Notes under the pieces: generated by a model
Databases searched by the model: none
What the model saw: only the letters and a program-made list of their open reading frames with translations
What the model was told of the DNA's origin: nothing
Shown: positions 1 through 64,000 of the stretch, piece by piece
Numbering within the stretch: position 1 is the stretch's first letter
Layout: each line of letters opens with the position of its first letter
Assembly (NCBI RefSeq): GCF_947486615.1
Contig: NZ_CANKUD010000002.1
Span: 124,001 to 188,000 of the forward strand
DNA: 64,000 nt
Direction: 5' to 3'
From: an uncultured Modestobacter sp.
Lineage (GTDB): Bacteria > Actinomycetota > Actinomycetes > Mycobacteriales > Geodermatophilaceae
Made by a program: the position numbers and the translations under genes

Positions 1-76
1 GCCTGACGTGGCCGGTCGCACACGGCCGCCCCTCGCCACCACGTGCGTGCGGCCGACCGGCGGGTAACTCCTCGGC

Positions 77-952
77 GTGAGTGAGCCCCGCGTCAGCGTC
101 GTCATCGCGACCATGGACCGGCGAGAGTCGCTGCTGCGCTCGCTCGACCGGCTCGACTGCCCCGGCGGCCCTCCGGTGATCGTGGTGGACAACGCCTCCG
201 CCGACGGCACCGCCGACGCCGTCCGGTCAGCCCGTCCCCGGGTCGACGTGCTCGAGCTCCCGGCCAACGCCGGCGCGGTGGCGCGCAACCGCGGCGTGCA
301 GCGTGCCGCCACCCGCTACGTGGCCTTCGCCGACGACGACTCCTGGTGGGAGCCGGGCGCACTGGAGGCGGCGGCCGACCTCCTCGACGCCCACCCGGAG
401 GTGGCGGTGGTCGTCGGCCGGGTGCGGATGGCGCACGACGGCAGCGAGGACGCCGTCACCGGCAAGCACCGCGCCGAGCTGCTGGGCCGCTCCCCCGCCG
501 GCCCGCTGGTGCTGAGCTTCCCGGCGTTCGCCGCCGTGGTCCGCCGGGACGCCCACCTGGCCGTCGGCGGCTTCTCCCCGTTCCTGTTCTTCGGCGGCGA
601 GGAGCACCTGCTCGCCCTCGACCTCGCCGCCGCGGGGTGGCAGCTGGTGTTCGCCGAGGACGTCGCCGCCTGGCACGACCCGGCCGGCCCGGACCAGCCG
701 GGCCCCATGCGCTGGGCGCTGCAGACCCGCAACGACGTCCTGGTCGACTGGCTGCGCCGGCCGCTGTCGGTGGCACTGACCGCCACCGGCCGGCTGGCGT
801 CCCGGGCCGTGCACGACCGGGGCGCCCGCTCCGCCCTGGCCGGGGTGCTCCGCCGGCTCCCCGCCGCGCTGCGCCGCCGGCGACCGGTGCCCGCGGAGGT
901 GGAACTCCGCTTCGCCACCGCCCTGCGACCGCTGGCTCAGTCGAGCAGCTGA
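77..952 (+). CDS. Family 2 glycosyltransferase
   Basis: The 291-residue protein opens with the GT-A fold signature (VSVVIATMDR at residues 6-15), followed by VVDNASADGT near 36 and the metal-binding FADDDSWW near 89. GGEEHLLALDLAAAG near 175-190 is the usual second acidic region. It has no membrane segment or signal peptide, so it probably acts in the cytosol, transferring a sugar from a nucleotide-sugar donor to a surface glycan; the substrate cannot be read from sequence. The GTG start lies 6 nt after TAACTC (65-70), which suggests a leaderless transcript. Its last 16 bases overlap the convergent P450 relic. The family call is firm, the role inferred. Confidence 0.9.
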   Translation: MSEPRVSVVIATMDRRESLLRSLDRLDCPGGPPVIVVDNASADGTADAVRSARPRVDVLELPANAGAVARNRGVQRAATRYVAFADDDSWWEPGALEAAADLLDAHPEVAVVVGRVRMAHDGSEDAVTGKHRAELLGRSPAGPLVLSFPAFAAVVRRDAHLAVGGFSPFLFFGGEEHLLALDLAAAGWQLVFAEDVAAWHDPAGPDQPGPMRWALQTRNDVLVDWLRRPLSVALTATGRLASRAVHDRGARSALAGVLRRLPAALRRRRPVPAEVELRFATALRPLAQSSS

Positions 953-1356
953 AGGGCCCCGGTCGGACAGGCCCGCACCGCCGTCTCCACCGCGGCCAGG
1001 TCGGTCGGCTCACCGTCCATGCTGATCAGCGAGCCGTAGAACTCGTTGAGGTCCGGGGGCATGTCCGCGATCGACACCGCGCCGGCACCCGAGGAGAACA
1101 GCGCCGGCCGGCTGCTGGTCGCCGCCACGTCGGCGTACCGGGTCACCGCGTGGTAGCCGGCGCCGGGCTCGATGAAGGGGACGACGGGTTCGGCGAAGAA
1201 CGCGAACGGGCGCTCCCGGCGCAGCCGGTCGAGGACGGCGTGCCGCACCTCCGGCGGTTCGCCCCAGAACACCCGGTCGGACAGGTCGACGGCGTCGAGG
1301 TCGATCGCATCGGGGTCGATGGCGTCCGGGTCGGGGCGCAGGGTGGGAGTCGGCAC
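937..1356 (-). pseudogene. Cytochrome P450 N-terminus fused in frame to a ferredoxin C-terminus (internal deletion)
   Basis: Reading from a GTG behind a good Shine-Dalgarno site (GGGAGG, 5 nt spacing), the first ~115 codons match the start of an actinobacterial P450: substrate-recognition region, GAGYHAVTRYADV, ALFSSG, NEFYGSLISMD. The next expected part (DPRHxRLR, I-helix, ExxR, haem-Cys loop) is missing. The frame instead ends with LAAVETAVRACPTGALQLLD, the C-terminus of a P450-partner ferredoxin carrying only its last iron-sulfur cysteine. A P450 is about 400 residues; this is 139. An internal deletion of a P450-ferredoxin gene pair that happened to keep frame is the simplest reading. A promoter-like TAGCGT (1392-1397) with GTGACC (1414-1419) lies upstream. 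It cannot be a working monooxygenase. Confidence 0.75.
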
Positions 1357-1438
1357 GGTGGCCTCCCGGGGCGGACGGTCGTGGCGACCCGACGCTAGCC
1401 CAGACGTGCTCCGGGTCACACCCGTCCGGGCGCCGGTG

Positions 1439-2308
1439 TCAGCCGGCGAGCAGGCCGGTGAACCACTCCCGCGCCGCGGCGTTGCCCGCCGCACCACGCT
1501 CCTGCGCCCCGGCCAGCTCCGCGGTCAGCGTGCCCGACAGCGCATGCTCCAGGGCGGCGTCCAGGGTGGTCGGGTCGACCTCGCCGGCGCGCAGCACGAT
1601 CGGCCAGCCGAGCGCGGCCGCCTGCGCGCTCACCTTGGCGCCACCGGCGATGGCGTCGCAGGCGATCACCGGCTTCCCGTGCGCCAGCCCGAGCACCAGC
1701 GCGTGCAGCCGCATGCTGACCACCACGTCGGCCCGGCGGATCAGCGCCTCCACCTGCAGCGGGAAGCGCTCGTGCGGCTTCTCGAACAGGTCCATGGTCA
1801 GCTCGAACCACGGGATCGCCCGGGCACCCAGCCAGCCCTCGATCGCCGCGCGCACCTGGGCGGCCTGGCTGCGGTCGCCGTACTCCTCCTGCGGCGGCGC
1901 GAAGGCGACGGCCACCACGGGCACGTCCGGCGTGGTGGTGCCGATGGCCAGGTCCGGCCGGGAGATGCCCGGGGCGTCCCGCTCCCAGACCTGGTGGAAC
2001 AGCGCCCGGCCGGCGTCGGAGACCACCGAGACGTTGACCGCCCAGCGCTGCGCACCGGCGAAGGCGGCGGTCAGCTCGCGCAGCAGCGGGGTGTCCGAGA
2101 GCGGGCCGCTCACGAAGACCAGGTGGGTGTAGTCGGCCGGGTCGAGCTCCCGCCAGTCCGGGCCGCGCTGCAGGTAGGGCGCCCAGGCGACGTCGTGCTC
2201 GATGCCGGCCTCGGCGAGCCAGCCGACGACGACGTCGGCCCCCAGCTCGTCGCCGATGGTGGCGATCACCTCGTCGAAGCTGAACCAACCGGTGACCAGG
2301 ACGCGCAT
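1439..2308 (-). CDS. Polysaccharide pyruvyl transferase family protein
   Basis: This 289-residue protein has the two-lobed pattern of the family (PF04230): an N-terminal nucleotide-type fold (MRVLVTGWFSFDEV) and, near residues 185-215, ADVVVSMRLHALVLGLAHGKPV, in which SxRLH and GxPV are the family signature. Characterised members move pyruvate from phosphoenolpyruvate onto cell-wall glycans (CsaB type); others are of unknown use. It lies beside the glycosyltransferase, which fits envelope polysaccharide work. The ATG follows GAGGCT by 6 nt, a leaderless-type spacing. No membrane segment is seen. The family is secure; the substrate is not. Confidence 0.85.
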   Translation of the reverse strand: MRVLVTGWFSFDEVIATIGDELGADVVVGWLAEAGIEHDVAWAPYLQRGPDWRELDPADYTHLVFVSGPLSDTPLLRELTAAFAGAQRWAVNVSVVSDAGRALFHQVWERDAPGISRPDLAIGTTTPDVPVVAVAFAPPQEEYGDRSQAAQVRAAIEGWLGARAIPWFELTMDLFEKPHERFPLQVEALIRRADVVVSMRLHALVLGLAHGKPVIACDAIAGGAKVSAQAAALGWPIVLRAGEVDPTTLDAALEHALSGTLTAELAGAQERGAAGNAAAREWFTGLLAG

Positions 2309-2396
2309 GCCCCCAGCCTCTCAGGCGGCCCACACGCCCCTGCACCGGCCTCTGGACCCGTCAGCGACCCCGGGGCCTCGGGATCCCGGCGGCGAC

Positions 2397-2477
2397 CCTG
2401 TCCCGTCAGGACTCAGCGGCGACCCTGTCCCGTCAGGGCCCGGCGGCGACCCGGTCGCGTCAGGACTCGGCGGCGAC
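2397..2477. repeat. Three tandem 27-bp repeats spanning a gene's stop codon
   Basis: Copies lie at 2397-2423, 2424-2450 and 2451-2477, with a decayed fourth to the left. The rightmost holds the last codons and TGA of the GNAT gene; the others repeat those codons and the TGA downstream, with a few substitutions. Confidence 0.85.
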
Positions 2478-2747
2478 CAGGTCCCGGTACTCGGGGTGCC
2501 GCTCGATCCAGCCGCGCACGAACGAGCACATCGGGACGACGGTGCCGCCCTGCGCTCGCACGTCGTCCAGGGCGCTGCGGACCAGCGTGCTGCCCAGCCC
2601 GGAGTGCCCCTCGTCGCTGTCGACCTCGGTGTGGGTGAACACCACCTGGTCACCGCGGCGCTGGTAGGCGGTGACGCCGAGCAGGCGGTCGCCGTCCCGG
2701 ATCTCGTAGCGGTTGTCCTCGGGGGCGTTGCTGACCGTCGGCTCCAT
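2460..2747 (-). CDS. Small GNAT-type N-acetyltransferase (YjdJ/NATD1-like)
   Basis: A 95-residue protein of the very short GNAT type. NRYEIRDGDRLLGVTAYQRRG gives the first strands, VVFTHTEVDSDEGHSGLGSTLV (residues ~35-55) is the acetyl-CoA loop with the GxGS turn, and VVPMCSFVRGWIERHPEYRDLV is the conserved C-terminal segment. The ATG at 2747 is chosen because GGGAGGGG precedes it; longer frames lack a ribosome site. The substrate is unknown. The 3' end lies in a tandem 27-bp repeat, so the final residues (VAAES) may be recently altered. Confidence 0.85.
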   Translation of the reverse strand: MEPTVSNAPEDNRYEIRDGDRLLGVTAYQRRGDQVVFTHTEVDSDEGHSGLGSTLVRSALDDVRAQGGTVVPMCSFVRGWIERHPEYRDLVAAES

Positions 2748-2876
2748 GCCCCTCCCGAACTCCCGTCCCGGCCGCACTGTTCCCCGGGCGCACCCCGCCC
2801 AGGGGCCGCGAGCGGAGGGGACGAGGCCAGGCCCCGGAGCGGGGTCCACCGCTCGGTGGGACCCCGCACGGGTCCC

Positions 2877-4037
2877 TCAGGACAGCCGGCGGGCCGCCGG
2901 ACCGGAGGTGACCGTGAGGATCCCCGGGAGGGTCAGCTCCCGCTCGCGGCAGGCCGCCACCACGGCCTCCCCGACGACCTCGGCGTCGGCGGAACGGATC
3001 AGCGCGATGGCCGAGCCACCGAACCCGCCGCCGACCATCCGGGCGCCCAGGGCACCCGCGGCACGGGCTGCCTCGACCACGACGTCGAGCTCCACCGCCG
3101 ACACCTCGTAGTCGTCGCGCAGCGAGGTGTGCGAGCCGTCGAGCAGCGGGCCGATCTCGGCGACCCGGCCGGCGCGCACCAGCTCGACGACCTCGTCCAC
3201 CCGCTGGTTCTCGGTGACCACGTGCCGGGTGCGGGCCTGCAGCCGCGGGTCGCTCAGCCGGTCGACGTCGGCCGGGGTGGCGTCGCTGAGCCACTCCAGA
3301 CCCAGCTGGCGGGCCGCCTCGTCGCAGTCCGCGCGGCGCTTGGCGTACTGCCCGTCGGCCAGCGTGTGCGTGACCCGGGTGTCGATGACCATCAGCTCCA
3401 GGCCTGCCTCGGCCAGCCCCAGCTGCACCGGCTCGGTGCGGAAGTCGCGGGTGTGGATCAGCAGGGCCGAGCCCTCCTCGGCCAGGAGGGCGACGGTCTG
3501 GTCCATCCCGCCGGTGCCGGCGCCCACGACCTCGTTCTCCGCCCGGATCGCGGCCTGGATGAGCAGGTGCCGGAGCTCGGCGTCGTCGGCCCGGCCGGCG
3601 AGCTCGGCGGCCGACAGCGCCACCGCCGCCTCCAGCGAGGCCGAGCTGGACAGGCCCGCGCCCAGCGGCACGTCGCTGCTGACGGCCATGTCCAGGCCGG
3701 GCACGTCCACCCCGGCCTGCTGCAGCGACCACAACGTCCCGGCGGCGTAGCCGGCCCAGCCGGACACCTGACCGGGCCCGAGCTCGGCCAGCGTGCCCTC
3801 GAACGGCTCGGCGTCGGGGTCGGTGCTGGTGATCCGGACCCGGTCGTCGTCCCGCCGGCGCACGGCCGCCGCGGTCACCCGGGTCAGCGCCATCGGCAGG
3901 CAGCGCCCGCCGTTGTAGTCGACGTGCTCGCCGATCAGGTTGACCCGACCGGGCGCGGTCCAGACGCCGTCCGGCTCGACGCCGAAGGCGCTGCGCAGCT
4001 CGGCGACCGCGAGGCCGGCCTCCTCCTGGGCGGTCAC
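2877..4037 (-). CDS. galK: Galactokinase
   Basis: It phosphorylates galactose at C1 with ATP, the first committed step of the Leloir pathway, in the cytosol. The 386-residue protein has the GHMP-kinase order: the galactokinase signature GRVNLIGEHVDYNGG (residues ~30-44), the ATP-binding PLGAGLSSSASLEAA (~124-138), and the C-terminal GARMVGGGFGGSAIAL. The acidic residue in GGMDQ near 178 fits the catalytic aspartate. Length is normal. The GTG has GGGGGA just ahead of it. It follows galT on the same strand after 79 bp, so a galT-galK operon is likely. Epimerase (galE) is not in the window. Confidence 0.96.
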   Translation of the reverse strand: MTAQEEAGLAVAELRSAFGVEPDGVWTAPGRVNLIGEHVDYNGGRCLPMALTRVTAAAVRRRDDDRVRITSTDPDAEPFEGTLAELGPGQVSGWAGYAAGTLWSLQQAGVDVPGLDMAVSSDVPLGAGLSSSASLEAAVALSAAELAGRADDAELRHLLIQAAIRAENEVVGAGTGGMDQTVALLAEEGSALLIHTRDFRTEPVQLGLAEAGLELMVIDTRVTHTLADGQYAKRRADCDEAARQLGLEWLSDATPADVDRLSDPRLQARTRHVVTENQRVDEVVELVRAGRVAEIGPLLDGSHTSLRDDYEVSAVELDVVVEAARAAGALGARMVGGGFGGSAIALIRSADAEVVGEAVVAACRERELTLPGILTVTSGPAARRLS

Positions 4038-4116
4038 GACATCCCCCGTTCGCTCACACGCAGCGCTCCGCTCCTCGGTCGCTGGCGCTCCCTGCGATGC
4101 TCACGCCACGCTCCGC
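4038..4116. other. galT-galK spacer rich in CGCTCCGCTC-type motifs
   Basis: This 79-bp gap is built of repeated CGCTCC/GCTCAC words with partial complementarity. It carries no gene and no clear promoter. Such low-complexity spacers are common in this genome type. Confidence 0.4.
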
Positions 4117-5274
4117 TCACGACGCCACCTCGCGCAGCCGCTCGGCGATCCGCTCGGGGGTCGTGTCGTTGATCCAGGCGCCCATGCCCGACTCCGAGCC
4201 GGCCAGGTATTTCAGCTTCCCGGGCGCGCGGAGCAGCGAGAACAGCTGCAGGTGCAGCCGGCCCAGCTCCCGCTCCTCGCCGGTCGGCGCCTGGTGCCAG
4301 CCGGAGATGTAGGGCACCCGATCCACGCCGGGGTGGAAGCGGTTCACCCGGCGCAGCAGCTCCTGGTAGACGACGGCGAGCTCGGCCTTCTCCGCGTCGT
4401 CCAGGGCAGCGAGGTCGGGGACGTCGCGGTGCGGGGCCAGGTGCACCTCGACCGGCCAGCGGGCCGCGCGGGGCACGTAGGCGGTGAAGTGCTCACCGGC
4501 CAGCACCACCCGGGTGCCCTCGGCCTGCTCGGCGGCCAGCACGTCGGCCAGCAGGTTGCCGCCGGTCGCCTGCCGGTGCCGGCGGGCCTGCTCGAGCAGC
4601 TGCCCGGAGCGCGGCGGCAGGACCGGGTAGGCGTAGACCTGTCCGTGCGGGTGGGTCAGCGTTACCCCGATCTCCTGGCCGCTGTTCTCGAAGACGAACA
4701 CCTCGGCCACGCCCGGGTCGGCCGAGTGGGCCGCCGTGCGCTGCGCCCAGGCCTCGACGATGGTGCGCATCCGCGCCGCCGGCAGGTTGACGACCGCGGC
4801 GTCGTGGTCGCTGGAGAAGACCACGACGTCACAGTGCCCGTAGGCGGGGCGGTCGGCGGGGCCGAACGGCGCCGCCGGGCCGTCCTCGGCCGGCCCGACG
4901 GTCAGCGGCGCGAAGCTCGGGAACCGGTTGGCGAAGACGGCGACGTCGTACTCGCCGTCCGGGACCTCGGTGGGCCGTTCGGGGTCCCTCGTCGGGTCCA
5001 GCGGGCAGTCGGCGGCGCTGGGCAGGAACGTGCGGTTCATCCGGTGGCCGGCGATGGTCACCCACTCACCGGTCAGCACGTCGTAGCGGATCTCCCCGGC
5101 GTGCGGCGGCTCCGGCAGCGGCCGGACGTCGGCGGTCTCGTGCACCGGCCCGTCGGTGGCCCGGTCGTCGAAGTAGAGGATCGGCCGGCCGTCGGCCAGG
5201 GTGCGCTCGGTGACCCGGCCGGGCCACTGCTGCGCCCCGCCGCTGGCCTGTCCCGCCGTCGGTCCCGCGTCCAT
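4117..5274 (-). CDS. galT: Galactose-1-phosphate uridylyltransferase
   Basis: It exchanges UMP between UDP-glucose and galactose-1-phosphate, the second Leloir step. In the 385-residue protein, DVLTGEWVTIAGHRMNRTF is the N-terminal signature, and THPHGQVYAY (about 204-213) holds the HPH catalytic triad whose second His carries the UMP. HLAPHRDVPDL and FHPGVDRVPYISGWHQAP are the later conserved blocks. Zinc-type cysteines are reduced to the lone C of SAADCPLDP, so the structural zinc site seems incomplete. The ATG at 5274 is preceded by AGGAGG at 10 nt; the longer frame to 5376 runs into the terminator hairpin and is rejected. galK follows. Confidence 0.95.
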   Translation of the reverse strand: MDAGPTAGQASGGAQQWPGRVTERTLADGRPILYFDDRATDGPVHETADVRPLPEPPHAGEIRYDVLTGEWVTIAGHRMNRTFLPSAADCPLDPTRDPERPTEVPDGEYDVAVFANRFPSFAPLTVGPAEDGPAAPFGPADRPAYGHCDVVVFSSDHDAAVVNLPAARMRTIVEAWAQRTAAHSADPGVAEVFVFENSGQEIGVTLTHPHGQVYAYPVLPPRSGQLLEQARRHRQATGGNLLADVLAAEQAEGTRVVLAGEHFTAYVPRAARWPVEVHLAPHRDVPDLAALDDAEKAELAVVYQELLRRVNRFHPGVDRVPYISGWHQAPTGEERELGRLHLQLFSLLRAPGKLKYLAGSESGMGAWINDTTPERIAERLREVAS

Positions 5275-5360
5275 CCCTGTCGGTCCTCCTCGTCGCCCTG
5301 CGCTGCCCGGTTTCGGGGCGGCCGCAGGCAGAGTCTGCACACACCGCGCGCACACACGGA

Positions 5361-5399
5361 CGGAGGGCCCGGTCACCTTGACGGTGACCGGGCCCTCCG
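5361..5399 (-). terminator. 17-bp perfect hairpin behind the first initiator tRNA
   Basis: Arms 5361-5377 and 5383-5399 are perfectly complementary around TTGAC. It begins 3 nt past the tRNA CCA end. There is no T-run, as is usual in high-GC actinobacteria. Confidence 0.85.
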
Positions 5400-5401
5400 G
5401 T

Positions 5402-5478
5402 TGGTAGCGGGGACAGGATTTGAACCTGTGACCTCTGGGTTATGAGCCCAGCGAGCTACCGAGCTGCTCCACCCCGCG
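5402..5478 (-). tRNA. Initiator tRNA-Met (CAT), copy 1
   Basis: The 77-nt gene including encoded CCA folds as a cloverleaf with anticodon CAT. Initiator marks are the unpaired C1:T72 end and three G:C pairs (29-31 with 39-41) closing the anticodon stem (CTGGG/CCCAG). The T-stem is ACAGG/CCTGT. A TAACGT -10 element is at 5490-5495, 11 nt upstream. Confidence 0.96.
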
Positions 5479-5489
5479 TCGCAGGGAGA

Positions 5490-5495
5490 ACGTTA
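5490..5495 (-). promoter_or_regulatory. -10 element of initiator tRNA copy 1
   Basis: TAACGT ends 11 nt before the tRNA 5' end; the second tRNA copy has TATGGT at the same distance in homologous flanking sequence. Confidence 0.6.
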
Positions 5496-5539
5496 CCCCA
5501 CTCCCCGGACGGCGTGCAGCCGGCCCCCGGACGGCCCGC

Positions 5540-7684
5540 TCAGAGGGCCACCGGCGGGGCGGGCCGGGCCGCCAGCGCGTCGGTGAGCAGTGCGACGAGC
5601 GCCTCCAGCTGGACGTCGGCCGACGGCGACAGCTCCTCGTCCGACCCATCCAGCGCCCTGGCCGCGAGCCCCGCCTTGCTGTCGATCAGCTCGGCGATCC
5701 GGGCGTCCATCGTCTGGGCGGCGATGATCCGCCAGGCGGTCACCGGCTCGGTCTGCCCGATGCGATGGGCACGGTCGATGGCCTGGGTCTGCTCCGCGTC
5801 GGTCCAGGACAGCTCGGCGAGCACCAGGTTCGACGCCACCTGCAGGTTCAACCCGACCCCGGCCGAGGTCAGCGAGCAGACCGCGACGCCGACCTCGGGG
5901 TCGTTGACGAAGGCGTCGATGTTCCGCTGCCGCGCCCCCGGCGTCTGGTCCCCGCGGATCGAGGCGAACCGCACCCCCTGCTTGGTGAAGGTCGCCTCCG
6001 CGGTGTCCATGACGTCGATGTGCTTGGCGAAGAAGACCACCTTGCCGGCGCTGCGGGCCAGCTGGGCCGCGTAGTCCGCGGCCAGGCCGGCCTTCGCCTC
6101 GCCGATGCGCCGCATCATGCTGAAGACGTTCTCCCCGGCCTTGGTCGAGGTGGAGTCCTTCAGCTCCACCCGGGCCACCCGGCGCACCAGGTCGGCGTCG
6201 ATGCCCTCGGCCCGCTCGTCGGCCGGGCGGTTGGCCAGCGCCGTCTCGTAGCGCTCCACCATGCGCCGGGCGAGGTCCCGCTCGGCGGCCCGGATCGACC
6301 GGCCGGCCGGCCCGTCCAGCTCGACCGGGAGGTCGGCGATGCGGCGGGCGGGGATGTCGGCGGCGACGTCGACCTTGCGGCGGCGGACGATGCCCAGGTC
6401 GATCACGCTATGCCGCGCGGCGGGGTAGAAGCCGGCGTCGGCGGGGGTCAGCCCGGTCTCCTCCAGCGCGTCGATCAGCTCACCGAGCGGCTTGCTGTCA
6501 TCGATCCAGCCGAGGAACTGCCAGATCGCCCGGAAGTCGTCGATGTCGTTGATCAGCGGGGTGCCGGTCAACGCCATGAGCAGGGGCTTGGCCCCGCGGG
6601 AGCGGATGCGCTCGGAGAGCTCCAGGACGTGCTGCGACCGCTGCGACGTCCGGTTCTTGATGAAGTGCGCCTCGTCGACCACCATCCCGCGGAAGCCGAA
6701 GTCGCCCAGCCAGCCGACGTGCCGGTCCAGCACCTCGTAGTTGACGACCACGATGTCGGCGAACCCGTCGATCGTGTGCCCGTCGCCCTGGATCACGGTG
6801 GCCCGGCGGTGCGGCGTCCACTGCCCGGCCTCGCGCGCCCAGTTGGTCTTGACCACGTTCGGGACGACGACCAGCAGCGGGTACGCCCCGGCCGCCTCCG
6901 CGGCCAGCAGCGACTGGGCCGTCTTGCCCAGGCCGGGCTCGTCGGCGAGCAGGAAGGTCCGGTGGCCCTCCGCGGCGGCCGCGACGACCTGTCCCTGGTG
7001 CGGCATGAGCTCCCGGCCCATCGGGGTGAACCGGGCCGACGGCGCCGGGAGGGCCATGCACGCCGGGGCGCCACCGCCGGCGCGCTCGAACGAGCTCAGC
7101 AGCGGGCCCAGCAGCTCCCAGCCGGCCAGGCGGCGGGGACGCGGCACGTCCTGGCGGGCGGCGGAGAAGTCCGGTGCGAGGAAGGGGTTGGCCATCTGCC
7201 GGGAGATGACCGACTGCGGCACCACCTGACGTTCCGGTGCGACCGGCGCGGCGACGGGCTGGGGAGCCGGGGCCTCCTCGGCGGGCGCCTCGACCCCGAT
7301 GTCGGCCAGCAGCTCGCGCTTGAGCGTCCGCGCCGCGGCGGAGACGGTGGCGTCCTCGGAGAGCAGCGCGAGCAGCGCGGGGTCCCGCACGGCGGTCTTG
7401 GCCAGGATCGTCCCGATCCCGTCCAGGCGCTTCAGCTGCTCGCCCCGGCGGGCGTCGCCCAGGGTCTCGTCGGCGCGGACCCGGGTGTGCTCCTCGCGCA
7501 CCAGCAGCGCCACGACCTCGAACTTCGCGCGCACCGCGGGCGTGACCCGGCCCCGCTGGACGGCCGCCTCGACCTCGCGGACCGTGCGGGCGAGCGCGGA
7601 GACGACGTCGCCGTCCCGGACCCGCCGCTGGTTGCGCGGGGCGCCACGGCGAGTGCCCGTCTGGGCCTGGCCTCGTCGAGCCAC
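5540..7684 (-). CDS. SNF2-family DEAH helicase/ATPase (SMARCAL1-like)
   Basis: A 714-residue, probably DNA-dependent, ATPase. The first ~210 residues are an unassigned charged region. The helicase core has motif I DEPGLGKTAQ (~245-254), DEAH in VVDEAHFIKN (~333), motif III ALTGTPLIN, and in the second RecA domain KVVFFAKHIDVM, GVGLNLQVAS and motif VI QAIDRAHRIGQ (~635-645). These last motifs are typical of SNF2 translocases rather than RNA helicases. The GTG at 7684 is chosen for AGGAGGA upstream; the frame extends further but has no start signal. It sits alone between two initiator tRNA genes on the same strand. Role inferred: replication-fork or chromatin remodelling, or repair. Confidence 0.88.
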   Translation of the reverse strand: MARRGQAQTGTRRGAPRNQRRVRDGDVVSALARTVREVEAAVQRGRVTPAVRAKFEVVALLVREEHTRVRADETLGDARRGEQLKRLDGIGTILAKTAVRDPALLALLSEDATVSAAARTLKRELLADIGVEAPAEEAPAPQPVAAPVAPERQVVPQSVISRQMANPFLAPDFSAARQDVPRPRRLAGWELLGPLLSSFERAGGGAPACMALPAPSARFTPMGRELMPHQGQVVAAAAEGHRTFLLADEPGLGKTAQSLLAAEAAGAYPLLVVVPNVVKTNWAREAGQWTPHRRATVIQGDGHTIDGFADIVVVNYEVLDRHVGWLGDFGFRGMVVDEAHFIKNRTSQRSQHVLELSERIRSRGAKPLLMALTGTPLINDIDDFRAIWQFLGWIDDSKPLGELIDALEETGLTPADAGFYPAARHSVIDLGIVRRRKVDVAADIPARRIADLPVELDGPAGRSIRAAERDLARRMVERYETALANRPADERAEGIDADLVRRVARVELKDSTSTKAGENVFSMMRRIGEAKAGLAADYAAQLARSAGKVVFFAKHIDVMDTAEATFTKQGVRFASIRGDQTPGARQRNIDAFVNDPEVGVAVCSLTSAGVGLNLQVASNLVLAELSWTDAEQTQAIDRAHRIGQTEPVTAWRIIAAQTMDARIAELIDSKAGLAARALDGSDEELSPSADVQLEALVALLTDALAARPAPPVAL

Positions 7685-7917
7685 AGACTCCTCCTCTCCA
7701 GATGCCCCGGCACGGTGGCCGCGGCGGGGATGCCGCACACGCCATCGCAGCCGGGCGGTGGTCGTCGCCCGGAACGGGTGTCGACCCTCGCCGGAGCCGG
7801 CCGGGCTGGCCGCTCCGCGGGACGCGTCGACCTCGGGTCCGTGAGGACCGAGGGCACCGGGCCGATGCCCGTCCGCGCCTTTCGACTGCACGCCGATGAG
7901 ATCGGTCGCACCAACGA

Positions 7918-7950
7918 AAGCGGCCCCCACAGGTGCTGTGGGGGCCGCTT
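7918..7950 (-). terminator. Intrinsic terminator of initiator tRNA copy 2
   Basis: Perfect 15-bp stem (7918-7932 with 7936-7950), 3-nt loop, then TTTCGTT on the transcribed strand, beginning 6 nt after the tRNA. Confidence 0.88.
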
Positions 7951-7955
7951 CGTCG

Positions 7956-8032
7956 TGGTAGCGGGGGCAGGATTTGAACCTGCGACCTCTGGGTTATGAG
8001 CCCAGCGAGCTACCGAGCTGCTCCACCCCGCG
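7956..8032 (-). tRNA. Initiator tRNA-Met (CAT), copy 2
   Basis: It is identical to copy 1 except for one compensated T-stem pair (GCAGG/CCTGC instead of ACAGG/CCTGT). CCA is encoded. It has the same C1:T72 end and triple G:C anticodon stem. TATGGT at 8044-8049 is its -10 element. Confidence 0.96.
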
Positions 8033-8043
8033 TCGGTAGGACA

Positions 8044-8049
8044 ACCATA
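8044..8049 (-). promoter_or_regulatory. -10 element of initiator tRNA copy 2
   Basis: TATGGT, 11 nt upstream of the tRNA, in sequence homologous to the flank of copy 1. Confidence 0.6.
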
Positions 8050-8074
8050 CCGCACTCCGGGGCAGTGCTGCCGA

Positions 8075-8117
8075 GGGGGTGGTCACGGTGCCGGGAGGCC
8101 CCGCGACCACCGCCCCC
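8075..8117 (-). terminator. Hairpin behind the UPF0182 gene
   Basis: GGGGGTGGTC (8075-8084) pairs with GACCACCGCCCCC (8105-8117) with one bulge. It lies 2 nt past the stop codon. Confidence 0.65.
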
Positions 8118-8119
8118 GG

Positions 8120-11100
8120 TCAGCCGGTGGGCGTCGCCGGGGCGGCCTGCCCGGTGGCTGCCTGGTAGGCGTCCACCGCCGTCTGCAGGTCCTCCAGCGC
8201 CTGCCCCTGCCCACCGAAGTCGCCGGCACGCTGCGCCGCCTCCAGCGCGGCCAGGGCGTCGTTGATCGCAGCGACGGCCTGGTCCTCCGTCGCGGCCCCG
8301 GCGCCCCCGCCGTCGTCCGCCGGCGGAGCGGTCGGCGGGATGCTCTCGCCAGGCGTGTCGTCGGCACCGTCGTCCTGGACGTTCTCGCTGTCCGGCGCCG
8401 CCTCCCCGGCCCCGGCGCCGAAGACCTGCTCCAGCGCCTCGGCCAGGGTGTTGGCGTAGCCGATCCGGTCCTGGTAGTTGACCAGCACTTTCTGAAGCAG
8501 CGGGAAGCCGCTGTCACCAGTGCTCTGCACGTAAAGCGGTTCGACATACACCAAGCCGGCATTACCAATGGGCAAGGTGAGCAGATTTCCAAACACTGGC
8601 TCAGAATTGTCACTATCGAACAACGTCAGGTCCGGCCTCACCTGGTTGTTCGCCCTGAAAGCGTTCTGCACCTGCTTTGGTCCGCGGTAAGGAGTGTTTC
8701 CCGGAAGCCGAAGCACCTGAAGCTCTCCATAGTTCTCTGGTGCAGAGGATGCCGAGATGAACGAGGAAAGGTTGTCGCGCTGAAAGGCGTTCAGCGCGCT
8801 GGTCAGCTGGAAGGACGCGTCATCGTCACCGGGCCGCTGTGCCAGAATGTAATAGGGAGGCTGAGCGTCCGTAGTCTCCCGTGTCGGGTCGGCTGGCACC
8901 TGCCACCGGTCGTTCTGGTTGTAGAAGTCGACCGGGTCGGACACGTGGTACCGGGTGAGCACGTCACGCTGCAGCTTGAACAGGTCCTCCGGGTAGCGGA
9001 CGTGGCTGATGAGCTCCTCGCTCATCTCGCTCTGCGGCTGGACGACGTTCGGGAACGCCTTCATGTACGTCTGCAGGACCGGGTCGGGGTTGGCGTCCTG
9101 GTCCCAGGCGTACATCGTCACCGTGCCGTCGTAGGCGTCGACCGTGGCCTTGACCGAGTTCCGGATGTAGTTGAACTGGTCGTCGGGCAGCGCCGTCGTG
9201 CCGGTGCCGGTGAGCGCGTCCGCGGCCGCCTCGCCCAGCTCCATCTGCTCGGCGTAGGGGTAGGCGTCGGAGGTGGTGTAGCCGTCGAGGATCCACTGCA
9301 CGCGGCCGTCGATCACCGCCGGGTACGGGTCGCCGTCCACCGTCAGGAAGGGCGCGGCCTTCTCCACCCGCTCCAGCGGGTCGCGGACGTAGAGCACCTT
9401 CGACTGGTCGTTGACCGCGCCGGAGAGCAGGAAGTTCCGCTCCCGGTAGTAGATGGCGTAGGTCAGCTGCCGGAAGAAGCTGCCGATCGAGACGCCGCCC
9501 TCCCCGTCGTAGGTGGAGTTGATCTGGCCCTCGCCCGACCCGCCCTCGGGCTGGTCGAACTCGCGCGGCGCGGTGCCCTCGGGGGCGCCGACGACGGAGT
9601 AGACGTCCTGACCACCGACGTTGAGCAGCTCGCCGTAGTAGATCCGCGCCTGGTCGACGTCGATGTCCCCGGTGGTCGGCAGGTTGCCGGTGGTGAAGTC
9701 CGGCTCGCCGCCCTCCTGGCCGGCGACGACCTGGTTGGCCGGGGCGGCCACGAACCCGTTGCCGTGGGTGTAGACGGTGTGCCGGTTGATCCAGCTGCTC
9801 TGGTTCTCGCTCAGCCCGGTCTGGTCGAGCTCCCGGACGGCGACCACGTAGTCCTGGAGCTGCCCGTCGATCTCGTACCGGTCGATGTCCAGCTTCTCCG
9901 GGAAGCCGTACACGTTGCGGATCTGCTGGCGCGCGGTGAACGTCGCCGACAGCACGTTGGGGTCCAGCAGCCGGGCGTTGGAGATGGTCGGCGAGTCGGC
10001 CAGCTCGGCCAGCGCCGCCTCGGTGTCCACGCTGTTGCCGGTCACGTCACCGTCGTCGTCGGCCTGCCCGTCGGTGGTCTGCCCCTGGGCGTAGTCGACG
10101 TACTGGACGGCGGAGAGCCCGTACGCGTCGAGGGTGGAGCTGATCGCCTTCTCGATGAAGGCCTGCTCGCGCTGGTCGGCCGAGGGCCGGACGACGAACT
10201 GCTGCACGATCGCCGGGTAGGCCACCCCGATCACCAGGCTCGAGGCCAGCAGCAGCACCAGCGCCGCTGCGGGCAGCAGGGTGTTGCGCACCAGGATGTT
10301 GGCGAAGAAGGCGATAGCGCAGATCGCGGCCACGACCACCAGGATGTTCTTGGCCGGCAGCAGGGCGTTGACGTCGGTGTAGGAGGCACCGGTGAAGACG
10401 TCACCGCGGTCGGAGTAGACGAGGGCGTACCGGTCCAGCCAGTAGGCGATCGCCTTGAGCGCCACGAACAGGCCGAGCAGCACCGACAGCTGCACCCGGG
10501 CCGCGCCGGTCAGCTTCTGCCCCGGGGTCTGCAGCCGCAGCCCGCCGAAGACGTAGTGCGTGAGCACCGACCCGATCAGGGCCAGCAGCACGATGGCGAA
10601 GCCGAAGCCCAGCGCCAGCCGGTAGAACGGGTAGTCGAAGACGAAGAACGAGATGTCCAGCCCGAACTGCGGGTCGGTCTGCCCGAAGTCGGTGGAGTTG
10701 CGGAACTCCAGCCAGGTCTGCCAGCTGCCCTGCGCGGTGATGCCGGCGAACAGGCCGAGCACCACGCCGATCGCGGTGAGCACCAGCTTGCGGCGGGGCT
10801 CCACCGACTGGCGGTAGCGCTCGAGGTTCTGCTGCTCCAGCGACATCGGCCGGAACGCCGGGCGGAAGCGGTAGGCCAGGTACACCGCGAGGGCGACCAG
10901 CCCGCCCATGGCCAGGGCGGCCACCGCGAAGAGCAGCGCTCGGGTCTGGATCTCGGTCCAGAAGACCTCGGTGAATCCGGTCTCGTCGAACCAGAGGTAG
11001 TCGACGTAGACGTTGGTCAGTGTGCCGATGACGGTGAAGAGCACCAGCAGGACGGCGACGATGCCGATGACCAGCTTCGCGCGCCGGGACAACGTCGGCA

Positions 11101-11125
11101 CCGGCACGGGGGGCCGCATGGCCAC
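8120..11125 (-). CDS. UPF0182 family large membrane protein
   Basis: The 1001-residue protein starts with about seven membrane segments in the first ~310 residues (first: KLVIGIVAVLLVLFTVIG), followed by a ~600-residue presumably extracytoplasmic domain and an acidic, Ala/Gly-rich tail ending in a predicted helix. This is the plan and length of UPF0182 (COG1615; Rv3193c in M. tuberculosis), whose biochemical role is unknown. The start is GTG at 11125, 7 nt after GGAG; an ATG two codons later is the alternative. Bases ~8480-8880, coding a conserved part of the large domain, fall to about 50-62% GC with codons rare elsewhere here, although the frame is intact. YlbL lies upstream on the same strand. 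Confidence 0.92.
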   Translation of the reverse strand: MAMRPPVPVPTLSRRAKLVIGIVAVLLVLFTVIGTLTNVYVDYLWFDETGFTEVFWTEIQTRALLFAVAALAMGGLVALAVYLAYRFRPAFRPMSLEQQNLERYRQSVEPRRKLVLTAIGVVLGLFAGITAQGSWQTWLEFRNSTDFGQTDPQFGLDISFFVFDYPFYRLALGFGFAIVLLALIGSVLTHYVFGGLRLQTPGQKLTGAARVQLSVLLGLFVALKAIAYWLDRYALVYSDRGDVFTGASYTDVNALLPAKNILVVVAAICAIAFFANILVRNTLLPAAALVLLLASSLVIGVAYPAIVQQFVVRPSADQREQAFIEKAISSTLDAYGLSAVQYVDYAQGQTTDGQADDDGDVTGNSVDTEAALAELADSPTISNARLLDPNVLSATFTARQQIRNVYGFPEKLDIDRYEIDGQLQDYVVAVRELDQTGLSENQSSWINRHTVYTHGNGFVAAPANQVVAGQEGGEPDFTTGNLPTTGDIDVDQARIYYGELLNVGGQDVYSVVGAPEGTAPREFDQPEGGSGEGQINSTYDGEGGVSIGSFFRQLTYAIYYRERNFLLSGAVNDQSKVLYVRDPLERVEKAAPFLTVDGDPYPAVIDGRVQWILDGYTTSDAYPYAEQMELGEAAADALTGTGTTALPDDQFNYIRNSVKATVDAYDGTVTMYAWDQDANPDPVLQTYMKAFPNVVQPQSEMSEELISHVRYPEDLFKLQRDVLTRYHVSDPVDFYNQNDRWQVPADPTRETTDAQPPYYILAQRPGDDDASFQLTSALNAFQRDNLSSFISASSAPENYGELQVLRLPGNTPYRGPKQVQNAFRANNQVRPDLTLFDSDNSEPVFGNLLTLPIGNAGLVYVEPLYVQSTGDSGFPLLQKVLVNYQDRIGYANTLAEALEQVFGAGAGEAAPDSENVQDDGADDTPGESIPPTAPPADDGGGAGAATEDQAVAAINDALAALEAAQRAGDFGGQGQALEDLQTAVDAYQAATGQAAPATPTG

Positions 11126-11316
11126 GGTCGGTCTCCTGTCTTCTTGCGACTTCGAGATGGCACGGGCTCAGGGGCCCGGCCGGGGAACACGATCTCAGCG
11201 GCCCTGGGTCCGCCGGTGGCGGGAGGCGGGCGCTGGGGTCCGATCCTCCAACTGTTGTCGACCGCGACGGGTTCCCAGCGCGGTCACGAGCAGGTCACGG
11301 TCGGCGGACAGCCCGG

Positions 11317-12336
11317 TCAGCACAGCTCCGGGGTCCGGCCCGCGCGGAGGTCGGCCAGCGCCTCCAGCGCGTCGTCCAGCGTGGCGACCTCCGCCAGCGG
11401 CAGCCCCGGCTGGGCGTTGGCCACCGCCTCGGCGCAGTTGTCCGCCGGCACCAGGAACAGCTCGGCGCCGATCTCCCGGGCCGAGACGAGCTTGAGCGGG
11501 ATGCCACCGATCGGGCCGACGGCGCCCGCCCCGTCGATCGTCCCGGTGCCGGCGACCACCGCGCCGGCGGTCAGGTCGGTGTCCCCGACCATGTCGATCA
11601 CGCCCAGGGCGAGCATCAGCCCGGCCGAGGGCCCACCGACGTCGTCCACCTCGATGTCGACGTCGAAGGGCGCGTACGGCGTCTGCAGGATCAGCACCCC
11701 CAGGGCCGACCCGCCCCCCTCGGCGGCGGCCGTGGTGACGGTGGCGGTGCCGGGCGTGCCCTCCCGGGTGTAGCCCACCTCGACGGTGGAGCCGGGCGGG
11801 ATGCCGGCGAGCACCTCCGTGAGCGCCGTCTGGTCCGGCGTGGGCGTGCCGCCCACCGACTCCAGCGCGTCGCCGGCCTGCAGCTCCCCCTCGGCGGCCG
11901 ACTCCTCCGCCAGGTCCTGGACGACGACCTTCTCCGGGTAGCCCAGCTCGGCGAACGCCGCGCCCCGGGCCGCCTGCTCGGAGGTCAGGAACGCCTGCCG
12001 GTTCGCCGCCTGCGTCTCCTCGACCGAGCGGTCGGAGGGGTAGACCTGCTCGCGCGGGACGACGGTGACCTCGCTGTCGAACCAGCCCTGGACGGCGCCG
12101 ACGAGGGTGAGCCGACCCTGCGGGATGCCGACGGTGGTCAGGTTCAGGTTGCCGGAGGTCTCGTTGGGCTCCCGGCCGGAGACCGTGATGATCGGCGTGC
12201 CGTCGATGTCGCCGAGGGTGTTGTAGGTGGGGCCGGGCACCTGCGCGACGTAGGGCACCGGGAGCAGGGCCCCCAGCACGCCGAAGACCAGCAGCAGCAC
12301 CGTCCCGGCGCTCAGGACGGTGGTCCGACGGTTCAC
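11317..12336 (-). CDS. YlbL-type membrane-anchored PDZ/Lon-domain serine protease
   Basis: 339 residues: an N-terminal anchor (TVLLLVFGVLGALLPV, ~10-26), the family's VPGPTYNTLG segment, a PDZ domain (~150-200, DLAEESAAEGELQAGDALESVGG), and a Lon-type proteolytic domain. In the last, GGPSAGL (~252-258) carries the catalytic serine and GGIPLKLVSA the catalytic lysine. The active site should face outside. The B. subtilis YlbL and mycobacterial Rv3194c relatives are protein-quality or envelope proteases; substrates here are unknown. The GTG is preceded by GAGGAGGG. It is divergent from the DUF2342 gene, with a 190-bp promoter region between them. Confidence 0.92.
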   Translation of the reverse strand: MNRRTTVLSAGTVLLLVFGVLGALLPVPYVAQVPGPTYNTLGDIDGTPIITVSGREPNETSGNLNLTTVGIPQGRLTLVGAVQGWFDSEVTVVPREQVYPSDRSVEETQAANRQAFLTSEQAARGAAFAELGYPEKVVVQDLAEESAAEGELQAGDALESVGGTPTPDQTALTEVLAGIPPGSTVEVGYTREGTPGTATVTTAAAEGGGSALGVLILQTPYAPFDVDIEVDDVGGPSAGLMLALGVIDMVGDTDLTAGAVVAGTGTIDGAGAVGPIGGIPLKLVSAREIGAELFLVPADNCAEAVANAQPGLPLAEVATLDDALEALADLRAGRTPELC

Positions 12337-12514
12337 GTGCCCTCCTCGGTGGCGGCGGGCCGCCGTCGGCCCCGCGGCCGTGGCGGGTGCACCCGTCGAA
12401 CGGCGAGAGTAGGTGACCGGGGCCGATGGCCGGTGGCAGCCGCGTTCGCCCAGGGCAGAGCCGCGGCTGTGCGAACGGGCCGGTCGGAGGGCGGTCGCCC
12501 CGGTCGCCCGCGTC

Positions 12515-12520
12515 TACGGT
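12515..12520 (+). promoter_or_regulatory. -10 element, leaderless start of the DUF2342 gene
   Basis: TACGGT ends 6 nt before the ATG at 12527; no Shine-Dalgarno sequence lies in between. Confidence 0.55.
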
Positions 12521-12526
12521 GGACCC

Positions 12527-13969
12527 ATGAGCGATCTCCCCTTCGGCTTCGGCGTCCCCGACCGCGACCCGGAGCGCCGCGGCGAGTCCGGCGGCCAGGG
12601 CGGTGGTGGCACCGGGCCGGGTGGCACCGGGCCGGGCGGCAACGACCCGTTCGGCCTCGGCGCCCTCTTCGGCGCCGTCGGCGGCCCCGGTGGCGCCGGT
12701 GGCGACCCGTCGGACCTGCTGGGCAAGATGCCGCTGTTCGCCGAGCTGCAGAAGCTGATGAGCTGGTCCGGCGGCCCGGTGAACTGGGACCTCGCGCGGC
12801 AGGGGGCGATCAGCGCCCTGGCCCCGGGGCACCAGCCCACCTCGGCCGGGGAGCAGGCCGCCGCCGAGGCGCTGCGGCTGGCCGACCTGTGGCTGGACCA
12901 GGTCACCGAGCTGCCCTCGGGCATCGACCGCGGGCTGGCCTGGTCGCGGGTCGAGTGGGTGGAGCAGACCCTGCCGGCCTGGACCGCCCTGATCGACCCG
13001 CTCGCCGAGCGGGTGGTCGCCGCGATGACCAGCGCGCTGCCCGCCGAGGCCGCGTCCATCGCCGGCCCGCTCGCCGGGATCATGGGCCAGATGGGCGGCG
13101 TCATGTTCGGCGCCCAGGTCGGCCAGGCGCTGGCCAAGCTCGCCGACGAGGTCGCCACCAGCACCGACGTCGGCCTGCCGCTGGGTCCCACCGGCGCCGG
13201 CGTCCTGGTCCCGCAGAACGTCGCCGCCTTCGGTGAGGGCCTGGACCGCCCCGAGGATGAGGTCCGGCTGTTCCTGGCGCTGCGCGAGGCCGCCCACCAG
13301 CGGCTGTTCGCGCACGTGCCGTGGCTGCGCCAGCAGCTCACCGACGCCGTCCACGCCTATGCCCGCGGCATCCACGTCGACCGCGAGGCGATCGAGCGCG
13401 GCCTGCAGGACGCGATGAGCGGCATGGAGGGCGGCATCGACCCCAGCGACCCGGAGAGCATCCAGCGGCTGCTGGGCAGCGGGGTGCTGGAGCCGGAGGA
13501 GACGCCCGAGCAGCAGATGGCGCTGCGCCGGCTGGAGACGATGCTGGCGCTGGTCGAGGGCTGGGTGGACAGCATCGTGGCCGCCGCCGCGGCCGATCGG
13601 CTGCCCGGGCACTCGGCGCTGGCCGAGACGATGCGCCGGCGGCGGGCGTCCGGCGGTCCGGCCGAGCAGACGTTCGCCACGCTGGTGGGGCTGCAACTGC
13701 GCCCGCGCCGGCTGCGCGACGCCAGCACCGTCTGGGGCGCGATGACCCAGCAGCACGGCGCCACCGAGCGTGACCGCCTCTGGTCGCACCCGGACCTGCT
13801 GCCCACCTCCGACGACCTGGACGAGCCGATGGACTTCGTCGCCCGCCAGGGCGCGGCCGACCCGTTCGCCGAGCTGACCGACGGGCTGGACGCGCAGTCG
13901 ACGGAGACGCCCGAGCAGGGCGAGCAGTCCCCCGGCGACGAGGACGGCGGGACCGCGCCGCGCGCCTGA
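12527..13969 (+). CDS. DUF2342 zinc-dependent metalloprotease-like protein
   Basis: 480 residues, with a Gly-rich N-terminus (~20-60) and then the actinobacterial DUF2342 zincin-like domain. Visible family features are GGVMFGAQVGQALAKLADEV, the putative metal helix LREAAHQRLFAHVPWL (~248-263), a second helix LVEGWVDSIV (~345), and LRPRRLRDASTVWGAM near the C-terminus. The classical HExxH is not present as such; metal binding is a family inference. An acidic tail follows. The M. tuberculosis relative is Rv3195. The ATG at 12527 is chosen because TACGGT lies 6 nt upstream; upstream sequence in frame has no start signal. Followed after a terminator by the convergent M48 gene. Confidence 0.88.
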   Translation: MSDLPFGFGVPDRDPERRGESGGQGGGGTGPGGTGPGGNDPFGLGALFGAVGGPGGAGGDPSDLLGKMPLFAELQKLMSWSGGPVNWDLARQGAISALAPGHQPTSAGEQAAAEALRLADLWLDQVTELPSGIDRGLAWSRVEWVEQTLPAWTALIDPLAERVVAAMTSALPAEAASIAGPLAGIMGQMGGVMFGAQVGQALAKLADEVATSTDVGLPLGPTGAGVLVPQNVAAFGEGLDRPEDEVRLFLALREAAHQRLFAHVPWLRQQLTDAVHAYARGIHVDREAIERGLQDAMSGMEGGIDPSDPESIQRLLGSGVLEPEETPEQQMALRRLETMLALVEGWVDSIVAAAAADRLPGHSALAETMRRRRASGGPAEQTFATLVGLQLRPRRLRDASTVWGAMTQQHGATERDRLWSHPDLLPTSDDLDEPMDFVARQGAADPFAELTDGLDAQSTETPEQGEQSPGDEDGGTAPRA

Positions 13970-13975
13970 CCTCAT

Positions 13976-14024
13976 CGGCGCGGCGACCGGCGGCCGGCCT
14001 CAGGCTCCGTCGGTCGCCGCGCCG
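13976..14024 (+). terminator. Terminator hairpin of the DUF2342 gene
   Basis: Perfect 14-bp arms (13976-13989 and 14011-14024) with a 21-nt loop, beginning 6 nt past the stop codon. Confidence 0.75.
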
Positions 14025-14039
14025 GCGCTGTGCTGGAAC

Positions 14040-14141
14040 GGCCCCGCTGCAGGGTCCCGCCGCGAGCTCGCGAGTGGTGGGGTCAGGCCCCGTCCCGAGG
14101 CTCACCCCGAGCCTGCGTGGGGTGATGAGGACGGGGTCCTT
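14040..14141 (-). repeat. Stop-adjacent hairpin repeat, compound copy (M48 gene 3' end)
   Basis: Downstream of the M48 stop, AAGGACCCCGTCC pairs with GGACGGGGCC with a single bulged A (14086-14141). A second half-element follows (14040-14085), with TCGCGAGCTCGCGGCGGG and GCAGCGGGGCC. This is one of five sites of a dispersed family; see 23048, 39975, 48510 and 52634. It probably terminates transcription. Confidence 0.7.
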
Positions 14142-14150
14142 CCACCTTCT

Positions 14151-14771
14151 TCAGTCGACGGCGCCGGGCTCCAGGTCCGCGTCGTCCGGCCGGTCACCCC
14201 GGGAGCCGAACTCGAACCCCTCGAGGAAGCCCAGCGCCCGCTCGGCCTGCGGATAGGCCTGCACCAGGGCCCAGAACCGCGCGTCGTGGCTGGCCTCGAG
14301 CAGGTGGGCCAGCTCGTGCACCAGCACGTAGTCGACGACGAACTCGGGCATGCCGCGGAGCCTGCTGGACAGCCGGATGGACCGGTCCGCCGGCGTGCAG
14401 GAGCCCCATCGGCGGTGCTGGTTGTCCACCCAGCGGACGGTGGCCGGCACGGCACGGCCGCCCAGGTGGGCGGCGGACAGCTCGTGCGCGCGGGCCATCA
14501 GGTGCTCGTCGGAACCGAGGTTGCGCCGGCGGCGCTCCTCGCGGGTCTGCAGCTTGGCGACCATCTGGTCGACCCAGCGCCGTTCCTCGTCCGGGCTGAA
14601 CGCGGCCGGGATCAGGACGATGGTGCGACCGTTCTCCCGGTAGGCCGTGACCGTCCGGCGGCGGCGGGCACTGCGGCGGACCTCCACCTCCGGGGTGGGG
14701 CGGGGAGCCGTCCGCGCGGCGGGGACGGCCGTCGACGCAGCCGGCTGGCGGCGGTCAGGTCGCTGGTGCAC
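14151..14771 (-). CDS. M48/YgjP-type (SprT-like) metallopeptidase
   Basis: About 206 residues. The N-terminal ~45 are basic and disordered (RRSARRRRTV). RWGSCTPADRSIRLSSRL is the YgjP/DUF45 signature, followed by zinc-binding VHELAHLLEASHDARFW (~152-168), which contains HExxH and the third ligand His. It is soluble and has no signal peptide. YgjP relatives are uncharacterised hydrolases, sometimes next to DNA-repair genes. The start is uncertain: GTG 14771 is the best in-frame choice but lacks a ribosome site. It is divergent from the ThiF-like gene across a region rich in DnaA-box-like motifs. Confidence 0.85.
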   Translation of the reverse strand: MHQRPDRRQPAASTAVPAARTAPRPTPEVEVRRSARRRRTVTAYRENGRTIVLIPAAFSPDEERRWVDQMVAKLQTREERRRRNLGSDEHLMARAHELSAAHLGGRAVPATVRWVDNQHRRWGSCTPADRSIRLSSRLRGMPEFVVDYVLVHELAHLLEASHDARFWALVQAYPQAERALGFLEGFEFGSRGDRPDDADLEPGAVD

Positions 14772-14891
14772 GTGCGCACGGTAACCGGCACCGCCGCCGG
14801 CGCCCAGCGAGGTGCCACCCGGTCGTGGCAGGTGCACACGGAGGGTGGACAGCGCGCCGAGCGGTGTCGCCCGAACGGTGGACCGACTCGG

Positions 14892-15068
14892 CCGTCCACA
14901 GGGGGGTGACCGCGCGTCGGTGCAGGTGGGCGGCCCGCCGGCGACCTGCTGCCGGCCGCCGTCACCAGCCACTCCCCCGGCCGTGCACAACGACACCCCG
15001 AGCGGTCCCCACGTGCTCCACAGGGCCGTCCACAGGTTGTGGGCGCTCTCCTGGGCACCTGTGGACGA
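14892..15068. promoter_or_regulatory. Cluster of DnaA-box-like 9-mers between divergent genes
   Basis: The 336-bp gap between the M48 and ThiF-like genes has CCGTCCACA at 14892-14900 and 15026-15034, TGCTCCACA at 15014-15022, and inverted TCGTCCACA at 15060-15068, plus weaker matches (14844-14852, 14981-14989). All share TCCACA, the core of the actinobacterial DnaA box TTGTCCACA. No dnaA or dnaN is near, so this is unlikely to be oriC. Confidence 0.5.
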
Positions 15069-15107
15069 CGCACCCGCCCGGCGGGCCGCACTGGCACGCT
15101 CCCAACG

Positions 15108-16187
15108 GTGACCGAGAGCCTCCACCCGCTGCTGCCCGCCGCCACCCCGGTGCTCCGGCTGGACGACGACCTCCTGCAGGTCGGTGGCGTGGACGGCCGG
15201 GCGGGGCTGCGGGTGCAGCCGGCCGGCGACGACGTCGCCGCGCTGCTCCGCCTGCTGGACGGGCAGCGACCCGAGCGGGCGGTGCGGGCCCTGGCGGTCG
15301 CCGACGGGCTGCCCGCGGCGGTGGTCGACGACCTGCTCGCCGGACTGCGGGGCGCCGGCCTGGTGCACGACCTGGCCGCCGCCGACCTGCTGGCCGCCGA
15401 CCCGGGGCCGGCGGCCACGGCGCGGGCGGCGGTGGAGCTGCCGGCCGCCCTGCCGGCCCCCGGGACCGGCGGTCGCTGGCGGGCCCGCCGGCAGAGCGCG
15501 GTCGTCGTCGAGGGCGCCACCCGGGTGGGCACCCCGCTCGCGGCCGTGCTGGCGGCCAGCGGGGTCGGCCGGGTGCACGTGCGGGACCGCGGCCCGACCC
15601 GGGCCGGCGACGCGGTGGTCGGGGGTGCCGCCGCCGGCGACGAGGGCCGCCCCCGCGCCCTGGCGGCGGCCGACGCCGTCCGCCGGGCGAGCCCGCTGAC
15701 CGACCTGCGCCCGCTCCCTCCCGAGGCGGCCGTCGACCTGGTGGTGCTCTGCCGGCCGTGGGCGGCCGCCGACCCGCTCACCGCGGCACTGCACCGGGAC
15801 GGGACGCCGCACCTGGTGGCGACGGTGCGCGGTGAGACCGGCGTCGTCGGACCCCTGGTGGTGCCCGGCGGCCCGGGCGGCTGCCTGCGGTGCGCCGACG
15901 CCTGGCGGCGGGACGACGACCCGGCCTGGCCCCGGCTGGCGGCCCAGCTCACCGCGGCCGACGCGGTGCCCACCGGCTCCACCCTCACCGCGTTGTTCAC
16001 CGCGCTCACCGCGGCGGTGCAGGTGCTCGCCCACCTGGACGGCGACGACGACCCGGTGACCGTGGGCGGCACCCTCGAGCTGCGGTCCCCGGAGTTCCTC
16101 CCCCGGCTCCGCCGCTGGCCGGCGCACCCGGACTGCGCCTGCGGAGCCGCCCGGCGGGGCGCCCCCGGCCCGGGCGCCGGTCGGTGA
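15108..16187 (+). CDS. ThiF/E1-like protein related to TOMM leader-binding proteins
   Basis: 359 residues. HPLLPAATPVLRLDDDLLQVG begins a winged-helix-like leader-binding region seen in azole-peptide maturation proteins. The middle (RRQSAVVVEGATRVGTPLAAVLAASGVG) has the position of an E1 nucleotide-binding fold but no GxGxxG. CLRC (~257-260) and a C-terminal HPDCACG (~339) could form a zinc site. No YcaO, precursor peptide or peptide transporter is nearby, so a peptide-modifying role is unsupported; the mycobacterial relative Rv3196 sits in the same gene order without one. Start GTG 15108. Followed by the ABC1 kinase. Confidence 0.75.
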   Translation: MTESLHPLLPAATPVLRLDDDLLQVGGVDGRAGLRVQPAGDDVAALLRLLDGQRPERAVRALAVADGLPAAVVDDLLAGLRGAGLVHDLAAADLLAADPGPAATARAAVELPAALPAPGTGGRWRARRQSAVVVEGATRVGTPLAAVLAASGVGRVHVRDRGPTRAGDAVVGGAAAGDEGRPRALAAADAVRRASPLTDLRPLPPEAAVDLVVLCRPWAAADPLTAALHRDGTPHLVATVRGETGVVGPLVVPGGPGGCLRCADAWRRDDDPAWPRLAAQLTAADAVPTGSTLTALFTALTAAVQVLAHLDGDDDPVTVGGTLELRSPEFLPRLRRWPAHPDCACGAARRGAPGPGAGR

Positions 16188-16242
16188 GCGCCGGATCCGC
16201 GGCCCGGTCAGCTCGTCCGGGGCGGCCGGAGCCCGCAGAGGG

Positions 16243-16248
16243 GACAAT
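16243..16248 (+). promoter_or_regulatory. -10 element, leaderless start of the ABC1 kinase gene
   Basis: GACAAT ends 6 nt before the GTG at 16255. Confidence 0.55.
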
Positions 16249-16254
16249 GGGGTG

Positions 16255-17577
16255 GTGAGTGACACCGGGCGGGACATCCCACGGGGGGCGGTGTCCCGAA
16301 CGGCTCGGCTGGCTGCCCTGCCGCTGGGTGCCGCCGGGCGGGCCACCCTCGGCATCGGCAAGCGGCTGTCGGGCCGGCCGGGCGAGGAGGTCGACGCCGA
16401 GCTCCAGCAGCGCACCGCCGAGCAGCTCTTCGCCGTGCTCGGGCAGCTGAAGGGCGGGGCGATGAAGCTCGGCCAGCAGCTGTCGATCTTCGAGGCCGCC
16501 GTGCCCGAGGAGGTCGCCGGGCCGTACCGGGATGCGCTGGTCAAGCTGCAGGAGGCCGCACCGCCGATGCCGGTGCGCACCGTGCACTCGGTGCTGGCCC
16601 AGCAGCTGGGCGGTCGGTGGCGGGAGCGGTTCCGGGAGTTCGACGACACCCCCGCCGCGGCGGCCAGCATCGGCCAGGTGCACCGCGCGACCTGGCGGGA
16701 CGGCCGGGACGTCGCGGTGAAGATCCAGTACCCCGGCGCCGGGACGGCGCTGATGGCCGACCTCAACCAGCTCGCCCGGTTCGCCCGGATGTTCGCGGTG
16801 CTCTTCCCGGGCATGGAGGTCAAGCCGCTGATCGCCGAGCTCAAGGCGCGGGCGGAGGAGGAGCTGGACTACGGGCTGGAGGCCGACGCCCAGCGGGGCT
16901 TCGCGGCCGCCTACGCCGACGACGACCAGATCGTCGTCCCGCGGGTGGTGGCCAGCGCGCCGAAGGTGATCGTCTCGGAGTGGCTGGAGGGCACGCCGCT
17001 GTCCCGGGTCATCGCCACCGGCACCCGCGAGCAGCGGGACCGGGCCGGGATGCTGATGGCGGTGCTGCACTTCTCCGGTCCTCAGCGGGCCGGTCTCCTG
17101 CACGCCGACCCGCACCCGGGCAACTTCCGGCTGCTGCCCGACGGCCGGCTGGGGGTCATCGACTTCGGTGCCACGGCCCGGCTGCCGGACGGGCTCCCGG
17201 AGCCGATCGGGCGGCTGGTGAACTGGGCGCTGGACGGCCGGGCCGACGACGTGCTCACCGACCTGCGCGCCGAGGGCTTCGTCCGCCGGTCGGTCGAGGT
17301 GGACGCCCAAGCGGTGCTGGACTTCCTGCTGCCGTTCCTCGCCCCGGTGGCCGCTCCCTCGTTCACGTTCACCCGCGCGTGGATGCAGGAACAGGCGAAC
17401 CGGCTGGGCGACCCGCGCAGCGAGGCCAGCCAGCTGGGCCGGCAGCTCAACCTGCCGCCGTCCTACCTGCTGATCCACCGGGTGACGATCGGGTCGATCG
17501 GCGTGCTCTGCCAGCTCGACGCCGAGGCGCCCTACCGAGGCGTCTGCGAGGAGTGGCTCCCCGGCTTCGCGGGGTGA
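16255..17577 (+). CDS. ABC1/UbiB-family atypical kinase
   Basis: 440 residues with the UbiB-family order: the family's KxGQ motif in KGGAMKLGQQLSIF (~65-78), AAASIGQVHRATWRDGRDVAVKIQYPG (~137-162) with the Ala-rich nucleotide loop and lysine, YGLEADAQRGF, catalytic HADPHPGNFR (~281-290) and metal-binding VIDFGAT (~301). These proteins are ATPases tied to isoprenoid-quinone or lipid metabolism in other bacteria; the actinobacterial Rv3197 relative has been linked to drug tolerance. No clear membrane helix is seen. GTG 16255 is preferred over the adjoining GTG 16252 because GACAAT ends 6 nt upstream. A strong terminator follows. Confidence 0.9.
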   Translation: MSDTGRDIPRGAVSRTARLAALPLGAAGRATLGIGKRLSGRPGEEVDAELQQRTAEQLFAVLGQLKGGAMKLGQQLSIFEAAVPEEVAGPYRDALVKLQEAAPPMPVRTVHSVLAQQLGGRWRERFREFDDTPAAAASIGQVHRATWRDGRDVAVKIQYPGAGTALMADLNQLARFARMFAVLFPGMEVKPLIAELKARAEEELDYGLEADAQRGFAAAYADDDQIVVPRVVASAPKVIVSEWLEGTPLSRVIATGTREQRDRAGMLMAVLHFSGPQRAGLLHADPHPGNFRLLPDGRLGVIDFGATARLPDGLPEPIGRLVNWALDGRADDVLTDLRAEGFVRRSVEVDAQAVLDFLLPFLAPVAAPSFTFTRAWMQEQANRLGDPRSEASQLGRQLNLPPSYLLIHRVTIGSIGVLCQLDAEAPYRGVCEEWLPGFAG

Positions 17578-17650
17578 CCTGCGGTCAGCCGACCCCGCAC
17601 CGGGGTCCCCGACCGTCGGTGAGCCACGGCGGTCGAGCGTGCGGCCCACA

Positions 17651-17683
17651 TCCGACCGGGGCGCCGGTGGCGCCCCGGTCGGA
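17651..17683. terminator. Bidirectional terminator between ABC1 and a small ORF
   Basis: Perfect 15-bp stem (17651-17665 with 17669-17683) and a 3-nt loop between convergent genes. Confidence 0.85.
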
Positions 17684-17742
17684 GTGGGATGCGGCCGGAG
17701 CCGCGCGGTGGTGCTGTCCGGTGCGGACGGCTCACGCCGTCC

Positions 17743-17907
17743 TCACCAGACGGCGGAGTTGGCGCGGGCGGCGCGCTGCGACGCCCGCTCGGCCCGGCGG
17801 TTCCAGCGCCGGGCGCTGATCAGCCGCCGGGCGCGGGCAGCCGCGTCGGCCTCCGCCATCCGCCGGGACATGTGGGCACGGGCCAGGTCCTGGTCCATCA
17901 GGTTCAT
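17743..17907 (-). CDS. Small basic protein downstream of whiB7
   Basis: 54 residues, almost all one Arg/Ala-rich helix (MSRRMAEADAAARARRLISA onward), ending in the hydrophobic NSAVW. The ATG at 17907 follows GGAGG by 7 nt; the longer reading is less likely. It lies about 110 bp after whiB7 on the same strand and may be co-transcribed. I do not recognise a family. The charge and helix suggest nucleic-acid or ribosome contact, but that is a guess. Confidence 0.65.
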   Translation of the reverse strand: MNLMDQDLARAHMSRRMAEADAAARARRLISARRWNRRAERASQRAARANSAVW

Positions 17908-18019
17908 CTCGGGTCCTCCAGGGTCAGCGGCACCGGGAGACGGTGCCGACTGGTGGTGCATCGGGTGGGGAGGCGTCCGGCGCCGGGGCGCCGGACGCCG
18001 GTCCTGCGGGTGGGCGGCC

Positions 18020-18355
18020 TCATGCCGCGGCCTCGGCGCGGACCTTCGGCGGCCGCCCCCGGGGGCGCTTGCGGGCGATCACGACACCTCGGTCGAAGAT
18101 CTCCCCGCCCCAGACACCCCAGGGCTCGGCGCGGTCCAGCGCCCCGGCCAGGCACGCCGACCGGACCGGGCACTGGGCGCAGTGCGCCTTGGCCTGCTCG
18201 AGCTGGGCCGGGCTCTCGGCGAACCACAGGTCGGGGTCCTGGACCCGGCAGGGCAGGGCCCGTCGGACGACTCCCTGCGCCGCCGGCTGGTGGGACACGT
18301 GCGTGCGGTCGAGCCCGGCGCGACGGGACGTCGCGGGGTCGATCGTGGTCTGCAC
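18020..18355 (-). CDS. whiB7: WhiB7-type iron-sulfur transcription factor
   Basis: The WhiB7 activator of intrinsic antibiotic resistance binds the primary sigma factor at promoters with an AT-rich patch before -35. The 111-residue protein has four iron-sulfur ligands (C36, C59, C62, C68; CxxC from 59), the GVWGGE turn (80-85), and the C-terminal AT-hook RPRGRPPK (97-104) that separates WhiB7 from other Wbl proteins. The GTG at 18355 is preceded by AGGAGG. The gene lies behind a long leader (18356-~19086) with a promoter, a 134-codon ORF and a terminator, and uvrD2 is next upstream, as in mycobacteria. Antibiotic-responsive attenuation is inferred. Confidence 0.93.
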   Translation of the reverse strand: MQTTIDPATSRRAGLDRTHVSHQPAAQGVVRRALPCRVQDPDLWFAESPAQLEQAKAHCAQCPVRSACLAGALDRAEPWGVWGGEIFDRGVVIARKRPRGRPPKVRAEAAA

Positions 18356-18452
18356 GGCCGCTCCTCCTCTTCCTCTGTCTCTTCGACCGGTCGACGGGGG
18401 CCCGCCGACCGGGTGGTCGGGGTGGGTCCGCAGAGTCAGGCCGGAAAAGACT

Positions 18453-18489
18453 GAGGCCGCGGTTCCCGGTGTCCGGGTTCCGCGGCCTC
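18453..18489 (-). terminator. Intrinsic terminator in the whiB7 leader (attenuator candidate)
   Basis: GAGGCCGCGG pairs with CCGCGGCCTC, with an inner CCCGG/CCGGG stem separated by AA/AA, then AGTCTTTTCC on the transcribed strand. It lies 24 nt after the leader ORF stop and 97 nt before whiB7, so read-through is required for expression from the upstream promoter. Confidence 0.8.
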
Positions 18490-18512
18490 GAGGAGGACCA
18501 GCTGAGCTGTGG

Positions 18513-18917
18513 CTAGCTCAGTGGGTCTTCCGGGGGCAGGTCACCCGGGGTGCTGCTGGTGTGCCGAGCAGGGACGCCGGCGAAGGCGCCCTTCAGGGCA
18601 GTGGTCTCGATGAACGGGGTCTCGATGAACGGGGTCTCGTTGACCGGGGTCCCGTTGACCGGGGCCTCGATGGACGGCTGGGCATCGGTGCCGACGGGCG
18701 CACCGGTGGTGAGGGAGCCGGTCGTGCCGGCGGCGGCGGTCAGGCCGCGCAGACGGGCGGTGGTGGCGTCCCCGGCGATGGACAGACCGGTGCCGTTCCA
18801 CGGGGCGGCGTAGGCGCCCATCAGGGCGACCCGGTCGGCCGGGAGGGAGCAGCGCAGGCCGACGGCCGGCGAGGTCACGGTGCTCACGCCGGCGACGGTC
18901 ATGTCGGTGCTGTTCAC
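18513..18917 (-). CDS. 134-residue leader ORF upstream of whiB7
   Basis: A GTG at 18917 with a near-perfect Shine-Dalgarno site (AGGAGG, 6 nt spacing) opens a Ser/Thr/Pro/Ala-rich 134-residue frame inside the whiB7 leader. Residues ~80-104 are tandem pentapeptides (APVNG, TPVNE, TPFIE, TPFIE), coded by five 15-bp repeats. No domain, signal peptide or membrane segment is seen. WhiB7 leaders in other actinobacteria carry shorter ORFs whose translation controls a downstream terminator; this one is unusually long. The stop is 24 nt before the terminator. It might instead be an independent small gene; the strong ribosome site makes translation likely in either case. Confidence 0.6.
   Translation of the reverse strand: MNSTDMTVAGVSTVTSPAVGLRCSLPADRVALMGAYAAPWNGTGLSIAGDATTARLRGLTAAAGTTGSLTTGAPVGTDAQPSIEAPVNGTPVNETPFIETPFIETTALKGAFAGVPARHTSSTPGDLPPEDPLS
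18604..18678. repeat. Five tandem 15-bp repeats in the whiB7 leader ORF
   Basis: Units such as GTCTCGATGAACGGG at 18604, 18619, 18634, 18649 and 18664 with 0-5 changes. They stay in frame and encode pentapeptide repeats on the minus strand. Confidence 0.9.
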
Positions 18918-19092
18918 GGGGCCCCTCCTTCCGGGGTCGGAGCCCGGCCTGCCGGCCGGTCTCCCTGCGAGTGCTGCTCGGGACGTGCGGTGTTGCTGGA
19001 CGTGCGGTGCTGCTGGAGGTGCAGTGCTGCTGGTCGTGCTGACTGCTCACGGTGCGTGGTGCGTCCTGGGTCACGCCCAGGTGGTGATGCGA

Positions 19093-19131
19093 AGGCTAGG
19101 GGCTGCTCCGGAGGGGGGTCAAACGAATTAC
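19093..19131 (-). promoter_or_regulatory. whiB7 promoter with AT-rich WhiB7-type box
   Basis: TTGACC (19117-19122) and TAGCCT (19093-19098) are 18 bp apart. Directly upstream of -35 is GTAATTCG (19124-19131), an AT patch in otherwise GC-rich sequence, which is where the WhiB7 AT-hook binds at autoregulated promoters. Predicted transcript start is about 19086. Confidence 0.7.
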
Positions 19132-19173
19132 GGAGATTCCTGAGAAAGTGTGTCCGCGCTGGTCCGAGCCCCG

Positions 19174-21195
19174 TCAGCCCTCGACGGTGGCGATCACCTC
19201 GGCCCCGTAGAGCTCGAGCTTGCGGGCCCCCACCCCGGGCAGCGTCGACAGCTCACGCACCGTCGTGGGGCGGGCCTCCGCGATCGACTGCAGGATCGCG
19301 TCGGTGAAGACGACGTAGGCCGGTACCGACGCCGCCTGCGCGGTGGCACTGCGCCAGGCGCGCAGTCGCTCGAAGAGCTCTCCCGCCTCGCCCTCCAGCA
19401 CGACCTTCGGCCGCTGCGCCGGACGTCGGGGAGCGGCCGCCGCATCCGGGGTGAGGCCGTCGAGGAAGCGGCTGCGCGGCCGCGAACGCCGGCCCCCGGG
19501 GTTGCGGGCCAGCGACCAGGACAGGGTCAGCTGCTCGCGGGCGCGGGTGACGGCGACGTAGAGCAGCCGGCGCTCCTCCTCGACCGCCTCCGGCCGGGCC
19601 TGCGCCTGGGCGATCGGCACCACCCCGTCGACCAGGCCGACGACGAAGACGGCGTCCCACTCCAGCCCCTTGGCCGCGTGCATGGACGCCAGGGTCACGC
19701 CCTGCACGGTCGGGGCGTGCTGGGCGTTGGCCCGCTCGGCGAGGTGGGCGACGAACCCGGCCAGGTCGAGGGTGGGCTGCTCGGCGACCAGGTCGACGGC
19801 GAGGTCGACCAGCGCGGCGAGGGACTGCCAGCGGTCGCGGGCCACCCCACCGGGCGGTGGCCGGTGCTCGACCCAGCCGGTCGAGGCGAGCACGTCGCGG
19901 ACGGCAGGCACCAGCGAGCCCGGGTCGTTGCCACCGGCGGCGGCGCCGCGCAGCAGCAGCACCGCCTCACGGACCTCGGGCCGCTCGAAGAAGCGCTCCC
20001 CGCCCTTGAGGACGTAGGGCACCCCGACGTCGGCCAGCGCGGACTCGTACACCTGGGACTGGGCGTTGATCCGGAACAGGACGGCGATCTCGCTGGCCGG
20101 CAGGCCGCCGTCGATCAGCTCCCGGCAGGCTCGGGCCACCGCCGCCGCCTCCGTCGGCTCGTCGGGGTGCTCGACGAACCGGGGTGCCGGCCCCTCGGCC
20201 CGCTGACCCAGCAGCCGCAGCCCCGGCAGCCCCTTGCGCGGCGGGGCCTGGCCGATCAGCTTGTTGGCCAGGCCGACCACCTGCGGGGTGGACCGGTAGT
20301 CGCGCTCGAGCTTGACGACCTCCGCGTCGCCGTACCGGTCGGCGAAGCCCAGCAGGTACTCGGGGTCCGCGCCGGTGAAGGAGTAGATGGTCTGGTTCGG
20401 GTCACCGACCACGCAGACCTCGGCGCGGCCGCCCAGCCAGGCGTCGAGCAGCCGCTGCTGCAGCGGGTTGACGTCCTGGTACTCGTCCACCACGAAGTGC
20501 CGGTACTGGGCGCGCACCTCGCGGGCGACGGCCGGGTGCTCCTCGATGGCGTAGGCGGTGACCAGCAGCAGGTCCTCGAAGTCCAGCGCCCCGTCGCGGG
20601 ACTTCGCCTCCTCGTAGCTGCGGTAGACCGCCGCGACGGCGGTGGCGTCGAAGGGCAGGTCGCGCCCGGCGGCCGCCGCGCGGGCCGGGTAGTCCTCCGG
20701 GGTGGCGAGGGTGGTCTTCGCCCACTCGATCTCACCGGCCAGGTCTCGCAGGCTGCTGCGGTCGGTGGTGAGCCGGTTGCGGGTGGCCGCGCCGGCGACG
20801 ACCCGCAGCTTGTTCTCGATCAGCTCGGGCATCGGTCCGCCCAGCACCCGCGGGGCGAAGTAGCGCAGCTGGCGCATCGCCGCCGAGTGGAAGGTGCGCG
20901 CCTGCACCCCGCCCACCCCCAGAGCCGAGAGCCGGCCACGCAGCTCCCCGGCCGCCCGCGCGGTGAAGGTCACCGCGAGGACCTGCTCGGGCACGTACTC
21001 CCCCAGGTGGACGCCGTAGGCGATCCGGTGGGTGATCGTCCGGGTCTTGCCGGTGCCCGCACCGGCGAGGATGCAGACCGGCCCCCGCACCGCCTCCGCG
21101 GCGGCCCGCTGCTGCTCGTCCAGCCCGGCGAGCACGGCCTCGGCCCCCGCCGTCCCCTCGACCCCGGACTCCTCCACGACCCTCGACGTCCCCAC
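19174..21195 (-). CDS. uvrD2: ATP-dependent DNA helicase UvrD2
   Basis: A 673-residue superfamily 1A 3'-5' DNA helicase. Motif I GAGTGKT (45-51), Ia VTFTARAAGEL, II VDEYQDVNPLQQ, III VVGDPNQTIYSF, IV KLERDYRSTPQVV, V MHAAKGLEWDAVF and VI RRLLYVAVTRAREQL are all intact. An HRDC domain closes the protein (~600-673, LSTLPGVGARKLELYG). The tetracysteine zinc module that joins motor and HRDC in mycobacterial UvrD2 is absent: no cysteine follows the motor. GTG 21195 lies 10 nt after GGGAG and inside a 9-bp inverted repeat. It is divergent from mycoredoxin; whiB7 is downstream. Confidence 0.93.
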   Translation of the reverse strand: MGTSRVVEESGVEGTAGAEAVLAGLDEQQRAAAEAVRGPVCILAGAGTGKTRTITHRIAYGVHLGEYVPEQVLAVTFTARAAGELRGRLSALGVGGVQARTFHSAAMRQLRYFAPRVLGGPMPELIENKLRVVAGAATRNRLTTDRSSLRDLAGEIEWAKTTLATPEDYPARAAAAGRDLPFDATAVAAVYRSYEEAKSRDGALDFEDLLLVTAYAIEEHPAVAREVRAQYRHFVVDEYQDVNPLQQRLLDAWLGGRAEVCVVGDPNQTIYSFTGADPEYLLGFADRYGDAEVVKLERDYRSTPQVVGLANKLIGQAPPRKGLPGLRLLGQRAEGPAPRFVEHPDEPTEAAAVARACRELIDGGLPASEIAVLFRINAQSQVYESALADVGVPYVLKGGERFFERPEVREAVLLLRGAAAGGNDPGSLVPAVRDVLASTGWVEHRPPPGGVARDRWQSLAALVDLAVDLVAEQPTLDLAGFVAHLAERANAQHAPTVQGVTLASMHAAKGLEWDAVFVVGLVDGVVPIAQAQARPEAVEEERRLLYVAVTRAREQLTLSWSLARNPGGRRSRPRSRFLDGLTPDAAAAPRRPAQRPKVVLEGEAGELFERLRAWRSATAQAASVPAYVVFTDAILQSIAEARPTTVRELSTLPGVGARKLELYGAEVIATVEG

Positions 21196-21202
21196 GTCGA
21201 GG
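21181..21202. promoter_or_regulatory. Perfect 9-bp inverted repeat over the uvrD2 start codon
   Basis: CCTCGACGT (21181-21189), CCCC, ACGTCGAGG (21194-21202). It could be an operator or an mRNA hairpin hiding the GTG. It does not match a LexA box. Confidence 0.4.
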
Positions 21203-21337
21203 AGTCTCCCAGCCCGCGCCGACAGGACGGGGAAGGATCCCCAGGGCCACGGCGTTGGCGCATCCGGCAGGTCCCGTACGACGGGTCACCCCTCCCCGGG
21301 TGGCCCTCCCGGGGACGGACGAGAGAGGATCCACCCG

Positions 21338-21601
21338 ATGAGCGCTCCAGCACCCGCAGTGACGATGTACACCACGAACTGGTGTGGCTACTGCAACCGG
21401 CTCAAGAAGCTGATGCAGCGCGACGGCATCGACTACGCCGAGGTCAACATCGAGGTCGAGGAGGGCGCCGCCGAGGTGGTCATGCAGGCCAACGGCGGCA
21501 ACCGCACGGTGCCCACGCTCGTCTTCGCCGACGGCAGCGCGCTCACCAACCCCAGCATCGACCAGGTGAAGGCCCAGCTCGCGCAGCTCCCGGGCGCGTG
21601 A
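21338..21601 (+). CDS. mrx1: Mycoredoxin (glutaredoxin fold)
   Basis: An 87-residue mycothiol-dependent reductase. TMYTTNWCGYCNRLKKLM holds the redox pair C16/C19 with the CGYC sequence typical of mycoredoxin-1 (Rv3198A), then NGGNRTVPTLVFADG with cis-Pro (TVP) and the conserved C-terminal helix. It reduces mycothiol-protein mixed disulfides in the cytosol. The ATG at 21338 has AGAGGA upstream. Its place next to uvrD2 matches mycobacteria. An ANTAR gene follows after 95 bp on the same strand. Confidence 0.94.
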   Translation: MSAPAPAVTMYTTNWCGYCNRLKKLMQRDGIDYAEVNIEVEEGAAEVVMQANGGNRTVPTLVFADGSALTNPSIDQVKAQLAQLPGA

Positions 21602-21696
21602 TCCCGGGTCCGCGGCCCCCGGCGGGCGACGACCGCCCACCGGGGAGCTGCGGCTGCTCTCCCTGCGACCCGCCACCGGTCCCCCGGGAGGGTGCG

Positions 21697-22380
21697 ATGG
21701 AACCCGCCGACGACGAGCCCTGCACAGCGGCCCGCCCCGTCATCGTCCGGTTGCCGACCGACGTGCTGCGCGGCCCCGCCGGCCAGCCCGCCGTCCTCGT
21801 CGTCCGCACGGCAGGCGGGTGGTCGGTGCTGACCGTCGGCCCGGACGACGCTGCGCCGGCCGGTCGCTCCGAGGAGGTCGCGTTGCCGCTGGTCGAGGCG
21901 ATGTCGCTGGCCGACCTCGTGTCCGGTGAGCTCGGGGCCACCCCCGAACCGGACCGCCAGGCCCGCCGCGCCGCCCGCAACGGCGCCACCCCCGACGAGC
22001 CTGCGCCCGACCCCCGGGACGCCGAGCTGTCGGCGTTGCGCCGCACCGTCGCCCAGCTCGAGCACGCCCTGGCCGCGCGGGTGTCCATCGAGCGCGCCAT
22101 CGGGGTGCTGGCCGAACGGCACGGCAGCACGCCGCGGGAGGCGTTCGAGGGGCTCCGCAGCGACGCCCGCTCCCAGGGGCGACCCGCCGCCGAGCTGGCC
22201 GCCGAGGTGCTGGCGGGGCTGAGCGACGGGGTCGCCGCCGCCGAGGAGCGCCCGGGCGCACCGGTTGCCACGCCCCCGGCGCACGGCCACCGGGCGGCGG
22301 GCCAGCCCGGTGCCCGCCGGGTGCAGCGCGCACCGCGGCACCCGGCCGGCGAGGACACCGCTCCCGAGGTGCGCAGCTGA
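21697..22380 (+). CDS. ANTAR-domain RNA-binding regulator
   Basis: 227 residues. The N-terminal ~80 are an unassigned beta-rich region with the local sequence AVLVVRTAGGWSVLTVG. The ANTAR helix bundle spans ~116-177 (LEHALAARVSIERAIGVLAE, then TPREAFEGLRSDARSQGR), as in AmiR/NasR antiterminators, followed by a Pro/Arg-rich tail. ANTAR proteins bind paired hexaloop hairpins in nascent RNA and prevent termination. There is no receiver or GAF sensor domain, so its input is unknown. ATG 21697 has GGGAGG at 5 nt. The start of the next gene is 8 nt past the stop. Confidence 0.82.
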   Translation: MEPADDEPCTAARPVIVRLPTDVLRGPAGQPAVLVVRTAGGWSVLTVGPDDAAPAGRSEEVALPLVEAMSLADLVSGELGATPEPDRQARRAARNGATPDEPAPDPRDAELSALRRTVAQLEHALAARVSIERAIGVLAERHGSTPREAFEGLRSDARSQGRPAAELAAEVLAGLSDGVAAAEERPGAPVATPPAHGHRAAGQPGARRVQRAPRHPAGEDTAPEVRS

Positions 22381-22388
22381 CCTCCCCG

Positions 22389-23045
22389 GTGCCGCTCTCC
22401 CCCGCCGCACTCGCCGACCGGCTGGCCGAGCTGATCGCCGCCGTGCCCGCCGAGCCGGGCGCGGCAGCGTTGCGGGTGGCCGTCGACGGACCGGAACTGC
22501 CCGGGGCACCGGGGGCGACGGGCCCGCTGACCGTTGCGCAGGCTCTGACCGAGCGGCTGCCCGCACTCAGCCGGCCGGCGGTCGTCGTCCCGGCCGAGGG
22601 CTTCTACCGTCCGGCGTCCCTGCGCCTGGAGCACGGGCGCACCGACCCCGACGCCCGGTACTCCGACTGGCTGGACGCCGGCGCACTGGCCCGCGAGGTG
22701 CTGGACCGCTGCGGCCCGCGCGGGACGGGTGAGTACCTGCCGGCGCTGTGGGATCTCGACCGGGACCGCGCCGCCCGGCTGCCGCACCGCCCGGCCCCGG
22801 CCGGCGGGGTGCTGCTGGTGCCCGGGTCACTGCTGCAGGGGCTGGGCCTGGCCTTCGACGTCGTCGTCCACCTGCGGGTGAGCCCGGCGGCCCGCCGGCG
22901 CCGGGTGCCGGAGGACCGGACCTGGGAGTTGCCCGCCTTCGACCGCTACGACGACGAGGTCGACCCGACCGCGCTGGCCGACGCGGTGGTGCTCGCCGAC
23001 CACGCCGACCGGCCCGCCCTCGTCCTGCAGAACCGCTGGTCCTGA
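22389..23045 (+). CDS. Uridine kinase-like protein without a P-loop
   Basis: 218 residues that align by eye with actinobacterial 'uridine kinase' annotations: RPASLRLEHGRTDPDARYSDWLD and GEYLPALWDLDRDRAARLP are conserved landmarks, then GGVLLVPGSLLQGLGL and FDVVVHLRVSPAARRRR. Where GxxxxGKT should lie there is VAVDGPELPGAPGATGP, which lacks the GK(S/T). Either the protein binds nucleotides without catalysis or the substrate site has been reshaped. The GTG lies 8 nt after the ANTAR stop, so the two are probably one operon. Confidence 0.7.
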   Translation: MPLSPAALADRLAELIAAVPAEPGAAALRVAVDGPELPGAPGATGPLTVAQALTERLPALSRPAVVVPAEGFYRPASLRLEHGRTDPDARYSDWLDAGALAREVLDRCGPRGTGEYLPALWDLDRDRAARLPHRPAPAGGVLLVPGSLLQGLGLAFDVVVHLRVSPAARRRRVPEDRTWELPAFDRYDDEVDPTALADAVVLADHADRPALVLQNRWS

Positions 23046-23047
23046 CG

Positions 23048-23105
23048 GCCCCGCTGCAGGGGCCCGCCGCGAGCCTGCGAGCGGTGGGGGGCGGCGGGGT
23101 CCTTC
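23048..23105. repeat. Stop-adjacent hairpin repeat between convergent genes
   Basis: On the minus strand AAGGACCCCGC pairs with GCGGGGCC leaving one bulged A; the inner arm reads CTCGCAGGCTCGCGGCGGG. It starts 3 nt from one stop codon and 2 nt from the other, so it can serve as a bidirectional terminator. Confidence 0.75.
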
Positions 23106-23106
23106 G

Positions 23107-24072
23107 TCAGGAGAACTCGCCGGCCACCCAGCGGTCGATGATGTGCCGGGCGATGGAGACCGTGGGCGGCAGCGCCTGCGGCCCGGTGCCCGAGCGCAGC
23201 TCGTCCCGGGTGAACCAGCGGGCCTCCTCGATCTCGTCGTGGTCGACCTGCAGGTCCTCGCTCGTCGCCCGGGCCACGAAGCCCAGCATCAGCGACTGCG
23301 GGAAGGGCCACGGCTGGCTGGAGACGTACCGGACGTCGGTGACCGGGAGGCCGACCTCCTCGGCCACCTCGCGGGCGACCGCCGCCTCGGCGGACTCCCC
23401 CGGCTCGACGAAGCCGGCCAGGATGGAGAACCGGCCCGCCGGCCACACCGCCTGCCGCCCGAGCACGCACCGGTCGCCGCCGTCGTGCACGAGCATGATC
23501 ACCGCCGGGTCGGTACGCGGGAAGACCTCGCGGTCGCTCTCCGGGTCGTGCTGCACCCAGCCGGCGCGCGCCATCGTGGTGGCGGCGCCGGTGATCGGGG
23601 AGAACCGGTTGCGCTCGTGCCACTCGATGATGCCGACGGCCTGCACGAGCAGACCGGCGTCCAGGTCACCGAGGTCGGCACCGAGGTCGCGCAGGCCGGC
23701 CCAGCTGTCGACCGGGCTGCCGCCGACGGTGAGCGTCCGCGGGCCGCGCAGCGCGGCGTAGGGCACGCCGTCGGCCTCGCCGAGGTAGATGGCGCCGTCG
23801 GGGAAGAACGGCTGCTCGTCGTACTGCAGCTGTGGGCCGTCGGGCCCCTCGTGCACCGGCACCGTGCGCCGTTCGTCGACCAGCAGCACCCGCACCGGCC
23901 GGCCCTGCGCCGGGTCGGGCAGCGAACGGGCCAGGTGCCCGCGGTCGTGCGCCGTGCGCGACAGCAGCGGGACGTCGGTGACGGTGCCGGCCTGCCGGTC
24001 CTCGGGCCAGTCGCCCCGGGCCGGGGGCGGCGGGTTGTCGGCCGGGGTGCTGCCGCCGGGTGGGACGGTCAC
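23107..24072 (-). CDS. nudC: NUDIX NAD+ diphosphatase (NudC)
   Basis: It cleaves NAD(H) to NMN(H) and AMP; NudC homologues also remove NAD caps from RNA. The 321-residue protein has an N-terminal domain, the linker HFP-like EVFPRTDPAVI, the Nudix box GFVEPGESAEAAVAREVAEEVG (~213-235), and the NudC-specific SQPWPFPQS (~247-256). The zinc-ribbon position reads FSPITGAATTMARAGWVQH: none of the four usual cysteines is kept. The GTG overlaps the upstream M16 stop as GTGA, so translation is probably coupled. The stop-adjacent repeat follows. Confidence 0.93.
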   Translation of the reverse strand: MTVPPGGSTPADNPPPPARGDWPEDRQAGTVTDVPLLSRTAHDRGHLARSLPDPAQGRPVRVLLVDERRTVPVHEGPDGPQLQYDEQPFFPDGAIYLGEADGVPYAALRGPRTLTVGGSPVDSWAGLRDLGADLGDLDAGLLVQAVGIIEWHERNRFSPITGAATTMARAGWVQHDPESDREVFPRTDPAVIMLVHDGGDRCVLGRQAVWPAGRFSILAGFVEPGESAEAAVAREVAEEVGLPVTDVRYVSSQPWPFPQSLMLGFVARATSEDLQVDHDEIEEARWFTRDELRSGTGPQALPPTVSIARHIIDRWVAGEFS

Positions 24073-25439
24073 GCCTGGTCGGCGGCGGGCGCGGTGACCT
24101 CGACCGGCCCGAGCACCCGGAGCTGGTCAGCGACCTCCTCGGCGTCACCGACCACGACCGCGGTCAGCCCGGCCGGAGCCAGCCAACGGCGCGCCGCCTC
24201 GGTCACCTCGTCGATGGTCACGGTGGCCAGGGCCCGCTGGTGCTCGGCGAGCCAGTCGGCCTGCAGCCCGGCACCGAACAGCGCCGACAGCGTGCTGGCC
24301 AGGCCGGCGTGCGTCGACGTGCCCAGCGCCAGCGTGCCGAGCAGATACCTCCGGGCGGAGTCGAGTTCGGCCTCGGTCACCGGGATCAGCGCCATCCGGC
24401 CCAGCTCGTAGACCGTCTCCAGCAGCGCCGGCCCGGTCACGCCGGTGGCGACGTCGGCCTCGACGGTGAAGGAGGACCCGGCCATCAGGTGCTCGACCCC
24501 GCTGCGCGGGCTGTAGGTGTAGCCACGGCGCTCGCGGATGTTCTCCACCAGCCGGGAGGAGAAGTAGCCGCCGAACACCATGCTGGCCAGCCGCAGGGCC
24601 GGCAGCTGCGGGTCGGTGCGCCCGGGTGCCGGGCCGCCGAGCCGGACGTTGGACTGCACCGCACCGGCCCGGTGCACCAGCTCCAGCGGGCCGGGGACCA
24701 GGGTCGGCACGGGCGCGGCGGTGACGGCCTTGCCCTCGGCCACCCAGCCGGCCAGCGCGGCGCCGACCACGTCGGTCGCGGCGGCCGGGTCGACGTCGCC
24801 GACCAGGACCAGGGTGCTGCCGGCGGGCAGCACCCGGTCGCGGTGCAGCTTGCGCAGCGCGGCGGGGGTCACCGCGGCGACCAGGTCGGCGGCGGGCAGC
24901 TGCTGGGCGTAGGGGTGCGCCCCGAACCGGCGGGCGGCCAGGGCGGACCGGGCGATGACGCCGGGCTGGGACCGGGCGATGCCGATCCGTTCGACGACCC
25001 GGGCCCGCTCGGCGTCCACCGGCCCGGCCGGGTAGGTGGCGGCGGTGAGCAGCTCGGCCACCAGACCGAGCACGGGGGCGAGCCCGCCGGGCAGCATCGT
25101 GGTGGACAGCAGCATCCGGTCGGCGTCGGCGGAGACCGACAGCTCGCCACCGTGGCTCTGCAGCAGCTGGGCGATCTCCAGCTGGTCGCGCCCGGCGGTG
25201 CCGAGCAGCAGCCCGCCGGTCAGCACGCTGGTGCGCGCGGCGTGCACGGCAGCCTGACGCGGCGCGGAGGCGGCGAAGGGCACCCGCAGCCGCATCTCCA
25301 CCAGCGGCACCCCGGGACGGGGCACGACCACCAGGCGCAGCCCGTTGGGCAGCGTCGTCCGGTGCACCTCGGGGACGGGCATCGGCCGGGGCTCGCCCAG
25401 CGGCGGGACCAGGGAGAGGTCGAGCACGGGGGCACTCAT
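24069..25439 (-). CDS. M16-family peptidase-like subunit, no zinc motif
   Basis: 456 residues with the M16 two-lobe plan (TTLPNGLRLVVVPRPGVPLV; later GYFSSRLVENIRERRGYTYS, the M16 C-terminal R/Y signature). The HxxEH of active subunits is missing: the equivalent helix reads ASAPRQAAVHAARTSVLTGG. It is therefore the expected inactive partner of the gene just upstream. Its start overlaps that gene's stop (ATGA) and its own stop overlaps nudC (GTGA). Paired active/inactive M16 subunits form a clamp around peptide substrates in known dimers. Confidence 0.88.
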   Translation of the reverse strand: MSAPVLDLSLVPPLGEPRPMPVPEVHRTTLPNGLRLVVVPRPGVPLVEMRLRVPFAASAPRQAAVHAARTSVLTGGLLLGTAGRDQLEIAQLLQSHGGELSVSADADRMLLSTTMLPGGLAPVLGLVAELLTAATYPAGPVDAERARVVERIGIARSQPGVIARSALAARRFGAHPYAQQLPAADLVAAVTPAALRKLHRDRVLPAGSTLVLVGDVDPAAATDVVGAALAGWVAEGKAVTAAPVPTLVPGPLELVHRAGAVQSNVRLGGPAPGRTDPQLPALRLASMVFGGYFSSRLVENIRERRGYTYSPRSGVEHLMAGSSFTVEADVATGVTGPALLETVYELGRMALIPVTEAELDSARRYLLGTLALGTSTHAGLASTLSALFGAGLQADWLAEHQRALATVTIDEVTEAARRWLAPAGLTAVVVGDAEEVADQLRVLGPVEVTAPAADQA

Positions 25440-26746
25440 CGGGCAGCTCCGGTCGCGCGCAGTTCGAGGATGGCGGCGGTGTCCGGCGAGAGCCCGCGGG
25501 CCGCCGCCTGCACCTGCTCGGGGGTGACCGCGGCCAGCCGTGCGGCGAGCTCGCCGGCCAGCTCGGCGCGGCCGTGGATCAGCTCGGCGGAGGCGAAGCC
25601 CAAGGTGCGGCCGAGCACGGAGTCGGCCTGCTGGAGCAGCTGCGCCTCGGTGCGGGCGGTGACCCGGGCGAGCTCCTGGGCGGGGACGCCGTCGGTGGCG
25701 ACCTTGTCGACCTCCTCGTGCACCGCGGCCAGCACCCGGTCGACCGGCACGTCGGCCGGGTGGTGCACCTGGCTGACCAGCAGCGTGGCGTCCCGGACGT
25801 CGAAGGGGTCGCCGAACAGGCCGAGGTAGCTGCTCTGCGCCACCGCCAGCCGGTCGGTGTGCAGCAGCCGGCGCTCGAGCCGGGAGGCGTCGCCCTCGCT
25901 GAGCAGCTCGGCCAGCAGCACGGTGCCCAGGTAGGTGTCCAGGTCACCGACCGGGTCGGGCACCCGCCAGCCGATCGCGACCGCGGGAGCAGGGGCGAGC
26001 CGGTCCTCGACCACGCCGCGGCGGACCGTGGTGGGCGAGGGCTCTCCGACGACCGGGGTCGGCGGGGCCGGGCGGGCCGGCACCTGGTCGAACCAGCGGC
26101 GCACGAGCGCCTCGGTCTCGGTGACGTCCAGGTCGCCGCCGATGCAGAGCACCGCGTTGGCCGGGGCGTAGTAGCGGGAGAAGAAGTCGGTGGCGTCGGC
26201 GACGGTGGAGGACTCCAGGTCGACGAAGGAGCCGTAGCCGTCGTGGGTGTTGGCGAAGCTCTCGAAGGCGACCTCGGGCAGCTGCAGCCACGGGAAGGCG
26301 CCGTAGGGCCGGTTGAGCACGTTGACCCGGATCTCCTCCTTCACCACGTCGATCTGGTTGCGGAGGTTCTCCTCGGTGATCGCCGGGGCGGCCATCCGGT
26401 CGGCCTCGAGGAAGATGGCGCGCTCCAGCGCCTCGGCGGGCAGCGCCTGGAAGTAGTTCGTGTAGTCCTGGTGGGTCGACCCGTTGAAGGTGCCGCCGGC
26501 GGCCTGCACGAGGCGGGCGTGCTCCATCTTCGGGACGTTCGCCGACCCCTGGAACATCATGTGCTCGAAGAGGTGCGCGAAGCCGGTGCGGCCCGGCGGC
26601 TCGGAACGCATGCCGACGTCGTAGAAGACGCTGACGGCGACGACGGGGACACTCCGGTCGGGCGCCAGGACCACGCGCAACCCGTTGTCGAGCGTGAACC
26701 GCTCCACCGGGTGCCGCAGGACCAGGTCACCCTGAGCTGCTGTCAC
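25436..26746 (-). CDS. M16-family zinc metallopeptidase, active subunit
   Basis: 436 residues. HLFEHM (H58-x-x-E61-H62) is the inverted zinc motif of M16 peptidases, with the distal glutamate in NQIDVVKEE (~140). No signal peptide is seen, so it is likely cytosolic. GTG 26746 is chosen because TAGGGT lies 5 nt upstream (leaderless type) and the longer frame is low-complexity. Overlapping stop-start pairs tie it to the inactive M16 subunit and nudC; the reason for joining peptidases to NAD+ turnover is unknown. Confidence 0.92.
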   Translation of the reverse strand: MTAAQGDLVLRHPVERFTLDNGLRVVLAPDRSVPVVAVSVFYDVGMRSEPPGRTGFAHLFEHMMFQGSANVPKMEHARLVQAAGGTFNGSTHQDYTNYFQALPAEALERAIFLEADRMAAPAITEENLRNQIDVVKEEIRVNVLNRPYGAFPWLQLPEVAFESFANTHDGYGSFVDLESSTVADATDFFSRYYAPANAVLCIGGDLDVTETEALVRRWFDQVPARPAPPTPVVGEPSPTTVRRGVVEDRLAPAPAVAIGWRVPDPVGDLDTYLGTVLLAELLSEGDASRLERRLLHTDRLAVAQSSYLGLFGDPFDVRDATLLVSQVHHPADVPVDRVLAAVHEEVDKVATDGVPAQELARVTARTEAQLLQQADSVLGRTLGFASAELIHGRAELAGELAARLAAVTPEQVQAAARGLSPDTAAILELRATGAAR

Positions 26747-27026
26747 ACGACCGACCCTAACCGCGCCGCCCGACACGCCGTGGAGCGGTTCCCCCGGAGG
26801 AGCGACCGACCTCCCGAGCACGGGGCAGGTTCGAACGGCGAGTGACGCCCGGAGGGTGCGCGCGGAGGACGGTGAGCGGGCACCCGTCGCGCTACGGACC
26901 TCCCGAGCGACAGCGAGGTCGGGTCGACGAGTGGGGCCCGGAGGGCTCCGCGCAGGAGGCCCGGGAACGGCTCAGCGCAGCCGGGGCACGGCTGTTGGCC
27001 GCGGTGCGATCCGGAGGATCGCCATG
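26747..27026. other. Intergenic region without a convincing gene
   Basis: 280 bp with GAGCG-type motifs, a hairpin GACCTC...GAGGTC near 26897-26920 and the terminator of the DUF2510 gene at its right edge. A plus-strand open frame of 76 codons (26842-27072) has no ribosome site and runs antisense into the next gene; I do not call it. Confidence 0.4.
27006..27022 (-). terminator. Short hairpin behind the DUF2510 gene
   Basis: GCGATCC/GGATCGC (7 bp, 3-nt loop), 4 nt past the stop. Weak. Confidence 0.45.
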
Positions 27027-27959
27027 TCACAACACGTCGACGTCGGCGAGCACGCGGTCGATCACGCCGTAGAGCTCGGCGTGGGTGTTGGGGATGGACA
27101 GGTAGAGCAGTGCGGGCGCCGGCCGGCCGACGTCGATGAGCAGCAGCGCAGCCCGTTCGCCGGTGGCGTCGTAGCCCGCGGCGTCCCAGGTGAGGTCGAA
27201 CTCGACCACCCAGGCCGCGGCCCCGTCGACGGTCAGCGCCTCGTCGCGGCGCACGGTGCGTTCGTTGGGCTGCGGGTAGTACAGCTGCCGGACCGAGTCG
27301 GCCACCGCCTGCGTCGTCCCCTCGAGGGTGCCGGTGCCGCCGCCCCAGCCGTAGCCCTCGGCCAGCGGGCCGGACGTGCACTGGCTGATGAAGGATCCGG
27401 CACTGCCCGGCAGCTCCTCCTGGGTGACGAAGTACTGCCCGGCGGTCTCGGTGGTCTCCCACTGCACGCCGCGGTCCCACTCGTACCAGCCGTCGCCGAG
27501 GAACGGGTAGGAGATGCCGGCGGCCTCGTCGATGATCCGCACAGTGCCCGGCGGGAAGGTGCTCCTCGGCTGCGGAGGCGCCACGATCGGCGGGTCGTCG
27601 TCCTGCGCCGTCGTCCCGGTCTCCGGGGTGCTGCTCCCGGTCAGCGCGGCGACGAGCACCAGCAGCGCGACGACCACCAGACCGCCCAGGCCGAGCAGCA
27701 GCGCCGTCCGCCGGCGGGGGCTCCGGGGCGGGGCGGGCTCAGGGCTGCCCCAGGCGTCCCAGGCCGCCTCGGCCCGTGGCGCGGCCGACGGCTCGAAGGC
27801 CCGGCCGACGGACACGCCCGGCCCGGCGGGGGTGGTGACGTCGGACCAGGCCCGGCCGTCCCACCAGCGGACCAGGCCGGCGCCGCCGTCCGGGTCGGGG
27901 TACCAGCCGGGCGCGGGCAGAACCTGCTCCCCCGGCGTCCCCCAGCCCGGTCCGCTCAT
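27027..27959 (-). CDS. DUF2510 single-pass membrane protein
   Basis: 310 residues. PAPGWYPDPDGGAGLVRWWDGRAWSDVT (~15-42) is the DUF2510 motif. A Pro/Arg linker leads to one membrane segment (~90-113, LLLGLGGLVVVALLVLVAAL). The outer ~190 residues carry one Cys (FISQCTSGPLAEG) and end in NTHAELYGVIDRVLADVDVL, with no known domain. Topology inferred: N-terminus inside, C-terminal domain outside. The ATG at 27959 lies directly against GAGGAG, an unusually short spacing. The M20 gene lies upstream on the same strand. Confidence 0.75.
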   Translation of the reverse strand: MSGPGWGTPGEQVLPAPGWYPDPDGGAGLVRWWDGRAWSDVTTPAGPGVSVGRAFEPSAAPRAEAAWDAWGSPEPAPPRSPRRRTALLLGLGGLVVVALLVLVAALTGSSTPETGTTAQDDDPPIVAPPQPRSTFPPGTVRIIDEAAGISYPFLGDGWYEWDRGVQWETTETAGQYFVTQEELPGSAGSFISQCTSGPLAEGYGWGGGTGTLEGTTQAVADSVRQLYYPQPNERTVRRDEALTVDGAAAWVVEFDLTWDAAGYDATGERAALLLIDVGRPAPALLYLSIPNTHAELYGVIDRVLADVDVL

Positions 27960-27978
27960 CTCCTCGACCCGACCCGGC

Positions 27979-29400
27979 TCAGCCCGTGGTGGGGCGGACG
28001 GCGGCCAGCTCGCGCCACAGGTGTGCGGTGGCCTCCGCACCCCGGTAGAGCATCGGCAGCAGCACCCGCTCGTTGGGCGAGTGGATCCGGTCGGTGGGCA
28101 GGCCGGCGCCGAGGAAGACCAGCGGGGCGCCGAGCTGCTCGGCGAGGTCGGCCTCGGGGCCGCTGCCGCCCTCCTTCATGAACAGCACCTGGTCGGCCTG
28201 GCTGTCCCAGGCCTGCGCGATCGCGGTGAGCAGGGCGTCCATGTACGGCGAGTCCAGGTCACTGGCGCACGGGGCGACACCGCCGGCCGGGACGTGGACG
28301 TCGGCCTCGATGCCCGCGGGCAGGTTCGCCTCGACCCATGCCTGCACCATCGGGCCGATCTCCTCCGGCCGCTGGTCGGCGACCAGCCGGAAGGTGATCT
28401 TGGCGTGCGCCTCGGCCGGGATGATCGTCTTGTGGCCGGGACCCTGGTAACCGCCCCACATGCCGTTGACCTCCGCGGTCGGCCGGGCGCCGATCCGCTC
28501 CTGGGTGGAGAAACCGGCCTCGCCGGCGGTGGTGCGGGACGCGGCCGGGCCGGCCAGCCACGCGGCCTCGTCGAACGGGATGCGGCCCATCAGGTCGCGC
28601 TCGCGGTCCGACAGCGGGCGGACGGCGTCGTAGAACCCGGGCAGGGTGACCTTGCCGTCGGCGTCGTGCAGCGAGGCGACCAGCTCGGCGAGGGCGTGCA
28701 GCGGGTTCGGGACGGCGCCACCGAAGGAGCCGGAGTGCAGGTCGACCGCCGGGCCGCGCAGGGTGATCTCGGCGTCGGCCAGCCCGCGCATGCTGGTGAC
28801 GGCGCTGGGCAGGTGCGGGGCGGCCATGCCGGTGTCGCTGACCACCACGACGTCGCAGTCGAGCCGGTCCCGGTGCTGGCGCAGCAGCTCGGCGAAGTAG
28901 GGCGAGCCGGACTCCTCCTCACCCTCGATGACCATCTTGACCGTGACGGCGGGGGTATCCCGGCCGGTGGCGGCCAGGTGGGCGCGCATGCCGAGCAGGT
29001 GGAGGGCGACGTTGCCCTTGTCGTCGATGGCGCCGCGGGCGTGCAGCTCGGGGCCGTCGGGGGTGTCGACGCGGGTGGGCTCGAACGGCGGGTGCTCCCA
29101 CAGCTCCATCGGGTCGACCGGCTGGACGTCGTGGTGCCCGTAGACCAGCGCGACCGGAGCGTCCGCGTCGGCCGACGGCCACTCGGCGAAGACCGCCGGC
29201 GCACCCTCGGTCTCCCAGATCTCCACGGTCGGGAAGCCGGTGCGGCGCAGCGCCTCGGCCAGCCACTCCGCGCTGGCCCGGACGTCGGCAGCGTGCGCCG
29301 GGTCGGCGGAGATCGACGGGATGCGCAACCAGGCGTCCAGGTCGGCGTGCAGGTCGTCGAGGTGGGCGGTGACGAAGTCGCGTTCGGCGGAGCTGCTCAC
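27979..29400 (-). CDS. M20-family dipeptidase/metallohydrolase
   Basis: 473 residues with all di-zinc landmarks: YGHHDVQPVD (~88-97), ARGAIDDKGNVA (bridging Asp), IEGEEESGS (catalytic Glu), VVVSDTGM, and HSPNERV near the C-terminus. The inserted lid domain has KTIIPAEAHAKITFRLVADQ. Length and motifs fit the cytosolic dipeptidase branch (M20F-like). GTG start, 7 nt after TACCGT (29408-29413), so probably leaderless. It is divergent from the epoxide-hydrolase-like gene, only 61 bp away. Confidence 0.93.
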   Translation of the reverse strand: MSSSAERDFVTAHLDDLHADLDAWLRIPSISADPAHAADVRASAEWLAEALRRTGFPTVEIWETEGAPAVFAEWPSADADAPVALVYGHHDVQPVDPMELWEHPPFEPTRVDTPDGPELHARGAIDDKGNVALHLLGMRAHLAATGRDTPAVTVKMVIEGEEESGSPYFAELLRQHRDRLDCDVVVVSDTGMAAPHLPSAVTSMRGLADAEITLRGPAVDLHSGSFGGAVPNPLHALAELVASLHDADGKVTLPGFYDAVRPLSDRERDLMGRIPFDEAAWLAGPAASRTTAGEAGFSTQERIGARPTAEVNGMWGGYQGPGHKTIIPAEAHAKITFRLVADQRPEEIGPMVQAWVEANLPAGIEADVHVPAGGVAPCASDLDSPYMDALLTAIAQAWDSQADQVLFMKEGGSGPEADLAEQLGAPLVFLGAGLPTDRIHSPNERVLLPMLYRGAEATAHLWRELAAVRPTTG

Positions 29401-29407
29401 GGTGCGA

Positions 29408-29413
29408 ACGGTA
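29408..29413 (-). promoter_or_regulatory. -10 element, leaderless M20 gene
   Basis: TACCGT on the minus strand, 7 nt before the GTG at 29400. Confidence 0.55.
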
Positions 29414-29449
29414 ACCCGCGCTGCCGGGCGGGCCCGGCGGGGAGCGGGC

Positions 29450-29455
29450 TAGGTT
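29450..29455 (+). promoter_or_regulatory. -10 element, leaderless hydrolase gene
   Basis: TAGGTT ends 6 nt before the ATG at 29462. It is back to back with the M20 promoter. Confidence 0.55.
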
Positions 29456-29461
29456 GCCTGC

Positions 29462-30343
29462 ATGGCCGTGGGGATGCTGCAGGTGGACGTCGGCGACCTG
29501 ACCTTCGACGTCCGGACCGACGGACCGGAGGACGGCCCGCCCGTGCTGCTGCTGCACGGGTTCCCGGAGACGTCGCTGAGCTGGTCGGCGGTGACGCCGC
29601 TGCTGGCCGAGGCCGGGTTGCGCACCTACGCCCCCGACCAGCTGGGCTACTCCCCCGGCGCCCGGCCCGGCGAGGTGGACGCCTACGCGCTGCCCAACCT
29701 CGTGCAGGTCACCGCCGACCTGATGACCGCGCTGGACGTGCCGGTCGCCGACGTGGTCGGGCACGACTGGGGCGCCAACGTCGCCTGGGGCCTGGCCGCC
29801 TGGCACCCGGACCGGGTGCGCACGCTGACCGCCGTCTCGGTGCCGCACCCGACGGCCTACACGCTGGCCTTCCGCGCCGATCCGGAGCAGAAGGAGCGTT
29901 CGGCCTACATCAAGCTCTTCTGGCAGGCCGGCAAGGCCGAGGAGGTGCTGCTGGCCGACGGCGCCCGGCGGCTGCGGCGGATGCTGGACGCGCCGGGGGT
30001 GCCGGCCGAGGCGGTGGACGTCTACGTCGAGCAGCTGTCCGCGCCGGGCGCGCTGACCGCCGCGCTGAACTGGTACCGGGCGATGAGCTCGTCGACCCCG
30101 GTCGACCCGGTCGAGGTGCCGACGACCTACGTGTGGAGCGACGGCGACGTGGCGGTCGGCCGGACCGCCGCGGAGGCGTGCGCGGACCAGGTGACCGGTG
30201 ACTACCGCTTCGTCGAACTGCCCGGGATCACGCACTGGGTGCCCGAGCAGGCCCCGGAGCAGGTGGTCCGGGCCGTGCTCGACCGGGTAGCCGGTGGGCC
30301 GCGGCTGACCCCGGCCGCCGGACTGCACACCCCGCCCAGCTGA
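29462..30343 (+). CDS. Alpha/beta hydrolase, epoxide hydrolase-like
   Basis: 293 residues. HGFPETSLSW (32-41) is the oxyanion loop, GHDWGAN (~101-107) puts an Asp (D102) at the nucleophile, as in epoxide hydrolases and haloalkane dehalogenases, and GITHWVPEQAPE (~260) carries the base His. The cap-domain aromatic region (IKLFWQAG, NWYRAM) favours epoxide hydrolase; the Tyr in NWYRAM is in the usual place for substrate activation. Soluble. The real substrate cannot be told. Confidence 0.88.
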   Translation: MAVGMLQVDVGDLTFDVRTDGPEDGPPVLLLHGFPETSLSWSAVTPLLAEAGLRTYAPDQLGYSPGARPGEVDAYALPNLVQVTADLMTALDVPVADVVGHDWGANVAWGLAAWHPDRVRTLTAVSVPHPTAYTLAFRADPEQKERSAYIKLFWQAGKAEEVLLADGARRLRRMLDAPGVPAEAVDVYVEQLSAPGALTAALNWYRAMSSSTPVDPVEVPTTYVWSDGDVAVGRTAAEACADQVTGDYRFVELPGITHWVPEQAPEQVVRAVLDRVAGGPRLTPAAGLHTPPS

Positions 30344-30746
30344 ACGGCCAATCGTCAGCCACCGCTCGATGGATGGGTTCCCGCTCACCCGACTCACCAC
30401 CCAGTCGTCCGGATAGTCGCGAAATGACCTTGCGCTCGTCACCGTCGGGTGCTGACCGGCCCATCGGGCGCGCTCGGGGCCGACCACGTGACCAGCGGTG
30501 GGGTCCGGACGGCGCACGCCAGCTCAGGGGCACTACGCCCGGCACGTCCACGACCAACCTCTTGGGAGGACGTGGCTCCAGCACTGCACCCCTTTGAGGC
30601 ATTGCTGCGGGTGCGCAGCAGGGGAACCCCTTCAAGAGTCCGATCACCCAAGCGACAAGCGAACCTCACGCAAGGCCGCCTTCCGACGACCGGAAGCCGC
30701 CCCGGGGGTCGTGCACCTCTTGATGATCGCGATGGGAGCTTTACCG
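30344..30746. other. Lower-GC spacer, no convincing gene
   Basis: 403 bp between the hydrolase and the membrane protein. GC falls toward the right. It holds a small hairpin (GCTGCG/CGCAGC, 30604-30619). Open frames on either strand lack start signals and codon bias. No integrase, tRNA or terminal repeat was found that would explain an insertion. Confidence 0.4.
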
Positions 30747-31229
30747 ATGGTCATCATCGCCGCACTGGTGACTGCTACCGCAGCCGTCCTTGGCTTCCTG
30801 GTCAACGGATCGCTAAATCGGGCAACCGAGAAACGTCGTGTGTGTGCGGAAGCACTGGTGTGCGTTGAGCGGTACGTCCAGCTACCGCATACGTTCGCGC
30901 GGCGCGCCAACAACAAGCCTGAGACGCTTCAAGAACTCGGCACCCTATTGGCGCAGGTCCAGATAGACATGGCCTTCCACAAGCGGTGGCTGCAGTTGGA
31001 GGACTCGAAAGCGGCCAATGCGTACGTGGCCCTGTGCGACAAATACGAGGCCAAGTGCGCTCTCTTTCGCCAGCAGGCCCTAACCCAACCCCCCGTTGGG
31101 GTCGAAGTCCCTCGCGACCACTTCAAGGGCTACTTGGCCGAAGGCGAGTGGGCCCAGTGCCTCGAAGAAATGCGCCGCCACGTGCAGCGCCCGAAACTCG
31201 CCTTCTGGCGGATCGAACGCGCTCTCTGA
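30747..31229 (+). CDS. Unrecognised single-pass membrane protein in lower-GC DNA
   Basis: 160 residues: MVIIAALVTATAAVLGFLVN is a membrane segment at the very N-terminus, then a mostly helical, charged soluble domain (ERYVQLPHTFARRANNKPET, HKRWLQLEDSKAANAYVALC, RRHVQRPKLAFWRIERAL). The ATG at 30747 follows GGGAG by 10 nt; ATGs at 30723 and 30732 are alternatives. GC is about 58-62% against ~73% around it, and codons such as CTA, TTG and AAA are unusually frequent, so recent transfer is likely. I do not recognise a family. It lies between two core blocks with no linked gene on its strand. Confidence 0.65.
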   Translation: MVIIAALVTATAAVLGFLVNGSLNRATEKRRVCAEALVCVERYVQLPHTFARRANNKPETLQELGTLLAQVQIDMAFHKRWLQLEDSKAANAYVALCDKYEAKCALFRQQALTQPPVGVEVPRDHFKGYLAEGEWAQCLEEMRRHVQRPKLAFWRIERAL

Positions 31230-31280
31230 CTCGAGCTCAGAGCCGTCAGCGCTGGTCGTCTCCTCGCCTGCGTCAACCAG

Positions 31281-34200
31281 TCAGGTGCCCGCTACCAGGG
31301 CCATGAGGCCGGCCTCGTCGAGGAGGTCGACCGGGCGCAGGGTGCGGTTCGCGGCGACGTGGTGGAAGCCGGCGCTGACCCGCTCGACCGGCACGCCGGT
31401 CAACCGGGACCAGCCCAGCCGGTACGCGGCCAGCTGCACACCCGCCGCAGCCAGTTCGGCCGCCCCCGGCACCGGGCCGGTCTTCCAGTCGATGACCTCG
31501 TAGCCACCGTCGGGGGTGGCGTAGACCGCGTCGATCCGGCCGCGCAGGGTCAGCGGGCCCAGCGGCGTCTCGAACGGTGCCTCCACGTCGACCGGTTGGC
31601 GGTCGGCCCACTCCCCGGCCAGGAACGCCGCCTGCAGTGCGGTGAGCGCTTCGTCGGGAGCCGCCGCGGCGTCCCCGCTGCCGGGCAGCTCGTCGAGGTC
31701 GATCAGCCGGGAGACGCCGAACCGCTCCTCCAGCCAGGCGTGGAACGCGGTGCCCCGCCGGGCCAGTGGGGCGGGCGCGGCCGGCATGGGACGGCGCAGC
31801 CGGCGGGCCAGCTCGCCGGGGTCGCGGCGCAGGGCCACCAGCGCCGACACCGACAGGTGCGCCGGCAGCGGCACGTCGACGGTGCCGCGGGAGTGCTCGG
31901 CCCGCTCGCGCAGCAGCAGGTCGGCGTCCCGCAGCCAGTCGGCGACCAGCGGGTCGTCGGTGGCGCCCAGCGCCTCGGCGGTGAGCGGGTGCGGCCGGCT
32001 GGCGGTGACCAGCTCGGCGGCGGCGGTCAGCGCGCGCCGGCGTCCGGAGGACAGCGGGTCGGTCGGCCAGACCCCGATCGGCCACTCGGCCAGCGCGGGG
32101 TTCTCCGCGTCGTCGGCGGGCGGGTCGGCCCAGGCGTCGACCACCCCGGCGCCGTCCTCGCAGGTGTCCTTCACCGCGAGCAGCAGGGACGACGGCCCGC
32201 AGACGGTCTTGCCGTCGCGCCACCAGCTGCCCGAGCACAGCAGCAGGTGCTTGGCCCGGGTGACCGCGACGTAGCCGAGCCGGATCTCCTCGGCCAGGCC
32301 GAAGTCCTTCCACTCGGCGACGTAGTCCTCCAGCGCGTCGCGGACCGCGGCCTGGTCACCGGAGCCGGGCACCGGCAGGTGCAGCCGGGGCAGCTCGGCG
32401 CGGTCGGTGGTACGCAGGTCGACCGGGACGGCGCCCGGGTCGCGGATCCAGGAGTCGGAGGCGTCGCCCTTGGCGGGGAACTGCCCGACGGTCAGGCCGG
32501 GCACGGCGACGACGTCCCACTCCAGACCCTTGGCCGAGTGCCCGGTGAGCAGCTGCACCGCCTCCGGGTTGACCGCCACCTCGCCCGGTTCCAGGCCTCG
32601 CTCGCGCACCTCGGCGTCGGCCAGGTAGCCGAGGAAGGCGGGCAGCGAGGGCAGCTCGGCGAGCTCGCTGAACTGGGCGGCCACCTCGTGCAGCGCGTCC
32701 AGGTGGGTGCGGGCACCGCCGGGGGTGACGTCTGGGTGGCTGGCCAGCTCGGTCTCCAGGCCCAGGCTGCGCACCACCTCGTCGACCAGGTCGGGCAGCG
32801 ACTCCCCGAGCCGGGTGCGCAGGGCGGCCAGTTCCCGGCCCAGCCGGCGGAGCCGCTGGTGCCCCTCGGCCGAGTAGGCCTCGGGTCGGCCGAGGTCGTC
32901 GAGTGCCTCGACGATGCTGCCGCGTTCCCGGGGCGGCGTGGGCGCCGCCGGTGCGCCCGGCTCGGGCGGGGTGGCGTCCTCGACCGGGGCGGGCGCGGAC
33001 CGCTCCCGGACCAGCGCCCGCGACCGCGCCTCCAGGGCGGCGAGGTCGCGGGGGCCGATCCGCCAGCGGGCGCCGGTGAGCAGCCGGCCGAGCGCATCGC
33101 CCGCGGTCGGGTCGACCAGCACCCGCAGGGTGGCGACCACGTCGGAGACCTCGGGCACGTCGAGCAGGCCGCCCAGCCCGACGACCTCGACCGGGAGCCC
33201 GCGGGCGCGCAGTGCGGCGGCGATGCCGGGCAGCTGGGCCCGCCGCCGGGCCAGGACGGCGATCGTCGGCCGCTTCGCCGGCGCGCCGGGGCCGGCGTCC
33301 TCGTCGCCCTTCCAGCAGCGCTCCAACCGGTCGGCGAGCGCCTCGGTCTCCTCGGCGACGGTCTCGTAGAGCCCGACGTGCACCGCGCCGGAGCCGGCCA
33401 CCGGCGCAGGCTGCAGGTCCGGCAACGGCTGCTCGGGCTCGGGCAGCGCGGCGGCGACGGCGTTCGCGACGGCCAGCACGGAGCGGTCGTTGCGCCAGCT
33501 GGTCGACAGGGTCAGCCGCTCGGCCGGACGGTCCGGCGTGCCGGGGAAGGTGCGGTCGAAGCGCTCGATGGTGCCCGCCGAGGCGCCGCGCCAGCCGTAG
33601 ATCGACTGCCGTGGGTCGCCGACCGCGAGCACCGGGTGCCCGCCCGGGCCACCGAAGAGGGCCTCCAGCATCCGTAGCTGGCCGACGCTGGTGTCCTGGT
33701 ACTCGTCCAGCAGGACGACCCGCCACCGGGCCCGCTCCCGCCGCCCGACCTCGGCGGAGGTGACCGCGACGCGGGCGGCATAGGCGACCTGGTCGGCGTA
33801 GTCGATGGCGCCGGCCGCGCGCTTGCGGGCCTCGAAGGCCTCGACCATCGGCAGCAGGGCGACCCGGGCCCGCTGTCGCGCCAGCATCTTGAGCACCTCG
33901 GCGTACGGGCCCTTCTTCCTGCCGGCGTCGGGGTAGCCGGTGAGCTGGGCCTCGAAGCGCGCCGTCCAGGTGCGCAGCGCCGCCGGGGTCACGTCGTGCT
34001 CGCCCAGCTCGGTGGCCAGCTGGAGCACGTCCTCGGTGGTGGTGACCAGGCCGAGCGCGACGTCGCTCATGTCGCCGGTGTGCCCGGCCACCGCGGTCGC
34101 CGCCTGCCCCCAGCACATCGCCGGCCCGAGCACCCCGGAGCCGGGCTCCACGCCGATCCGTAGCCCGTGCTCGGCGACGATCGAGGCCGCGTAGCCGTGG

Positions 34201-34625
34201 TAGGTCGCCACCGTGGGCGCGGCGACGGCGAGCCGCTCGCGCAGCGCCGGGTCGGTGTCGGGGTGCTCGGCCAGCGCGCCCAGGCGCAGCCGCACCCGGG
34301 CGTTGAGCTCGCTGGCGGCCTTGCGGGTGAACGTCAGCCCGAGCACCGCCTCCGGGGCGACCAGTTGGTTGGCCACCAGCCAGGCGACCCGGGCGGCCAT
34401 CGTCTCGGTCTTGCCCGACCCGGCGCCGGCGACGACGACCAGCGGCCGGTCGACCGGGGCGGACACCACACCGGCCTGTTCGTCCGACGGCGCGTAGGAC
34501 AGCCCGCAGCGGGCGGCGACCTCGGCCGGGGTGAGCAACCGCGGCGGCTCGGGAGCCACCACCGGCACCATCCCGGGCAGGTCGAAGCTCAGCTGGCCGT
34601 CGGCGGCGGCCGCCCGCGGCGTCAC
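31281..34625 (-). CDS. adnB: AdnB, helicase-nuclease subunit
   Basis: AdnB is a lead motor and nuclease of the AdnAB heterodimer that resects double-strand breaks in actinobacteria. 1114 residues: Walker A GAGSGKT (67-73), LTFTRKAASEL, motif II VVLLDEYQDTS, VGDPRQSIYGW, TGHSAKGLEWDVV, YVAVTRAKHLLL, then a C-terminal PD-(D/E)xK nuclease with GRIDAVYATP and EVIDWKTG (~1020-1045). It lacks the iron-sulfur cysteines of AdnA. The GTG overlaps the adnA stop (GTGA at 34622-34625), so the two subunits are probably translated in a coupled way. The far longer open frame upstream is a shadow of adnA. Confidence 0.93.
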   Translation of the reverse strand: MTPRAAAADGQLSFDLPGMVPVVAPEPPRLLTPAEVAARCGLSYAPSDEQAGVVSAPVDRPLVVVAGAGSGKTETMAARVAWLVANQLVAPEAVLGLTFTRKAASELNARVRLRLGALAEHPDTDPALRERLAVAAPTVATYHGYAASIVAEHGLRIGVEPGSGVLGPAMCWGQAATAVAGHTGDMSDVALGLVTTTEDVLQLATELGEHDVTPAALRTWTARFEAQLTGYPDAGRKKGPYAEVLKMLARQRARVALLPMVEAFEARKRAAGAIDYADQVAYAARVAVTSAEVGRRERARWRVVLLDEYQDTSVGQLRMLEALFGGPGGHPVLAVGDPRQSIYGWRGASAGTIERFDRTFPGTPDRPAERLTLSTSWRNDRSVLAVANAVAAALPEPEQPLPDLQPAPVAGSGAVHVGLYETVAEETEALADRLERCWKGDEDAGPGAPAKRPTIAVLARRRAQLPGIAAALRARGLPVEVVGLGGLLDVPEVSDVVATLRVLVDPTAGDALGRLLTGARWRIGPRDLAALEARSRALVRERSAPAPVEDATPPEPGAPAAPTPPRERGSIVEALDDLGRPEAYSAEGHQRLRRLGRELAALRTRLGESLPDLVDEVVRSLGLETELASHPDVTPGGARTHLDALHEVAAQFSELAELPSLPAFLGYLADAEVRERGLEPGEVAVNPEAVQLLTGHSAKGLEWDVVAVPGLTVGQFPAKGDASDSWIRDPGAVPVDLRTTDRAELPRLHLPVPGSGDQAAVRDALEDYVAEWKDFGLAEEIRLGYVAVTRAKHLLLCSGSWWRDGKTVCGPSSLLLAVKDTCEDGAGVVDAWADPPADDAENPALAEWPIGVWPTDPLSSGRRRALTAAAELVTASRPHPLTAEALGATDDPLVADWLRDADLLLRERAEHSRGTVDVPLPAHLSVSALVALRRDPGELARRLRRPMPAAPAPLARRGTAFHAWLEERFGVSRLIDLDELPGSGDAAAAPDEALTALQAAFLAGEWADRQPVDVEAPFETPLGPLTLRGRIDAVYATPDGGYEVIDWKTGPVPGAAELAAAGVQLAAYRLGWSRLTGVPVERVSAGFHHVAANRTLRPVDLLDEAGLMALVAGT

Positions 34626-37600
34626 CGGGTCACCTGCCGGCCGGACTCCTGCATCGGGCAGCTGCGCCGGAAGGCGCACCGCTCGCAGTCGGTGTCGGTG
34701 CGGGCGGTGAAGGACGCCGCCCCCATCCCCTCGCCCACCTCGGCGATCAGCTCCCCGGCCCAGGTCTGCCGCGGGTCGACGTCGGCCGGCAGCGGCGACT
34801 GCGCGTGTTCCTTGGCGGACTTCTGCGCGCCGCCCACCTGCAGCAGCGCCGCCCCGCCGGTCGCCGTCCCGTGGTCGGCGAAGGCGCCCTCGGTGACCGC
34901 GAGCTGGTAGGCGGCGAGCTGACCGTGCTCCTCCACCGCCCGGGGTGCGGTCTTCCCGGTCTTGAGGTCGACCACGACCAGCCGGCCCTCGGCGTCGCGC
35001 TCCAGCCGGTCGACCTGGCCGCGCAGCCGGGCCCGCCCGACGGTCACGTCGAAGTCCTCCTCCGCGGCGACCAGCTCCCGGTCGGCCCGGGCGTGCCAGG
35101 CGAGGAACTTGGTCAGCATCTCCTGGGCGCGTTCGCGCTGCCGCTGGTCGACCCAGCCCGGCCCGAGGTCGAGCCCGTCGAGCTCGACGTCCAGGACGGC
35201 GGGGGCCTCGGCGGGCGGCAGCCCCTCGGCCACTTGCTGGGCCACGTCGTGCACCGCCGAGCCGACCGTGCGGGTGGCCTCCGGAGCCGCCTCCGCCCCG
35301 ACCGCGCCGAGCACCCAGCGCAGCGGGCACCGCTGGAAGGTGTCGATCGCCGAGGGGCGCACCGGCACCACCTCGGCCGGGTCGACCAGCGGCGCGTCGT
35401 CGGAGAGCGGGGCCAGCCCCCACCAGCCGGCCGGGTCGGCGCCGGGCACCCGCTCCTCGGCCAGCCGGCGCAGCACCGCCGCCGCGCTGGACCGCCGGGC
35501 CGGCGGCGTCTGCGGATCGGTGAGGTGGCGGCGCAGCTCTGCCACCAGCGCCGGCAGGGTGAGCTGGCGGGGCAGTGGGGTGTGCGGCCGGACGCCGTCG
35601 CCGTCCGCCGGCGGCGCAGCGACCAGGTCGAGGAAGCGCGAGGCGGTGGCGCCGGCGTCCCCGCCGTCCAGCGCGCCGTCGACGGCGGTGACCAGCAGCC
35701 GGCGGCGGGCCCGGGTGCAGGCCACGTAGAACAGCCGCCGCTCCTCGGCCAGCGCGTGGGTGCGCCGGTCCAGCGTCGCCGGGTCGGTGCCGCCGGCGGC
35801 GTCGACCAGGTCCTCGGCGCCGAGCAGGCTGGCCCGGCTGCGCAGGTCGGGCCACACGCCCTCCTGCACACCGGCGACGCAGACCAGGTCCCACTCCAGG
35901 CCCTTGCTCGCGTGCGCGGTCAGCAGCCGCACCGTCTCGCCCATCTGCGCGCGGGCCGCGCCGCTGTCACCGGGCAGCTGCTGCGCGCCCAGGTGCTGCA
36001 CGAACGCGGCGACCCCGGCGTGCGGCAGCCGGTCGACGAAGCCGGCGGCGGCGTCGAACAGCGAGACGACGGCGTCGAGGTCGCGGTCGGCGACCGCGCC
36101 GGTGGGCCCGCCGGCCGCACTCGCCCGCGCCCAGCGGTTCGCCAGCCCGCTGGCCTGCCACATCGCCCAGAGCACGTCCTCCGCGGTGCCGTCGGTGGCC
36201 AGCGCCAGCCGGCCGGCCGCCAGCACCGCGGACACCCGCAGCGCCGGCCGGGCCATGTGCTCGGGCACCGCATCCAGCAGGGTGCGGTCGGCGAGCAGGG
36301 TGGCCAGTGGGGCGCCCCGCACCGCAGCGTCCTCGCCCCGGTCGGCCATCGCCCGCCGCGCGGCCCGCCGCAGCCGGCGCAGGTCGAGCACGGTCGCGTT
36401 GCCCAGCGGGGAGGCGAGCAGCGCCTCGGCACCCGCCTCGTCGAGACCGGCCTCGCTGTCGCCGGCGGGGGTGCCGGCGGCCGGTGGCAGCAGCGCCGTG
36501 AGCGCGGCCAGCAGCGGCTGCACGGCCGGCTGCCCGGCCAGCGCCACGTCGTCGGCGGAGACTGCGACCGGCACGCCGGCCTGGGTCAGCGCCCGGCGCA
36601 CCGGGCCGAGGCCGGCCGCGGCCGACCGGACGACGACGGCCATCTGCGACCACGGGATGCCCTCGAGCAGGTGCGCCCGGCGCATCGTGTCGGCGAGGAA
36701 GGCCGCCTCCACCGCCGGGGAGTCGAAGACGTGCACCTCCGCCGCGCCCGGGTCGATGCCCGCGCCGGGCTCCAGACGGCGGTGCTCCCACGGCCCGGGC
36801 AGCCCCTCGGCGACCCGGCGGCTGACGGTCAGCAGCTCGGCACCCGAGCGGCGGCACACCCCCAGCGACAACCGGGGTGCCGGGCGGCCGTCGCGCTGCC
36901 GGAAGCGGGTCGGGAAGTCGATGATCCCGCGGGGCTCGGCGCCCCGGAAGGCATAGATGGCCTGGTCGGGGTCACCGACGGCGACCAGGTTGCCGCCGCC
37001 GCCGGCGAGCAGCTCGACCAGCTCCACCTGCGCCGGGTCGGTGTCCTGGTACTCGTCGACGAACAGCCAGCCGGCCCGCTCCCGCTCGGTGCGCAGCAGC
37101 TCGGCGTCGTCCCGGAGCTCGTCGATCGCGGTGCGCACCAGCTCGGCGGGGTCGTAACCGGAGGCCCCGCCGCGGGTGATGGTCTGGAACCAGGAGACGT
37201 CCTGGTACTGCCGCAGGAAGTCCGCCGCGGCCTCCCAGTGCGGCAGCCCGCGCTCCCTGCCCCAGGCGGCCAGCCGGCGGCTGTCGATGCCCCGCTCGGT
37301 GGCGCGCAGCAGCAGGTCGCGCAGCTCGCCGCGGAAGCCCTCGGTGCCCAGGGCGGCGGCGAGGTCGGCCGGCCAGCGGACCGCGCCCTCCTCGTCGGCG
37401 TCCCCGCGCAGCAGCTCGGCGACCACCGCGTCCTGCTCGGCGGAGGTGAGCAGCCGCGGCGCCGGCTCACCGCGCAGCACCGCCGCCCGGCGCAGCACGC
37501 CGAAGGCGTAGGAGTGGAAGGTGCGGGCGACCGGTTCGCGGATGGTGCGGCCGACCCGCGCGGTGATCCGGGTGCGCAGCTCGGCGGCGGCCTTGCGGCT

Positions 37601-37846
37601 GAAGGTCAGCACCAGCAGCCGTTCGGGGTCGGCGCCGGCGTCGATCCGGGCGGCGACCGCCTCGACGATCGTGGTGGTCTTGCCGGTGCCCGGGCCGGCC
37701 AGCACCAGCAGCGGCCCGCCGCGGTGGTCGACCACCGCCTGCTGGGTCGGGTCGAGCCGCGGCCGGACCACCGGCACGGCCTCCGGCTGCACCAGCCGGT
37801 AGACCGGTGCCGTCTCGACCGCTGCGCTGCTCGACTCCCCCCGCAC
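34622..37846 (-). CDS. adnA: AdnA, helicase-nuclease subunit with iron-sulfur cluster
   Basis: 1074 residues. Walker A GPGTGKT (51-57), LTFSRKAAAEL, motif II LFVDEYQDTDP, VGDPDQAIYAF, LTAHASKGLEWDLV, FYVACTRARRRLL. The C-terminal nuclease has GQVDRLERD and VVDLKTGKT, bracketed by four cysteines (FQRCPLRW ~838; CERCAFRRSC ~1057-1066) as in iron-sulfur nucleases of the AddB/AdnA type. It pairs with AdnB for 5'-strand resection. GTG start with a weak ribosome site. Upstream, after 39 bp, is the alkyltransferase-like gene on the same strand. Confidence 0.93.
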   Translation of the reverse strand: MRGESSSAAVETAPVYRLVQPEAVPVVRPRLDPTQQAVVDHRGGPLLVLAGPGTGKTTTIVEAVAARIDAGADPERLLVLTFSRKAAAELRTRITARVGRTIREPVARTFHSYAFGVLRRAAVLRGEPAPRLLTSAEQDAVVAELLRGDADEEGAVRWPADLAAALGTEGFRGELRDLLLRATERGIDSRRLAAWGRERGLPHWEAAADFLRQYQDVSWFQTITRGGASGYDPAELVRTAIDELRDDAELLRTERERAGWLFVDEYQDTDPAQVELVELLAGGGGNLVAVGDPDQAIYAFRGAEPRGIIDFPTRFRQRDGRPAPRLSLGVCRRSGAELLTVSRRVAEGLPGPWEHRRLEPGAGIDPGAAEVHVFDSPAVEAAFLADTMRRAHLLEGIPWSQMAVVVRSAAAGLGPVRRALTQAGVPVAVSADDVALAGQPAVQPLLAALTALLPPAAGTPAGDSEAGLDEAGAEALLASPLGNATVLDLRRLRRAARRAMADRGEDAAVRGAPLATLLADRTLLDAVPEHMARPALRVSAVLAAGRLALATDGTAEDVLWAMWQASGLANRWARASAAGGPTGAVADRDLDAVVSLFDAAAGFVDRLPHAGVAAFVQHLGAQQLPGDSGAARAQMGETVRLLTAHASKGLEWDLVCVAGVQEGVWPDLRSRASLLGAEDLVDAAGGTDPATLDRRTHALAEERRLFYVACTRARRRLLVTAVDGALDGGDAGATASRFLDLVAAPPADGDGVRPHTPLPRQLTLPALVAELRRHLTDPQTPPARRSSAAAVLRRLAEERVPGADPAGWWGLAPLSDDAPLVDPAEVVPVRPSAIDTFQRCPLRWVLGAVGAEAAPEATRTVGSAVHDVAQQVAEGLPPAEAPAVLDVELDGLDLGPGWVDQRQRERAQEMLTKFLAWHARADRELVAAEEDFDVTVGRARLRGQVDRLERDAEGRLVVVDLKTGKTAPRAVEEHGQLAAYQLAVTEGAFADHGTATGGAALLQVGGAQKSAKEHAQSPLPADVDPRQTWAGELIAEVGEGMGAASFTARTDTDCERCAFRRSCPMQESGRQVTR

Positions 37847-37885
37847 CCCTCGATGAGACCACGGGGGGACGACAGTCCCGGTCGC

Positions 37886-38221
37886 TCAGCCGTCCGCGTC
37901 GGGCCAGCCGACCGCTGCCAGGTCCACCCTGGAGCCGCGCAGCGGCACGCCCTCCCCGGCCAGCAGCTCCAGCTGGCGCACCCGCACCGGCTCGGCGGCC
38001 GTGCCGTCGGCCCGCACCACGCGGTGCCACGGCACGGCTGCACCGCCGCCGGAGAGGGCGCGGGCGACCCGCCGGGGCCCCACCCCGACCAGCCGGCCGA
38101 TCGCCCCGTAGGTGCTGACCCGCCCGGGCGGGATCGCCTCCACCACGTCGTAGACGGCCTCGTCGACGTCCGCCGGATCCGGTGGACCGGTCGTCCCGCG
38201 CTCCTGGTCGATGACGGTCAG
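37886..38221 (-). CDS. Alkyltransferase-like (ATL) DNA-damage sensing protein
   Basis: It has the AGT/MGMT DNA-binding core (PPGRVSTYGAIGRLVGVGPRRVARAL), but the catalytic PCHRV is PWHRV, so it cannot take the alkyl group itself. This is the mark of ATL proteins, which bind O6-alkylguanine and hand it to excision repair. No ATG/GTG precedes the conserved N-terminal helix; a CTG at 38221, overlapping the upstream stop as CTGA, would give 111 residues, while the first GTG (38146) gives 86 and cuts that helix. I favour the coupled CTG start but am unsure. The neighbour adnA fits a repair role. Confidence 0.82.
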   Translation of the reverse strand: MTVIDQERGTTGPPDPADVDEAVYDVVEAIPPGRVSTYGAIGRLVGVGPRRVARALSGGGAAVPWHRVVRADGTAAEPVRVRQLELLAGEGVPLRGSRVDLAAVGWPDADG

Positions 38222-39231
38222 CCCTGGAAGAAGCTGTTCTCGGTCCACCACGCGTAGAGGGCGCTGACGTCCTCCTGGGTCGTGCCGGGTGCGCTGATCA
38301 GGCCCTCGGTCAGGAACTCGTCGTCGGTCCAGGCGATCTGCACGATCCCGTCGCCGATCGTGCAGGCCACCAGTCCGCCGGTGACCCCGTCGATGGTCCA
38401 CTCGCCGTAGCCGAGGGCCGTGGAGCAGTCGTCGTCCTCGCTGAGCGCGGTCAGCCCGGCGCCGCCGGTGTCGGCCTGGAAGACCGCGTCCAGCGTCGCG
38501 ACGTCGGGGTAGCGGTGGAAGACCGCCTCCGCGGCGCCCGGCTGGGTCTGCGACGCACCGCACGCCGCGGCGGCCACGTCGCCGTCCCCGGCCAGCGGCT
38601 GCTCGACGCAGTCGACGAAGTCGCTGGGCAGCTGGGCCAGGAAGTCCTCGGCCGCCGGGGCGGCCGGTGACTCCGGGGCACCCGAGGACGACGGCGCCGG
38701 CTCGCTGGACGAGGGACGGGACGGCGCGGAGCCCGTCCCGCCGGCCGTGGTCTCCTCGTCGTCGCCGCCGAGGGTGAGCACCAGGGCGATCGCGACCACC
38801 ACGACGAGGGCGAGCGCGGCGACCGCGGTGATGACGGTGGTCCGCTTCCCGCGGCGGTCGGGGCCACCCGGCCCACCCCAGCCCGGACCGCCCGGGTACG
38901 GCGGCTGTCCCGGCACCCCGAAGCCACCGACCGGGGTCGGGGGGCCGTCCTGCCGCGGCGCGCCGCCCCAGCCGGCGGGCTGACCGGGCTGCGGCCCCCA
39001 CCCGCCGGGCGCCGGCGGCTGACCCGGCTGCTGTCCCCACCCGGCCGCGCCGGCCGGGGGCTGCCCCCAGCCTCCCGGACCGGACGGCTGACCGGCCGGC
39101 GGCGCCCAGCCACCCGGCCCGCCGGGCTGCCCCCAGACGCCCTCGGGCTGCTGCGGGACCTGCCCCCAGCGCCCCGGTTCGGGCTGCCCCTCCGGGCCGT
39201 GCGGCGGGTTCCCCTGCGGGGGCTGGCTCAT
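38218..39231 (-). CDS. Pro/Gly/Trp-rich N-terminal, single-pass membrane protein
   Basis: 337 residues. The first ~125 are low-complexity repeats of GQP, GGWGQP and PGGWG type. One membrane segment (TAVAALALVVVVAIALVLTL, ~135-155) is followed by a Ser/Pro linker and a ~150-residue outer domain with Cys residues in DFVDCVEQP, AAACGAS, DDDCSTAL and VACTIGD that could form two disulfides. Domains of this plan are frequent in actinobacteria, with unknown roles. The ALT coding sequence begins at its stop codon. Confidence 0.75.
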   Translation of the reverse strand: MSQPPQGNPPHGPEGQPEPGRWGQVPQQPEGVWGQPGGPGGWAPPAGQPSGPGGWGQPPAGAAGWGQQPGQPPAPGGWGPQPGQPAGWGGAPRQDGPPTPVGGFGVPGQPPYPGGPGWGGPGGPDRRGKRTTVITAVAALALVVVVAIALVLTLGGDDEETTAGGTGSAPSRPSSSEPAPSSSGAPESPAAPAAEDFLAQLPSDFVDCVEQPLAGDGDVAAAACGASQTQPGAAEAVFHRYPDVATLDAVFQADTGGAGLTALSEDDDCSTALGYGEWTIDGVTGGLVACTIGDGIVQIAWTDDEFLTEGLISAPGTTQEDVSALYAWWTENSFFQG

Positions 39232-39327
39232 CGTGCGACCTCCGACTCGACTGTCCGGGGAGGGAGCCTAGGGGTCACGGCTCGACGGAGGGCGGGTCCC
39301 CGCGGAACCGGCGCGTGGACGGCGGGT

Positions 39328-39915
39328 TCAGCCGCGGCGACCGAACCGGGCCAACAGCCTCGTCTGCAGGTCGGCACCCGGCGGCACGTCCAGCGGCGCG
39401 GCGAACAGCCCCGGGACGCCGTCCTCGCTGAGGTGGGACTCGGCGTAGCGGAAGGCGGTGGCGACCAGCTCCGGGTCCAGGTCGGTGTCGCCGTCCACGG
39501 CCCGGGCGAGGTCCCAGGCGTGCACGGTCAGGTCGGCGGTCATCTCGGTCAGGTACTCCGCGGCGCGCGCGGGCCCGGAGGAGAGCTGCACCGTGCGGTC
39601 CGGCGAGGAGAGCCCGGCCCAGGCGGTCAGCGCCTCGTCGGCAGCGGTCTCCCAGGCCAGCAGGGGGTCCCCGCCCAGCAGTTCGTCCGGGTCGGTGGGG
39701 ATGCGCGCCGCGACGGCGTCCACCGGCTCACCGGCCAGCAGCGGCGCGACCCAGAGCTGTTCACCGGTCAGGTGCGCGACCAGGTCGGCGACGCTCCAGT
39801 CGGGCAGCGCGGGGGCGTCCCACTCCCCCGGCTCGACGGCGTCCACCCGGTCGGTGAACTGGGCCTGCGCCCGCTGGAACAGCAGCAGCAGGTCGGCGTG
39901 ACTGGGCTGTGGCAT
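39328..39915 (-). CDS. TIGR03086/DinB-fold putative metal-binding protein
   Basis: 195 residues with the mycothiol-dependent maleylpyruvate isomerase N-terminal fold: WDAPALPDWSVADLVAHLTGEQLW (helix with the metal His) and TADLTVHAWDLARAVDGD (second metal His with HxWDLA). These proteins are DinB-like four-helix bundles; many are annotated only as TIGR03086. Mycothiol is expected in this organism. No catalytic role can be assigned. Upstream is a strong palindrome that ends the moeZ transcript. Confidence 0.82.
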   Translation of the reverse strand: MPQPSHADLLLLFQRAQAQFTDRVDAVEPGEWDAPALPDWSVADLVAHLTGEQLWVAPLLAGEPVDAVAARIPTDPDELLGGDPLLAWETAADEALTAWAGLSSPDRTVQLSSGPARAAEYLTEMTADLTVHAWDLARAVDGDTDLDPELVATAFRYAESHLSEDGVPGLFAAPLDVPPGADLQTRLLARFGRRG

Positions 39916-39935
39916 GCCATGAGTAGAACGCAGCA

Positions 39936-39969
39936 GGGGCCCGGGACGCCGATCGGCGTCCCGGGCCCC
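39936..39969. terminator. 34-bp perfect palindrome between moeZ and the TIGR03086 gene
   Basis: Arms 39936-39950 and 39955-39969 with GATC between them (GGGGCCCGGGACGCC and its complement). It lies just past the stop-adjacent repeat of moeZ, giving two hairpins in series. Confidence 0.7.
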
Positions 39970-39974
39970 GGGCC

Positions 39975-40033
39975 GGCCTCGTCTCAGGGTCCCGTGGCGC
40001 GCGGAGCGTGTCGCGGGGGGAGACGAGGTCCTT
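39975..40033 (-). repeat. Stop-adjacent hairpin repeat (moeZ 3' end)
   Basis: It begins with the base next to the moeZ stop: AAGGACCTCGTCTC pairs with GAGACGAGGCC, again with one bulged A; the inner segment is CCCCCCGCGACACGC. The stem sequence differs from other copies on both arms. Confidence 0.78.
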
Positions 40034-41194
40034 TCAGTACGTGGGCAGCGCCTTGTCGATGCGGGTGGCCCACGCGGTCACGCCGCCCTGCACGTGCACG
40101 GCGTCCTTGAACCCGGCGTTCTTCACCGCGGCCAGCGCCTCGGCGGAGCGGACGCCGGTCTTGCAGTGCAGCACGATCGGCTTGTCGTTGGGCAGCTGCG
40201 CCAGCGCCCGGCCGGAGAGGATCTCGTCCTTGGGGATCAGCGTCGCGCCCGGGATGGAGACGATCTCGTACTCGTTGGGCTCCCGGACGTCGATCAGCTC
40301 GAAGTCCTTGCCGGCGTCCATCATGTCCTTGAGCTCGTCGACGGTGATCGTCGAGCCCGCGGCCGCCAGCTGGGCCTCCTCGGACACGACGCCGCAGAAC
40401 GCCTCGTAGTCGATGAGGCCGGTGATCGGCTCGCCCTCCGGGTCCTTGCGCACCTTGATCTCGCGGAAGGTCATCTCCAGGGCGTCGTAGACCATCAGCC
40501 GGCCCAGCAGCGTCTCGCCGATGCCGGTGATGAGCTTGACCGCCTCGGTGGCCTGGATGGCGCCGACGGTCGCGCAGAGCACGCCCAGCACGCCGCCCTC
40601 GGCGCAGGAGGGCACCATCCCGGGCGGCGGCGGCACCGGGTAGAGGTCGCGGTAGTTGGGCCCGTGCTCGTTCCAGAACACCGAGACCTGACCATCGAAG
40701 CGGTAGATCGAGCCCCAGACGTAGGGCTTGTCCAGCAGCACGCAGGCGTCGTTCACCAGGTAGCGGGTGGCGAAGTTGTCGGTGCCGTCGACGATCAGGT
40801 CGTACTCGCCGAAGATGTCCAGCACGTTCTCGCTGTCCAGCCGCGTCTCGTGCAGCCGGACGTCGATGAGCGGGTTGATCTCCTTGATGGAGTCCCGCGC
40901 GCTCTCGGCCTTGGACCGGCCCACGTCGGACTGCCCGTGGATGATCTGGCGCTGCAGGTTGGACTCGTCGACGGTGTCGAACTCGACGATGCCCAGGGTG
41001 CCCACGCCGGCCGCGGCCAGGTACATGAGCACCGGCGACCCGAGGCCACCGGCACCGACGGCGAGCACCTTGGCGTTCTTCAGGCGCTTCTGCCCGTCCA
41101 TCCCGACGTCGGGGATGATCAGGTGGCGGCTGTAGCGGCGGACCTCGTCGATCGACAGGTCGGCGGCGGGCTCCACCAGGGGGGGCAACTGCAC
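40034..41194 (-). CDS. moeZ: MoeZ-type adenylyltransferase/sulfurtransferase
   Basis: 386 residues. The N-terminal E1-like domain has VGAGGLGSPVLMYLAAAGVG (nucleotide loop), DESNLQRQ, DGTDNFATRYLVND and CAEGGVLGVLC. The C-terminal rhodanese domain (~290-386) has FELIDVREPNEYE and HCKTGVRS with the persulfide Cys at ~344. It adenylates and sulfurates the C-terminus of small sulfur carriers (MoaD, CysO) for molybdopterin and cysteine synthesis. GTG 41194 is chosen because GAGGAG lies upstream; the longer frame is not conserved-looking. Same position as Rv3206c in M. tuberculosis. Confidence 0.92.
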   Translation of the reverse strand: MQLPPLVEPAADLSIDEVRRYSRHLIIPDVGMDGQKRLKNAKVLAVGAGGLGSPVLMYLAAAGVGTLGIVEFDTVDESNLQRQIIHGQSDVGRSKAESARDSIKEINPLIDVRLHETRLDSENVLDIFGEYDLIVDGTDNFATRYLVNDACVLLDKPYVWGSIYRFDGQVSVFWNEHGPNYRDLYPVPPPPGMVPSCAEGGVLGVLCATVGAIQATEAVKLITGIGETLLGRLMVYDALEMTFREIKVRKDPEGEPITGLIDYEAFCGVVSEEAQLAAAGSTITVDELKDMMDAGKDFELIDVREPNEYEIVSIPGATLIPKDEILSGRALAQLPNDKPIVLHCKTGVRSAEALAAVKNAGFKDAVHVQGGVTAWATRIDKALPTY

Positions 41195-41318
41195 GGCGCG
41201 CTCCTCACACTGCTGCGGTGACAGGGCTGACCGGCTCCAGAGGCCGGGGTCCTGGACTGCGCAACAGCGTGACACGCGGTGGTGATTCCCACGGTGGGCA
41301 GGCTGGTGGGGCGGGGCG

Positions 41319-41361
41319 CCGCTGACCGGCGGGCCGGGGTCTCCGGCCCGCCGGTCAGCGG
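41319..41361 (-). terminator. 19-bp perfect terminator hairpin of the GH31 gene
   Basis: Arms 41319-41337 and 41343-41361, 5-nt loop, 7 nt past the stop. Confidence 0.85.
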
Positions 41362-41368
41362 GAGCCGG

Positions 41369-44300
41369 TCAGCGGTAGGCCACCTCCATCGGCATCCGGA
41401 CCGGCCGCTTCGGCACCGAGACGGTGAGCACGCGGGTCTCCGGGTCGAACGTCCAGCGGCCGGTGTCCATCCGGGCACCGTTGAGCATCACCGAGCGCGG
41501 CTCGTGCGCGTCCAGGAAGCGCACCGTCCAGTTCCGCTCGGTCACCCCGCCGGCGTAGGAGCCCTTGGGCGCCGAGACGTGCACGATCGACCGGTTGCCG
41601 TCCACCGAGGCACGGACGGCGGTGGTCCGGCTCTGCGAGCGGTCGTCGGTGACCCCGTCGTCCTCGAAGAGGGAGAAGGCCCCCTTGGCCCCGGAACCGA
41701 CCGTGAGGGTCACATCGGTCAGCGGGTTCTGGGCGTCGTTGGCGACGTCGTCCGTCCGGGTGGCGACGATGCCGCCCGAGCGCACGAACACCGGCATGGT
41801 GTCCAGGCCGCTGGTGACGTCGGCGGTGGTGCCGCCGGCGTACGTCTGCCCGGTGAACCAGTCGGTCCACGAGCTGCCCGGTGGGAACCAGACCCGGGTG
41901 GTCGCCGTCTCACCCGGCGTCACCACCGGCGCGACCAGGACGTCGGGGCCGTACAGGTACTCGCTGCCGGCGGTCGCGTAGGCCTCCTGCTCACCCGGGT
42001 GGTGCAGGTAGGGCGCACGGACGACGGGGACGCCGGTGGCCTCCGCCTCCCGGGCCAGCGTGTACGTGTAGGGCACGAGGGCCTCACGCAGCCGCAGCGC
42101 ATCGGCCGCCGCGTCGCCGCCGGCCCCCGGGTACTGCCAGGGCAGCCGGTCACCGTGGTTGCTGTGCAGCCGGTCGATCGGCTGCCAGGTGCCGAACTGC
42201 ACCCAGCGGGCGTAGAGGTCGTCGGGCAGCTTGTCGGTCCGGACGCCGTCCACGACGTCGGAACCCGGCAGCCCCCAGTTGCCCCCGTTGTGCCCACCGA
42301 TGTCGTGGCTGACCGGCGACAGGCCGGTGGCCGCGGACTGCCCGGAGGTGAAGCCGACCTCGGCGGCCAGCATGCTCCAGGTGGACGTGGTGTCACCGGT
42401 GAAGGGCAGCGTGGTGCGCTTGTCCGCCCACGGACCGGTCGGCAGCGGCGTCGCGTTGCCGTAGCCACCGGCCTGCAGCGAGCCGAAGGCGCGGGAGAAG
42501 GCGAACCCACGTCCGAGCCGGGAGTCGCTGTAGTCGGCGTACGCCTGGTTGATCCAGGCGTCGCCGGTGACGCCCTCGAGGTTGGACTCGCTGGCGTCGC
42601 AGCACCAGTCCAGCCACCACACGTCCTGCCCGGCCGCCTGCATCGAGTCGTGCAGCTCGAGGTAGGCCGCCAGCTGGTCGGGGTCGCCGAAGTCGAACGT
42701 GTAGCAGACCGGGCCGCCGTTGCACCCGCTGGTGCGCTGGGTGAGCTTGCCCTTGGCGGTCGCCTGCGCGGCGGCCAGCTTCGGGTCGCGGGCGTCGATG
42801 CTCGGGTGCACGTTCAGGCTGGTGTGCAGCCCCTGCGCCTTCGCCCAGGCGAAGAAGCCGGCCGGGTCGGGGAACTTCTCCCGATCGATCTCCCAGCCGT
42901 TCCAGGTGTTGCCCGCCTTGAAGTCGGTGTCGATGACCAGGGCGTCGAGCGGGACGTCGTTCGCCCGGAACTGCTCGACCACGGCCTGGTAGTCCGCGGC
43001 GGTGCGGTCGAGGTACTCGGAGAACCAGACGCCGTAGGTCCAGCGCGGCAGCAGCATCGACGGCCCGGTCAGGGTGGCGAGGTCGCCCAGCGCCTGTTGG
43101 TACTCGTGGCCGTAGCCGAAGACGTAGCCGTCCTGGTAGCCACCGGCCCCGTGCGAGGAGCGCGGGGTGGGCGTGCGGGTCGCCTCGTCGTAGATCGCCG
43201 AGGTGGTGTCGTCCAGCAGCGACCAGCCGTCCTGGTAGAGCAGGCCGGGGTTGAGGGCCGGGTTGCCGTTGCGCGCGTCGACGCCGTCCAGGCTGCGGCG
43301 GTAGCCGCCCAGGGCGGCGTGCGGTGCGAGCAGCGGCGCACCGGTCGCGGTGACGGCGACGGTGTCGAGGTTGGCACCGCAGCCGCCCGCCGCCGGGCAG
43401 CTGAGGACGACGTCGTTGTCACCGGCCGCCAGCACGACGGGGGTGGCGATGGTGCGCCAGCTGTCCCAGCTGCTGGTCGCCGCGAGCGGGACGACGGCCG
43501 CCGGGCCGGTGCCGGCCTGCACCGTCATGGAGCCGTCCCCGGCCACCCCGTCGGCGTAGCGGAGCTGCAGGTCGTAGGTGCCGGCCTTCGGCACCCCGAC
43601 GACGCGCACCGAGTCGGTGGCCCCGCTGACGTCCAGGCCGGCGGTGAAGCCCTCGCCCGAGTACCCGTTGTGGTCCTCGGCCAGCCGGGCGCCGGCTGAC
43701 AGCGCGCCGGACTCGGCCTCGCAGATCGCACCGAAGTCGCAGTCCTCGCCCACGACCGGCGCGGGCTGTCCGAGGCCGGACCCGACCGGGCCGACCGAGA
43801 GGCTGTCGACGTTGACGTCGCCGCCGTCGGACTGCTGCCGGACCAGGGTCACCCGGTTGGCGCCCTCGGACAGCTGGACCCGTGCGGCGGCCAGGCCCCA
43901 GGTGTCCCAGTTCCCGGTGGCGGGCAGCCTCAGCGGGGTGCTCGCGCCGCCCTCGACCGCGACCGTGAGGCCGGTCGGCTCGGCGAAGCCCCGGGCGTAG
44001 CGGGTGGTGAGGTCGTACTCGCCGGCGGCGGGCGCCTCGACGGAGAAGGTGGCGGCGTCGCCCACGGCCTCGTAGCCGGCGGCGAAGCCGGTGCCGGTGT
44101 AGCCGGGGTGGTCGGTGGCGAGGTGCAGCCGCCCCGACAGCGCGAGGGCCTCCGCCTCGCACAGGGCGTCGAAGTCGCAGACCACGGTCGCGCCGGGGTA
44201 GGCGGCGCCGGGGGTCAGCACCGCCAGGCTGTCGATGTTGAGCTGGCCGGTGTCGGTCGGGCGGTGGGTGAGCGCCACGGTGTGCCGGCCGGCCGAGAGG

Positions 44301-45052
44301 TCGAGGTCGACCGGCAGCACCGACCAGGTGTCCCAGTTGCCCGTCGGGGGCAGCGAGATCTGCCGGGCGCCCTCGCCGTCGACGGTGAGCGTCAGCGTGC
44401 GCGGCTCGCCCAGCCCGTTGGCGTAGCGCAGCGCGAGCTGGTGAGCCCCGGCGGTGGCGACGGTGACCTCCAGGGACATCGAGGTCCCGGTGCCCTCGAA
44501 GCCGGCGGCGAACCCGGTGCCGGTGAAGCCGGAGTGGTCGCCGGCCACGCCCACGCTGTCCAGCGTGAGGTCCTCGGCCTCGCAGAGCGCGCCGACCTCG
44601 CAGGAGGCGAGCTCCCGCCCGGCCCACGGTGAGGCGACCACGTCCTGCTCGCCGGCCTGCAGCTGGACGACGAGGTTGTCCTCGGTGAAGCGGCCGGACC
44701 CGATCTCGTAGCGGAGGGTCATCGCGCCGGTGTCCAGCACCAGCCAGCCGTCCCGCTTGGCGGTCCGCACCGGTGTCCTGGGGAAGGCGTCCCTCCCGAT
44801 CGCGTTGAACGTCGGCGCGTCGACGAAGCGGGAGTCGCCGGCGTACTCGGTGCGCACCAGCGTCGGTGACAGGACCTCGAACCGGGCCTGGCCCGACGTG
44901 ATCGCCCCGGATGCGGCGTCGCGCGGCGGCGGGGCGGCCGTCGCGGCGGGCGCGACGGCGACGACCACCGCGGCGACGGCCACTGCCGCCGGTACGGCCG
45001 CCGGCCATCGGGACCGACGTCTGCGGCCTCGTGGTGTTCCGGGCAGGTCCAT
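41369..45052 (-). CDS. Large secreted GH31 glycosidase with three carbohydrate-binding-like inserts
   Basis: 1227 residues, with a signal peptide (RRRRSRWPAAVPAAVAVAA, cleavage near ATAA). The N-terminal GH31 beta-domain (~40-150) is followed by three ~140-residue CBM35/CBM6-like repeats, each opening with C-E-A-E (~157, ~297, ~442), with TGTGFAAG and NWDTW repeated. The barrel (~630-1000) has LPRWTYGVWFSEYLDR, DVWWLDWCCDASE (nucleophile region, ~811) and SPVSHDIGGHNG. Beta-sandwich domains close it. Substrate: an alpha-glucan, xyloglucan or related sugar; unknown. ATG 45052 is preferred over TTG 45061. A CRP-like site and an operator-like palindrome lie upstream. Confidence 0.88.
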   Translation of the reverse strand: MDLPGTPRGRRRRSRWPAAVPAAVAVAAVVVAVAPAATAAPPPRDAASGAITSGQARFEVLSPTLVRTEYAGDSRFVDAPTFNAIGRDAFPRTPVRTAKRDGWLVLDTGAMTLRYEIGSGRFTEDNLVVQLQAGEQDVVASPWAGRELASCEVGALCEAEDLTLDSVGVAGDHSGFTGTGFAAGFEGTGTSMSLEVTVATAGAHQLALRYANGLGEPRTLTLTVDGEGARQISLPPTGNWDTWSVLPVDLDLSAGRHTVALTHRPTDTGQLNIDSLAVLTPGAAYPGATVVCDFDALCEAEALALSGRLHLATDHPGYTGTGFAAGYEAVGDAATFSVEAPAAGEYDLTTRYARGFAEPTGLTVAVEGGASTPLRLPATGNWDTWGLAAARVQLSEGANRVTLVRQQSDGGDVNVDSLSVGPVGSGLGQPAPVVGEDCDFGAICEAESGALSAGARLAEDHNGYSGEGFTAGLDVSGATDSVRVVGVPKAGTYDLQLRYADGVAGDGSMTVQAGTGPAAVVPLAATSSWDSWRTIATPVVLAAGDNDVVLSCPAAGGCGANLDTVAVTATGAPLLAPHAALGGYRRSLDGVDARNGNPALNPGLLYQDGWSLLDDTTSAIYDEATRTPTPRSSHGAGGYQDGYVFGYGHEYQQALGDLATLTGPSMLLPRWTYGVWFSEYLDRTAADYQAVVEQFRANDVPLDALVIDTDFKAGNTWNGWEIDREKFPDPAGFFAWAKAQGLHTSLNVHPSIDARDPKLAAAQATAKGKLTQRTSGCNGGPVCYTFDFGDPDQLAAYLELHDSMQAAGQDVWWLDWCCDASESNLEGVTGDAWINQAYADYSDSRLGRGFAFSRAFGSLQAGGYGNATPLPTGPWADKRTTLPFTGDTTSTWSMLAAEVGFTSGQSAATGLSPVSHDIGGHNGGNWGLPGSDVVDGVRTDKLPDDLYARWVQFGTWQPIDRLHSNHGDRLPWQYPGAGGDAAADALRLREALVPYTYTLAREAEATGVPVVRAPYLHHPGEQEAYATAGSEYLYGPDVLVAPVVTPGETATTRVWFPPGSSWTDWFTGQTYAGGTTADVTSGLDTMPVFVRSGGIVATRTDDVANDAQNPLTDVTLTVGSGAKGAFSLFEDDGVTDDRSQSRTTAVRASVDGNRSIVHVSAPKGSYAGGVTERNWTVRFLDAHEPRSVMLNGARMDTGRWTFDPETRVLTVSVPKRPVRMPMEVAYR

Positions 45053-45056
45053 GTAC

Positions 45057-45074
45057 GACAACCTCTCTGTTGTC
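45057..45074. promoter_or_regulatory. Inverted repeat at the GH31 ribosome-binding region
   Basis: GACAAC-N6-GTTGTC, ending 4 nt before the ATG; it overlaps the AGAGAGG ribosome site. It could be an operator or a translation-blocking hairpin. Confidence 0.35.
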
Positions 45075-45204
45075 CGCGGTCAGGGCGCGCCACCCGGGGC
45101 GACGCGGTCTGCGCCGCCTGCCGGGGTCCGGTCGCGCGGGCCGGTCCACCCCCCGGACCACCGCCAGGACCACGGTCCGGCGGCCGCTCGGTAGTGCGCG
45201 GAGT

Positions 45205-45216
45205 GCAACCAGTTGC
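45205..45216. promoter_or_regulatory. LacI/GalR-type palindrome upstream of GH31
   Basis: GCAAC-CA-GTTGC, a perfect palindrome in a 264-bp promoter region; the half-site resembles LacI-family operators. No LacI gene is in the window. Confidence 0.35.
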
Positions 45217-45228
45217 CTGAGTGGATCC

Positions 45229-45244
45229 TGTGTGCGCGATCACA
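45229..45244. promoter_or_regulatory. CRP/GlxR-like site upstream of GH31
   Basis: TGTGTGCGCGATCACA matches TGTGA-N6-TCACA at 9 of 10 positions. This would suggest cAMP-dependent catabolite control of the glycosidase. Confidence 0.45.
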
Positions 45245-45316
45245 CCTTGTCAACGGCCCGCAGGCAGAGAGTGACGGACGTTCGAGGTCCGGATCGGCAC
45301 TCGCTCGGCGCCGGGC

Positions 45317-46306
45317 TCAGCCCTGCGGGAACGGCCAGGCGTTCTTGGCACAGCCCTGCAGGCCCAGGGTCTGCTGCTGCATGACCGGGGCGAGCTGGCC
45401 GGGGCCGGGGCAGGGCTGGTGGCCGTTGCCCAGCGCGTGCCCGACCTCGTGGTTGACCACGTACTGCCGGTAGGTCGGGACGTCCCCGCCGTAGTCGGGG
45501 ACGGCGGTCTCCCAGCGCGCGAGGTTGATCACCGCACGCTCGCCGTACCGGCAGGAGGTGTAGCCGCCGGTGCCCACCCCCGGGCAGTACGTCTCCATGC
45601 TCCCGGGGCTGACCAGGCTGACCCGGAACTCGTAGGCACCGCCGGCTGCCTCGGCCGCACCGACCCGCTGGAAGGACCGCTGTCCACCCGCCCCCCAGGA
45701 CCGCGGGTCGCCGAGGGTGGCCTCCACGGCGGCGGCGAACTGGGCCCCGTCGACGCCGATGCCGTCCTCCACCTCCACGACGAACCGCTGGAGTGGGCCG
45801 GTGCCGTAGACCCCGGAGGTCCCGTCGACCACGGAGACCGTGCCGGCGCCCTGCTCGACGTAGGTGGCCGCGGCCGGCGGGGCCGGCTCCGCGGTCGGCG
45901 TCCCCTCACCCTCCGCCGCGGGCGTCGTGGCGGGTGCGGTGCTCGAGGGTGCGGTGCTGGCGGGGGCGGCCTCGGCGGGTGGGCCGACCGGGGAGGCGGC
46001 CGCGGTGTCGGTCGCCCGTCCCCCGGTGACCACGCCGGTCACGGCGTCGAGCAGCGCGACGACGGTGGCCAGCGTGAGCAGCGGGATGGCGTAGGCCCGC
46101 CAGCCGTACCGCTGGACGAACCGGCCGAACCGGCTGCGGGCCGGGGCCGGACCGCGCCGGCGGTGGGGCGCCGGGTCGCGGCGCGCGACGAGGGGGCCGG
46201 CGGGCCGCTGGGCCCGCGGGTCGGCCGGCCGCGGCCCGGGCCGCTCGCCCACGGGGCGTCCGCGCCGGCCCACCTCCCGGTCGGCGCGCGGGCCGGAGCT
46301 CGTCAC
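45317..46306 (-). CDS. DUF3152 zincin-like secreted/anchored protein
   Basis: 329 residues. A basic, Arg/Pro-rich start, one membrane segment (~75-97, AYAIPLLTLATVVALLDAVTG), an Ala/Pro/Thr linker, then the DUF3152 domain with VNHEVGHALGNGHQPCPGPG (~284-303): HExxHxxxxxH is the metzincin-like zinc site. Four cysteines (YCPGV, SCRYG, PCPGPG, GCAKN) suggest disulfides and an outside location. The relative Rv3207c is uncharacterised. GTG 46306 is preceded by GAGATT at 7 nt (leaderless type); an upstream extension reads through the next gene. Confidence 0.85.
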   Translation of the reverse strand: MTSSGPRADREVGRRGRPVGERPGPRPADPRAQRPAGPLVARRDPAPHRRRGPAPARSRFGRFVQRYGWRAYAIPLLTLATVVALLDAVTGVVTGGRATDTAAASPVGPPAEAAPASTAPSSTAPATTPAAEGEGTPTAEPAPPAAATYVEQGAGTVSVVDGTSGVYGTGPLQRFVVEVEDGIGVDGAQFAAAVEATLGDPRSWGAGGQRSFQRVGAAEAAGGAYEFRVSLVSPGSMETYCPGVGTGGYTSCRYGERAVINLARWETAVPDYGGDVPTYRQYVVNHEVGHALGNGHQPCPGPGQLAPVMQQQTLGLQGCAKNAWPFPQG

Positions 46307-46367
46307 GCCCGCCAATCTCTCACGACGACCGTCCCGGGCGGCAGACCTCGGCCGGGACGGCGGGGGA

Positions 46368-47426
46368 TCACACCCGCTGGGCGCGGCTCCCGGTCTCCCC
46401 GGTCGCGACGGCCGCCCCGGTCGTGCCCGCCGCGGCGTCCTCGGCGAGCGCCAGCACCGCACGAGCGGTGGGCTCCGGCGCCTCCAGCATCGCCAGGTGA
46501 CCGATGCCGGCCTGGACCTGCAGCCGGGCGTCGGGCAGCACCCCGGCCAGCCGGGGCGCCAGCGCCGGGTCGACCAGCTTGTCCCGGTCGCCCCAGACGA
46601 CGAGGGACGGCGCCTGCACCGAGCGGGCCATCCGCCAGGCGTTGGCCCGCCCGACGCGGAAGTAGGAGGTCATCAGGCCGCGCAGGCTGCGGGTGAGCGC
46701 CTGCCCGGCCCACGGCTGCTCGTCCCGCTGCCGCATCTCCGCCACCGCCTCCTCGACCCGCTCCCGCGGCACCCGGGTCGGGTCGCCGAAGCACATCTGC
46801 AGCAGCCCGCGGACCCGCTGCTCCGGGCTCACCCCGGCCATCCGGCGTTCGGCCAGCGACGGGACGCCGGGGAGCAGCACGAGGGTGATGGCCCGGTCGA
46901 ACGCCGCGGGCACCCGGTAGACCGGCATGGCCGCCGAGATCAGCGTCAGCGTGGCGACCAGGTCGGGACGGCGGGCGGCGACCCAGACGCTGACCAGGCC
47001 ACCGAGGGAGTTGCCGACCAGGTGCACCGGGGCCCCCTGCCCCGGTCCGGGCTGCGCGACGACCCACTCCAGCACGTCGACGACGGCCTGGACGTGCCGG
47101 TGGACCGAGTAGCGGGACGGTGGGGCGGACTGCCCGAAGCCGGGCAGGTCCAGCGCGTAGCCGTCGAAGCGGACGGCGAGCAGCGCGGCCAGGTCGGTCC
47201 AGTTGGTCGAGGCGCCGCCCAGGCCGTGCACGTAGAGCGCCCGCTCGTGCGGGGCGTCCGCCGGCGGGTCGGCGGCCGGCTGCCCGTCGTCGTCCACCGG
47301 GCCGGTCCACGGGGTGTGCCGGACGAGCACCTCGCCACCGGTCACCGGGACCATCGCCCCGGGCCACGGCGGGAGGAGCACGCCGGGCCGGGGCAGCGGG
47401 GTCTCGGACAGCCGGGCGTCGCTCAC
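46368..47426 (-). CDS. Alpha/beta hydrolase
   Basis: 352 residues. YVHGLGGASTNWTDLA is the oxyanion loop, LVGNSLGGLVSVWVA (~137-151) puts Ser in a G-N-S-L-G nucleophile elbow, VVWGDRDKLVDP gives the acid, and IGHLAMLEAPE the base His. A helical cap (~185-260) lies between. Serine esterase/lipase-like; substrate unknown. GTG 47426 with TACCGT 7 nt upstream; divergent from the TetR gene. Confidence 0.87.
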   Translation of the reverse strand: MSDARLSETPLPRPGVLLPPWPGAMVPVTGGEVLVRHTPWTGPVDDDGQPAADPPADAPHERALYVHGLGGASTNWTDLAALLAVRFDGYALDLPGFGQSAPPSRYSVHRHVQAVVDVLEWVVAQPGPGQGAPVHLVGNSLGGLVSVWVAARRPDLVATLTLISAAMPVYRVPAAFDRAITLVLLPGVPSLAERRMAGVSPEQRVRGLLQMCFGDPTRVPRERVEEAVAEMRQRDEQPWAGQALTRSLRGLMTSYFRVGRANAWRMARSVQAPSLVVWGDRDKLVDPALAPRLAGVLPDARLQVQAGIGHLAMLEAPEPTARAVLALAEDAAAGTTGAAVATGETGSRAQRV

Positions 47427-47433
47427 CCGCCCG

Positions 47434-47439
47434 ACGGTA
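47434..47439 (-). promoter_or_regulatory. -10 element, leaderless hydrolase (divergent from TetR)
   Basis: TACCGT on the minus strand, 7 nt before GTG 47426. Confidence 0.5.
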
Positions 47440-47477
47440 GAACACCGAGATGGCGCCCACCGCCCACCGTTGCGGAC

Positions 47478-47499
47478 GACGCCGTCCAGCAACGGCGTC
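47478..47499. promoter_or_regulatory. Candidate TetR operator
   Basis: GACGCCGT-N6-ACGGCGTC, perfect arms, in the 90-bp gap between the divergent hydrolase and TetR genes, 1 nt from TAAGCT (47501-47506). Confidence 0.5.
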
Positions 47500-47516
47500 G
47501 GTAAGCTCGCCCCGCC

Positions 47517-48167
47517 ATGCAGCCAAGCCGACCCGTCCCCGTGCCGCCGGCCGCCCGCCGCACCTCCCGCCTGCCGCGCAGCGCCCGCCGGCTGCAGCTG
47601 CTGCGGGCCGCGCAGGACGTCTTCGTCGCCCAGGGGTTCCACGCCGCCGCGATGGACGACATCGCCGACCGTGCCGGGGTCAGCAAGCCGGTGCTCTACC
47701 AGCACTTCCCCGGCAAGCGCGAGCTCTACCTGGCGTTGCTGGAGCAGCAGGTCGACGAGCTCAGCGACCGGGTCAGCCAGGCGATGGCCGGCACCGAGGA
47801 CAACCGCACCCGGGTCGACGGCGCGGTGGGCGCCTACTTCGACTTCGTCGACGCCGAGGGCGAGGCGTTCCGGCTGGTCTTCGAGTCCGACCTGCGCAAC
47901 GACCCCGACGTCCGCCGGCTGGCCGACCGCGGCGCCCTGGCGTGCATCGAGGCGATCGCCGAGGTGATCGCGGTCGACACCGGCGCCGACCCGGAGCGGG
48001 CGCTGCTGCTGTCCGCGGGGCTGACCGGGCTGGCCGAGAACAGCGCCCGCTGGTGGCTGGCCCGCAAGGGCACCGTCTCCCGCGACGAGGCGGTCTCGCT
48101 CATGTCCGCGCTGGCCTGGCGGGGCATCTCCGGCTTCCCGCGCCGGGACGACGCCGACGACGCCTGA
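47517..48167 (+). CDS. TetR/AcrR-family regulator
   Basis: 216 residues. A basic N-terminal arm and a classical TetR helix-turn-helix (RRLQLLRAAQDVFVAQGF, then MDDIADRAGVSKPVLYQHF, residues ~25-65). The C-terminal ligand domain (EAFRLVFESDLRNDPDVRRL) is close to the Rv3208 group. ATG start; TAAGCT lies 10 nt upstream. The palindrome at 47478-47499 is a likely operator for itself and perhaps the divergent hydrolase. Ligand unknown. Confidence 0.9.
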   Translation: MQPSRPVPVPPAARRTSRLPRSARRLQLLRAAQDVFVAQGFHAAAMDDIADRAGVSKPVLYQHFPGKRELYLALLEQQVDELSDRVSQAMAGTEDNRTRVDGAVGAYFDFVDAEGEAFRLVFESDLRNDPDVRRLADRGALACIEAIAEVIAVDTGADPERALLLSAGLTGLAENSARWWLARKGTVSRDEAVSLMSALAWRGISGFPRRDDADDA

Positions 48168-48276
48168 GCCGCGGGCCGGCGACGTTCGCTGACGGCGCAC
48201 CCGCCGGACCGGCTGGCCCACCGGGGCCTGGACTAGCGTGGGGAGCCAGCAGCCAGACCTGAGGAGGCATCTCCAC

Positions 48277-48507
48277 GTGGAAGTCAAGATCGGTGTCCAA
48301 CACTCCCCCCGCGAGCTGGTCATCGACAGCCCCAAGACCCCCGACGAGATCGCGGCTGAGGTGTCCAAGGCCATGAGCGCGTCCAAGGACGGCCTGCTGA
48401 CGCTGGTGGACGAGCGCGGCCGCCGCGTCGTCGTCCCGGTCGACCGGATCGCCTACGTCGAGATCGCCGAGGCCGATCAGCGCCGGGTGGGCTTCATCGC
48501 CGGCTGA
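48277..48507 (+). CDS. DUF3107 small protein
   Basis: 76 residues, matching the conserved small protein TB9.4/Rv3208A: VEVKIGVQHSPRELVIDS, DEIAAEVSKAM, LLTLVDERGRRVVVP and IAYVEIAE. Soluble alpha/beta fold of unknown job. GTG 48277 is chosen because GAGGAGG lies upstream. It is followed directly by the stop-adjacent hairpin repeat. Confidence 0.9.
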   Translation: MEVKIGVQHSPRELVIDSPKTPDEIAAEVSKAMSASKDGLLTLVDERGRRVVVPVDRIAYVEIAEADQRRVGFIAG

Positions 48508-48509
48508 CG

Positions 48510-48569
48510 AAGGACCCCGGTGCCCCCCGCGACTCGCTGACGCTGGTCGCGGGCCCCTGCACCGGGGCC
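48510..48569 (+). repeat. Stop-adjacent hairpin repeat (DUF3107 3' end), clearest copy
   Basis: Starting 3 nt past TGA: AAGGACCCCGGTGC, then CCCCCCGCGACTCGC, then GGTCGCGGGCCCCT, then GCACCGGGGCC. Outer stem (11 bp plus the bulged A) and inner stem (CCCGCGAC/GTCGCGGG) stack into one long hairpin. Confidence 0.8.
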
Positions 48570-48583
48570 GTACGAGCCTTGCC

Positions 48584-48619
48584 GACAGGGCGTCGCCGCA
48601 CCCGCGGCGGCGCCCTGTC
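48584..48619 (-). terminator. Terminator hairpin of the ferritin-like gene
   Basis: GACAGGGCG...CGCCCTGTC arms with inner CGCCGC/GCGGCG, 6 nt past the stop at 48626. Confidence 0.75.
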
Positions 48620-48625
48620 GTCGTG

Positions 48626-49324
48626 TCAGCCGTTCAGGCCGAGGGCCTGCATCCGGGCGGAGTGCGCGGTGGTGAGCCGCTGCAGCAGCTGGGCCACCCC
48701 GGCCAGGTCGCCGGTGCCGCCGATGATCAGGTCGGCCAGCTCGTCGTGCTCGGCGATGACCGCCTGCGACTGGGTGAGCGCCTCCCCCACCAGCCGGCGG
48801 GCCCACAGCGCCAGCCGCCCGGCGAGCGTCGGGTCGCCGATGATCGCCGCCCGCACCTCGCGGAGGGCGAAGTCGGCGTGGCCGGTGTCGGCCAGCACCT
48901 CCTCGACGAGCGCACGGTCCGGCTGCGGCAGGAAGGCGGCGACCTCGCGGTAGAAGTCGGTGGCCAGCCCGTCACCCACGTAGGCCTTGACCAGGCCCTC
49001 CAGCCAGGTGCTCGCCCGGGTGCCGTCGTGGAAGGCGTCCAGCGCGGCCGCATAGGGGCGCATCGCCTCGGCCACGTCCACCCCGAGCTCGCGCAGCCGC
49101 GCGGTGAGCCGTTCGTGGTGGCCGATCTCGGCGGCGGCCATCCGGGCCAGGGCGGACCGGCCGTCCAGCGTCGGGGCCAGCCGGGCGTCCTCGGCGAGCC
49201 GGTCGAAGCCGGTCAGCTCGGCGTAGGAGAGCACTCCGAGCAGGGCGATGACCGCCGGCCGGCCGGGACCCTCGCCGGCAGGCTCGGTGGCCGCGCCCCC
49301 GGCCCTGTCGTCGGCGCTCGTCAC
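48626..49324 (-). CDS. Ferritin-like fold protein (MiaE-like branch)
   Basis: 232 residues, mostly helical. AYVG.. and helix pairs with metal-type residues: YAELTGFDRLAEDA (Glu), MAAAEIGHHERLTARL (ExxH), VEEVLADTGHADFALREVR and GEALTQSQAVIAEHDE. This is the plan of ferritin-like di-iron proteins related to tRNA hydroxylase MiaE, as in Rv3210c. GTG 49324 has GGGAGG upstream. Enzyme activity unproven. Confidence 0.82.
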   Translation of the reverse strand: MTSADDRAGGAATEPAGEGPGRPAVIALLGVLSYAELTGFDRLAEDARLAPTLDGRSALARMAAAEIGHHERLTARLRELGVDVAEAMRPYAAALDAFHDGTRASTWLEGLVKAYVGDGLATDFYREVAAFLPQPDRALVEEVLADTGHADFALREVRAAIIGDPTLAGRLALWARRLVGEALTQSQAVIAEHDELADLIIGGTGDLAGVAQLLQRLTTAHSARMQALGLNG

Positions 49325-49701
49325 GGGTCCTCCCTCGTCGTCCGGTCCTCGGTGCCGGGCGGCCGTGACCACCCGGACGGGTGGCCGGGCGGCCGTGTCG
49401 CACCGCGGCAGGGGGAGGCTAACGGGCTGGTCAGGCTACGATGGAATCGACGGGCCCTGGGGCTCGTTCCCCGAAGAGCAATTCCCTGTGCGCTGATGAC
49501 CGCTGGATCTCCTCCTCGAGACCGGCCCTCCGAGGGCCGTCTCCCGGGCAGTCTGCACCGGACGCCCGGTCTGCTGGCCGCGTCGGCGCGTGGATCGAAC
49601 ATCCCGGAACCGACCCCGGGACCGGCGAGCGCCGCCGGGCAACGCCTGCTCCCAGGCACCGCCGAGCGCTCCTGGTCCCCCACCAGACCGAGGCGAGAGA
49701 A
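49325..49701 (+). promoter_or_regulatory. Long leader of rhlE
   Basis: TACGAT at 49437-49442 is a good -10 element, giving a transcript starting near 49449 and a ~250-nt leader. It contains CGGCCCTCCGAGGGCCG and further short inverted repeats. No gene is seen here. Confidence 0.5.
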
Positions 49702-51420
49702 CTGACCTCCACCGAGAACACCCCCGTCGAGAACACCCTGGCCGCTCCCGAGCTGGAGCGCGCCGAGAGCGGCGCCCCCGCCCCCGAGGAGCTGGAGCAG
49801 CAGGTCGAGGAGCTGGGCGGTGCCCCCGTCGCCAGCGACAGCCCGCTGTTCAGCGACTTCGACGTGCACCCCGACATCGTGGCCGCGCTGGCCGAGGTCG
49901 GGATCACCCGCACCTTCGCCATCCAGGAGCTGACCCTGCCGCTGGCCCTCGCCGGCAACGACCTCATCGGGCAGGCCCGCACCGGCACCGGCAAGACCCT
50001 GGGCTTCGGCGTCCCGCTGCTGCAGCGCGTCGTCCCCGCCGCCGAGGGCGGTGACGGGGTGCCGCAGGCGCTGGTCGTCGTCCCGACCCGTGAGCTGTGC
50101 GTGCAGGTCTCCCGCGACCTCGCCGCCGCCGGCGCCAAGCGCGGCATCCGGGTGCAGGCCATCTACGGCGGCCGGGCCTTCGAGCCGCAGGTCGCCGCGC
50201 TGCAGGCCGGCGTCGAGGTCGTGGTCGGCACCCCCGGCCGGCTGCTGGACCTGGCGCAGCAGGGCCACCTGATCCTGGGCAAGGTGCGCGGCCTGGTGCT
50301 GGACGAGGCCGACGAGATGCTCGACCTGGGCTTCCTGCCCGACATCGAGCGCATCCTGGCGATGGTCCCGGACAAGCGGCAGACGATGCTGTTCTCCGCG
50401 ACGATGCCCGGCCCGATCGTCACCCTGTCGCGGTCGTTCATGACCCAGCCCACGCACATCCGGGCGCACGGCAACGACGAGGGCTCGACCGTCCCGCAGA
50501 CCACGCAGTTCATCTACCGGGCGCACAACCTGGACAAGCCCGAGCTGCTCTCCCGGGTGCTGCAGGCCCGCGACCGCGGCCTCGTCATGGTCTTCTGCCG
50601 TACCAAGCGCACCGCGCAGAAGGTCGCCGACGAGCTGGTCGACCGCGGGTTCGCCGCGGCCGCCGTGCACGGTGACCTCGGGCAGGGCGCCCGCGAGCAG
50701 GCGCTGCGCGCCTTCCGGGCCGGCAAGGTCGACGTGCTGGTCGCCACCGACGTCGCCGCCCGCGGCATCGACGTCACCGGCGTGAGCCACGTCGTGAACT
50801 ACCAGTGCCCCGAGGACGAGAAGACCTACGTGCACCGGATCGGCCGGACCGGGCGTGCGGGGAGCACCGGCGTCGCCGTCACCCTGGTCGACTGGGACGA
50901 CATCCCCCGCTGGCAGCTGATCAACAAGGCGCTGGAGCTGGACTTCGCCGACCCGCCGGAGACCTACTCCACCTCGCCGTGGGTCTACACCGACCTCGAC
51001 GTGCCGACCACGGCCACCGGCCGGCTGCCCCGCTCGCAGCGGACCCGCGAGGGACTGGGCGCGGAGACGCTGGAGGACCTGGGCGAGACCGGCAAGCGGC
51101 AGAAGACCGGCGGCCGGACCGGGGGCAACCACTCCGGCCCGGGCCGGGACGCCGTCGCCCGCACCGACGAGGACCAGCCCTCGGCCGGCCCGCGCAAGAC
51201 CCGGTCGCGCCAGCGCACCCGGGGCAGCGGCGCCGCCGCGGCCGGTGCCGCCGCGGCGCTGGGCACGGACTCCCCCGCCGCCGACGGCGCGGCCCCGGTG
51301 GCTGCCGGGGCCGCCGAGGACGGTGCGGCCGGCCGGCCGCGGCGTCGGCGTCGCCGGGGTGGCCGGGGTGGCAACGGCGGCGGCGGCAACGGCGGCGGTG
51401 GCAGCGAGTCCGTCGCCTGA
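49702..51420 (+). CDS. rhlE: DEAD-box RNA helicase RhlE-like
   Basis: 572 residues if started at CTG 49702. Q-motif FAIQELTLPLALAGNDLIG, motif I ARTGTGKT (~93-100), PTRELC, VGTPGRLLD, DEAD in VLDEADEM (~201), SAT (~231), ARGIDV, and HRIGRTGRAG (~378). The C-terminus is basic and Gly-rich (RRRRRRGG then GGNGGGG), typical of RNA-binding tails. No ATG/GTG precedes the Q-motif in a sensible place; CTG with GAGGCGAGAGAA upstream fits MTSTEN-like starts. An ATG at 49441 overlaps the promoter and is rejected. The next gene starts on its stop (TGATG). Confidence 0.9.
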   Translation: MTSTENTPVENTLAAPELERAESGAPAPEELEQQVEELGGAPVASDSPLFSDFDVHPDIVAALAEVGITRTFAIQELTLPLALAGNDLIGQARTGTGKTLGFGVPLLQRVVPAAEGGDGVPQALVVVPTRELCVQVSRDLAAAGAKRGIRVQAIYGGRAFEPQVAALQAGVEVVVGTPGRLLDLAQQGHLILGKVRGLVLDEADEMLDLGFLPDIERILAMVPDKRQTMLFSATMPGPIVTLSRSFMTQPTHIRAHGNDEGSTVPQTTQFIYRAHNLDKPELLSRVLQARDRGLVMVFCRTKRTAQKVADELVDRGFAAAAVHGDLGQGAREQALRAFRAGKVDVLVATDVAARGIDVTGVSHVVNYQCPEDEKTYVHRIGRTGRAGSTGVAVTLVDWDDIPRWQLINKALELDFADPPETYSTSPWVYTDLDVPTTATGRLPRSQRTREGLGAETLEDLGETGKRQKTGGRTGGNHSGPGRDAVARTDEDQPSAGPRKTRSRQRTRGSGAAAAGAAAALGTDSPAADGAAPVAAGAAEDGAAGRPRRRRRRGGRGGNGGGGNGGGGSESVA

Positions 51421-52631
51421 TGGCAGGCCCCCTCCCGACCTCTGGCGCGCTCGGGGCGGGTCCCGGGAGGGGGCCGGCCAGGCGCCCGCCACGGCGGGTC
51501 TGGATCTGGACGGCGGTCACCCTCGTGGTGGCCGCCGTCGCCGTGTTCCTGTGGCGCACCTCCGACGTGGTCGCCACCTCCCGCACGACGGCACCGCCGG
51601 CCACGGTGCCGGACGAGGCGCCGGCCGCCGAGCTGAGCCAGGCATGGTCCGCGGCGACGACCGACGGCCCACGGCGGGCGGTCGAGGGTGGCCGGGTGCT
51701 GGTCACCGACGAGCACGGTGTCGCCATGCTGGACGCCACCACCGGCGAGGAGGCCTGGCACTACCGCCGGTCCAACGCCACGCTGTGCGACGCGACCGCG
51801 GTCGACGGCAGGGTGATCGTGGCCTTCCGCACCACCTCGCGCTGCAACGAGCTGACCGCCCTGACCGCGGCCACCGGCGAGCGGGACTGGTACCGCAACG
51901 TCCGGTTCCGCACCGACGTCGACCTGGCCAGCACCGACCAGATCCTGCTGGCCAGCAGCCCGACCGGCGTCGTCACCATCGACCCGGCCGGCAACAACAC
52001 CCGCTGGCGGTACGCCCCGCCGACCGACTGCCGGCTGGTCGGCTCCGACGTCGGCAGCTCCGGGGTGGTCGTGCTGCAGCGGTGCGCGGACACCGGCGTC
52101 CTGCAGGTCAGGCTGCTCGACGGCTTCGGCGGCACCGAGATCTGGACCCGCGAGGTGGACACCGGCACCAGCACCGCCCGGCTGGCCGGGGTGGACCGGC
52201 TGGTCACCGTGGTCGTCGACGACCGGGTGCTGGTCTTCTCCCCGGTCGACGGCACGCCGCTGCCCGACCTCGACCTGCCCGCGCTCCCCGCCGGGGCGGA
52301 GCCGCAGAGCGAGCCGCTCCAGCAGGCCGGGGTCGGGGACGTCGCGCTGCTGTGGGCCCGCGGCACCGCCTACGCCCTCGACCAGTCGACCGGGCTGCCG
52401 TTGTGGCAGGTGCCGGCCCGCGGCCTGCCCTCGGCCGGGACGACCGACGAGGCGGGGGTGAGCACCGTGACCGTGCCGGAGGACGGCGCGTTCGTGCAGC
52501 GCACGCTGGCCGACGGCACGGAGCTCGCCCGGTCCACCACCGGGGACGACGTCCCACTCGGGGGGCGGACCTCCCTGCTGGGCCCGGTCGTCGTCTACGG
52601 CACCGCCGACGAGGTCCTCGGCCACCGCTGA
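51420..52631 (+). CDS. Membrane-anchored PQQ-like beta-propeller protein
   Basis: 403 residues. A short basic N-terminus, one membrane segment (~27-45, VWIWTAVTLVVAAVAVFLW) and an outer propeller of seven PQQ/WD-type blades, with repeated TGEEAWHYR, ATGERDWYR, GGTEIWTRE and STGLPLWQVP strands. Cysteines LCDAT, RCNEL, DCRLV and RCADT may pair. Rv3212 is its counterpart next to rhlE. Role unknown; it may be a sensor or assembly scaffold. ATG shares a base with the rhlE stop. Confidence 0.85.
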   Translation: MAGPLPTSGALGAGPGRGPARRPPRRVWIWTAVTLVVAAVAVFLWRTSDVVATSRTTAPPATVPDEAPAAELSQAWSAATTDGPRRAVEGGRVLVTDEHGVAMLDATTGEEAWHYRRSNATLCDATAVDGRVIVAFRTTSRCNELTALTAATGERDWYRNVRFRTDVDLASTDQILLASSPTGVVTIDPAGNNTRWRYAPPTDCRLVGSDVGSSGVVVLQRCADTGVLQVRLLDGFGGTEIWTREVDTGTSTARLAGVDRLVTVVVDDRVLVFSPVDGTPLPDLDLPALPAGAEPQSEPLQQAGVGDVALLWARGTAYALDQSTGLPLWQVPARGLPSAGTTDEAGVSTVTVPEDGAFVQRTLADGTELARSTTGDDVPLGGRTSLLGPVVVYGTADEVLGHR

Positions 52632-52633
52632 AG

Positions 52634-52691
52634 AAGGACCACCCTTCCCCCCACGCCTCGCACGCTCGGCGCGGGCCCCTGAAGGGTGGCC
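52634..52691 (+). repeat. Stop-adjacent hairpin repeat (beta-propeller 3' end)
   Basis: AAGGACCACCCTTC pairs with GAAGGGTGGCC, bulged A kept, 2 nt past TGA. Stem bases differ from other copies on both arms, which is compensatory change. Like the copy at 48510 it is followed by GGCCGTAC. Confidence 0.8.
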
Positions 52692-52750
52692 GTACAGGCT
52701 CCGCCAGGAGGTCGGCGGCGCGCGACCGGACTGCGGGGCACACTCAGGGC

Positions 52751-53686
52751 ATGGTCCTGCCTGGTGGCTCCGAACACACCGCACCCCACGACCTCCGCCA
52801 GCTGGCCGCGCACGAGGCCGTCCCGGTCACCTTCCGCGGTGGCAGCGGGCCGCTGGCGGCGCTGGACACCGGCCCCGCCGACGGCAGCACGGCCCTGCTG
52901 GTCGCCGGGTTCACCGGCAGCAAGGAGGACTTCGCGCCGCTGCTGTCCCCGCTGGCCGACGCCGGCGTGCGGGTGGTCGCCCTGGACCAGCGCGGCCAGT
53001 TCGAGTCACCCGGCCCCGACGACCCGGCGCGGTACTCCGTCGCCGAGCTCGCCGCCGACGTCGTCGCGGTGACCCGGCAGCTGCGCGAGCAGTCGTCGGG
53101 TCCGCTGCACCTGCTGGGGCACAGCTTCGGTGGACTGGTCGCCCGCGCCGCCGTGCTGGCCGAGCCGGCCCTGTTCGACTCCCTGACGCTGCTGGGCAGT
53201 GGCCCGGGCGCGCTGACCGGCCCGCGCGCCGAGCTGCTGGACCACCTGTCCCCGCTGCTGGACGCCGGTGGGGTGCAGCTGGTCAACGACACCCTCGAGC
53301 AGCTGGCGATGACCGACCCCCGGGCGCAGGCGGTGCCGGCCCCGACCGCGGAGTTCCTCCGCCGCCGGTTCCTGGCCAACACCGCCGCCGGGCTGCGCGG
53401 CATGGCCGACGCGATGCTCGCCGAGCCCGACCGGGTCGACGAGCTCGCGGCCACCGGCGTCCCGGTGCTGGTCGCCCACGGCATCGCCGACGACGCCTGG
53501 AGCCCCACCGTGCAGGCCGAGATGGCCCGTCGGCTGGGCGCCCGGCACGAGGTCGTGCCGCAGGCGGTGCACTCCCCCGCCATCGAGAACACGGCGCGCA
53601 CGCTCCAGGCGCTGCTGACCTTCTGGGCCGACCCGGTCGCCGCCGTCACCGCGCTCGAGGACGACCAGGCCGGGGCCGTGCGATGA
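52751..53686 (+). CDS. Alpha/beta hydrolase
   Basis: 311 residues. LLVAGFTGSKEDFAPLL replaces the common HG oxyanion motif, LLGHSFGGLVARAAV (~119-133) has the nucleophile Ser, VLVAHGIADDAWSP the acid and QAVHSPAIENT the His. Lysophospholipase/esterase-like. ATG 52751 with CACACT 6 nt ahead (weak -10, leaderless type). Its last codons overlap the next start (ATGA), so it is translationally coupled to the MpaB-like gene. Confidence 0.87.
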   Translation: MVLPGGSEHTAPHDLRQLAAHEAVPVTFRGGSGPLAALDTGPADGSTALLVAGFTGSKEDFAPLLSPLADAGVRVVALDQRGQFESPGPDDPARYSVAELAADVVAVTRQLREQSSGPLHLLGHSFGGLVARAAVLAEPALFDSLTLLGSGPGALTGPRAELLDHLSPLLDAGGVQLVNDTLEQLAMTDPRAQAVPAPTAEFLRRRFLANTAAGLRGMADAMLAEPDRVDELAATGVPVLVAHGIADDAWSPTVQAEMARRLGARHEVVPQAVHSPAIENTARTLQALLTFWADPVAAVTALEDDQAGAVR

Positions 53687-54555
53687 GGCCGACCCCGTCG
53701 ATCAACGACTTCACGCCCGAGGAGGACCTGCTGGGCTTCTTCGGCCCGGACAGCGTCAGCTGGCGGATCCACAGCGACCCGGCGTTCTCCGTCGGCGGCA
53801 TCCGCGCGCTGCTGCTGCAGGCCCTGCACCCGGTCGCGATGGACGGCGTGCACCAGTTCTCCACGGCCTTCGCCACCGACCCGTGGGCCCGGCTCACCCG
53901 CACCGCGGAGTACGTGGCCACGCTGACCTTCGGCACCCGCCGCGACGCGCTGCGCCAGGTGCGCCGGGTGCGCGGGCTGCACCGCGACAAGTCCGCGGTC
54001 GAGGAGACCACCGGCCGGCAGTACCGCGTCGACGACGCCGACCTGCTGCTGTGGGTGCACGCCTGCGAGGTCGAGTCGCTGCTGTCCACCGCCCGCCGGG
54101 CCGGGGTGCCGCTCACCGACGCCGAGGCCGACCGCTACGTCGAGGAGCAGGTCGTCGCCGCCGTCCTGGTGGGCTGCGAGGAGGCCGACGTGCCGCGCAC
54201 CGTCGCCGAGCTGGACGCCTACTTCGCCGGCGTCCGGGCACGGCTGGCGGTCACCCCGGCGGCCCGCAGCGCCTCCCGGTTCATCCTGCTGCCACCGATG
54301 CCCGGCTGGGTCCAGCTGCTCACCCCGGCCCGGCCGGCCTGGAGCACGCTGGCCTCCCTCGGCGCCGCGACGCTGCCCGGCTGGGCCCGCCGGCTGTACG
54401 GGCTCCCCGGGTTCGGGCTGACCGACGCCGCGGCGACCGCCGGGCTGCGGGCGTTCCGGCAGACGGCGCTGGCCGTGCCCGCCCGGGTGCGCGAGTCGCC
54501 GATCGTGCGGGCCGCCCGCGAACGGGTGGCGCCGGCGGTGCCGCTCACCGCCTGA
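53683..54555 (+). CDS. MpaB/rubber-oxygenase-like DUF2236 protein
   Basis: 290 residues. ALLLQALHPVAMDGVHQFSTAF (with HPVAM and a candidate haem-binding His), RLTRTAEYVATLTFG, VRGLHRDKSAVEETTGRQYR and LLLWVHACEVESLL are the DUF2236 signature (ER-bound oxygenase MpaB / latex-clearing protein family), which binds haem b through histidines. No membrane segment is obvious. The hydrolase before it overlaps by 4 nt, suggesting both act on one lipid-like compound. Confidence 0.87.
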   Translation: MRPTPSINDFTPEEDLLGFFGPDSVSWRIHSDPAFSVGGIRALLLQALHPVAMDGVHQFSTAFATDPWARLTRTAEYVATLTFGTRRDALRQVRRVRGLHRDKSAVEETTGRQYRVDDADLLLWVHACEVESLLSTARRAGVPLTDAEADRYVEEQVVAAVLVGCEEADVPRTVAELDAYFAGVRARLAVTPAARSASRFILLPPMPGWVQLLTPARPAWSTLASLGAATLPGWARRLYGLPGFGLTDAAATAGLRAFRQTALAVPARVRESPIVRAARERVAPAVPLTA

Positions 54556-54565
54556 GTCGCACGGG

Positions 54566-54970
54566 TCACCGCGCGGACGTCCTCCGGCGGGCGGGGCCCA
54601 GGGCGGCGGCGGCGAACGCCGGGACGACGGCCGGCAGCAGGAGCAACCCGATGCCCAGGCCCAGGACGAGCGCCCAGGCCAGCACCACGGTGGCCGCGGC
54701 CGCGGTGACCACGCCGGCCCACCGGGACCCGGCGGCGAGCACGGGCACCAGCAGGACCACCACCGGCAGCCCCAGCGCCACGACCGCGAAGGCCCCGGCG
54801 TCGGCCCACACGTCGGCGGCCAGCACGACGGCGACCAGCACCGCCAGCCCCAGCGCCGCCCAGCGCAGCACGTCCGCCGTCCGGCCGTCGGACCTGCGTG
54901 CGGCCGGCACGAGCGCCAGCCCGGCGGCGACCGCCACTGCGACGACCACGACGGCGATCAGTGCGACCAT
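54566..54970 (-). CDS. Small four-helix membrane protein
   Basis: 134 residues, nearly all hydrophobic, with four predicted membrane segments (VALIAVVVVAVAVAAGLALV; WAALGLAVLVAVVLAADVW; AFAVVALGLPVVVLLVPVL; VVLAWALVLGLGIGLLLL) and a basic C-terminus. No family recognised. It follows lysG on the same strand; GTG 54988 (1 nt past the lysG stop) is an alternative start. Confidence 0.7.
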   Translation of the reverse strand: MVALIAVVVVAVAVAAGLALVPAARRSDGRTADVLRWAALGLAVLVAVVLAADVWADAGAFAVVALGLPVVVLLVPVLAAGSRWAGVVTAAAATVVLAWALVLGLGIGLLLLPAVVPAFAAAALGPARRRTSAR

Positions 54971-54988
54971 CAGCCGAGTCTGCCGCAC

Positions 54989-55885
54989 TCAGCCCCGCGG
55001 CGGCTGGTCCAGCGCCCGGCGGGCGGCGGTGAGCACCGCGTCGGCCACGCGGTCCAGCGTCGGTGAGCGGAGCTTCCACTGCTGCCAGTGCAGGACGACG
55101 TCGACCGCCCCGGCGTCGTCCAGGTCGACGAGCGCCCCCGGTGGCTCCTGTTGGTCGGGCACCATGCCCCAGCCCATGCCGAGCGCGACGGCGGCGACGA
55201 AGTCGGCCGAGGAGGGCACCACGTGCACCGGCGGCGCGGTCGGGTCGACGCCGCGGGCGCGCAGGTGGGCGTGCTGCAGGTCGTCGCTGCGGTCGAAGAC
55301 GACCACCGGCGCCCGGGCCAGCGCCTGCGCCGTCGGCCCCGCGGCGAACCAGCGCTCCGCGAACGCGGTGGTGGCCATCGGCCGGTACCGCATGCTGCCC
55401 AGCCGGGTGCTGCTGCAGCCGGGCACCGGGTCGGCGTCGCCGGTGACCGCGGCCATCACCGCGCCGGCCCGCAGCAGCGCCGCCGTCTCCGTCTGGTCGG
55501 CGCGGTGCAGGTCGAAGGTGAGCTCGCCGGCCAGCGGCGCCAGCGCGGGCAGCACCCAGGTGGCCAGCGAGTCGGCGTTGACCGCGATCGGCAGGGTGAC
55601 CGGGCCCCGCGCGGCGCCGTCCAGCTCCCGGGTGGTGTCGGCGGTGAGCAGGTCGATCTGCCGGGCCAGCCGGAGCAGCGCCCGGCCCGACTCGGTGGGC
55701 TGCACCGGCTTGCTGCGCACCAGCAGCACCCGGCCGGTCGCGGCCTCCAGGGCCTTGAGCCGCTGGCTGACCGCGGACGGCGTCACGTGCAGGGCGCGGG
55801 CGGCGGCGTCCAGCGTGCCGGCGGTGACGGTCGCGTCCAGGGCCCGCAGCTGCGCCAGGTCGAGGTCCATGGCGTCATCAGACAT
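54989..55885 (-). CDS. lysG: LysR-type regulator of lysine export (LysG/ArgP)
   Basis: 298 residues. Winged helix (LAQLRALDATVTAGTLDAAA, TPSAVSQRLKALEAATGRVL, residues ~10-60), then a LysR effector domain with VNADSLATWVLPAL, which is the ArgP/LysG signature. It senses Lys/Arg and activates the divergent lysE. The shared 63-bp gap must hold operators for both. ATG start. Confidence 0.93.
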   Translation of the reverse strand: MSDDAMDLDLAQLRALDATVTAGTLDAAARALHVTPSAVSQRLKALEAATGRVLLVRSKPVQPTESGRALLRLARQIDLLTADTTRELDGAARGPVTLPIAVNADSLATWVLPALAPLAGELTFDLHRADQTETAALLRAGAVMAAVTGDADPVPGCSSTRLGSMRYRPMATTAFAERWFAAGPTAQALARAPVVVFDRSDDLQHAHLRARGVDPTAPPVHVVPSSADFVAAVALGMGWGMVPDQQEPPGALVDLDDAGAVDVVLHWQQWKLRSPTLDRVADAVLTAARRALDQPPRG

Positions 55886-55935
55886 GCTTCAGGTACATCA
55901 GGAAAGTGAGCTGGTCTTCCGGCATCGGGTCGACC

Positions 55936-55941
55936 TAGCGT
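55936..55941 (+). promoter_or_regulatory. -10 element, leaderless lysE
   Basis: TAGCGT ends 7 nt before the GTG at 55949. Confidence 0.55.
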
Positions 55942-55948
55942 CGTCCGC

Positions 55949-56575
55949 GTGCCCCCCGCCCTGCTCGCCGCCGCCGCCGGACTCGGGCTCGGCCTGTCCC
56001 TCATCATCGCGATCGGCGCACAGAACGCCTTCGTGCTCCGGCAGGGGCTGCGCGCCGAGCACGTGGCCGCGGTGGTCGCGGTCTGCCTGCTCTCCGACGT
56101 CGTGCTCATCACCGCGGGCGTCGGTGGCGCCGGCGCGCTGGTCACCCACGCCCCGGGTGTGCTGACCGTCGTCTGCTTCGGCGGTGCGGCGTTCCTGCTG
56201 GTCTACGGCCTGCTGGCCGCGCGGCGGTCGCTGCGGCCGGCCGCCCTGCTGCCCGACGCCGGTGGCGCCCGCGCGGGGCTGGCGGTCACCGTGTCCACCG
56301 CGCTCGCGCTGACCTGGCTGAACCCGCACGTCTACCTGGACACCGTGGTGCTGCTCGGGTCACTGGCCAGCACCTACGAGGAGCGCCGATGGTGGTTCGG
56401 CGCGGGCGCAGCGCTGGGCAGCGCGGTCTGGTTCGTCGGCCTGGGCTGGGGCGCCCGGCTGCTGCGGCCGGTGTTCGCCCGGCCGGCCGCCTGGCGGGTA
56501 CTCGACGGCCTCATCGCGGTGGTCATGCTGGCCCTCGCCGCGTCCCTCGCCGTCCGCGGGGTCACCAGCCGCTGA
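55949..56575 (+). CDS. lysE: LysE-family L-lysine/arginine exporter
   Basis: 208 residues with six membrane segments. [17 protein letters not shown] (~18-34) and [17 protein letters not shown] (~115-131) are the two LysE signature blocks. It exports basic amino acids when internal levels rise. GTG 55949. A short repeat-derived hairpin follows. Confidence 0.95.
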
Positions 56576-56610
56576 GCACCGCCGACCCCTGCCCGGCACC
56601 CTCGAGCCGC

Positions 56611-56665
56611 CGTCCCGGCACCACCCGTCCCGGCACCGCCCGTCCCGGCACCGCCCGGGTGCCGG
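56611..56665 (+). repeat. Three 15-bp tandem repeats ending in a hairpin
   Basis: CGTCCCGGCACCACC-type units at 56611, 56626 and 56641. The last forms CCGGCACC/GGTGCCGG (56645-56652 with 56658-56665), a likely lysE terminator. Confidence 0.75.
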
Positions 56666-56725
56666 CCACGCGGTCCGGCCACACGCGCCCGTCGGCGAGG
56701 CGTTGTGTGCCGTCCGACGCGGCGC

Positions 56726-56731
56726 TACGGT
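56726..56731 (+). promoter_or_regulatory. -10 element upstream of a short leader ORF
   Basis: TACGGT, 7 nt before ATG 56739. Confidence 0.5.
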
Positions 56732-56738
56732 CGCCGCC

Positions 56739-56795
56739 ATGACTGCCGGGTCGGCCTCGAGCCGTGAGCGAGTCGGGTACCCGGCCCGCACGTGA
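56739..56795 (+). CDS. Candidate leaderless 18-residue leader peptide
   Basis: ATG 56739 to TGA 56795 (MTAGSASSRERVGYPART). The ATG is where a leaderless transcript from TACGGT would begin. It precedes the VOC gene by 147 nt. It has no amino-acid run typical of classical attenuators. Confidence 0.35.
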   Translation: MTAGSASSRERVGYPART

Positions 56796-56942
56796 GCCCG
56801 GGGCGCCCCAGAGGGCCGCCCGCCGCACCACCCCGCCCGCCGTGACCACCCCGGCCGTGCCCGCTGCACCCCGCTCCCGGCGTCCCGCCGGTCACCCCTG
56901 CACTCCGGCCCCTCGTGCGTCCGCCCCACTCCTGGAGACCCC

Positions 56943-57353
56943 GTGCCCACTGCTGCCCTGCACCACATGATCGTCCCGGTCACCGACCGGGACACCGCCG
57001 CCGACTGGTTCGTCGACCTGCTCGAACTGCGCGATCCCTGGCTGAACGGCTTCTTCTCCTCCGTGCAGCTCGACGACTCGATCGTGCTCAACTTCGCGGC
57101 CGTCCCAACGGTCGAGCCGCTGCACCTGGCCTTCCTGATCGGCGAGGAGCACTTCGACCGGGTCCGCGCCCGCTTCGACGCCGACGGCACCCCGTACACC
57201 GCCGACCCGCCCGGGCGTCGTCCGCAGCAGGTCGGGGAGGTCAACCCCGACGGCAGCGGACGGCGGCTGTACTTCCGCGGCCCGGACGGGCACCTGCTGG
57301 AGGTGCTGACCGTCCGCTACACCGACGTCCCGGCCGGCTCCGCCGCCGGCTGA
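56943..57353 (+). CDS. VOC-family (glyoxalase-fold) protein
   Basis: 136 residues with two beta-alpha-beta modules: LHHMIVPVTDRDTAADWFVD and LHLAFLIGEEHFDRVRARF, then RRLYFRGPDGHLLEVLT, the usual C-terminal metal-Glu motif. The metal ligands H7/H8, H at LHLAF and E near ~124 are in place. GTG 56943 has TGGAG upstream. Function unassigned. Confidence 0.82.
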   Translation: MPTAALHHMIVPVTDRDTAADWFVDLLELRDPWLNGFFSSVQLDDSIVLNFAAVPTVEPLHLAFLIGEEHFDRVRARFDADGTPYTADPPGRRPQQVGEVNPDGSGRRLYFRGPDGHLLEVLTVRYTDVPAGSAAG

Positions 57354-57383
57354 CCTCCCTGGCCGGTGACTCCCGGCGCCGGC

Positions 57384-58241
57384 TCACTCGGCCGGCGCCG
57401 CCACCGGCTCGGTGGGCAGGGAGCTCCACGTCTCCCGGGCCGGGGCGGCCGCCTGGCCGGTGGGGCAGCTGGACCGGAAGTCGCACCAGCCGCACTGCCG
57501 GCCCGGCGCCGGCGGGAACGCCTCGTCGACGTCGGCGCCGGCCTCCAGCGCCGCGGTCGCGGTGCCGATGTCGGCGGCGATGTCCTCGGCCCGGCGGACG
57601 TGGTTGGCCAGCGACCGGTCGGTGTGCTCGAACGCGGCCACCGTGCCGCTGGGCAGGTGGTGCAGCTCGACCCGGGTGCACGGCCGGCGCAGGGTGCGGC
57701 GCACGCCCAGGACGTACAGCGCCAACGCCGGTGAGCCGCGCGCCTCGTCCTCGGTGCTGGGCACCCGGCCGGTCTTGTAGTCCACCACCACCAGCTCGTC
57801 GCCGCGGCGGTCGATCCGGTCGACCCGGCCGGACAGCGCCAGCGCCTCGGTCGTCGCCCCGACGGTGCGCTCGGTGCCGGCCGGCTCGTCGGTGGGGTCG
57901 AGGTCTGCCACGTAGTCGGTGATCCAGCCGGCCGCCGTCGCCCGCCACTGCGCGGCCTGCTCCTCGTCCCGGAACCCGGCCCGCGACCAGCCGCCGTAGA
58001 GCAGCTGGCGGGCCGCCGCCGGGGTGCGCTTCTCCACCGGCAGCTCCCACCAGGACCGCAGGGCCGCGTGCACCGCCGAGCCGATCGTGTTGTGCGCCCA
58101 CGGCGGGCCCTTGGGCGGGCTGGGCCGGGTGAGGTACGCGAACCGGTAGCGGCGCGGGCAGTCGGCGAAGGTGGCGAGCTTGCTCGGCGTGCAGGAGAAC
58201 AGCCGCTTGGGCATGCCGGGCATCTCCAGCTGCGCGCTCAC
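57384..58241 (-). CDS. RecB-family (Cas4-like) PD-(D/E)xK nuclease with iron-sulfur cysteines
   Basis: 285 residues. C28 in FADCPRRYRFAYL, GSAVHAALRSWW (nuclease His), SGRVDRIDRRGDELVVVDYKTG (~137-159, Asp and DxK), and C-terminal QCGWCDFRSSC (~248-258): the four cysteines and core match AddB/Cas4-type nucleases. No Cas1/Cas2 or repeat array is near, so a CRISPR role is not supported; repair or resection is more likely. GTG 58241 has GAGGGGG upstream. Confidence 0.9.
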   Translation of the reverse strand: MSAQLEMPGMPKRLFSCTPSKLATFADCPRRYRFAYLTRPSPPKGPPWAHNTIGSAVHAALRSWWELPVEKRTPAAARQLLYGGWSRAGFRDEEQAAQWRATAAGWITDYVADLDPTDEPAGTERTVGATTEALALSGRVDRIDRRGDELVVVDYKTGRVPSTEDEARGSPALALYVLGVRRTLRRPCTRVELHHLPSGTVAAFEHTDRSLANHVRRAEDIAADIGTATAALEAGADVDEAFPPAPGRQCGWCDFRSSCPTGQAAAPARETWSSLPTEPVAAPAE

Positions 58242-58293
58242 CGTTCCCCCTCGCTGGTCACCCGGCCACGGTAGCCGGGCCCACCGACGGTCC

Positions 58294-59151
58294 TCAGCCG
58301 GTGAGGACGGCGGTGCCGGTCCCGGCGGCGAGCAACGCCTCGTACTGCTCGGGGTGGGTCGTGCAGGCCGCGATCGGGGTGCGCTTGTTGGTGCCGTGGT
58401 AGTCGCTGGAGCCGGTCTGCAGCAGCCCGAGCCCGGTGGCCAGCGCGCGCAGGTACGCCCGCTGGTCGGGGGTGTGGTCGGGGTGGTCGACCTCCAGCCC
58501 GAGCAGCCCGGCGTCGGTCATCGCGGCGATCGCGTCGTCCCCGACGACCCGCCCCCGGGAGGTGGCCAGGCCGTGCGCGAACACCGGCACGCCGCCGGCG
58601 GCCCGGACGAGCCGGACGCCGTCGAGCACGTCGGTGTCTGCCTTGGACACGTGGTACGGGCTGCGGTGGTGCAGCAGGGTGGCGAAGGCGTGGTCGACCG
58701 AGTCGACGACGCCGGCCTCCACCAGCGCCCGGGCCACGTGCGGCCGCCCGACCACGCCGCCCTCGCTACGGGCGACGATGTCGTCCCAGGCCACCGGGTA
58801 GCCGTCGGCGGCCAGCGCGGTGACGATCCGCTCGCCCCGGCTGAGCCGCTCCTCGCGCAGCCGCACCCGCTCGGCGGCGAACGCCGGGTGCAGCGGGTCG
58901 AACAGGTAGGCCAGCAGGTGCACGCTCACCGGCGGCTCGTCGGCCGGGAACCACCGGCAGGACAGCTCCATGCCCGGCACGATCGTCAGCCCGGCCGGTC
59001 GCGCGGCCGCGGCGGCCGCCCAGCCGGCGGTGGTGTCGTGGTCGGTGAGCGCGACGACGTCCAGCCCGGCCGCGGCCGCGGTGGCGACCAGGTCGGCGGG
59101 GCTGTCGGTGCCGTCGGAGACCGAGGAGTGGGTGTGCAGGTCGATGCGCAC
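58294..59151 (-). CDS. PHP-domain phosphoesterase
   Basis: 285 residues. VRIDLHTHSSVSDGTD (H6, H8, D13), VALTDHDTTAGW, PGMELSC, HLLAYLFD, GRPHVARAL, VFAHGLA and SSDYHG are the metal motifs of PHP hydrolases of the YciV/RNase AM and nucleoside 3',5'-bisphosphate phosphatase type. It may degrade pAp or short RNA. GTG 59151 is 6 nt after CAGGCT (leaderless type). Confidence 0.9.
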   Translation of the reverse strand: MRIDLHTHSSVSDGTDSPADLVATAAAAGLDVVALTDHDTTAGWAAAAAARPAGLTIVPGMELSCRWFPADEPPVSVHLLAYLFDPLHPAFAAERVRLREERLSRGERIVTALAADGYPVAWDDIVARSEGGVVGRPHVARALVEAGVVDSVDHAFATLLHHRSPYHVSKADTDVLDGVRLVRAAGGVPVFAHGLATSRGRVVGDDAIAAMTDAGLLGLEVDHPDHTPDQRAYLRALATGLGLLQTGSSDYHGTNKRTPIAACTTHPEQYEALLAAGTGTAVLTG

Positions 59152-59207
59152 GCCCCCAGCCTGCCGCACCGGGGTGCGCGCCCGTCGCGCGCGGTGACGC
59201 GGACCGG

Positions 59208-59879
59208 TCAGGACGGCGGGCGGGTGCGCGGGATCGGCGCGGTGTCGTGCCGGCGGCCCGACGTCAGCGGCGGTGGCATGTGCTGCTCGCGGGCGTCGCC
59301 GTCCCCACGGTCGTCGGCGTTCATCGACCCCTCGGCGTCCTCGTCGGAGCTGACCGGGTTGGTGGAGAAGTCGGTGCCGAACATCAGCTCCGACAGCCGC
59401 TTGTACAGCGACTTGGCGTGCGGCAGGAAGGTGATCTCGTCCAGGCCCTGCGCCTGCCCGGCGGACTCGAACCGGAACGTGCCGTAGCCGAGCACCTGCC
59501 CCCAGAAGGTCTCCTTCCAGGTCAGGTCGGTGATCCGGCGCAGCGGCATGACCGCGACCGTCCGGATGATCACCCCCGACGTCATGAGCACCCGCCGCCG
59601 GGTGATCAGGAAGTGCCGGACCCACCACTCGCCGACGTGCAGCCCGAGGTAGACCAGCGCGCCCACCACGATGAGCAGGCCGAGCACCGCACCGAACCGG
59701 TTCTCCGGGTCCAGCTGCAGCACCCACACTCCGACCGCGAGCGCCGGGAGGCCGCGGACCAGCGGGCGGGCCAGCACCGCAGGGTGCCGGCGGGTGGCGA
59801 TGACGGGGGGCTCGTCGGGGAGCAGGTACTTCTCGGCGTCCTTGCCCCAGCGGGGGCGCCGTTCGCGCGGGCCGGACAC
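59208..59879 (-). CDS. PH-domain membrane protein (YdbS/DUF304-like)
   Basis: 223 residues. Two close membrane segments (~40-80, ALAVGVWVLQLD and VLGLLIVVGALVYLGLHV), then a bacterial PH domain (HFLITRRRVLMTSGVIIRTV, MPLRRITDLTWKETFWGQVLGYGTFRFESAG) and an acidic disordered tail. PH-like domains of this type sit on the inner membrane face. Function unknown. It lies just after a 51-residue membrane protein on the same strand. Confidence 0.85.
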   Translation of the reverse strand: MSGPRERRPRWGKDAEKYLLPDEPPVIATRRHPAVLARPLVRGLPALAVGVWVLQLDPENRFGAVLGLLIVVGALVYLGLHVGEWWVRHFLITRRRVLMTSGVIIRTVAVMPLRRITDLTWKETFWGQVLGYGTFRFESAGQAQGLDEITFLPHAKSLYKRLSELMFGTDFSTNPVSSDEDAEGSMNADDRGDGDAREQHMPPPLTSGRRHDTAPIPRTRPPS

Positions 59880-59887
59880 GGCCGGGC

Positions 59888-60043
59888 TCAGATCAGGGAT
59901 TCCACGAACGAGGACAGCGAGCCGGCCGCGTCACTGAGCGCGCCCCCGGCGCTGCGCACGATGCCGGCCGCGTCCTCGGGCCGCTGGATGACGTAGAAGA
60001 CCACGAAGGCGATCGCCAGCCAGGTGAGCACCTTCTTCAGCAC
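59888..60043 (-). CDS. Small single-pass membrane protein
   Basis: 51 residues: basic start, one membrane segment (VLTWLAIAFVVFYVIQRP) and a Ser/Ala amphipathic C-terminus (SAGGALSDAAGSLSSFVESL). GTG 60043 has GGGAGG 14 nt upstream, a loose spacing. It is 8 nt from the PH-domain gene, so the two are likely co-transcribed and may work together. Confidence 0.65.
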   Translation of the reverse strand: MLKKVLTWLAIAFVVFYVIQRPEDAAGIVRSAGGALSDAAGSLSSFVESLI

Positions 60044-60219
60044 GGTCGCACCGTTCCTCCCATCGGGCAGCCAGGTGGTCGACGGCGTCCGGTGTGCCCC
60101 GGACGACGGCATGACGCACCACGGCCAGCTGGACCGCGCCCCATGGGTAACAGCTGCCCCAGGCGCAGCACCAGTCGCCACGCCGGGGTCTGCGGATCGA
60201 TCCTGATCCGCCAGCTGTG

Positions 60220-60843
60220 TCAGTGGCCGGGCAGCAGTCGCTCGGTGGTCGGGCCCAGCGGCAGGTCCGGGTAGACCCGCTCACGCAGGTCCAGCAACGT
60301 CAGGTCCTCGGCCAGCAGCCAGGCCGCCGAGGCCGGCCAGGTGACCAGCCACAACCACACCCCGTGCGCCTCGCCCACGTAGGCGGCGCGGTCGTCGCCG
60401 GTGGGCACGAGCCAGAGCGGGGCCCGCTGCCCGGCGGCCTCGACGGCGACCGTCGACGGTCCGCCGACGAGCTCGCCGGGGTCGACGCCGGGCAGCCCGG
60501 CGTACCCGCAGCCCAGCCCGGTGCCGGGCTCCTCGGCGACCAGCACCAGCTCCGCCGCGCCGCCGAGAGGTGCCGGTCCGGCGCAGGCGACGACGATCGC
60601 CCGGGCACCGGGCTCACCGCCCCAGGCCAGCCCGGTGACCGCCCAGCCCCGCGGCATCGGGTCGGGCACCCAGGCGGGCACCCGGGCGTCGGCGCAGACG
60701 GCGCTGATCGCGTCGTGCGCGACGACCGCGGTGTGGTGCAGCGGGGTGACCGCCGCGTGCCGGCGGCACCACCCCTCGGCGGTGTTGCCGGGCCGCACCG
60801 TCAGCGCCTCGCCGCAACGCGGGCACACCGGGGAGACGCTCAT
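60220..60843 (-). CDS. Conserved actinobacterial protein with N-terminal zinc ribbon (DUF6758-like)
   Basis: 207 residues. CPRCGEALTVRPGNTAEGWCRRH (residues 7-29) is a CxxC...C/H zinc knuckle; the rest is an alpha/beta domain with PMPRGWAVTGLAWGGEPGARA and repeated Gly/Ala-rich strands. Known only as an actinobacterial domain of unknown function. ATG 60843. Confidence 0.7.
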   Translation of the reverse strand: MSVSPVCPRCGEALTVRPGNTAEGWCRRHAAVTPLHHTAVVAHDAISAVCADARVPAWVPDPMPRGWAVTGLAWGGEPGARAIVVACAGPAPLGGAAELVLVAEEPGTGLGCGYAGLPGVDPGELVGGPSTVAVEAAGQRAPLWLVPTGDDRAAYVGEAHGVWLWLVTWPASAAWLLAEDLTLLDLRERVYPDLPLGPTTERLLPGH

Positions 60844-60935
60844 CGCCGCTCACCGTCCTTGTTCTGCGAGGTGTTCGTCAAGAGTTGATCAGCAGCTGGT
60901 CGCGCGCGACCGGCGCGTCGTGCGTCCTGCCGCCG

Positions 60936-60941
60936 TAGCCT
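60936..60941 (+). promoter_or_regulatory. -10 element, leaderless NUDIX gene
   Basis: TAGCCT ends 7 nt before the GTG at 60949. Confidence 0.6.
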
Positions 60942-60948
60942 CGCCCAC

Positions 60949-61362
60949 GTGGTCCGACCGCTGCCGGAGGTGCCGTGCGTCGGTGCCGTGGTGCACGACG
61001 GGCGCGGCCGGCTGCTGCTGGTGCGCCGGGCCCACGCACCGAGCGCCGGGACGTGGTCGGTGCCCGGCGGCCGGGTGGAGCCCGGCGAGTCCGAGGTCGA
61101 GGCCGTGGTGCGGGAACTGGCCGAGGAGACCGGGCTCACGGTGCGCCCGGTGCGTCCACTGGGGGCGGTGCGGATCGAGGGGGACGGCGTCGTCTTCACC
61201 GTCACCGACTGGTGGTGCACCCTCGCGGAGCCGGGCCGGCAGCCGGTGGCCGGCGACGACGCGGCCGACGCCACGTTCGTCGACGCGGCCGGGCTGGCCG
61301 CCCTCGACCTCGCCCCGGGCGTGCTCGCCACCCTGACGGGCTGGGGAGTGCTCCCCCGCTGA
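60949..61362 (+). CDS. NUDIX hydrolase
   Basis: 137 residues. VPCVGAVVHDGRGRLLLVRR and the complete Nudix box GGRVEPGESEVEAVVRELAEETG (~41-63), with the metal residues REL..EE intact. Likely ADP-ribose or nucleotide pyrophosphatase; substrate not deducible. Leaderless GTG start. Convergent with the MaoC-like gene. Confidence 0.9.
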   Translation: MVRPLPEVPCVGAVVHDGRGRLLLVRRAHAPSAGTWSVPGGRVEPGESEVEAVVRELAEETGLTVRPVRPLGAVRIEGDGVVFTVTDWWCTLAEPGRQPVAGDDAADATFVDAAGLAALDLAPGVLATLTGWGVLPR

Positions 61363-61437
61363 CCCGGCCGAGCGGTCAGCTCCCTGCCCGCTCGGGCCAC
61401 CGGCGCCCGGCTCCGGATCCGCTCGGGCCGGCGGCGC

Positions 61438-61944
61438 TCAGCTCCGGACCGGCTTGGGCCGGCCGGGCTGCTCGCCGCAGCGCGCCCGGCCGTGGGACTG
61501 CTTGGGCACCATGACCTTGCGCCGGAAGACGCAGACCACGGTGCCGTCCTGCTTGTAGCCGATGGTCTCCACGTGCACGACGCCGCGGTCGTCCTTGGAC
61601 CGGGACTCGGTCTTGTCCAGCACGGTGGTCTCGCCGTAGACCGTGTCGCCGTGGAACGTGGGCGCCACGTGCTTGAGCGAGGAGACCTCGAGGTTGGCGA
61701 TCGCCTTGCCGGAGACGTCGGGGACGCTCATGCCCAGCAGCAGCGAGTAGACGTAGTTGCCGACGACGACGTTCTCGCCGAACTCGGTGGTCTCCGCGGC
61801 GTAGTGGGCGTCCAGGTGCAGCGGGTGGTGGTTCATGGTGAGCAGGCAGAACAGGTGGTCGTCGTACTCGGTGACCGTCTTGCCGGGCCAGTGCTTGTAG
61901 GTGGCCCCGACCTCGAACTCCTCGTAGTACCGGCCGAACTGCAT
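61438..61944 (-). CDS. MaoC-like hot-dog dehydratase
   Basis: 168 residues: GRYYEEFEVGATYKHWPGKTV opening, LTMNHHPLHLDAHYAAETTEFGENVV with the hydratase helix (H..D..YA), VVGNYVYSLLLGMSV, and HVAPTFHGDTVYGETTVLDK, as in MaoC dehydratases of the mesaconyl-CoA hydratase / Rv2499c branch. Acyl-CoA hydration is inferred. ATG 61944 has GGGAG upstream. The C-terminus (KQSHGRARCGEQPGRPKP) is disordered. Confidence 0.87.
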   Translation of the reverse strand: MQFGRYYEEFEVGATYKHWPGKTVTEYDDHLFCLLTMNHHPLHLDAHYAAETTEFGENVVVGNYVYSLLLGMSVPDVSGKAIANLEVSSLKHVAPTFHGDTVYGETTVLDKTESRSKDDRGVVHVETIGYKQDGTVVCVFRRKVMVPKQSHGRARCGEQPGRPKPVRS

Positions 61945-62074
61945 CTGGCTGCTCCCGCGGGTCGACTTCGGCGACGGACGACGCGGGTGGGGCTGTCGGG
62001 ACGCCTGGTCCGCGGAGCGGAACGGGAGCGGCCGCGACGGAGCATCGATGACCCGTCTGGACGGGCGCCGATCC

Positions 62075-62080
62075 TACGAT
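62075..62080 (+). promoter_or_regulatory. -10 element, leaderless start of a membrane-protein pair
   Basis: TACGAT ends 6 nt before the GTG at 62087. Confidence 0.6.
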
Positions 62081-62086
62081 GGGCCG

Positions 62087-62575
62087 GTGCAGCTGCAGTC
62101 CGCCCCTGACCTGCCGGCCGATGCCGAGGTCGAGCGCCTGACCCTCGGTGGCCGGCGCGCCCGGCTCGCCGCGGCCGTGCTCGTGCTGGCCCTGTTGCTG
62201 GCCGGCACGGTCTGGGGGGACGACGACGCCTTCCCCTTCGGCCCGTTCCGGATGTACTCCACCCGGGCGAACCCCGACACGCCCGTGGTCTCGACCCGGG
62301 TGGTCGGGCTGACCGCCGCGGGTGAGGAGGTCCGGCTCTCCGGCGGTGAGGTGGGGCTGCGCCGCGCGGAGTTCGAGGGACAGCTCCCCCGGATCGAACG
62401 CGACCCGGCCCTTCTGGGGTTGCTCGCCGACTCCTACGCCGAGCACCACCCCGACGCCGAGGAGCTGGTGGCGGTGCAGGTCGTGCAGCGCCGTTTCGCG
62501 CTGGAGGACGGCCAGCGGACCGGTGAGGTCAGCGACCAGGTGCTGATCGAGCACGAACTGGAGGACGGCGAGTGA
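62087..62575 (+). CDS. Single-pass membrane protein paired with an HTTM-like gene
   Basis: 162 residues. A membrane segment (~25-45, LAAAVLVLALLLAGTVWG), then FPFGPFRMYSTRANPDTPVVSTRVVG and a C-terminal domain. The FPFGPFRMYS segment resembles proteins found beside HTTM/vitamin-K-carboxylase-like genes. GTG 62087 is leaderless. It overlaps the next gene by 4 nt (GTGA), so the two are coupled and probably form one complex. Confidence 0.75.
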   Translation: MQLQSAPDLPADAEVERLTLGGRRARLAAAVLVLALLLAGTVWGDDDAFPFGPFRMYSTRANPDTPVVSTRVVGLTAAGEEVRLSGGEVGLRRAEFEGQLPRIERDPALLGLLADSYAEHHPDAEELVAVQVVQRRFALEDGQRTGEVSDQVLIEHELEDGE

Positions 62576-63498
62576 GCACCTCCGCCACCACCCCGGACAC
62601 CGCGACGCCGGTGCGACCGCAGGAGGAACCGGCCGTCCCCGGGACGCCGCGCTGGTGGTTCCGGCCGGTGCCACTGGCCCGGATCGCGGTGTTCCGCGCG
62701 ATCGCCTACCTGTTCATCCCGGTGGACGTCTTCCTGACGACCGCCTGGGTGCGCGCCCACGCCGACGTGCCCACCGACTGGTACGCACCGCTGCTGATCG
62801 GCCGGCTGCTGCACCTGCCCACCCCGACGCACACCGTGGTGCTGGTCGTGCAGTGGGCGCTGGTGGTCGCCGCGGTGGCCGCCGCCACCGGCCGCGCGCC
62901 GCGACTGCTCGGCATCGCCGTCTTCCTCCTCTACTCGGAGTGGATGGTCATCGCGATGAGCTACGGGAAGGTGGACCACGACCGGATCGCCTTCCTGGTG
63001 GCCCTGGCCGTGCTGCCGACGATCGGGCGGGCGCGGCTGCGCGACCGGCGGTCGTCGGAGGCCGCCGGGTTCGCGATGGCGGCCGTGCTGGTCACCGTGA
63101 TGCTCACCTACTTCCTGGCCGCCTGGGCGAAGATCCGCTTCGGCGGCTGGGACTGGGCGACCGGCGCGACGCTCACCCGTGCGGTGGTCCGCCGGGGCAC
63201 CGAGCTGTCCGTGTGGACCCTCGACGTCGCCTGGCTGCTGCCGGCCGCGCAGTGGGTGATGATCGTGGCCGAGCTGGCCGCCCCGCTGATCCTGCTGGTG
63301 CGCACCGACCGGGCCCGGATCGGCCTGGTGCTGTTCCTGCTCGGTTTCCACGTCATGGTCTACGCCGGCGTCGGGATCATCTTCCTGCCGCACTGCATCG
63401 CGATCCTGTCGATCCTGCCGTGGGAACGGCTCTCGGTGCTCCAGCGGCGGAGCCGGGTGGGGCTCCCAGCCGTGCCCGGGAGCCCCACCCCCGACTGA
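62572..63498 (+). CDS. HTTM-like polytopic membrane protein
   Basis: 308 residues, about seven membrane segments. WFRPVPLARIAVFRAIAYLFIPVDVFL, WMVIAMSYGKVDHDRIAFLVALAVLP, YFLAAWAKIRFGGWDW and LGFHVMVYAGVGIIFLPHCIAI are the HTTM-type blocks, with the GKxxH and AAWxKIRxGG motifs of the vitamin-K-carboxylase-like superfamily. Substrate and activity unknown. Its last codons are the first unit of an 18-bp repeat. Confidence 0.82.
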   Translation: MSTSATTPDTATPVRPQEEPAVPGTPRWWFRPVPLARIAVFRAIAYLFIPVDVFLTTAWVRAHADVPTDWYAPLLIGRLLHLPTPTHTVVLVVQWALVVAAVAAATGRAPRLLGIAVFLLYSEWMVIAMSYGKVDHDRIAFLVALAVLPTIGRARLRDRRSSEAAGFAMAAVLVTVMLTYFLAAWAKIRFGGWDWATGATLTRAVVRRGTELSVWTLDVAWLLPAAQWVMIVAELAAPLILLVRTDRARIGLVLFLLGFHVMVYAGVGIIFLPHCIAILSILPWERLSVLQRRSRVGLPAVPGSPTPD

Positions 63499-63525
63499 GT
63501 CACCCAGCCCGACTGAGTCATCCAG
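63490..63525. repeat. Two 18-bp tandem repeats over the HTTM stop codon
   Basis: CCCGACTGAGTCACCCAG at 63490-63507 and a one-base variant at 63508-63525, with a decayed third unit. The TGA stop lies in the first copy and recurs in the second. Confidence 0.85.
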
Positions 63526-63634
63526 CCCGGCCGGGTCACCGATCCCCGGCCGGGACTGCTGACCCCGGCCGAGTCGGCCGGCTGCCGCGGGGGCACCCAC
63601 CCCCGGCCGGGTCGTCGGGCACCGTGCCCGGCTC

Positions 63635-63928
63635 TCAGAGCAGCGCACCGATCCGGGCCGCCATCTCCGACTCGTGCTGCTGGTAGGCCGAGGCGACGGT
63701 GGTGAGCAGCTGCCCCATGCCGGTGAGCGCCTCGCTCACCCCCTGGCTGGACAACCGCCACTTCTCGTAGAGCTCGCTGAACTGGACGGCCGCCTGGCTG
63801 TCGGTCCAGCCCTCGAGCACGGAGCTGTTGATGCTCGCCGAGAGCGTGGTGTGCCGGGCGCTGGTGTCCGCGGCCTCTCCCTGGCACCGGCCCGCCATGG
63901 CGTTGAGCGTTGCGATGTCGACCTTCAT
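63635..63928 (-). CDS. WXG100-family protein
   Basis: 97 residues: two long helices with a turn at EGWTDSQAAVQFSELYEKW (~44-62). The Trp of WxG is kept but the Gly is Asp (WTD). WXG100 proteins are exported by the ESX/type VII system as dimers, or act with toxins. No ESX component is in the window. ATG 63928 has GAGGAGGGG 2 nt ahead. A 9-bp hairpin (63942-63964) lies in its leader and TACCGT (63970-63975) is a possible -10. Confidence 0.82.
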   Translation of the reverse strand: MKVDIATLNAMAGRCQGEAADTSARHTTLSASINSSVLEGWTDSQAAVQFSELYEKWRLSSQGVSEALTGMGQLLTTVASAYQQHESEMAARIGALL

Positions 63929-63941
63929 GACCCCTCCTCGT

Positions 63942-63964
63942 CCCACCGGGCACCTCCCGGTGGG
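63942..63964 (-). promoter_or_regulatory. Hairpin in the 5' leader of the WXG100 gene
   Basis: CCCACCGGG/CCCGGTGGG perfect 9-bp arms with a 5-nt loop, directly upstream of the ribosome site; it could limit translation or stabilise the mRNA. Confidence 0.45.
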
Positions 63965-64000
63965 GCACGACGGTAGGGCGGTCCCCCGGTCGGTCGGGCC

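Follow-up and report, generated by a model that had tools for sequence, protein, structure and literature searches.

The window, by which we mean the whole 64,000-nucleotide stretch of DNA analyzed here, contains several copies of a short hairpin whose anatomy recurs well over 100 times and which usually begins within a few nucleotides of a stop codon. We conclude that this element is probably a short, dispersed, mobile palindromic DNA of the REP/MITE kind. It has so far been found in only one actinobacterial family, presumably the Geodermatophilaceae, and its register with stop codons is the unusual part of it. A mobile palindrome of this kind fits the evidence better than a terminator. The hairpin repeat that a first-pass annotation had reported from the window is confirmed as an observation, and the interpretation given here relies on the set of copies found in the genome holding the window (4.70 Mb, hereafter the own genome) and in its relatives.

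In the window, the 58-nt hairpin occurs as five near-complete copies, together with a weaker one and a partial one. All five sites described by the first-pass annotation are present in the sequence, with their AAGGACC and GGCC feet, a bulged A, and matched outer arms. The copies at 48510..48569 and 52634..52691 lie on the + strand, the former 2 nt past the TGA (48505-48507) of a DUF3107 gene and the latter 2 nt past the TGA (52629-52631) that ends a gene encoding PQQ/BamB-like repeats. The other three full copies lie on the - strand. One, at 39975..40033, immediately follows the TGA of a ThiF/rhodanese gene, which we take to be moeZ-like; another, at 23047..23104, sits between convergent genes, 2 nt past the TGA of a NUDIX gene and with its far end 1 nt from the stop of a + strand gene; and the third, at 14086..14141, carries type B arms (GTCCTC/GGGAC) and lies 9 nt past the TGA of a YgjP-like peptidase gene. 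In the order of their positions, the five offsets are thus 9, 2, 0, 2, and 2 nt, in keeping with the proximity to stops initially described, including the one site at about 9 nt. The site initially given as 14040-14141 does contain this last full copy, but it is not a single element: its remainder, 14040..14082 on the - strand, is the 3' half (inner hairpin and 3' arm) of a second copy, recognized by a covariance-model match at 14051-14082 (31.7 bits) together with its sequence. The 5' arm of this half copy is missing and the tail GTTCCAGCA comes next; the full copy is nested within the remains of the second one (TGAagAAGGtgg-AAGGACC).

The weaker copy, at 51424..51475 on the + strand (29.1 bits), starts 3 nt past the stop of a gene ending at 51420, and in the relative G018 a strong copy of 72.2 bits follows the orthologous stop. 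None of the four relatives compared has the element at the stop orthologous to that of the 52634..52691 copy. Two separate hairpins, neither assigned to a strand, accompany the full copies: GACAGGGCG...CGCCCTGTC at 48584..48619, downstream of the 48510 copy, and GGGGCCCGGGACGCC-GATC-GGCGTCCCGGGCCCC at 39936..39969, beyond the 39975 copy. A known Rfam RNA was ruled out: searching the whole window at the gathering cut-off returned two tRNAs only and placed the element in no family, and a permissive search of 48480-48620 gave three matches far under the cut-off, all starting at 48567 or later. As a side observation, the end of the YgjP-like metallopeptidase gene (window 14151 to about 14700, - strand) was missed by our codon-score gene caller, and the long frame there, which is also on the - strand and reaches to 16844, has a Pfam match only near its C-terminus.

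Read in its own orientation across the five copies, the element follows the scheme AAGG-A-CCCC[NNNN]C CC CCC A CCNC TCGCASGCTC GNGG C GGG CCCCT G[N'N'N'N']GGGG CC. The outer stem comprises 11 pairs, with an A bulged out after GG; the spacer between the two stems is unpaired, CC standing against CCCCT; and the inner stem, which has an A.C mismatch in most copies, closes a loop of ~10 nt. The arms co-vary, while the feet, the bulge, and the spacer are constant. A tail, GTTCCAGCACGTCACC, extends the element to ~76 nt in a minority of own copies (10 of 144 start with GTTCC after GGCC) and in many copies of other species. A second arm type (GTCCTCCTCA...GAGCCTCGGGAC) seems less strictly docked to stops than the main type; examples are C2:209570, 307584, 311316, and 138086, C8:121729, and C4:123188.

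The first-pass annotation had proposed building a covariance model and searching this and related genomes. A simple pattern, AAGGACCCCN{10,40}GGCC, gave 48+48 matches in the own genome compared with 7+5 for a reversed control. We then used a covariance model, R1, built from 23 copies beginning at AAGG, so that the model holds no information on stops. Against the own genome, R1 returned at least 154 matches at E up to 10, at least 147 of them scoring 37 bits or more, and further copies were found in relatives. The total lies above 147, since a contiguous stretch of 457,610 b searched by itself yielded 24 matches of at least 37 bits where the genome-wide list has 20; in addition, diverged copies are under-counted because the seeds were drawn by a pattern fixing AAGGACCCC and GGCC. 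The analysis of flanks covered 144 of the 147 matches of at least 37 bits.

Pairing of the outer arms is maintained across this set. In the seed alignment of 23 copies, 98.8% of the outer stem is paired and both sides have changed in 6 of the 11 pairs. Among 93 non-seed copies, none identical to a seed, 94.3% of cells pair, as opposed to 79.8% after shuffling, and covariation scores 0.368 where shuffled controls reach 0.126 and slid controls at most 0.109; the underlying alignment was fitted to the covariance model and is hence biased toward the structure. The compensatory stems and fixed bulge noticed in five copies therefore hold in further copies. The type of pair, however, does not bear out the accompanying claim of selection on an RNA fold. 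The 1009 outer-stem cells of the 93 copies comprise 954 Watson-Crick pairs, 15 G-U, 23 A-C, and 17 others; because G-U is no commoner than A-C, the data do not point to selection on the sense RNA, and the pairing is explained as well or better at the DNA level or by copying from arm to arm. Folded one by one as DNA, five copies surpass shuffles only modestly (z from -0.5 to -3.4), and it is therefore the set of copies that carries the case.

The register with stop codons is nearly exact. Of 144 copies, 118 begin -2 to +9 nt from a same-strand coding-frame stop, compared with 97 of 3000 random intergenic points drawn, like our backgrounds for CTGA counts and separate hairpins, from one 457 kb stretch of one contig; gene ends were taken from our own codon-score caller, which missed at least one real gene (the YgjP-like gene at 14151). 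Removing the seeds leaves 98 of 121 copies docked. Two outcomes that the first-pass annotation had named as speaking against it, copies lying at random relative to stops and arm changes that are not compensatory beyond the first five sites, were thus examined: positions are not random, and compensation holds in further copies. At an offset of exactly 2 nt we found 81 of the 144 copies but only 5 of the 3000 random points. All 81 of these stops are TGA, and 78 are preceded by C to form CTGA, compared with 241 of 367 background TGA stops (Fisher p 7e-10), making CTGA-NG-AAGGACC the commonest junction; G precedes AAGG in 83% of the 81 copies and follows GGCC in 89%. At TAG stops, the copy begins at +3 in seven cases and at +0 in two. 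Altogether, the 118 docked stops comprise 103 TGA, 10 TAG, and 5 TAA, and the 424 background genes use 385, 33, and 6, respectively. Tail-bearing copies of named Geodermatophilaceae behave similarly, as 55 of 68 with a recognized 5' half sit -2 to +3 nt from a coding stop; this set leaves out 22 matches lacking a recognizable 5' half and two too near a locus end, and at least four of its 13 misses look like wrongly recognized 5' ends.

Docking is also seen at the far end, where an opposite-strand stop begins 1 nt past the foot in 11 copies. For nine of the 26 copies that lack a 5' dock, the distance from the far end to an opposite-strand stop is 0-7 nt, and nine are preceded, at 0 to 4 nt, by a TAG that terminates no coding frame. 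Six of these nine frame-less TAG copies lie between divergent genes (C2:57351, C6:283346, C6:63816, C12:28962, C7:229572, and C3:161377, with the TAG 0 or 3 nt upstream). Copies in such places may affect promoters.

Two simple accounts of the register were considered. CTGA alone does not seem a sufficient target: the 457 kb stretch holds 366 intergenic CTGA that are not stops against 230 at stops, and none of the 144 copies uses a non-stop CTGA at that spacing, the 78 with CTGA at -6 to -3 all being located at coding stops. Nor does the stop generally seem to be brought by the element, since filled and empty alleles mostly share the stop and its codon position in the alignments viewed. Exceptions to a native stop are 7 of the 144 own copies, in which the stop arises where gene and element join (offset -1 or -2), as T/AA, TG/A, T/GA, or T/AG (C18:16983, C14:49248, C8:30076, C1:227203, C5:166357, C11:138303, and C1:551424). 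The gene end at C2 176631 is TGA in the filled allele but TAG in four empty ones; among moeZ-like stops, TAG is frequent where a copy sits at offset 0, and others have TGA.

Comparison between relatives revealed considerable turnover. We compared the moeZ-like, NUDIX, and DUF3107 stops across the family at 30 loci each, own included: some loci carry the element, some do not, and the arms differ. All 30 moeZ-like proteins end in LPTY, and the stop position is therefore native; past this stop, a locus from another genus (L111) has a copy in the opposite orientation, and G014, G005, and G018 have shortened remnants. In syntenic stretches of four same-genus genomes, 242 own genes have an orthologue, and a model match at most 75 nt from the stop was found in the own genome and a relative for 11 genes, in the own genome only for 9, in a relative only for 6, and in neither for 216, so that presence is one-sided for 15 of the 26 genes with the element in the own genome or a relative. 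In these counts, "empty" denotes no model match (at least 29 bits in the own genome, at least 33 in relatives), shortened remnants thus count as empty, and an element between convergent genes is counted twice. Of the own-filled genes with a G018 orthologue, 8 of 19 are filled in G018 as well, compared with 5 of 192 own-empty genes; sites are therefore partly inherited and partly gained or lost. This presence and absence at orthologous stops supports the mobile, REP-like palindrome that was among the options initially raised.

Some loci record changes in finer detail. At C2 172507/172626, where the DUF3107 hairpin lies, the own copy occupies one of two convergent stops, the copies of G014 and G005 occupy the other, and G018 and G021 have neither. 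The NUDIX copy of G018 has lost only its inner hairpin, which sits between CCCC repeats. This loss, the nested and tandem copies, and the duplications of gene ends fit DNA-level dynamics. Direct flanking repeats, as expected from target-site duplication, were not above shuffled pairs except in two tandem duplications, both of which include a gene end; duplications of 2-3 bp are compatible with this result, and the divergence of the species compared blurs the exact ends of insertions. At C2:307584-307718 (L072 19584-19718), two different copies in reverse orientation alternate with repeats of a gene end, each repeat comprising the final 22 nt of the gene with its stop; G018 and G014 have a single gene end and no element there. 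At C1:232095 (L010), a copy lies between 31-nt direct repeats with the apparent 3' end of another copy upstream, probably a tandem duplication of the element together with a gene end.

The element is confined to one family in our searches. R1 matched 32 of 59 genomes, own included, comprising 23 of 23 of the genus and 9 of 12 other family members; the family members without a match are single sampled genomes of three further genera. No match was found in 24 genomes of other families of the order, and a search of 198 genomes across the phylum, under stricter filters, matched the own genome only. A 20-mer of the tail occurred in at least 116 stretches, and all 80 listed belong to Geodermatophilus, Blastococcus, Modestobacter, Klenkia, or unnamed Geodermatophilaceae; it was absent from viral contigs. 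Searching for a mobilizer, we found no RAYT-type transposase (Y1_Tnp, PF01797) in 57 family genomes at E up to 0.001, and none in the own genome at E up to 10. An integron integrase over the cut-off was found in none of 39 genomes, a sample of 23 from the same genus (own included), the only genus of the element's family in it, and 16 from other families of the order. Sub-cut-off matches to that profile occurred in all 39 genomes and in all 14 control genomes, and thus look like XerC/D-type recombinases. Within a single strain, we saw no transposition or excision, and no transposase linked to the element was found. Literature searches on Geodermatophilaceae stem-loops, Geodermatophilus palindromic repeats, stop-codon REPs, and mobile palindromes, in mostly non-subscription journals, gave no title on the element; the accessible portion of one Geodermatophilaceae genome paper describes CRISPR repeats only.

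The element resembles several known systems without coinciding with any of them. Integron attC sites lie behind a stop, act as a folded single strand, and have extrahelical bases, an unpaired spacer, and variable but matched arms. Our element shares the stop position, bulge, spacer, and arms of this kind, but its consensus lacks the GTTRRRY/RYYYAAC boxes of attC, and an integron attC was ruled out by the lack of an integrase over the cut-off in the 39 genomes. REPs, according to an excerpt of one study (PMC3733652), are short imperfect palindromes that are high-copy, extragenic, clustered, and marked by a fixed foot, and that form lineage-limited families. The same holds for our element with respect to copy number, extragenic location, imperfect palindromy, clustering, a fixed foot, and lineage limits. 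It differs in having no fixed GTAG or CGTC tag at either end (81 TGA+2 copies), its foot being NG-AAGG, in its length of 58-76 nt as opposed to 20-40 for REPs, and in stacking an inner on an outer hairpin. With no Y1 transposase in the 57 family genomes or the own genome, a REP/RAYT element in the strict sense was ruled out, although the same excerpt states that CGTC REPs, too, are without a dedicated transposase (PMC3733652). Some E. coli REPs also lie within 15 nt of a stop, where they stall ribosomes, as stated in the part available of PMC5082802. The MIRUs of mycobacteria are an earlier actinobacterial example of a small repeat that is apparently mobile and settles at gene borders with little harm; they are described as carrying a small ORF, coupled to the gene that follows, and as inserting at start codons (PMC12548453), whereas our element is a hairpin behind stops. 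Uptake-sequence terminators likewise are hairpin-forming and built on a repeated short motif, inverted pairs of which may terminate transcription (PMC2267715, in the section available); there the motif itself repeats, whereas here the arms vary and only the feet and core are fixed. Of the marks of a MITE, presence and absence at orthologous sites was found, with remnants counted as absent, and target-site duplication was not.

A terminator would be the conventional role for a hairpin behind a stop, and one lacking a U-tract and possibly acting in both directions, as is typical of GC-rich actinobacteria, would match the position of the element, its stability as RNA, and pairing without strand preference. 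Convergent neighbors are indeed enriched (52 of 117 copies compared with 108 of 402 in the background). Past the stem of 81 copies, however, T makes up 2, 35, 16, 6, 6, 9, 6, and 7% at +1 to +8, so no T-run is present, as noticed at the outset. Furthermore, genes carrying the element often keep a hairpin of their own. A separate hairpin below -22 kcal/mol was found in 40% of docked genes (n=118, scored in the 80 nt past the element), 51% of element-free genes (n=177), and 21% of random stretches (n=150), so that most of this signal remains, though somewhat lower, at about twice the random level. The lower share in docked genes would itself agree with a terminator role. The DUF3107 hairpin is present alike in the own genome, where the element follows this stop, in G014 and G005, where it follows the convergent one, and in G018 and G021, where both stops lack it, and moeZ-like genes of relatives are followed by similar hairpins with a full, shortened, or absent element. 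These downstream hairpins make a terminator weak as the main role, and the suggestion of one in the first-pass annotation finds little or no support; a simple terminator is made unlikely by the missing T-run and by the DUF3107 hairpin being kept regardless. Given also the turnover between species, we regard even the U-tract-less variety as distinctly improbable. That the copies are chance or convergent GC-rich palindromes has next to no probability: high GC does yield many hairpins, and single DNA folds of five copies are modest, but the anatomy is fixed in well over 100 copies, the pattern count far exceeds its reversed control, covariation holds in non-seed copies, and the element is restricted to one family, the phylum search matching the own genome only.

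A stronger competitor is a functional hairpin, held by selection inside the footprint of the ribosome just past the stop; there it would slow release, block read-through, or protect the mRNA 3' end, its copies having spread by recombination and been kept where useful. Its register with all three stops near background usage, the location of all 78 CTGA copies at coding stops, the partial retention at orthologous stops, and the stalling attributed to stop-proximal REPs agree with such a role. Same-genus species that lack the element at the same stop do not, and neither do the absence of a G-U preference, the 9 of 26 undocked copies at a TAG without a coding frame (6 of them between divergent genes), or the 17 copies, out of 65 with a same-strand gene next, that end at most 40 nt from its called start. 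We consider this explanation possible but unlikely. The mobile palindrome, which we hold to be the probable explanation, would work as follows. The single-stranded DNA of the element would fold, a recombinase would read the fold and not the arm sequence, and it would attach the AAGG end close behind a CTGA or a TAG; insertions would survive best in the short gap between the stop and the gene's own terminator hairpin, because protein and terminator would both stay intact there. As a side effect, the mRNA would acquire a strong hairpin right behind the stop that may slow ribosome release or 3' decay. Against mobility, some sites are retained as a functional element would be (8 of 19 in G018 compared with 5 of 192), and sequence targeting explains the register incompletely, given the unused non-stop CTGA. 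One reading of the register combines a short DNA target (CTGA, or TAG) with selection that tolerates insertions between stop and terminator, and the use of TAG sites without a detected gene speaks for such a target. Alternatively, spread could be coupled to translation termination, so that stop codons as such are addressed and not a DNA tetranucleotide, for example by joining to the mRNA or to nascent single-stranded DNA at a terminating ribosome and then copying back; to our knowledge, such a choice of target has no precedent in mobile DNA, and we give it only a slim chance.

Small palindromic repeats are common in bacteria. The near-exact stop register, with no RAYT found, makes this one a test case for how small repeats choose their targets, and for whether host selection or a mobilizing enzyme sets the position. 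In the own genome, a strong hairpin stands behind more than 100 genes, 4 nt past the stop in the commonest arrangement, and hairpins so placed could affect ribosome release and mRNA 3' ends. In annotation, the element should be entered as a repeat and not as a terminator. Tandem arrays of its 3' half, with 46-nt units in L353, L327, L354, and L359 and a 24-nt unit in Modestobacter excelsi (L299), offer a possible VNTR typing marker.
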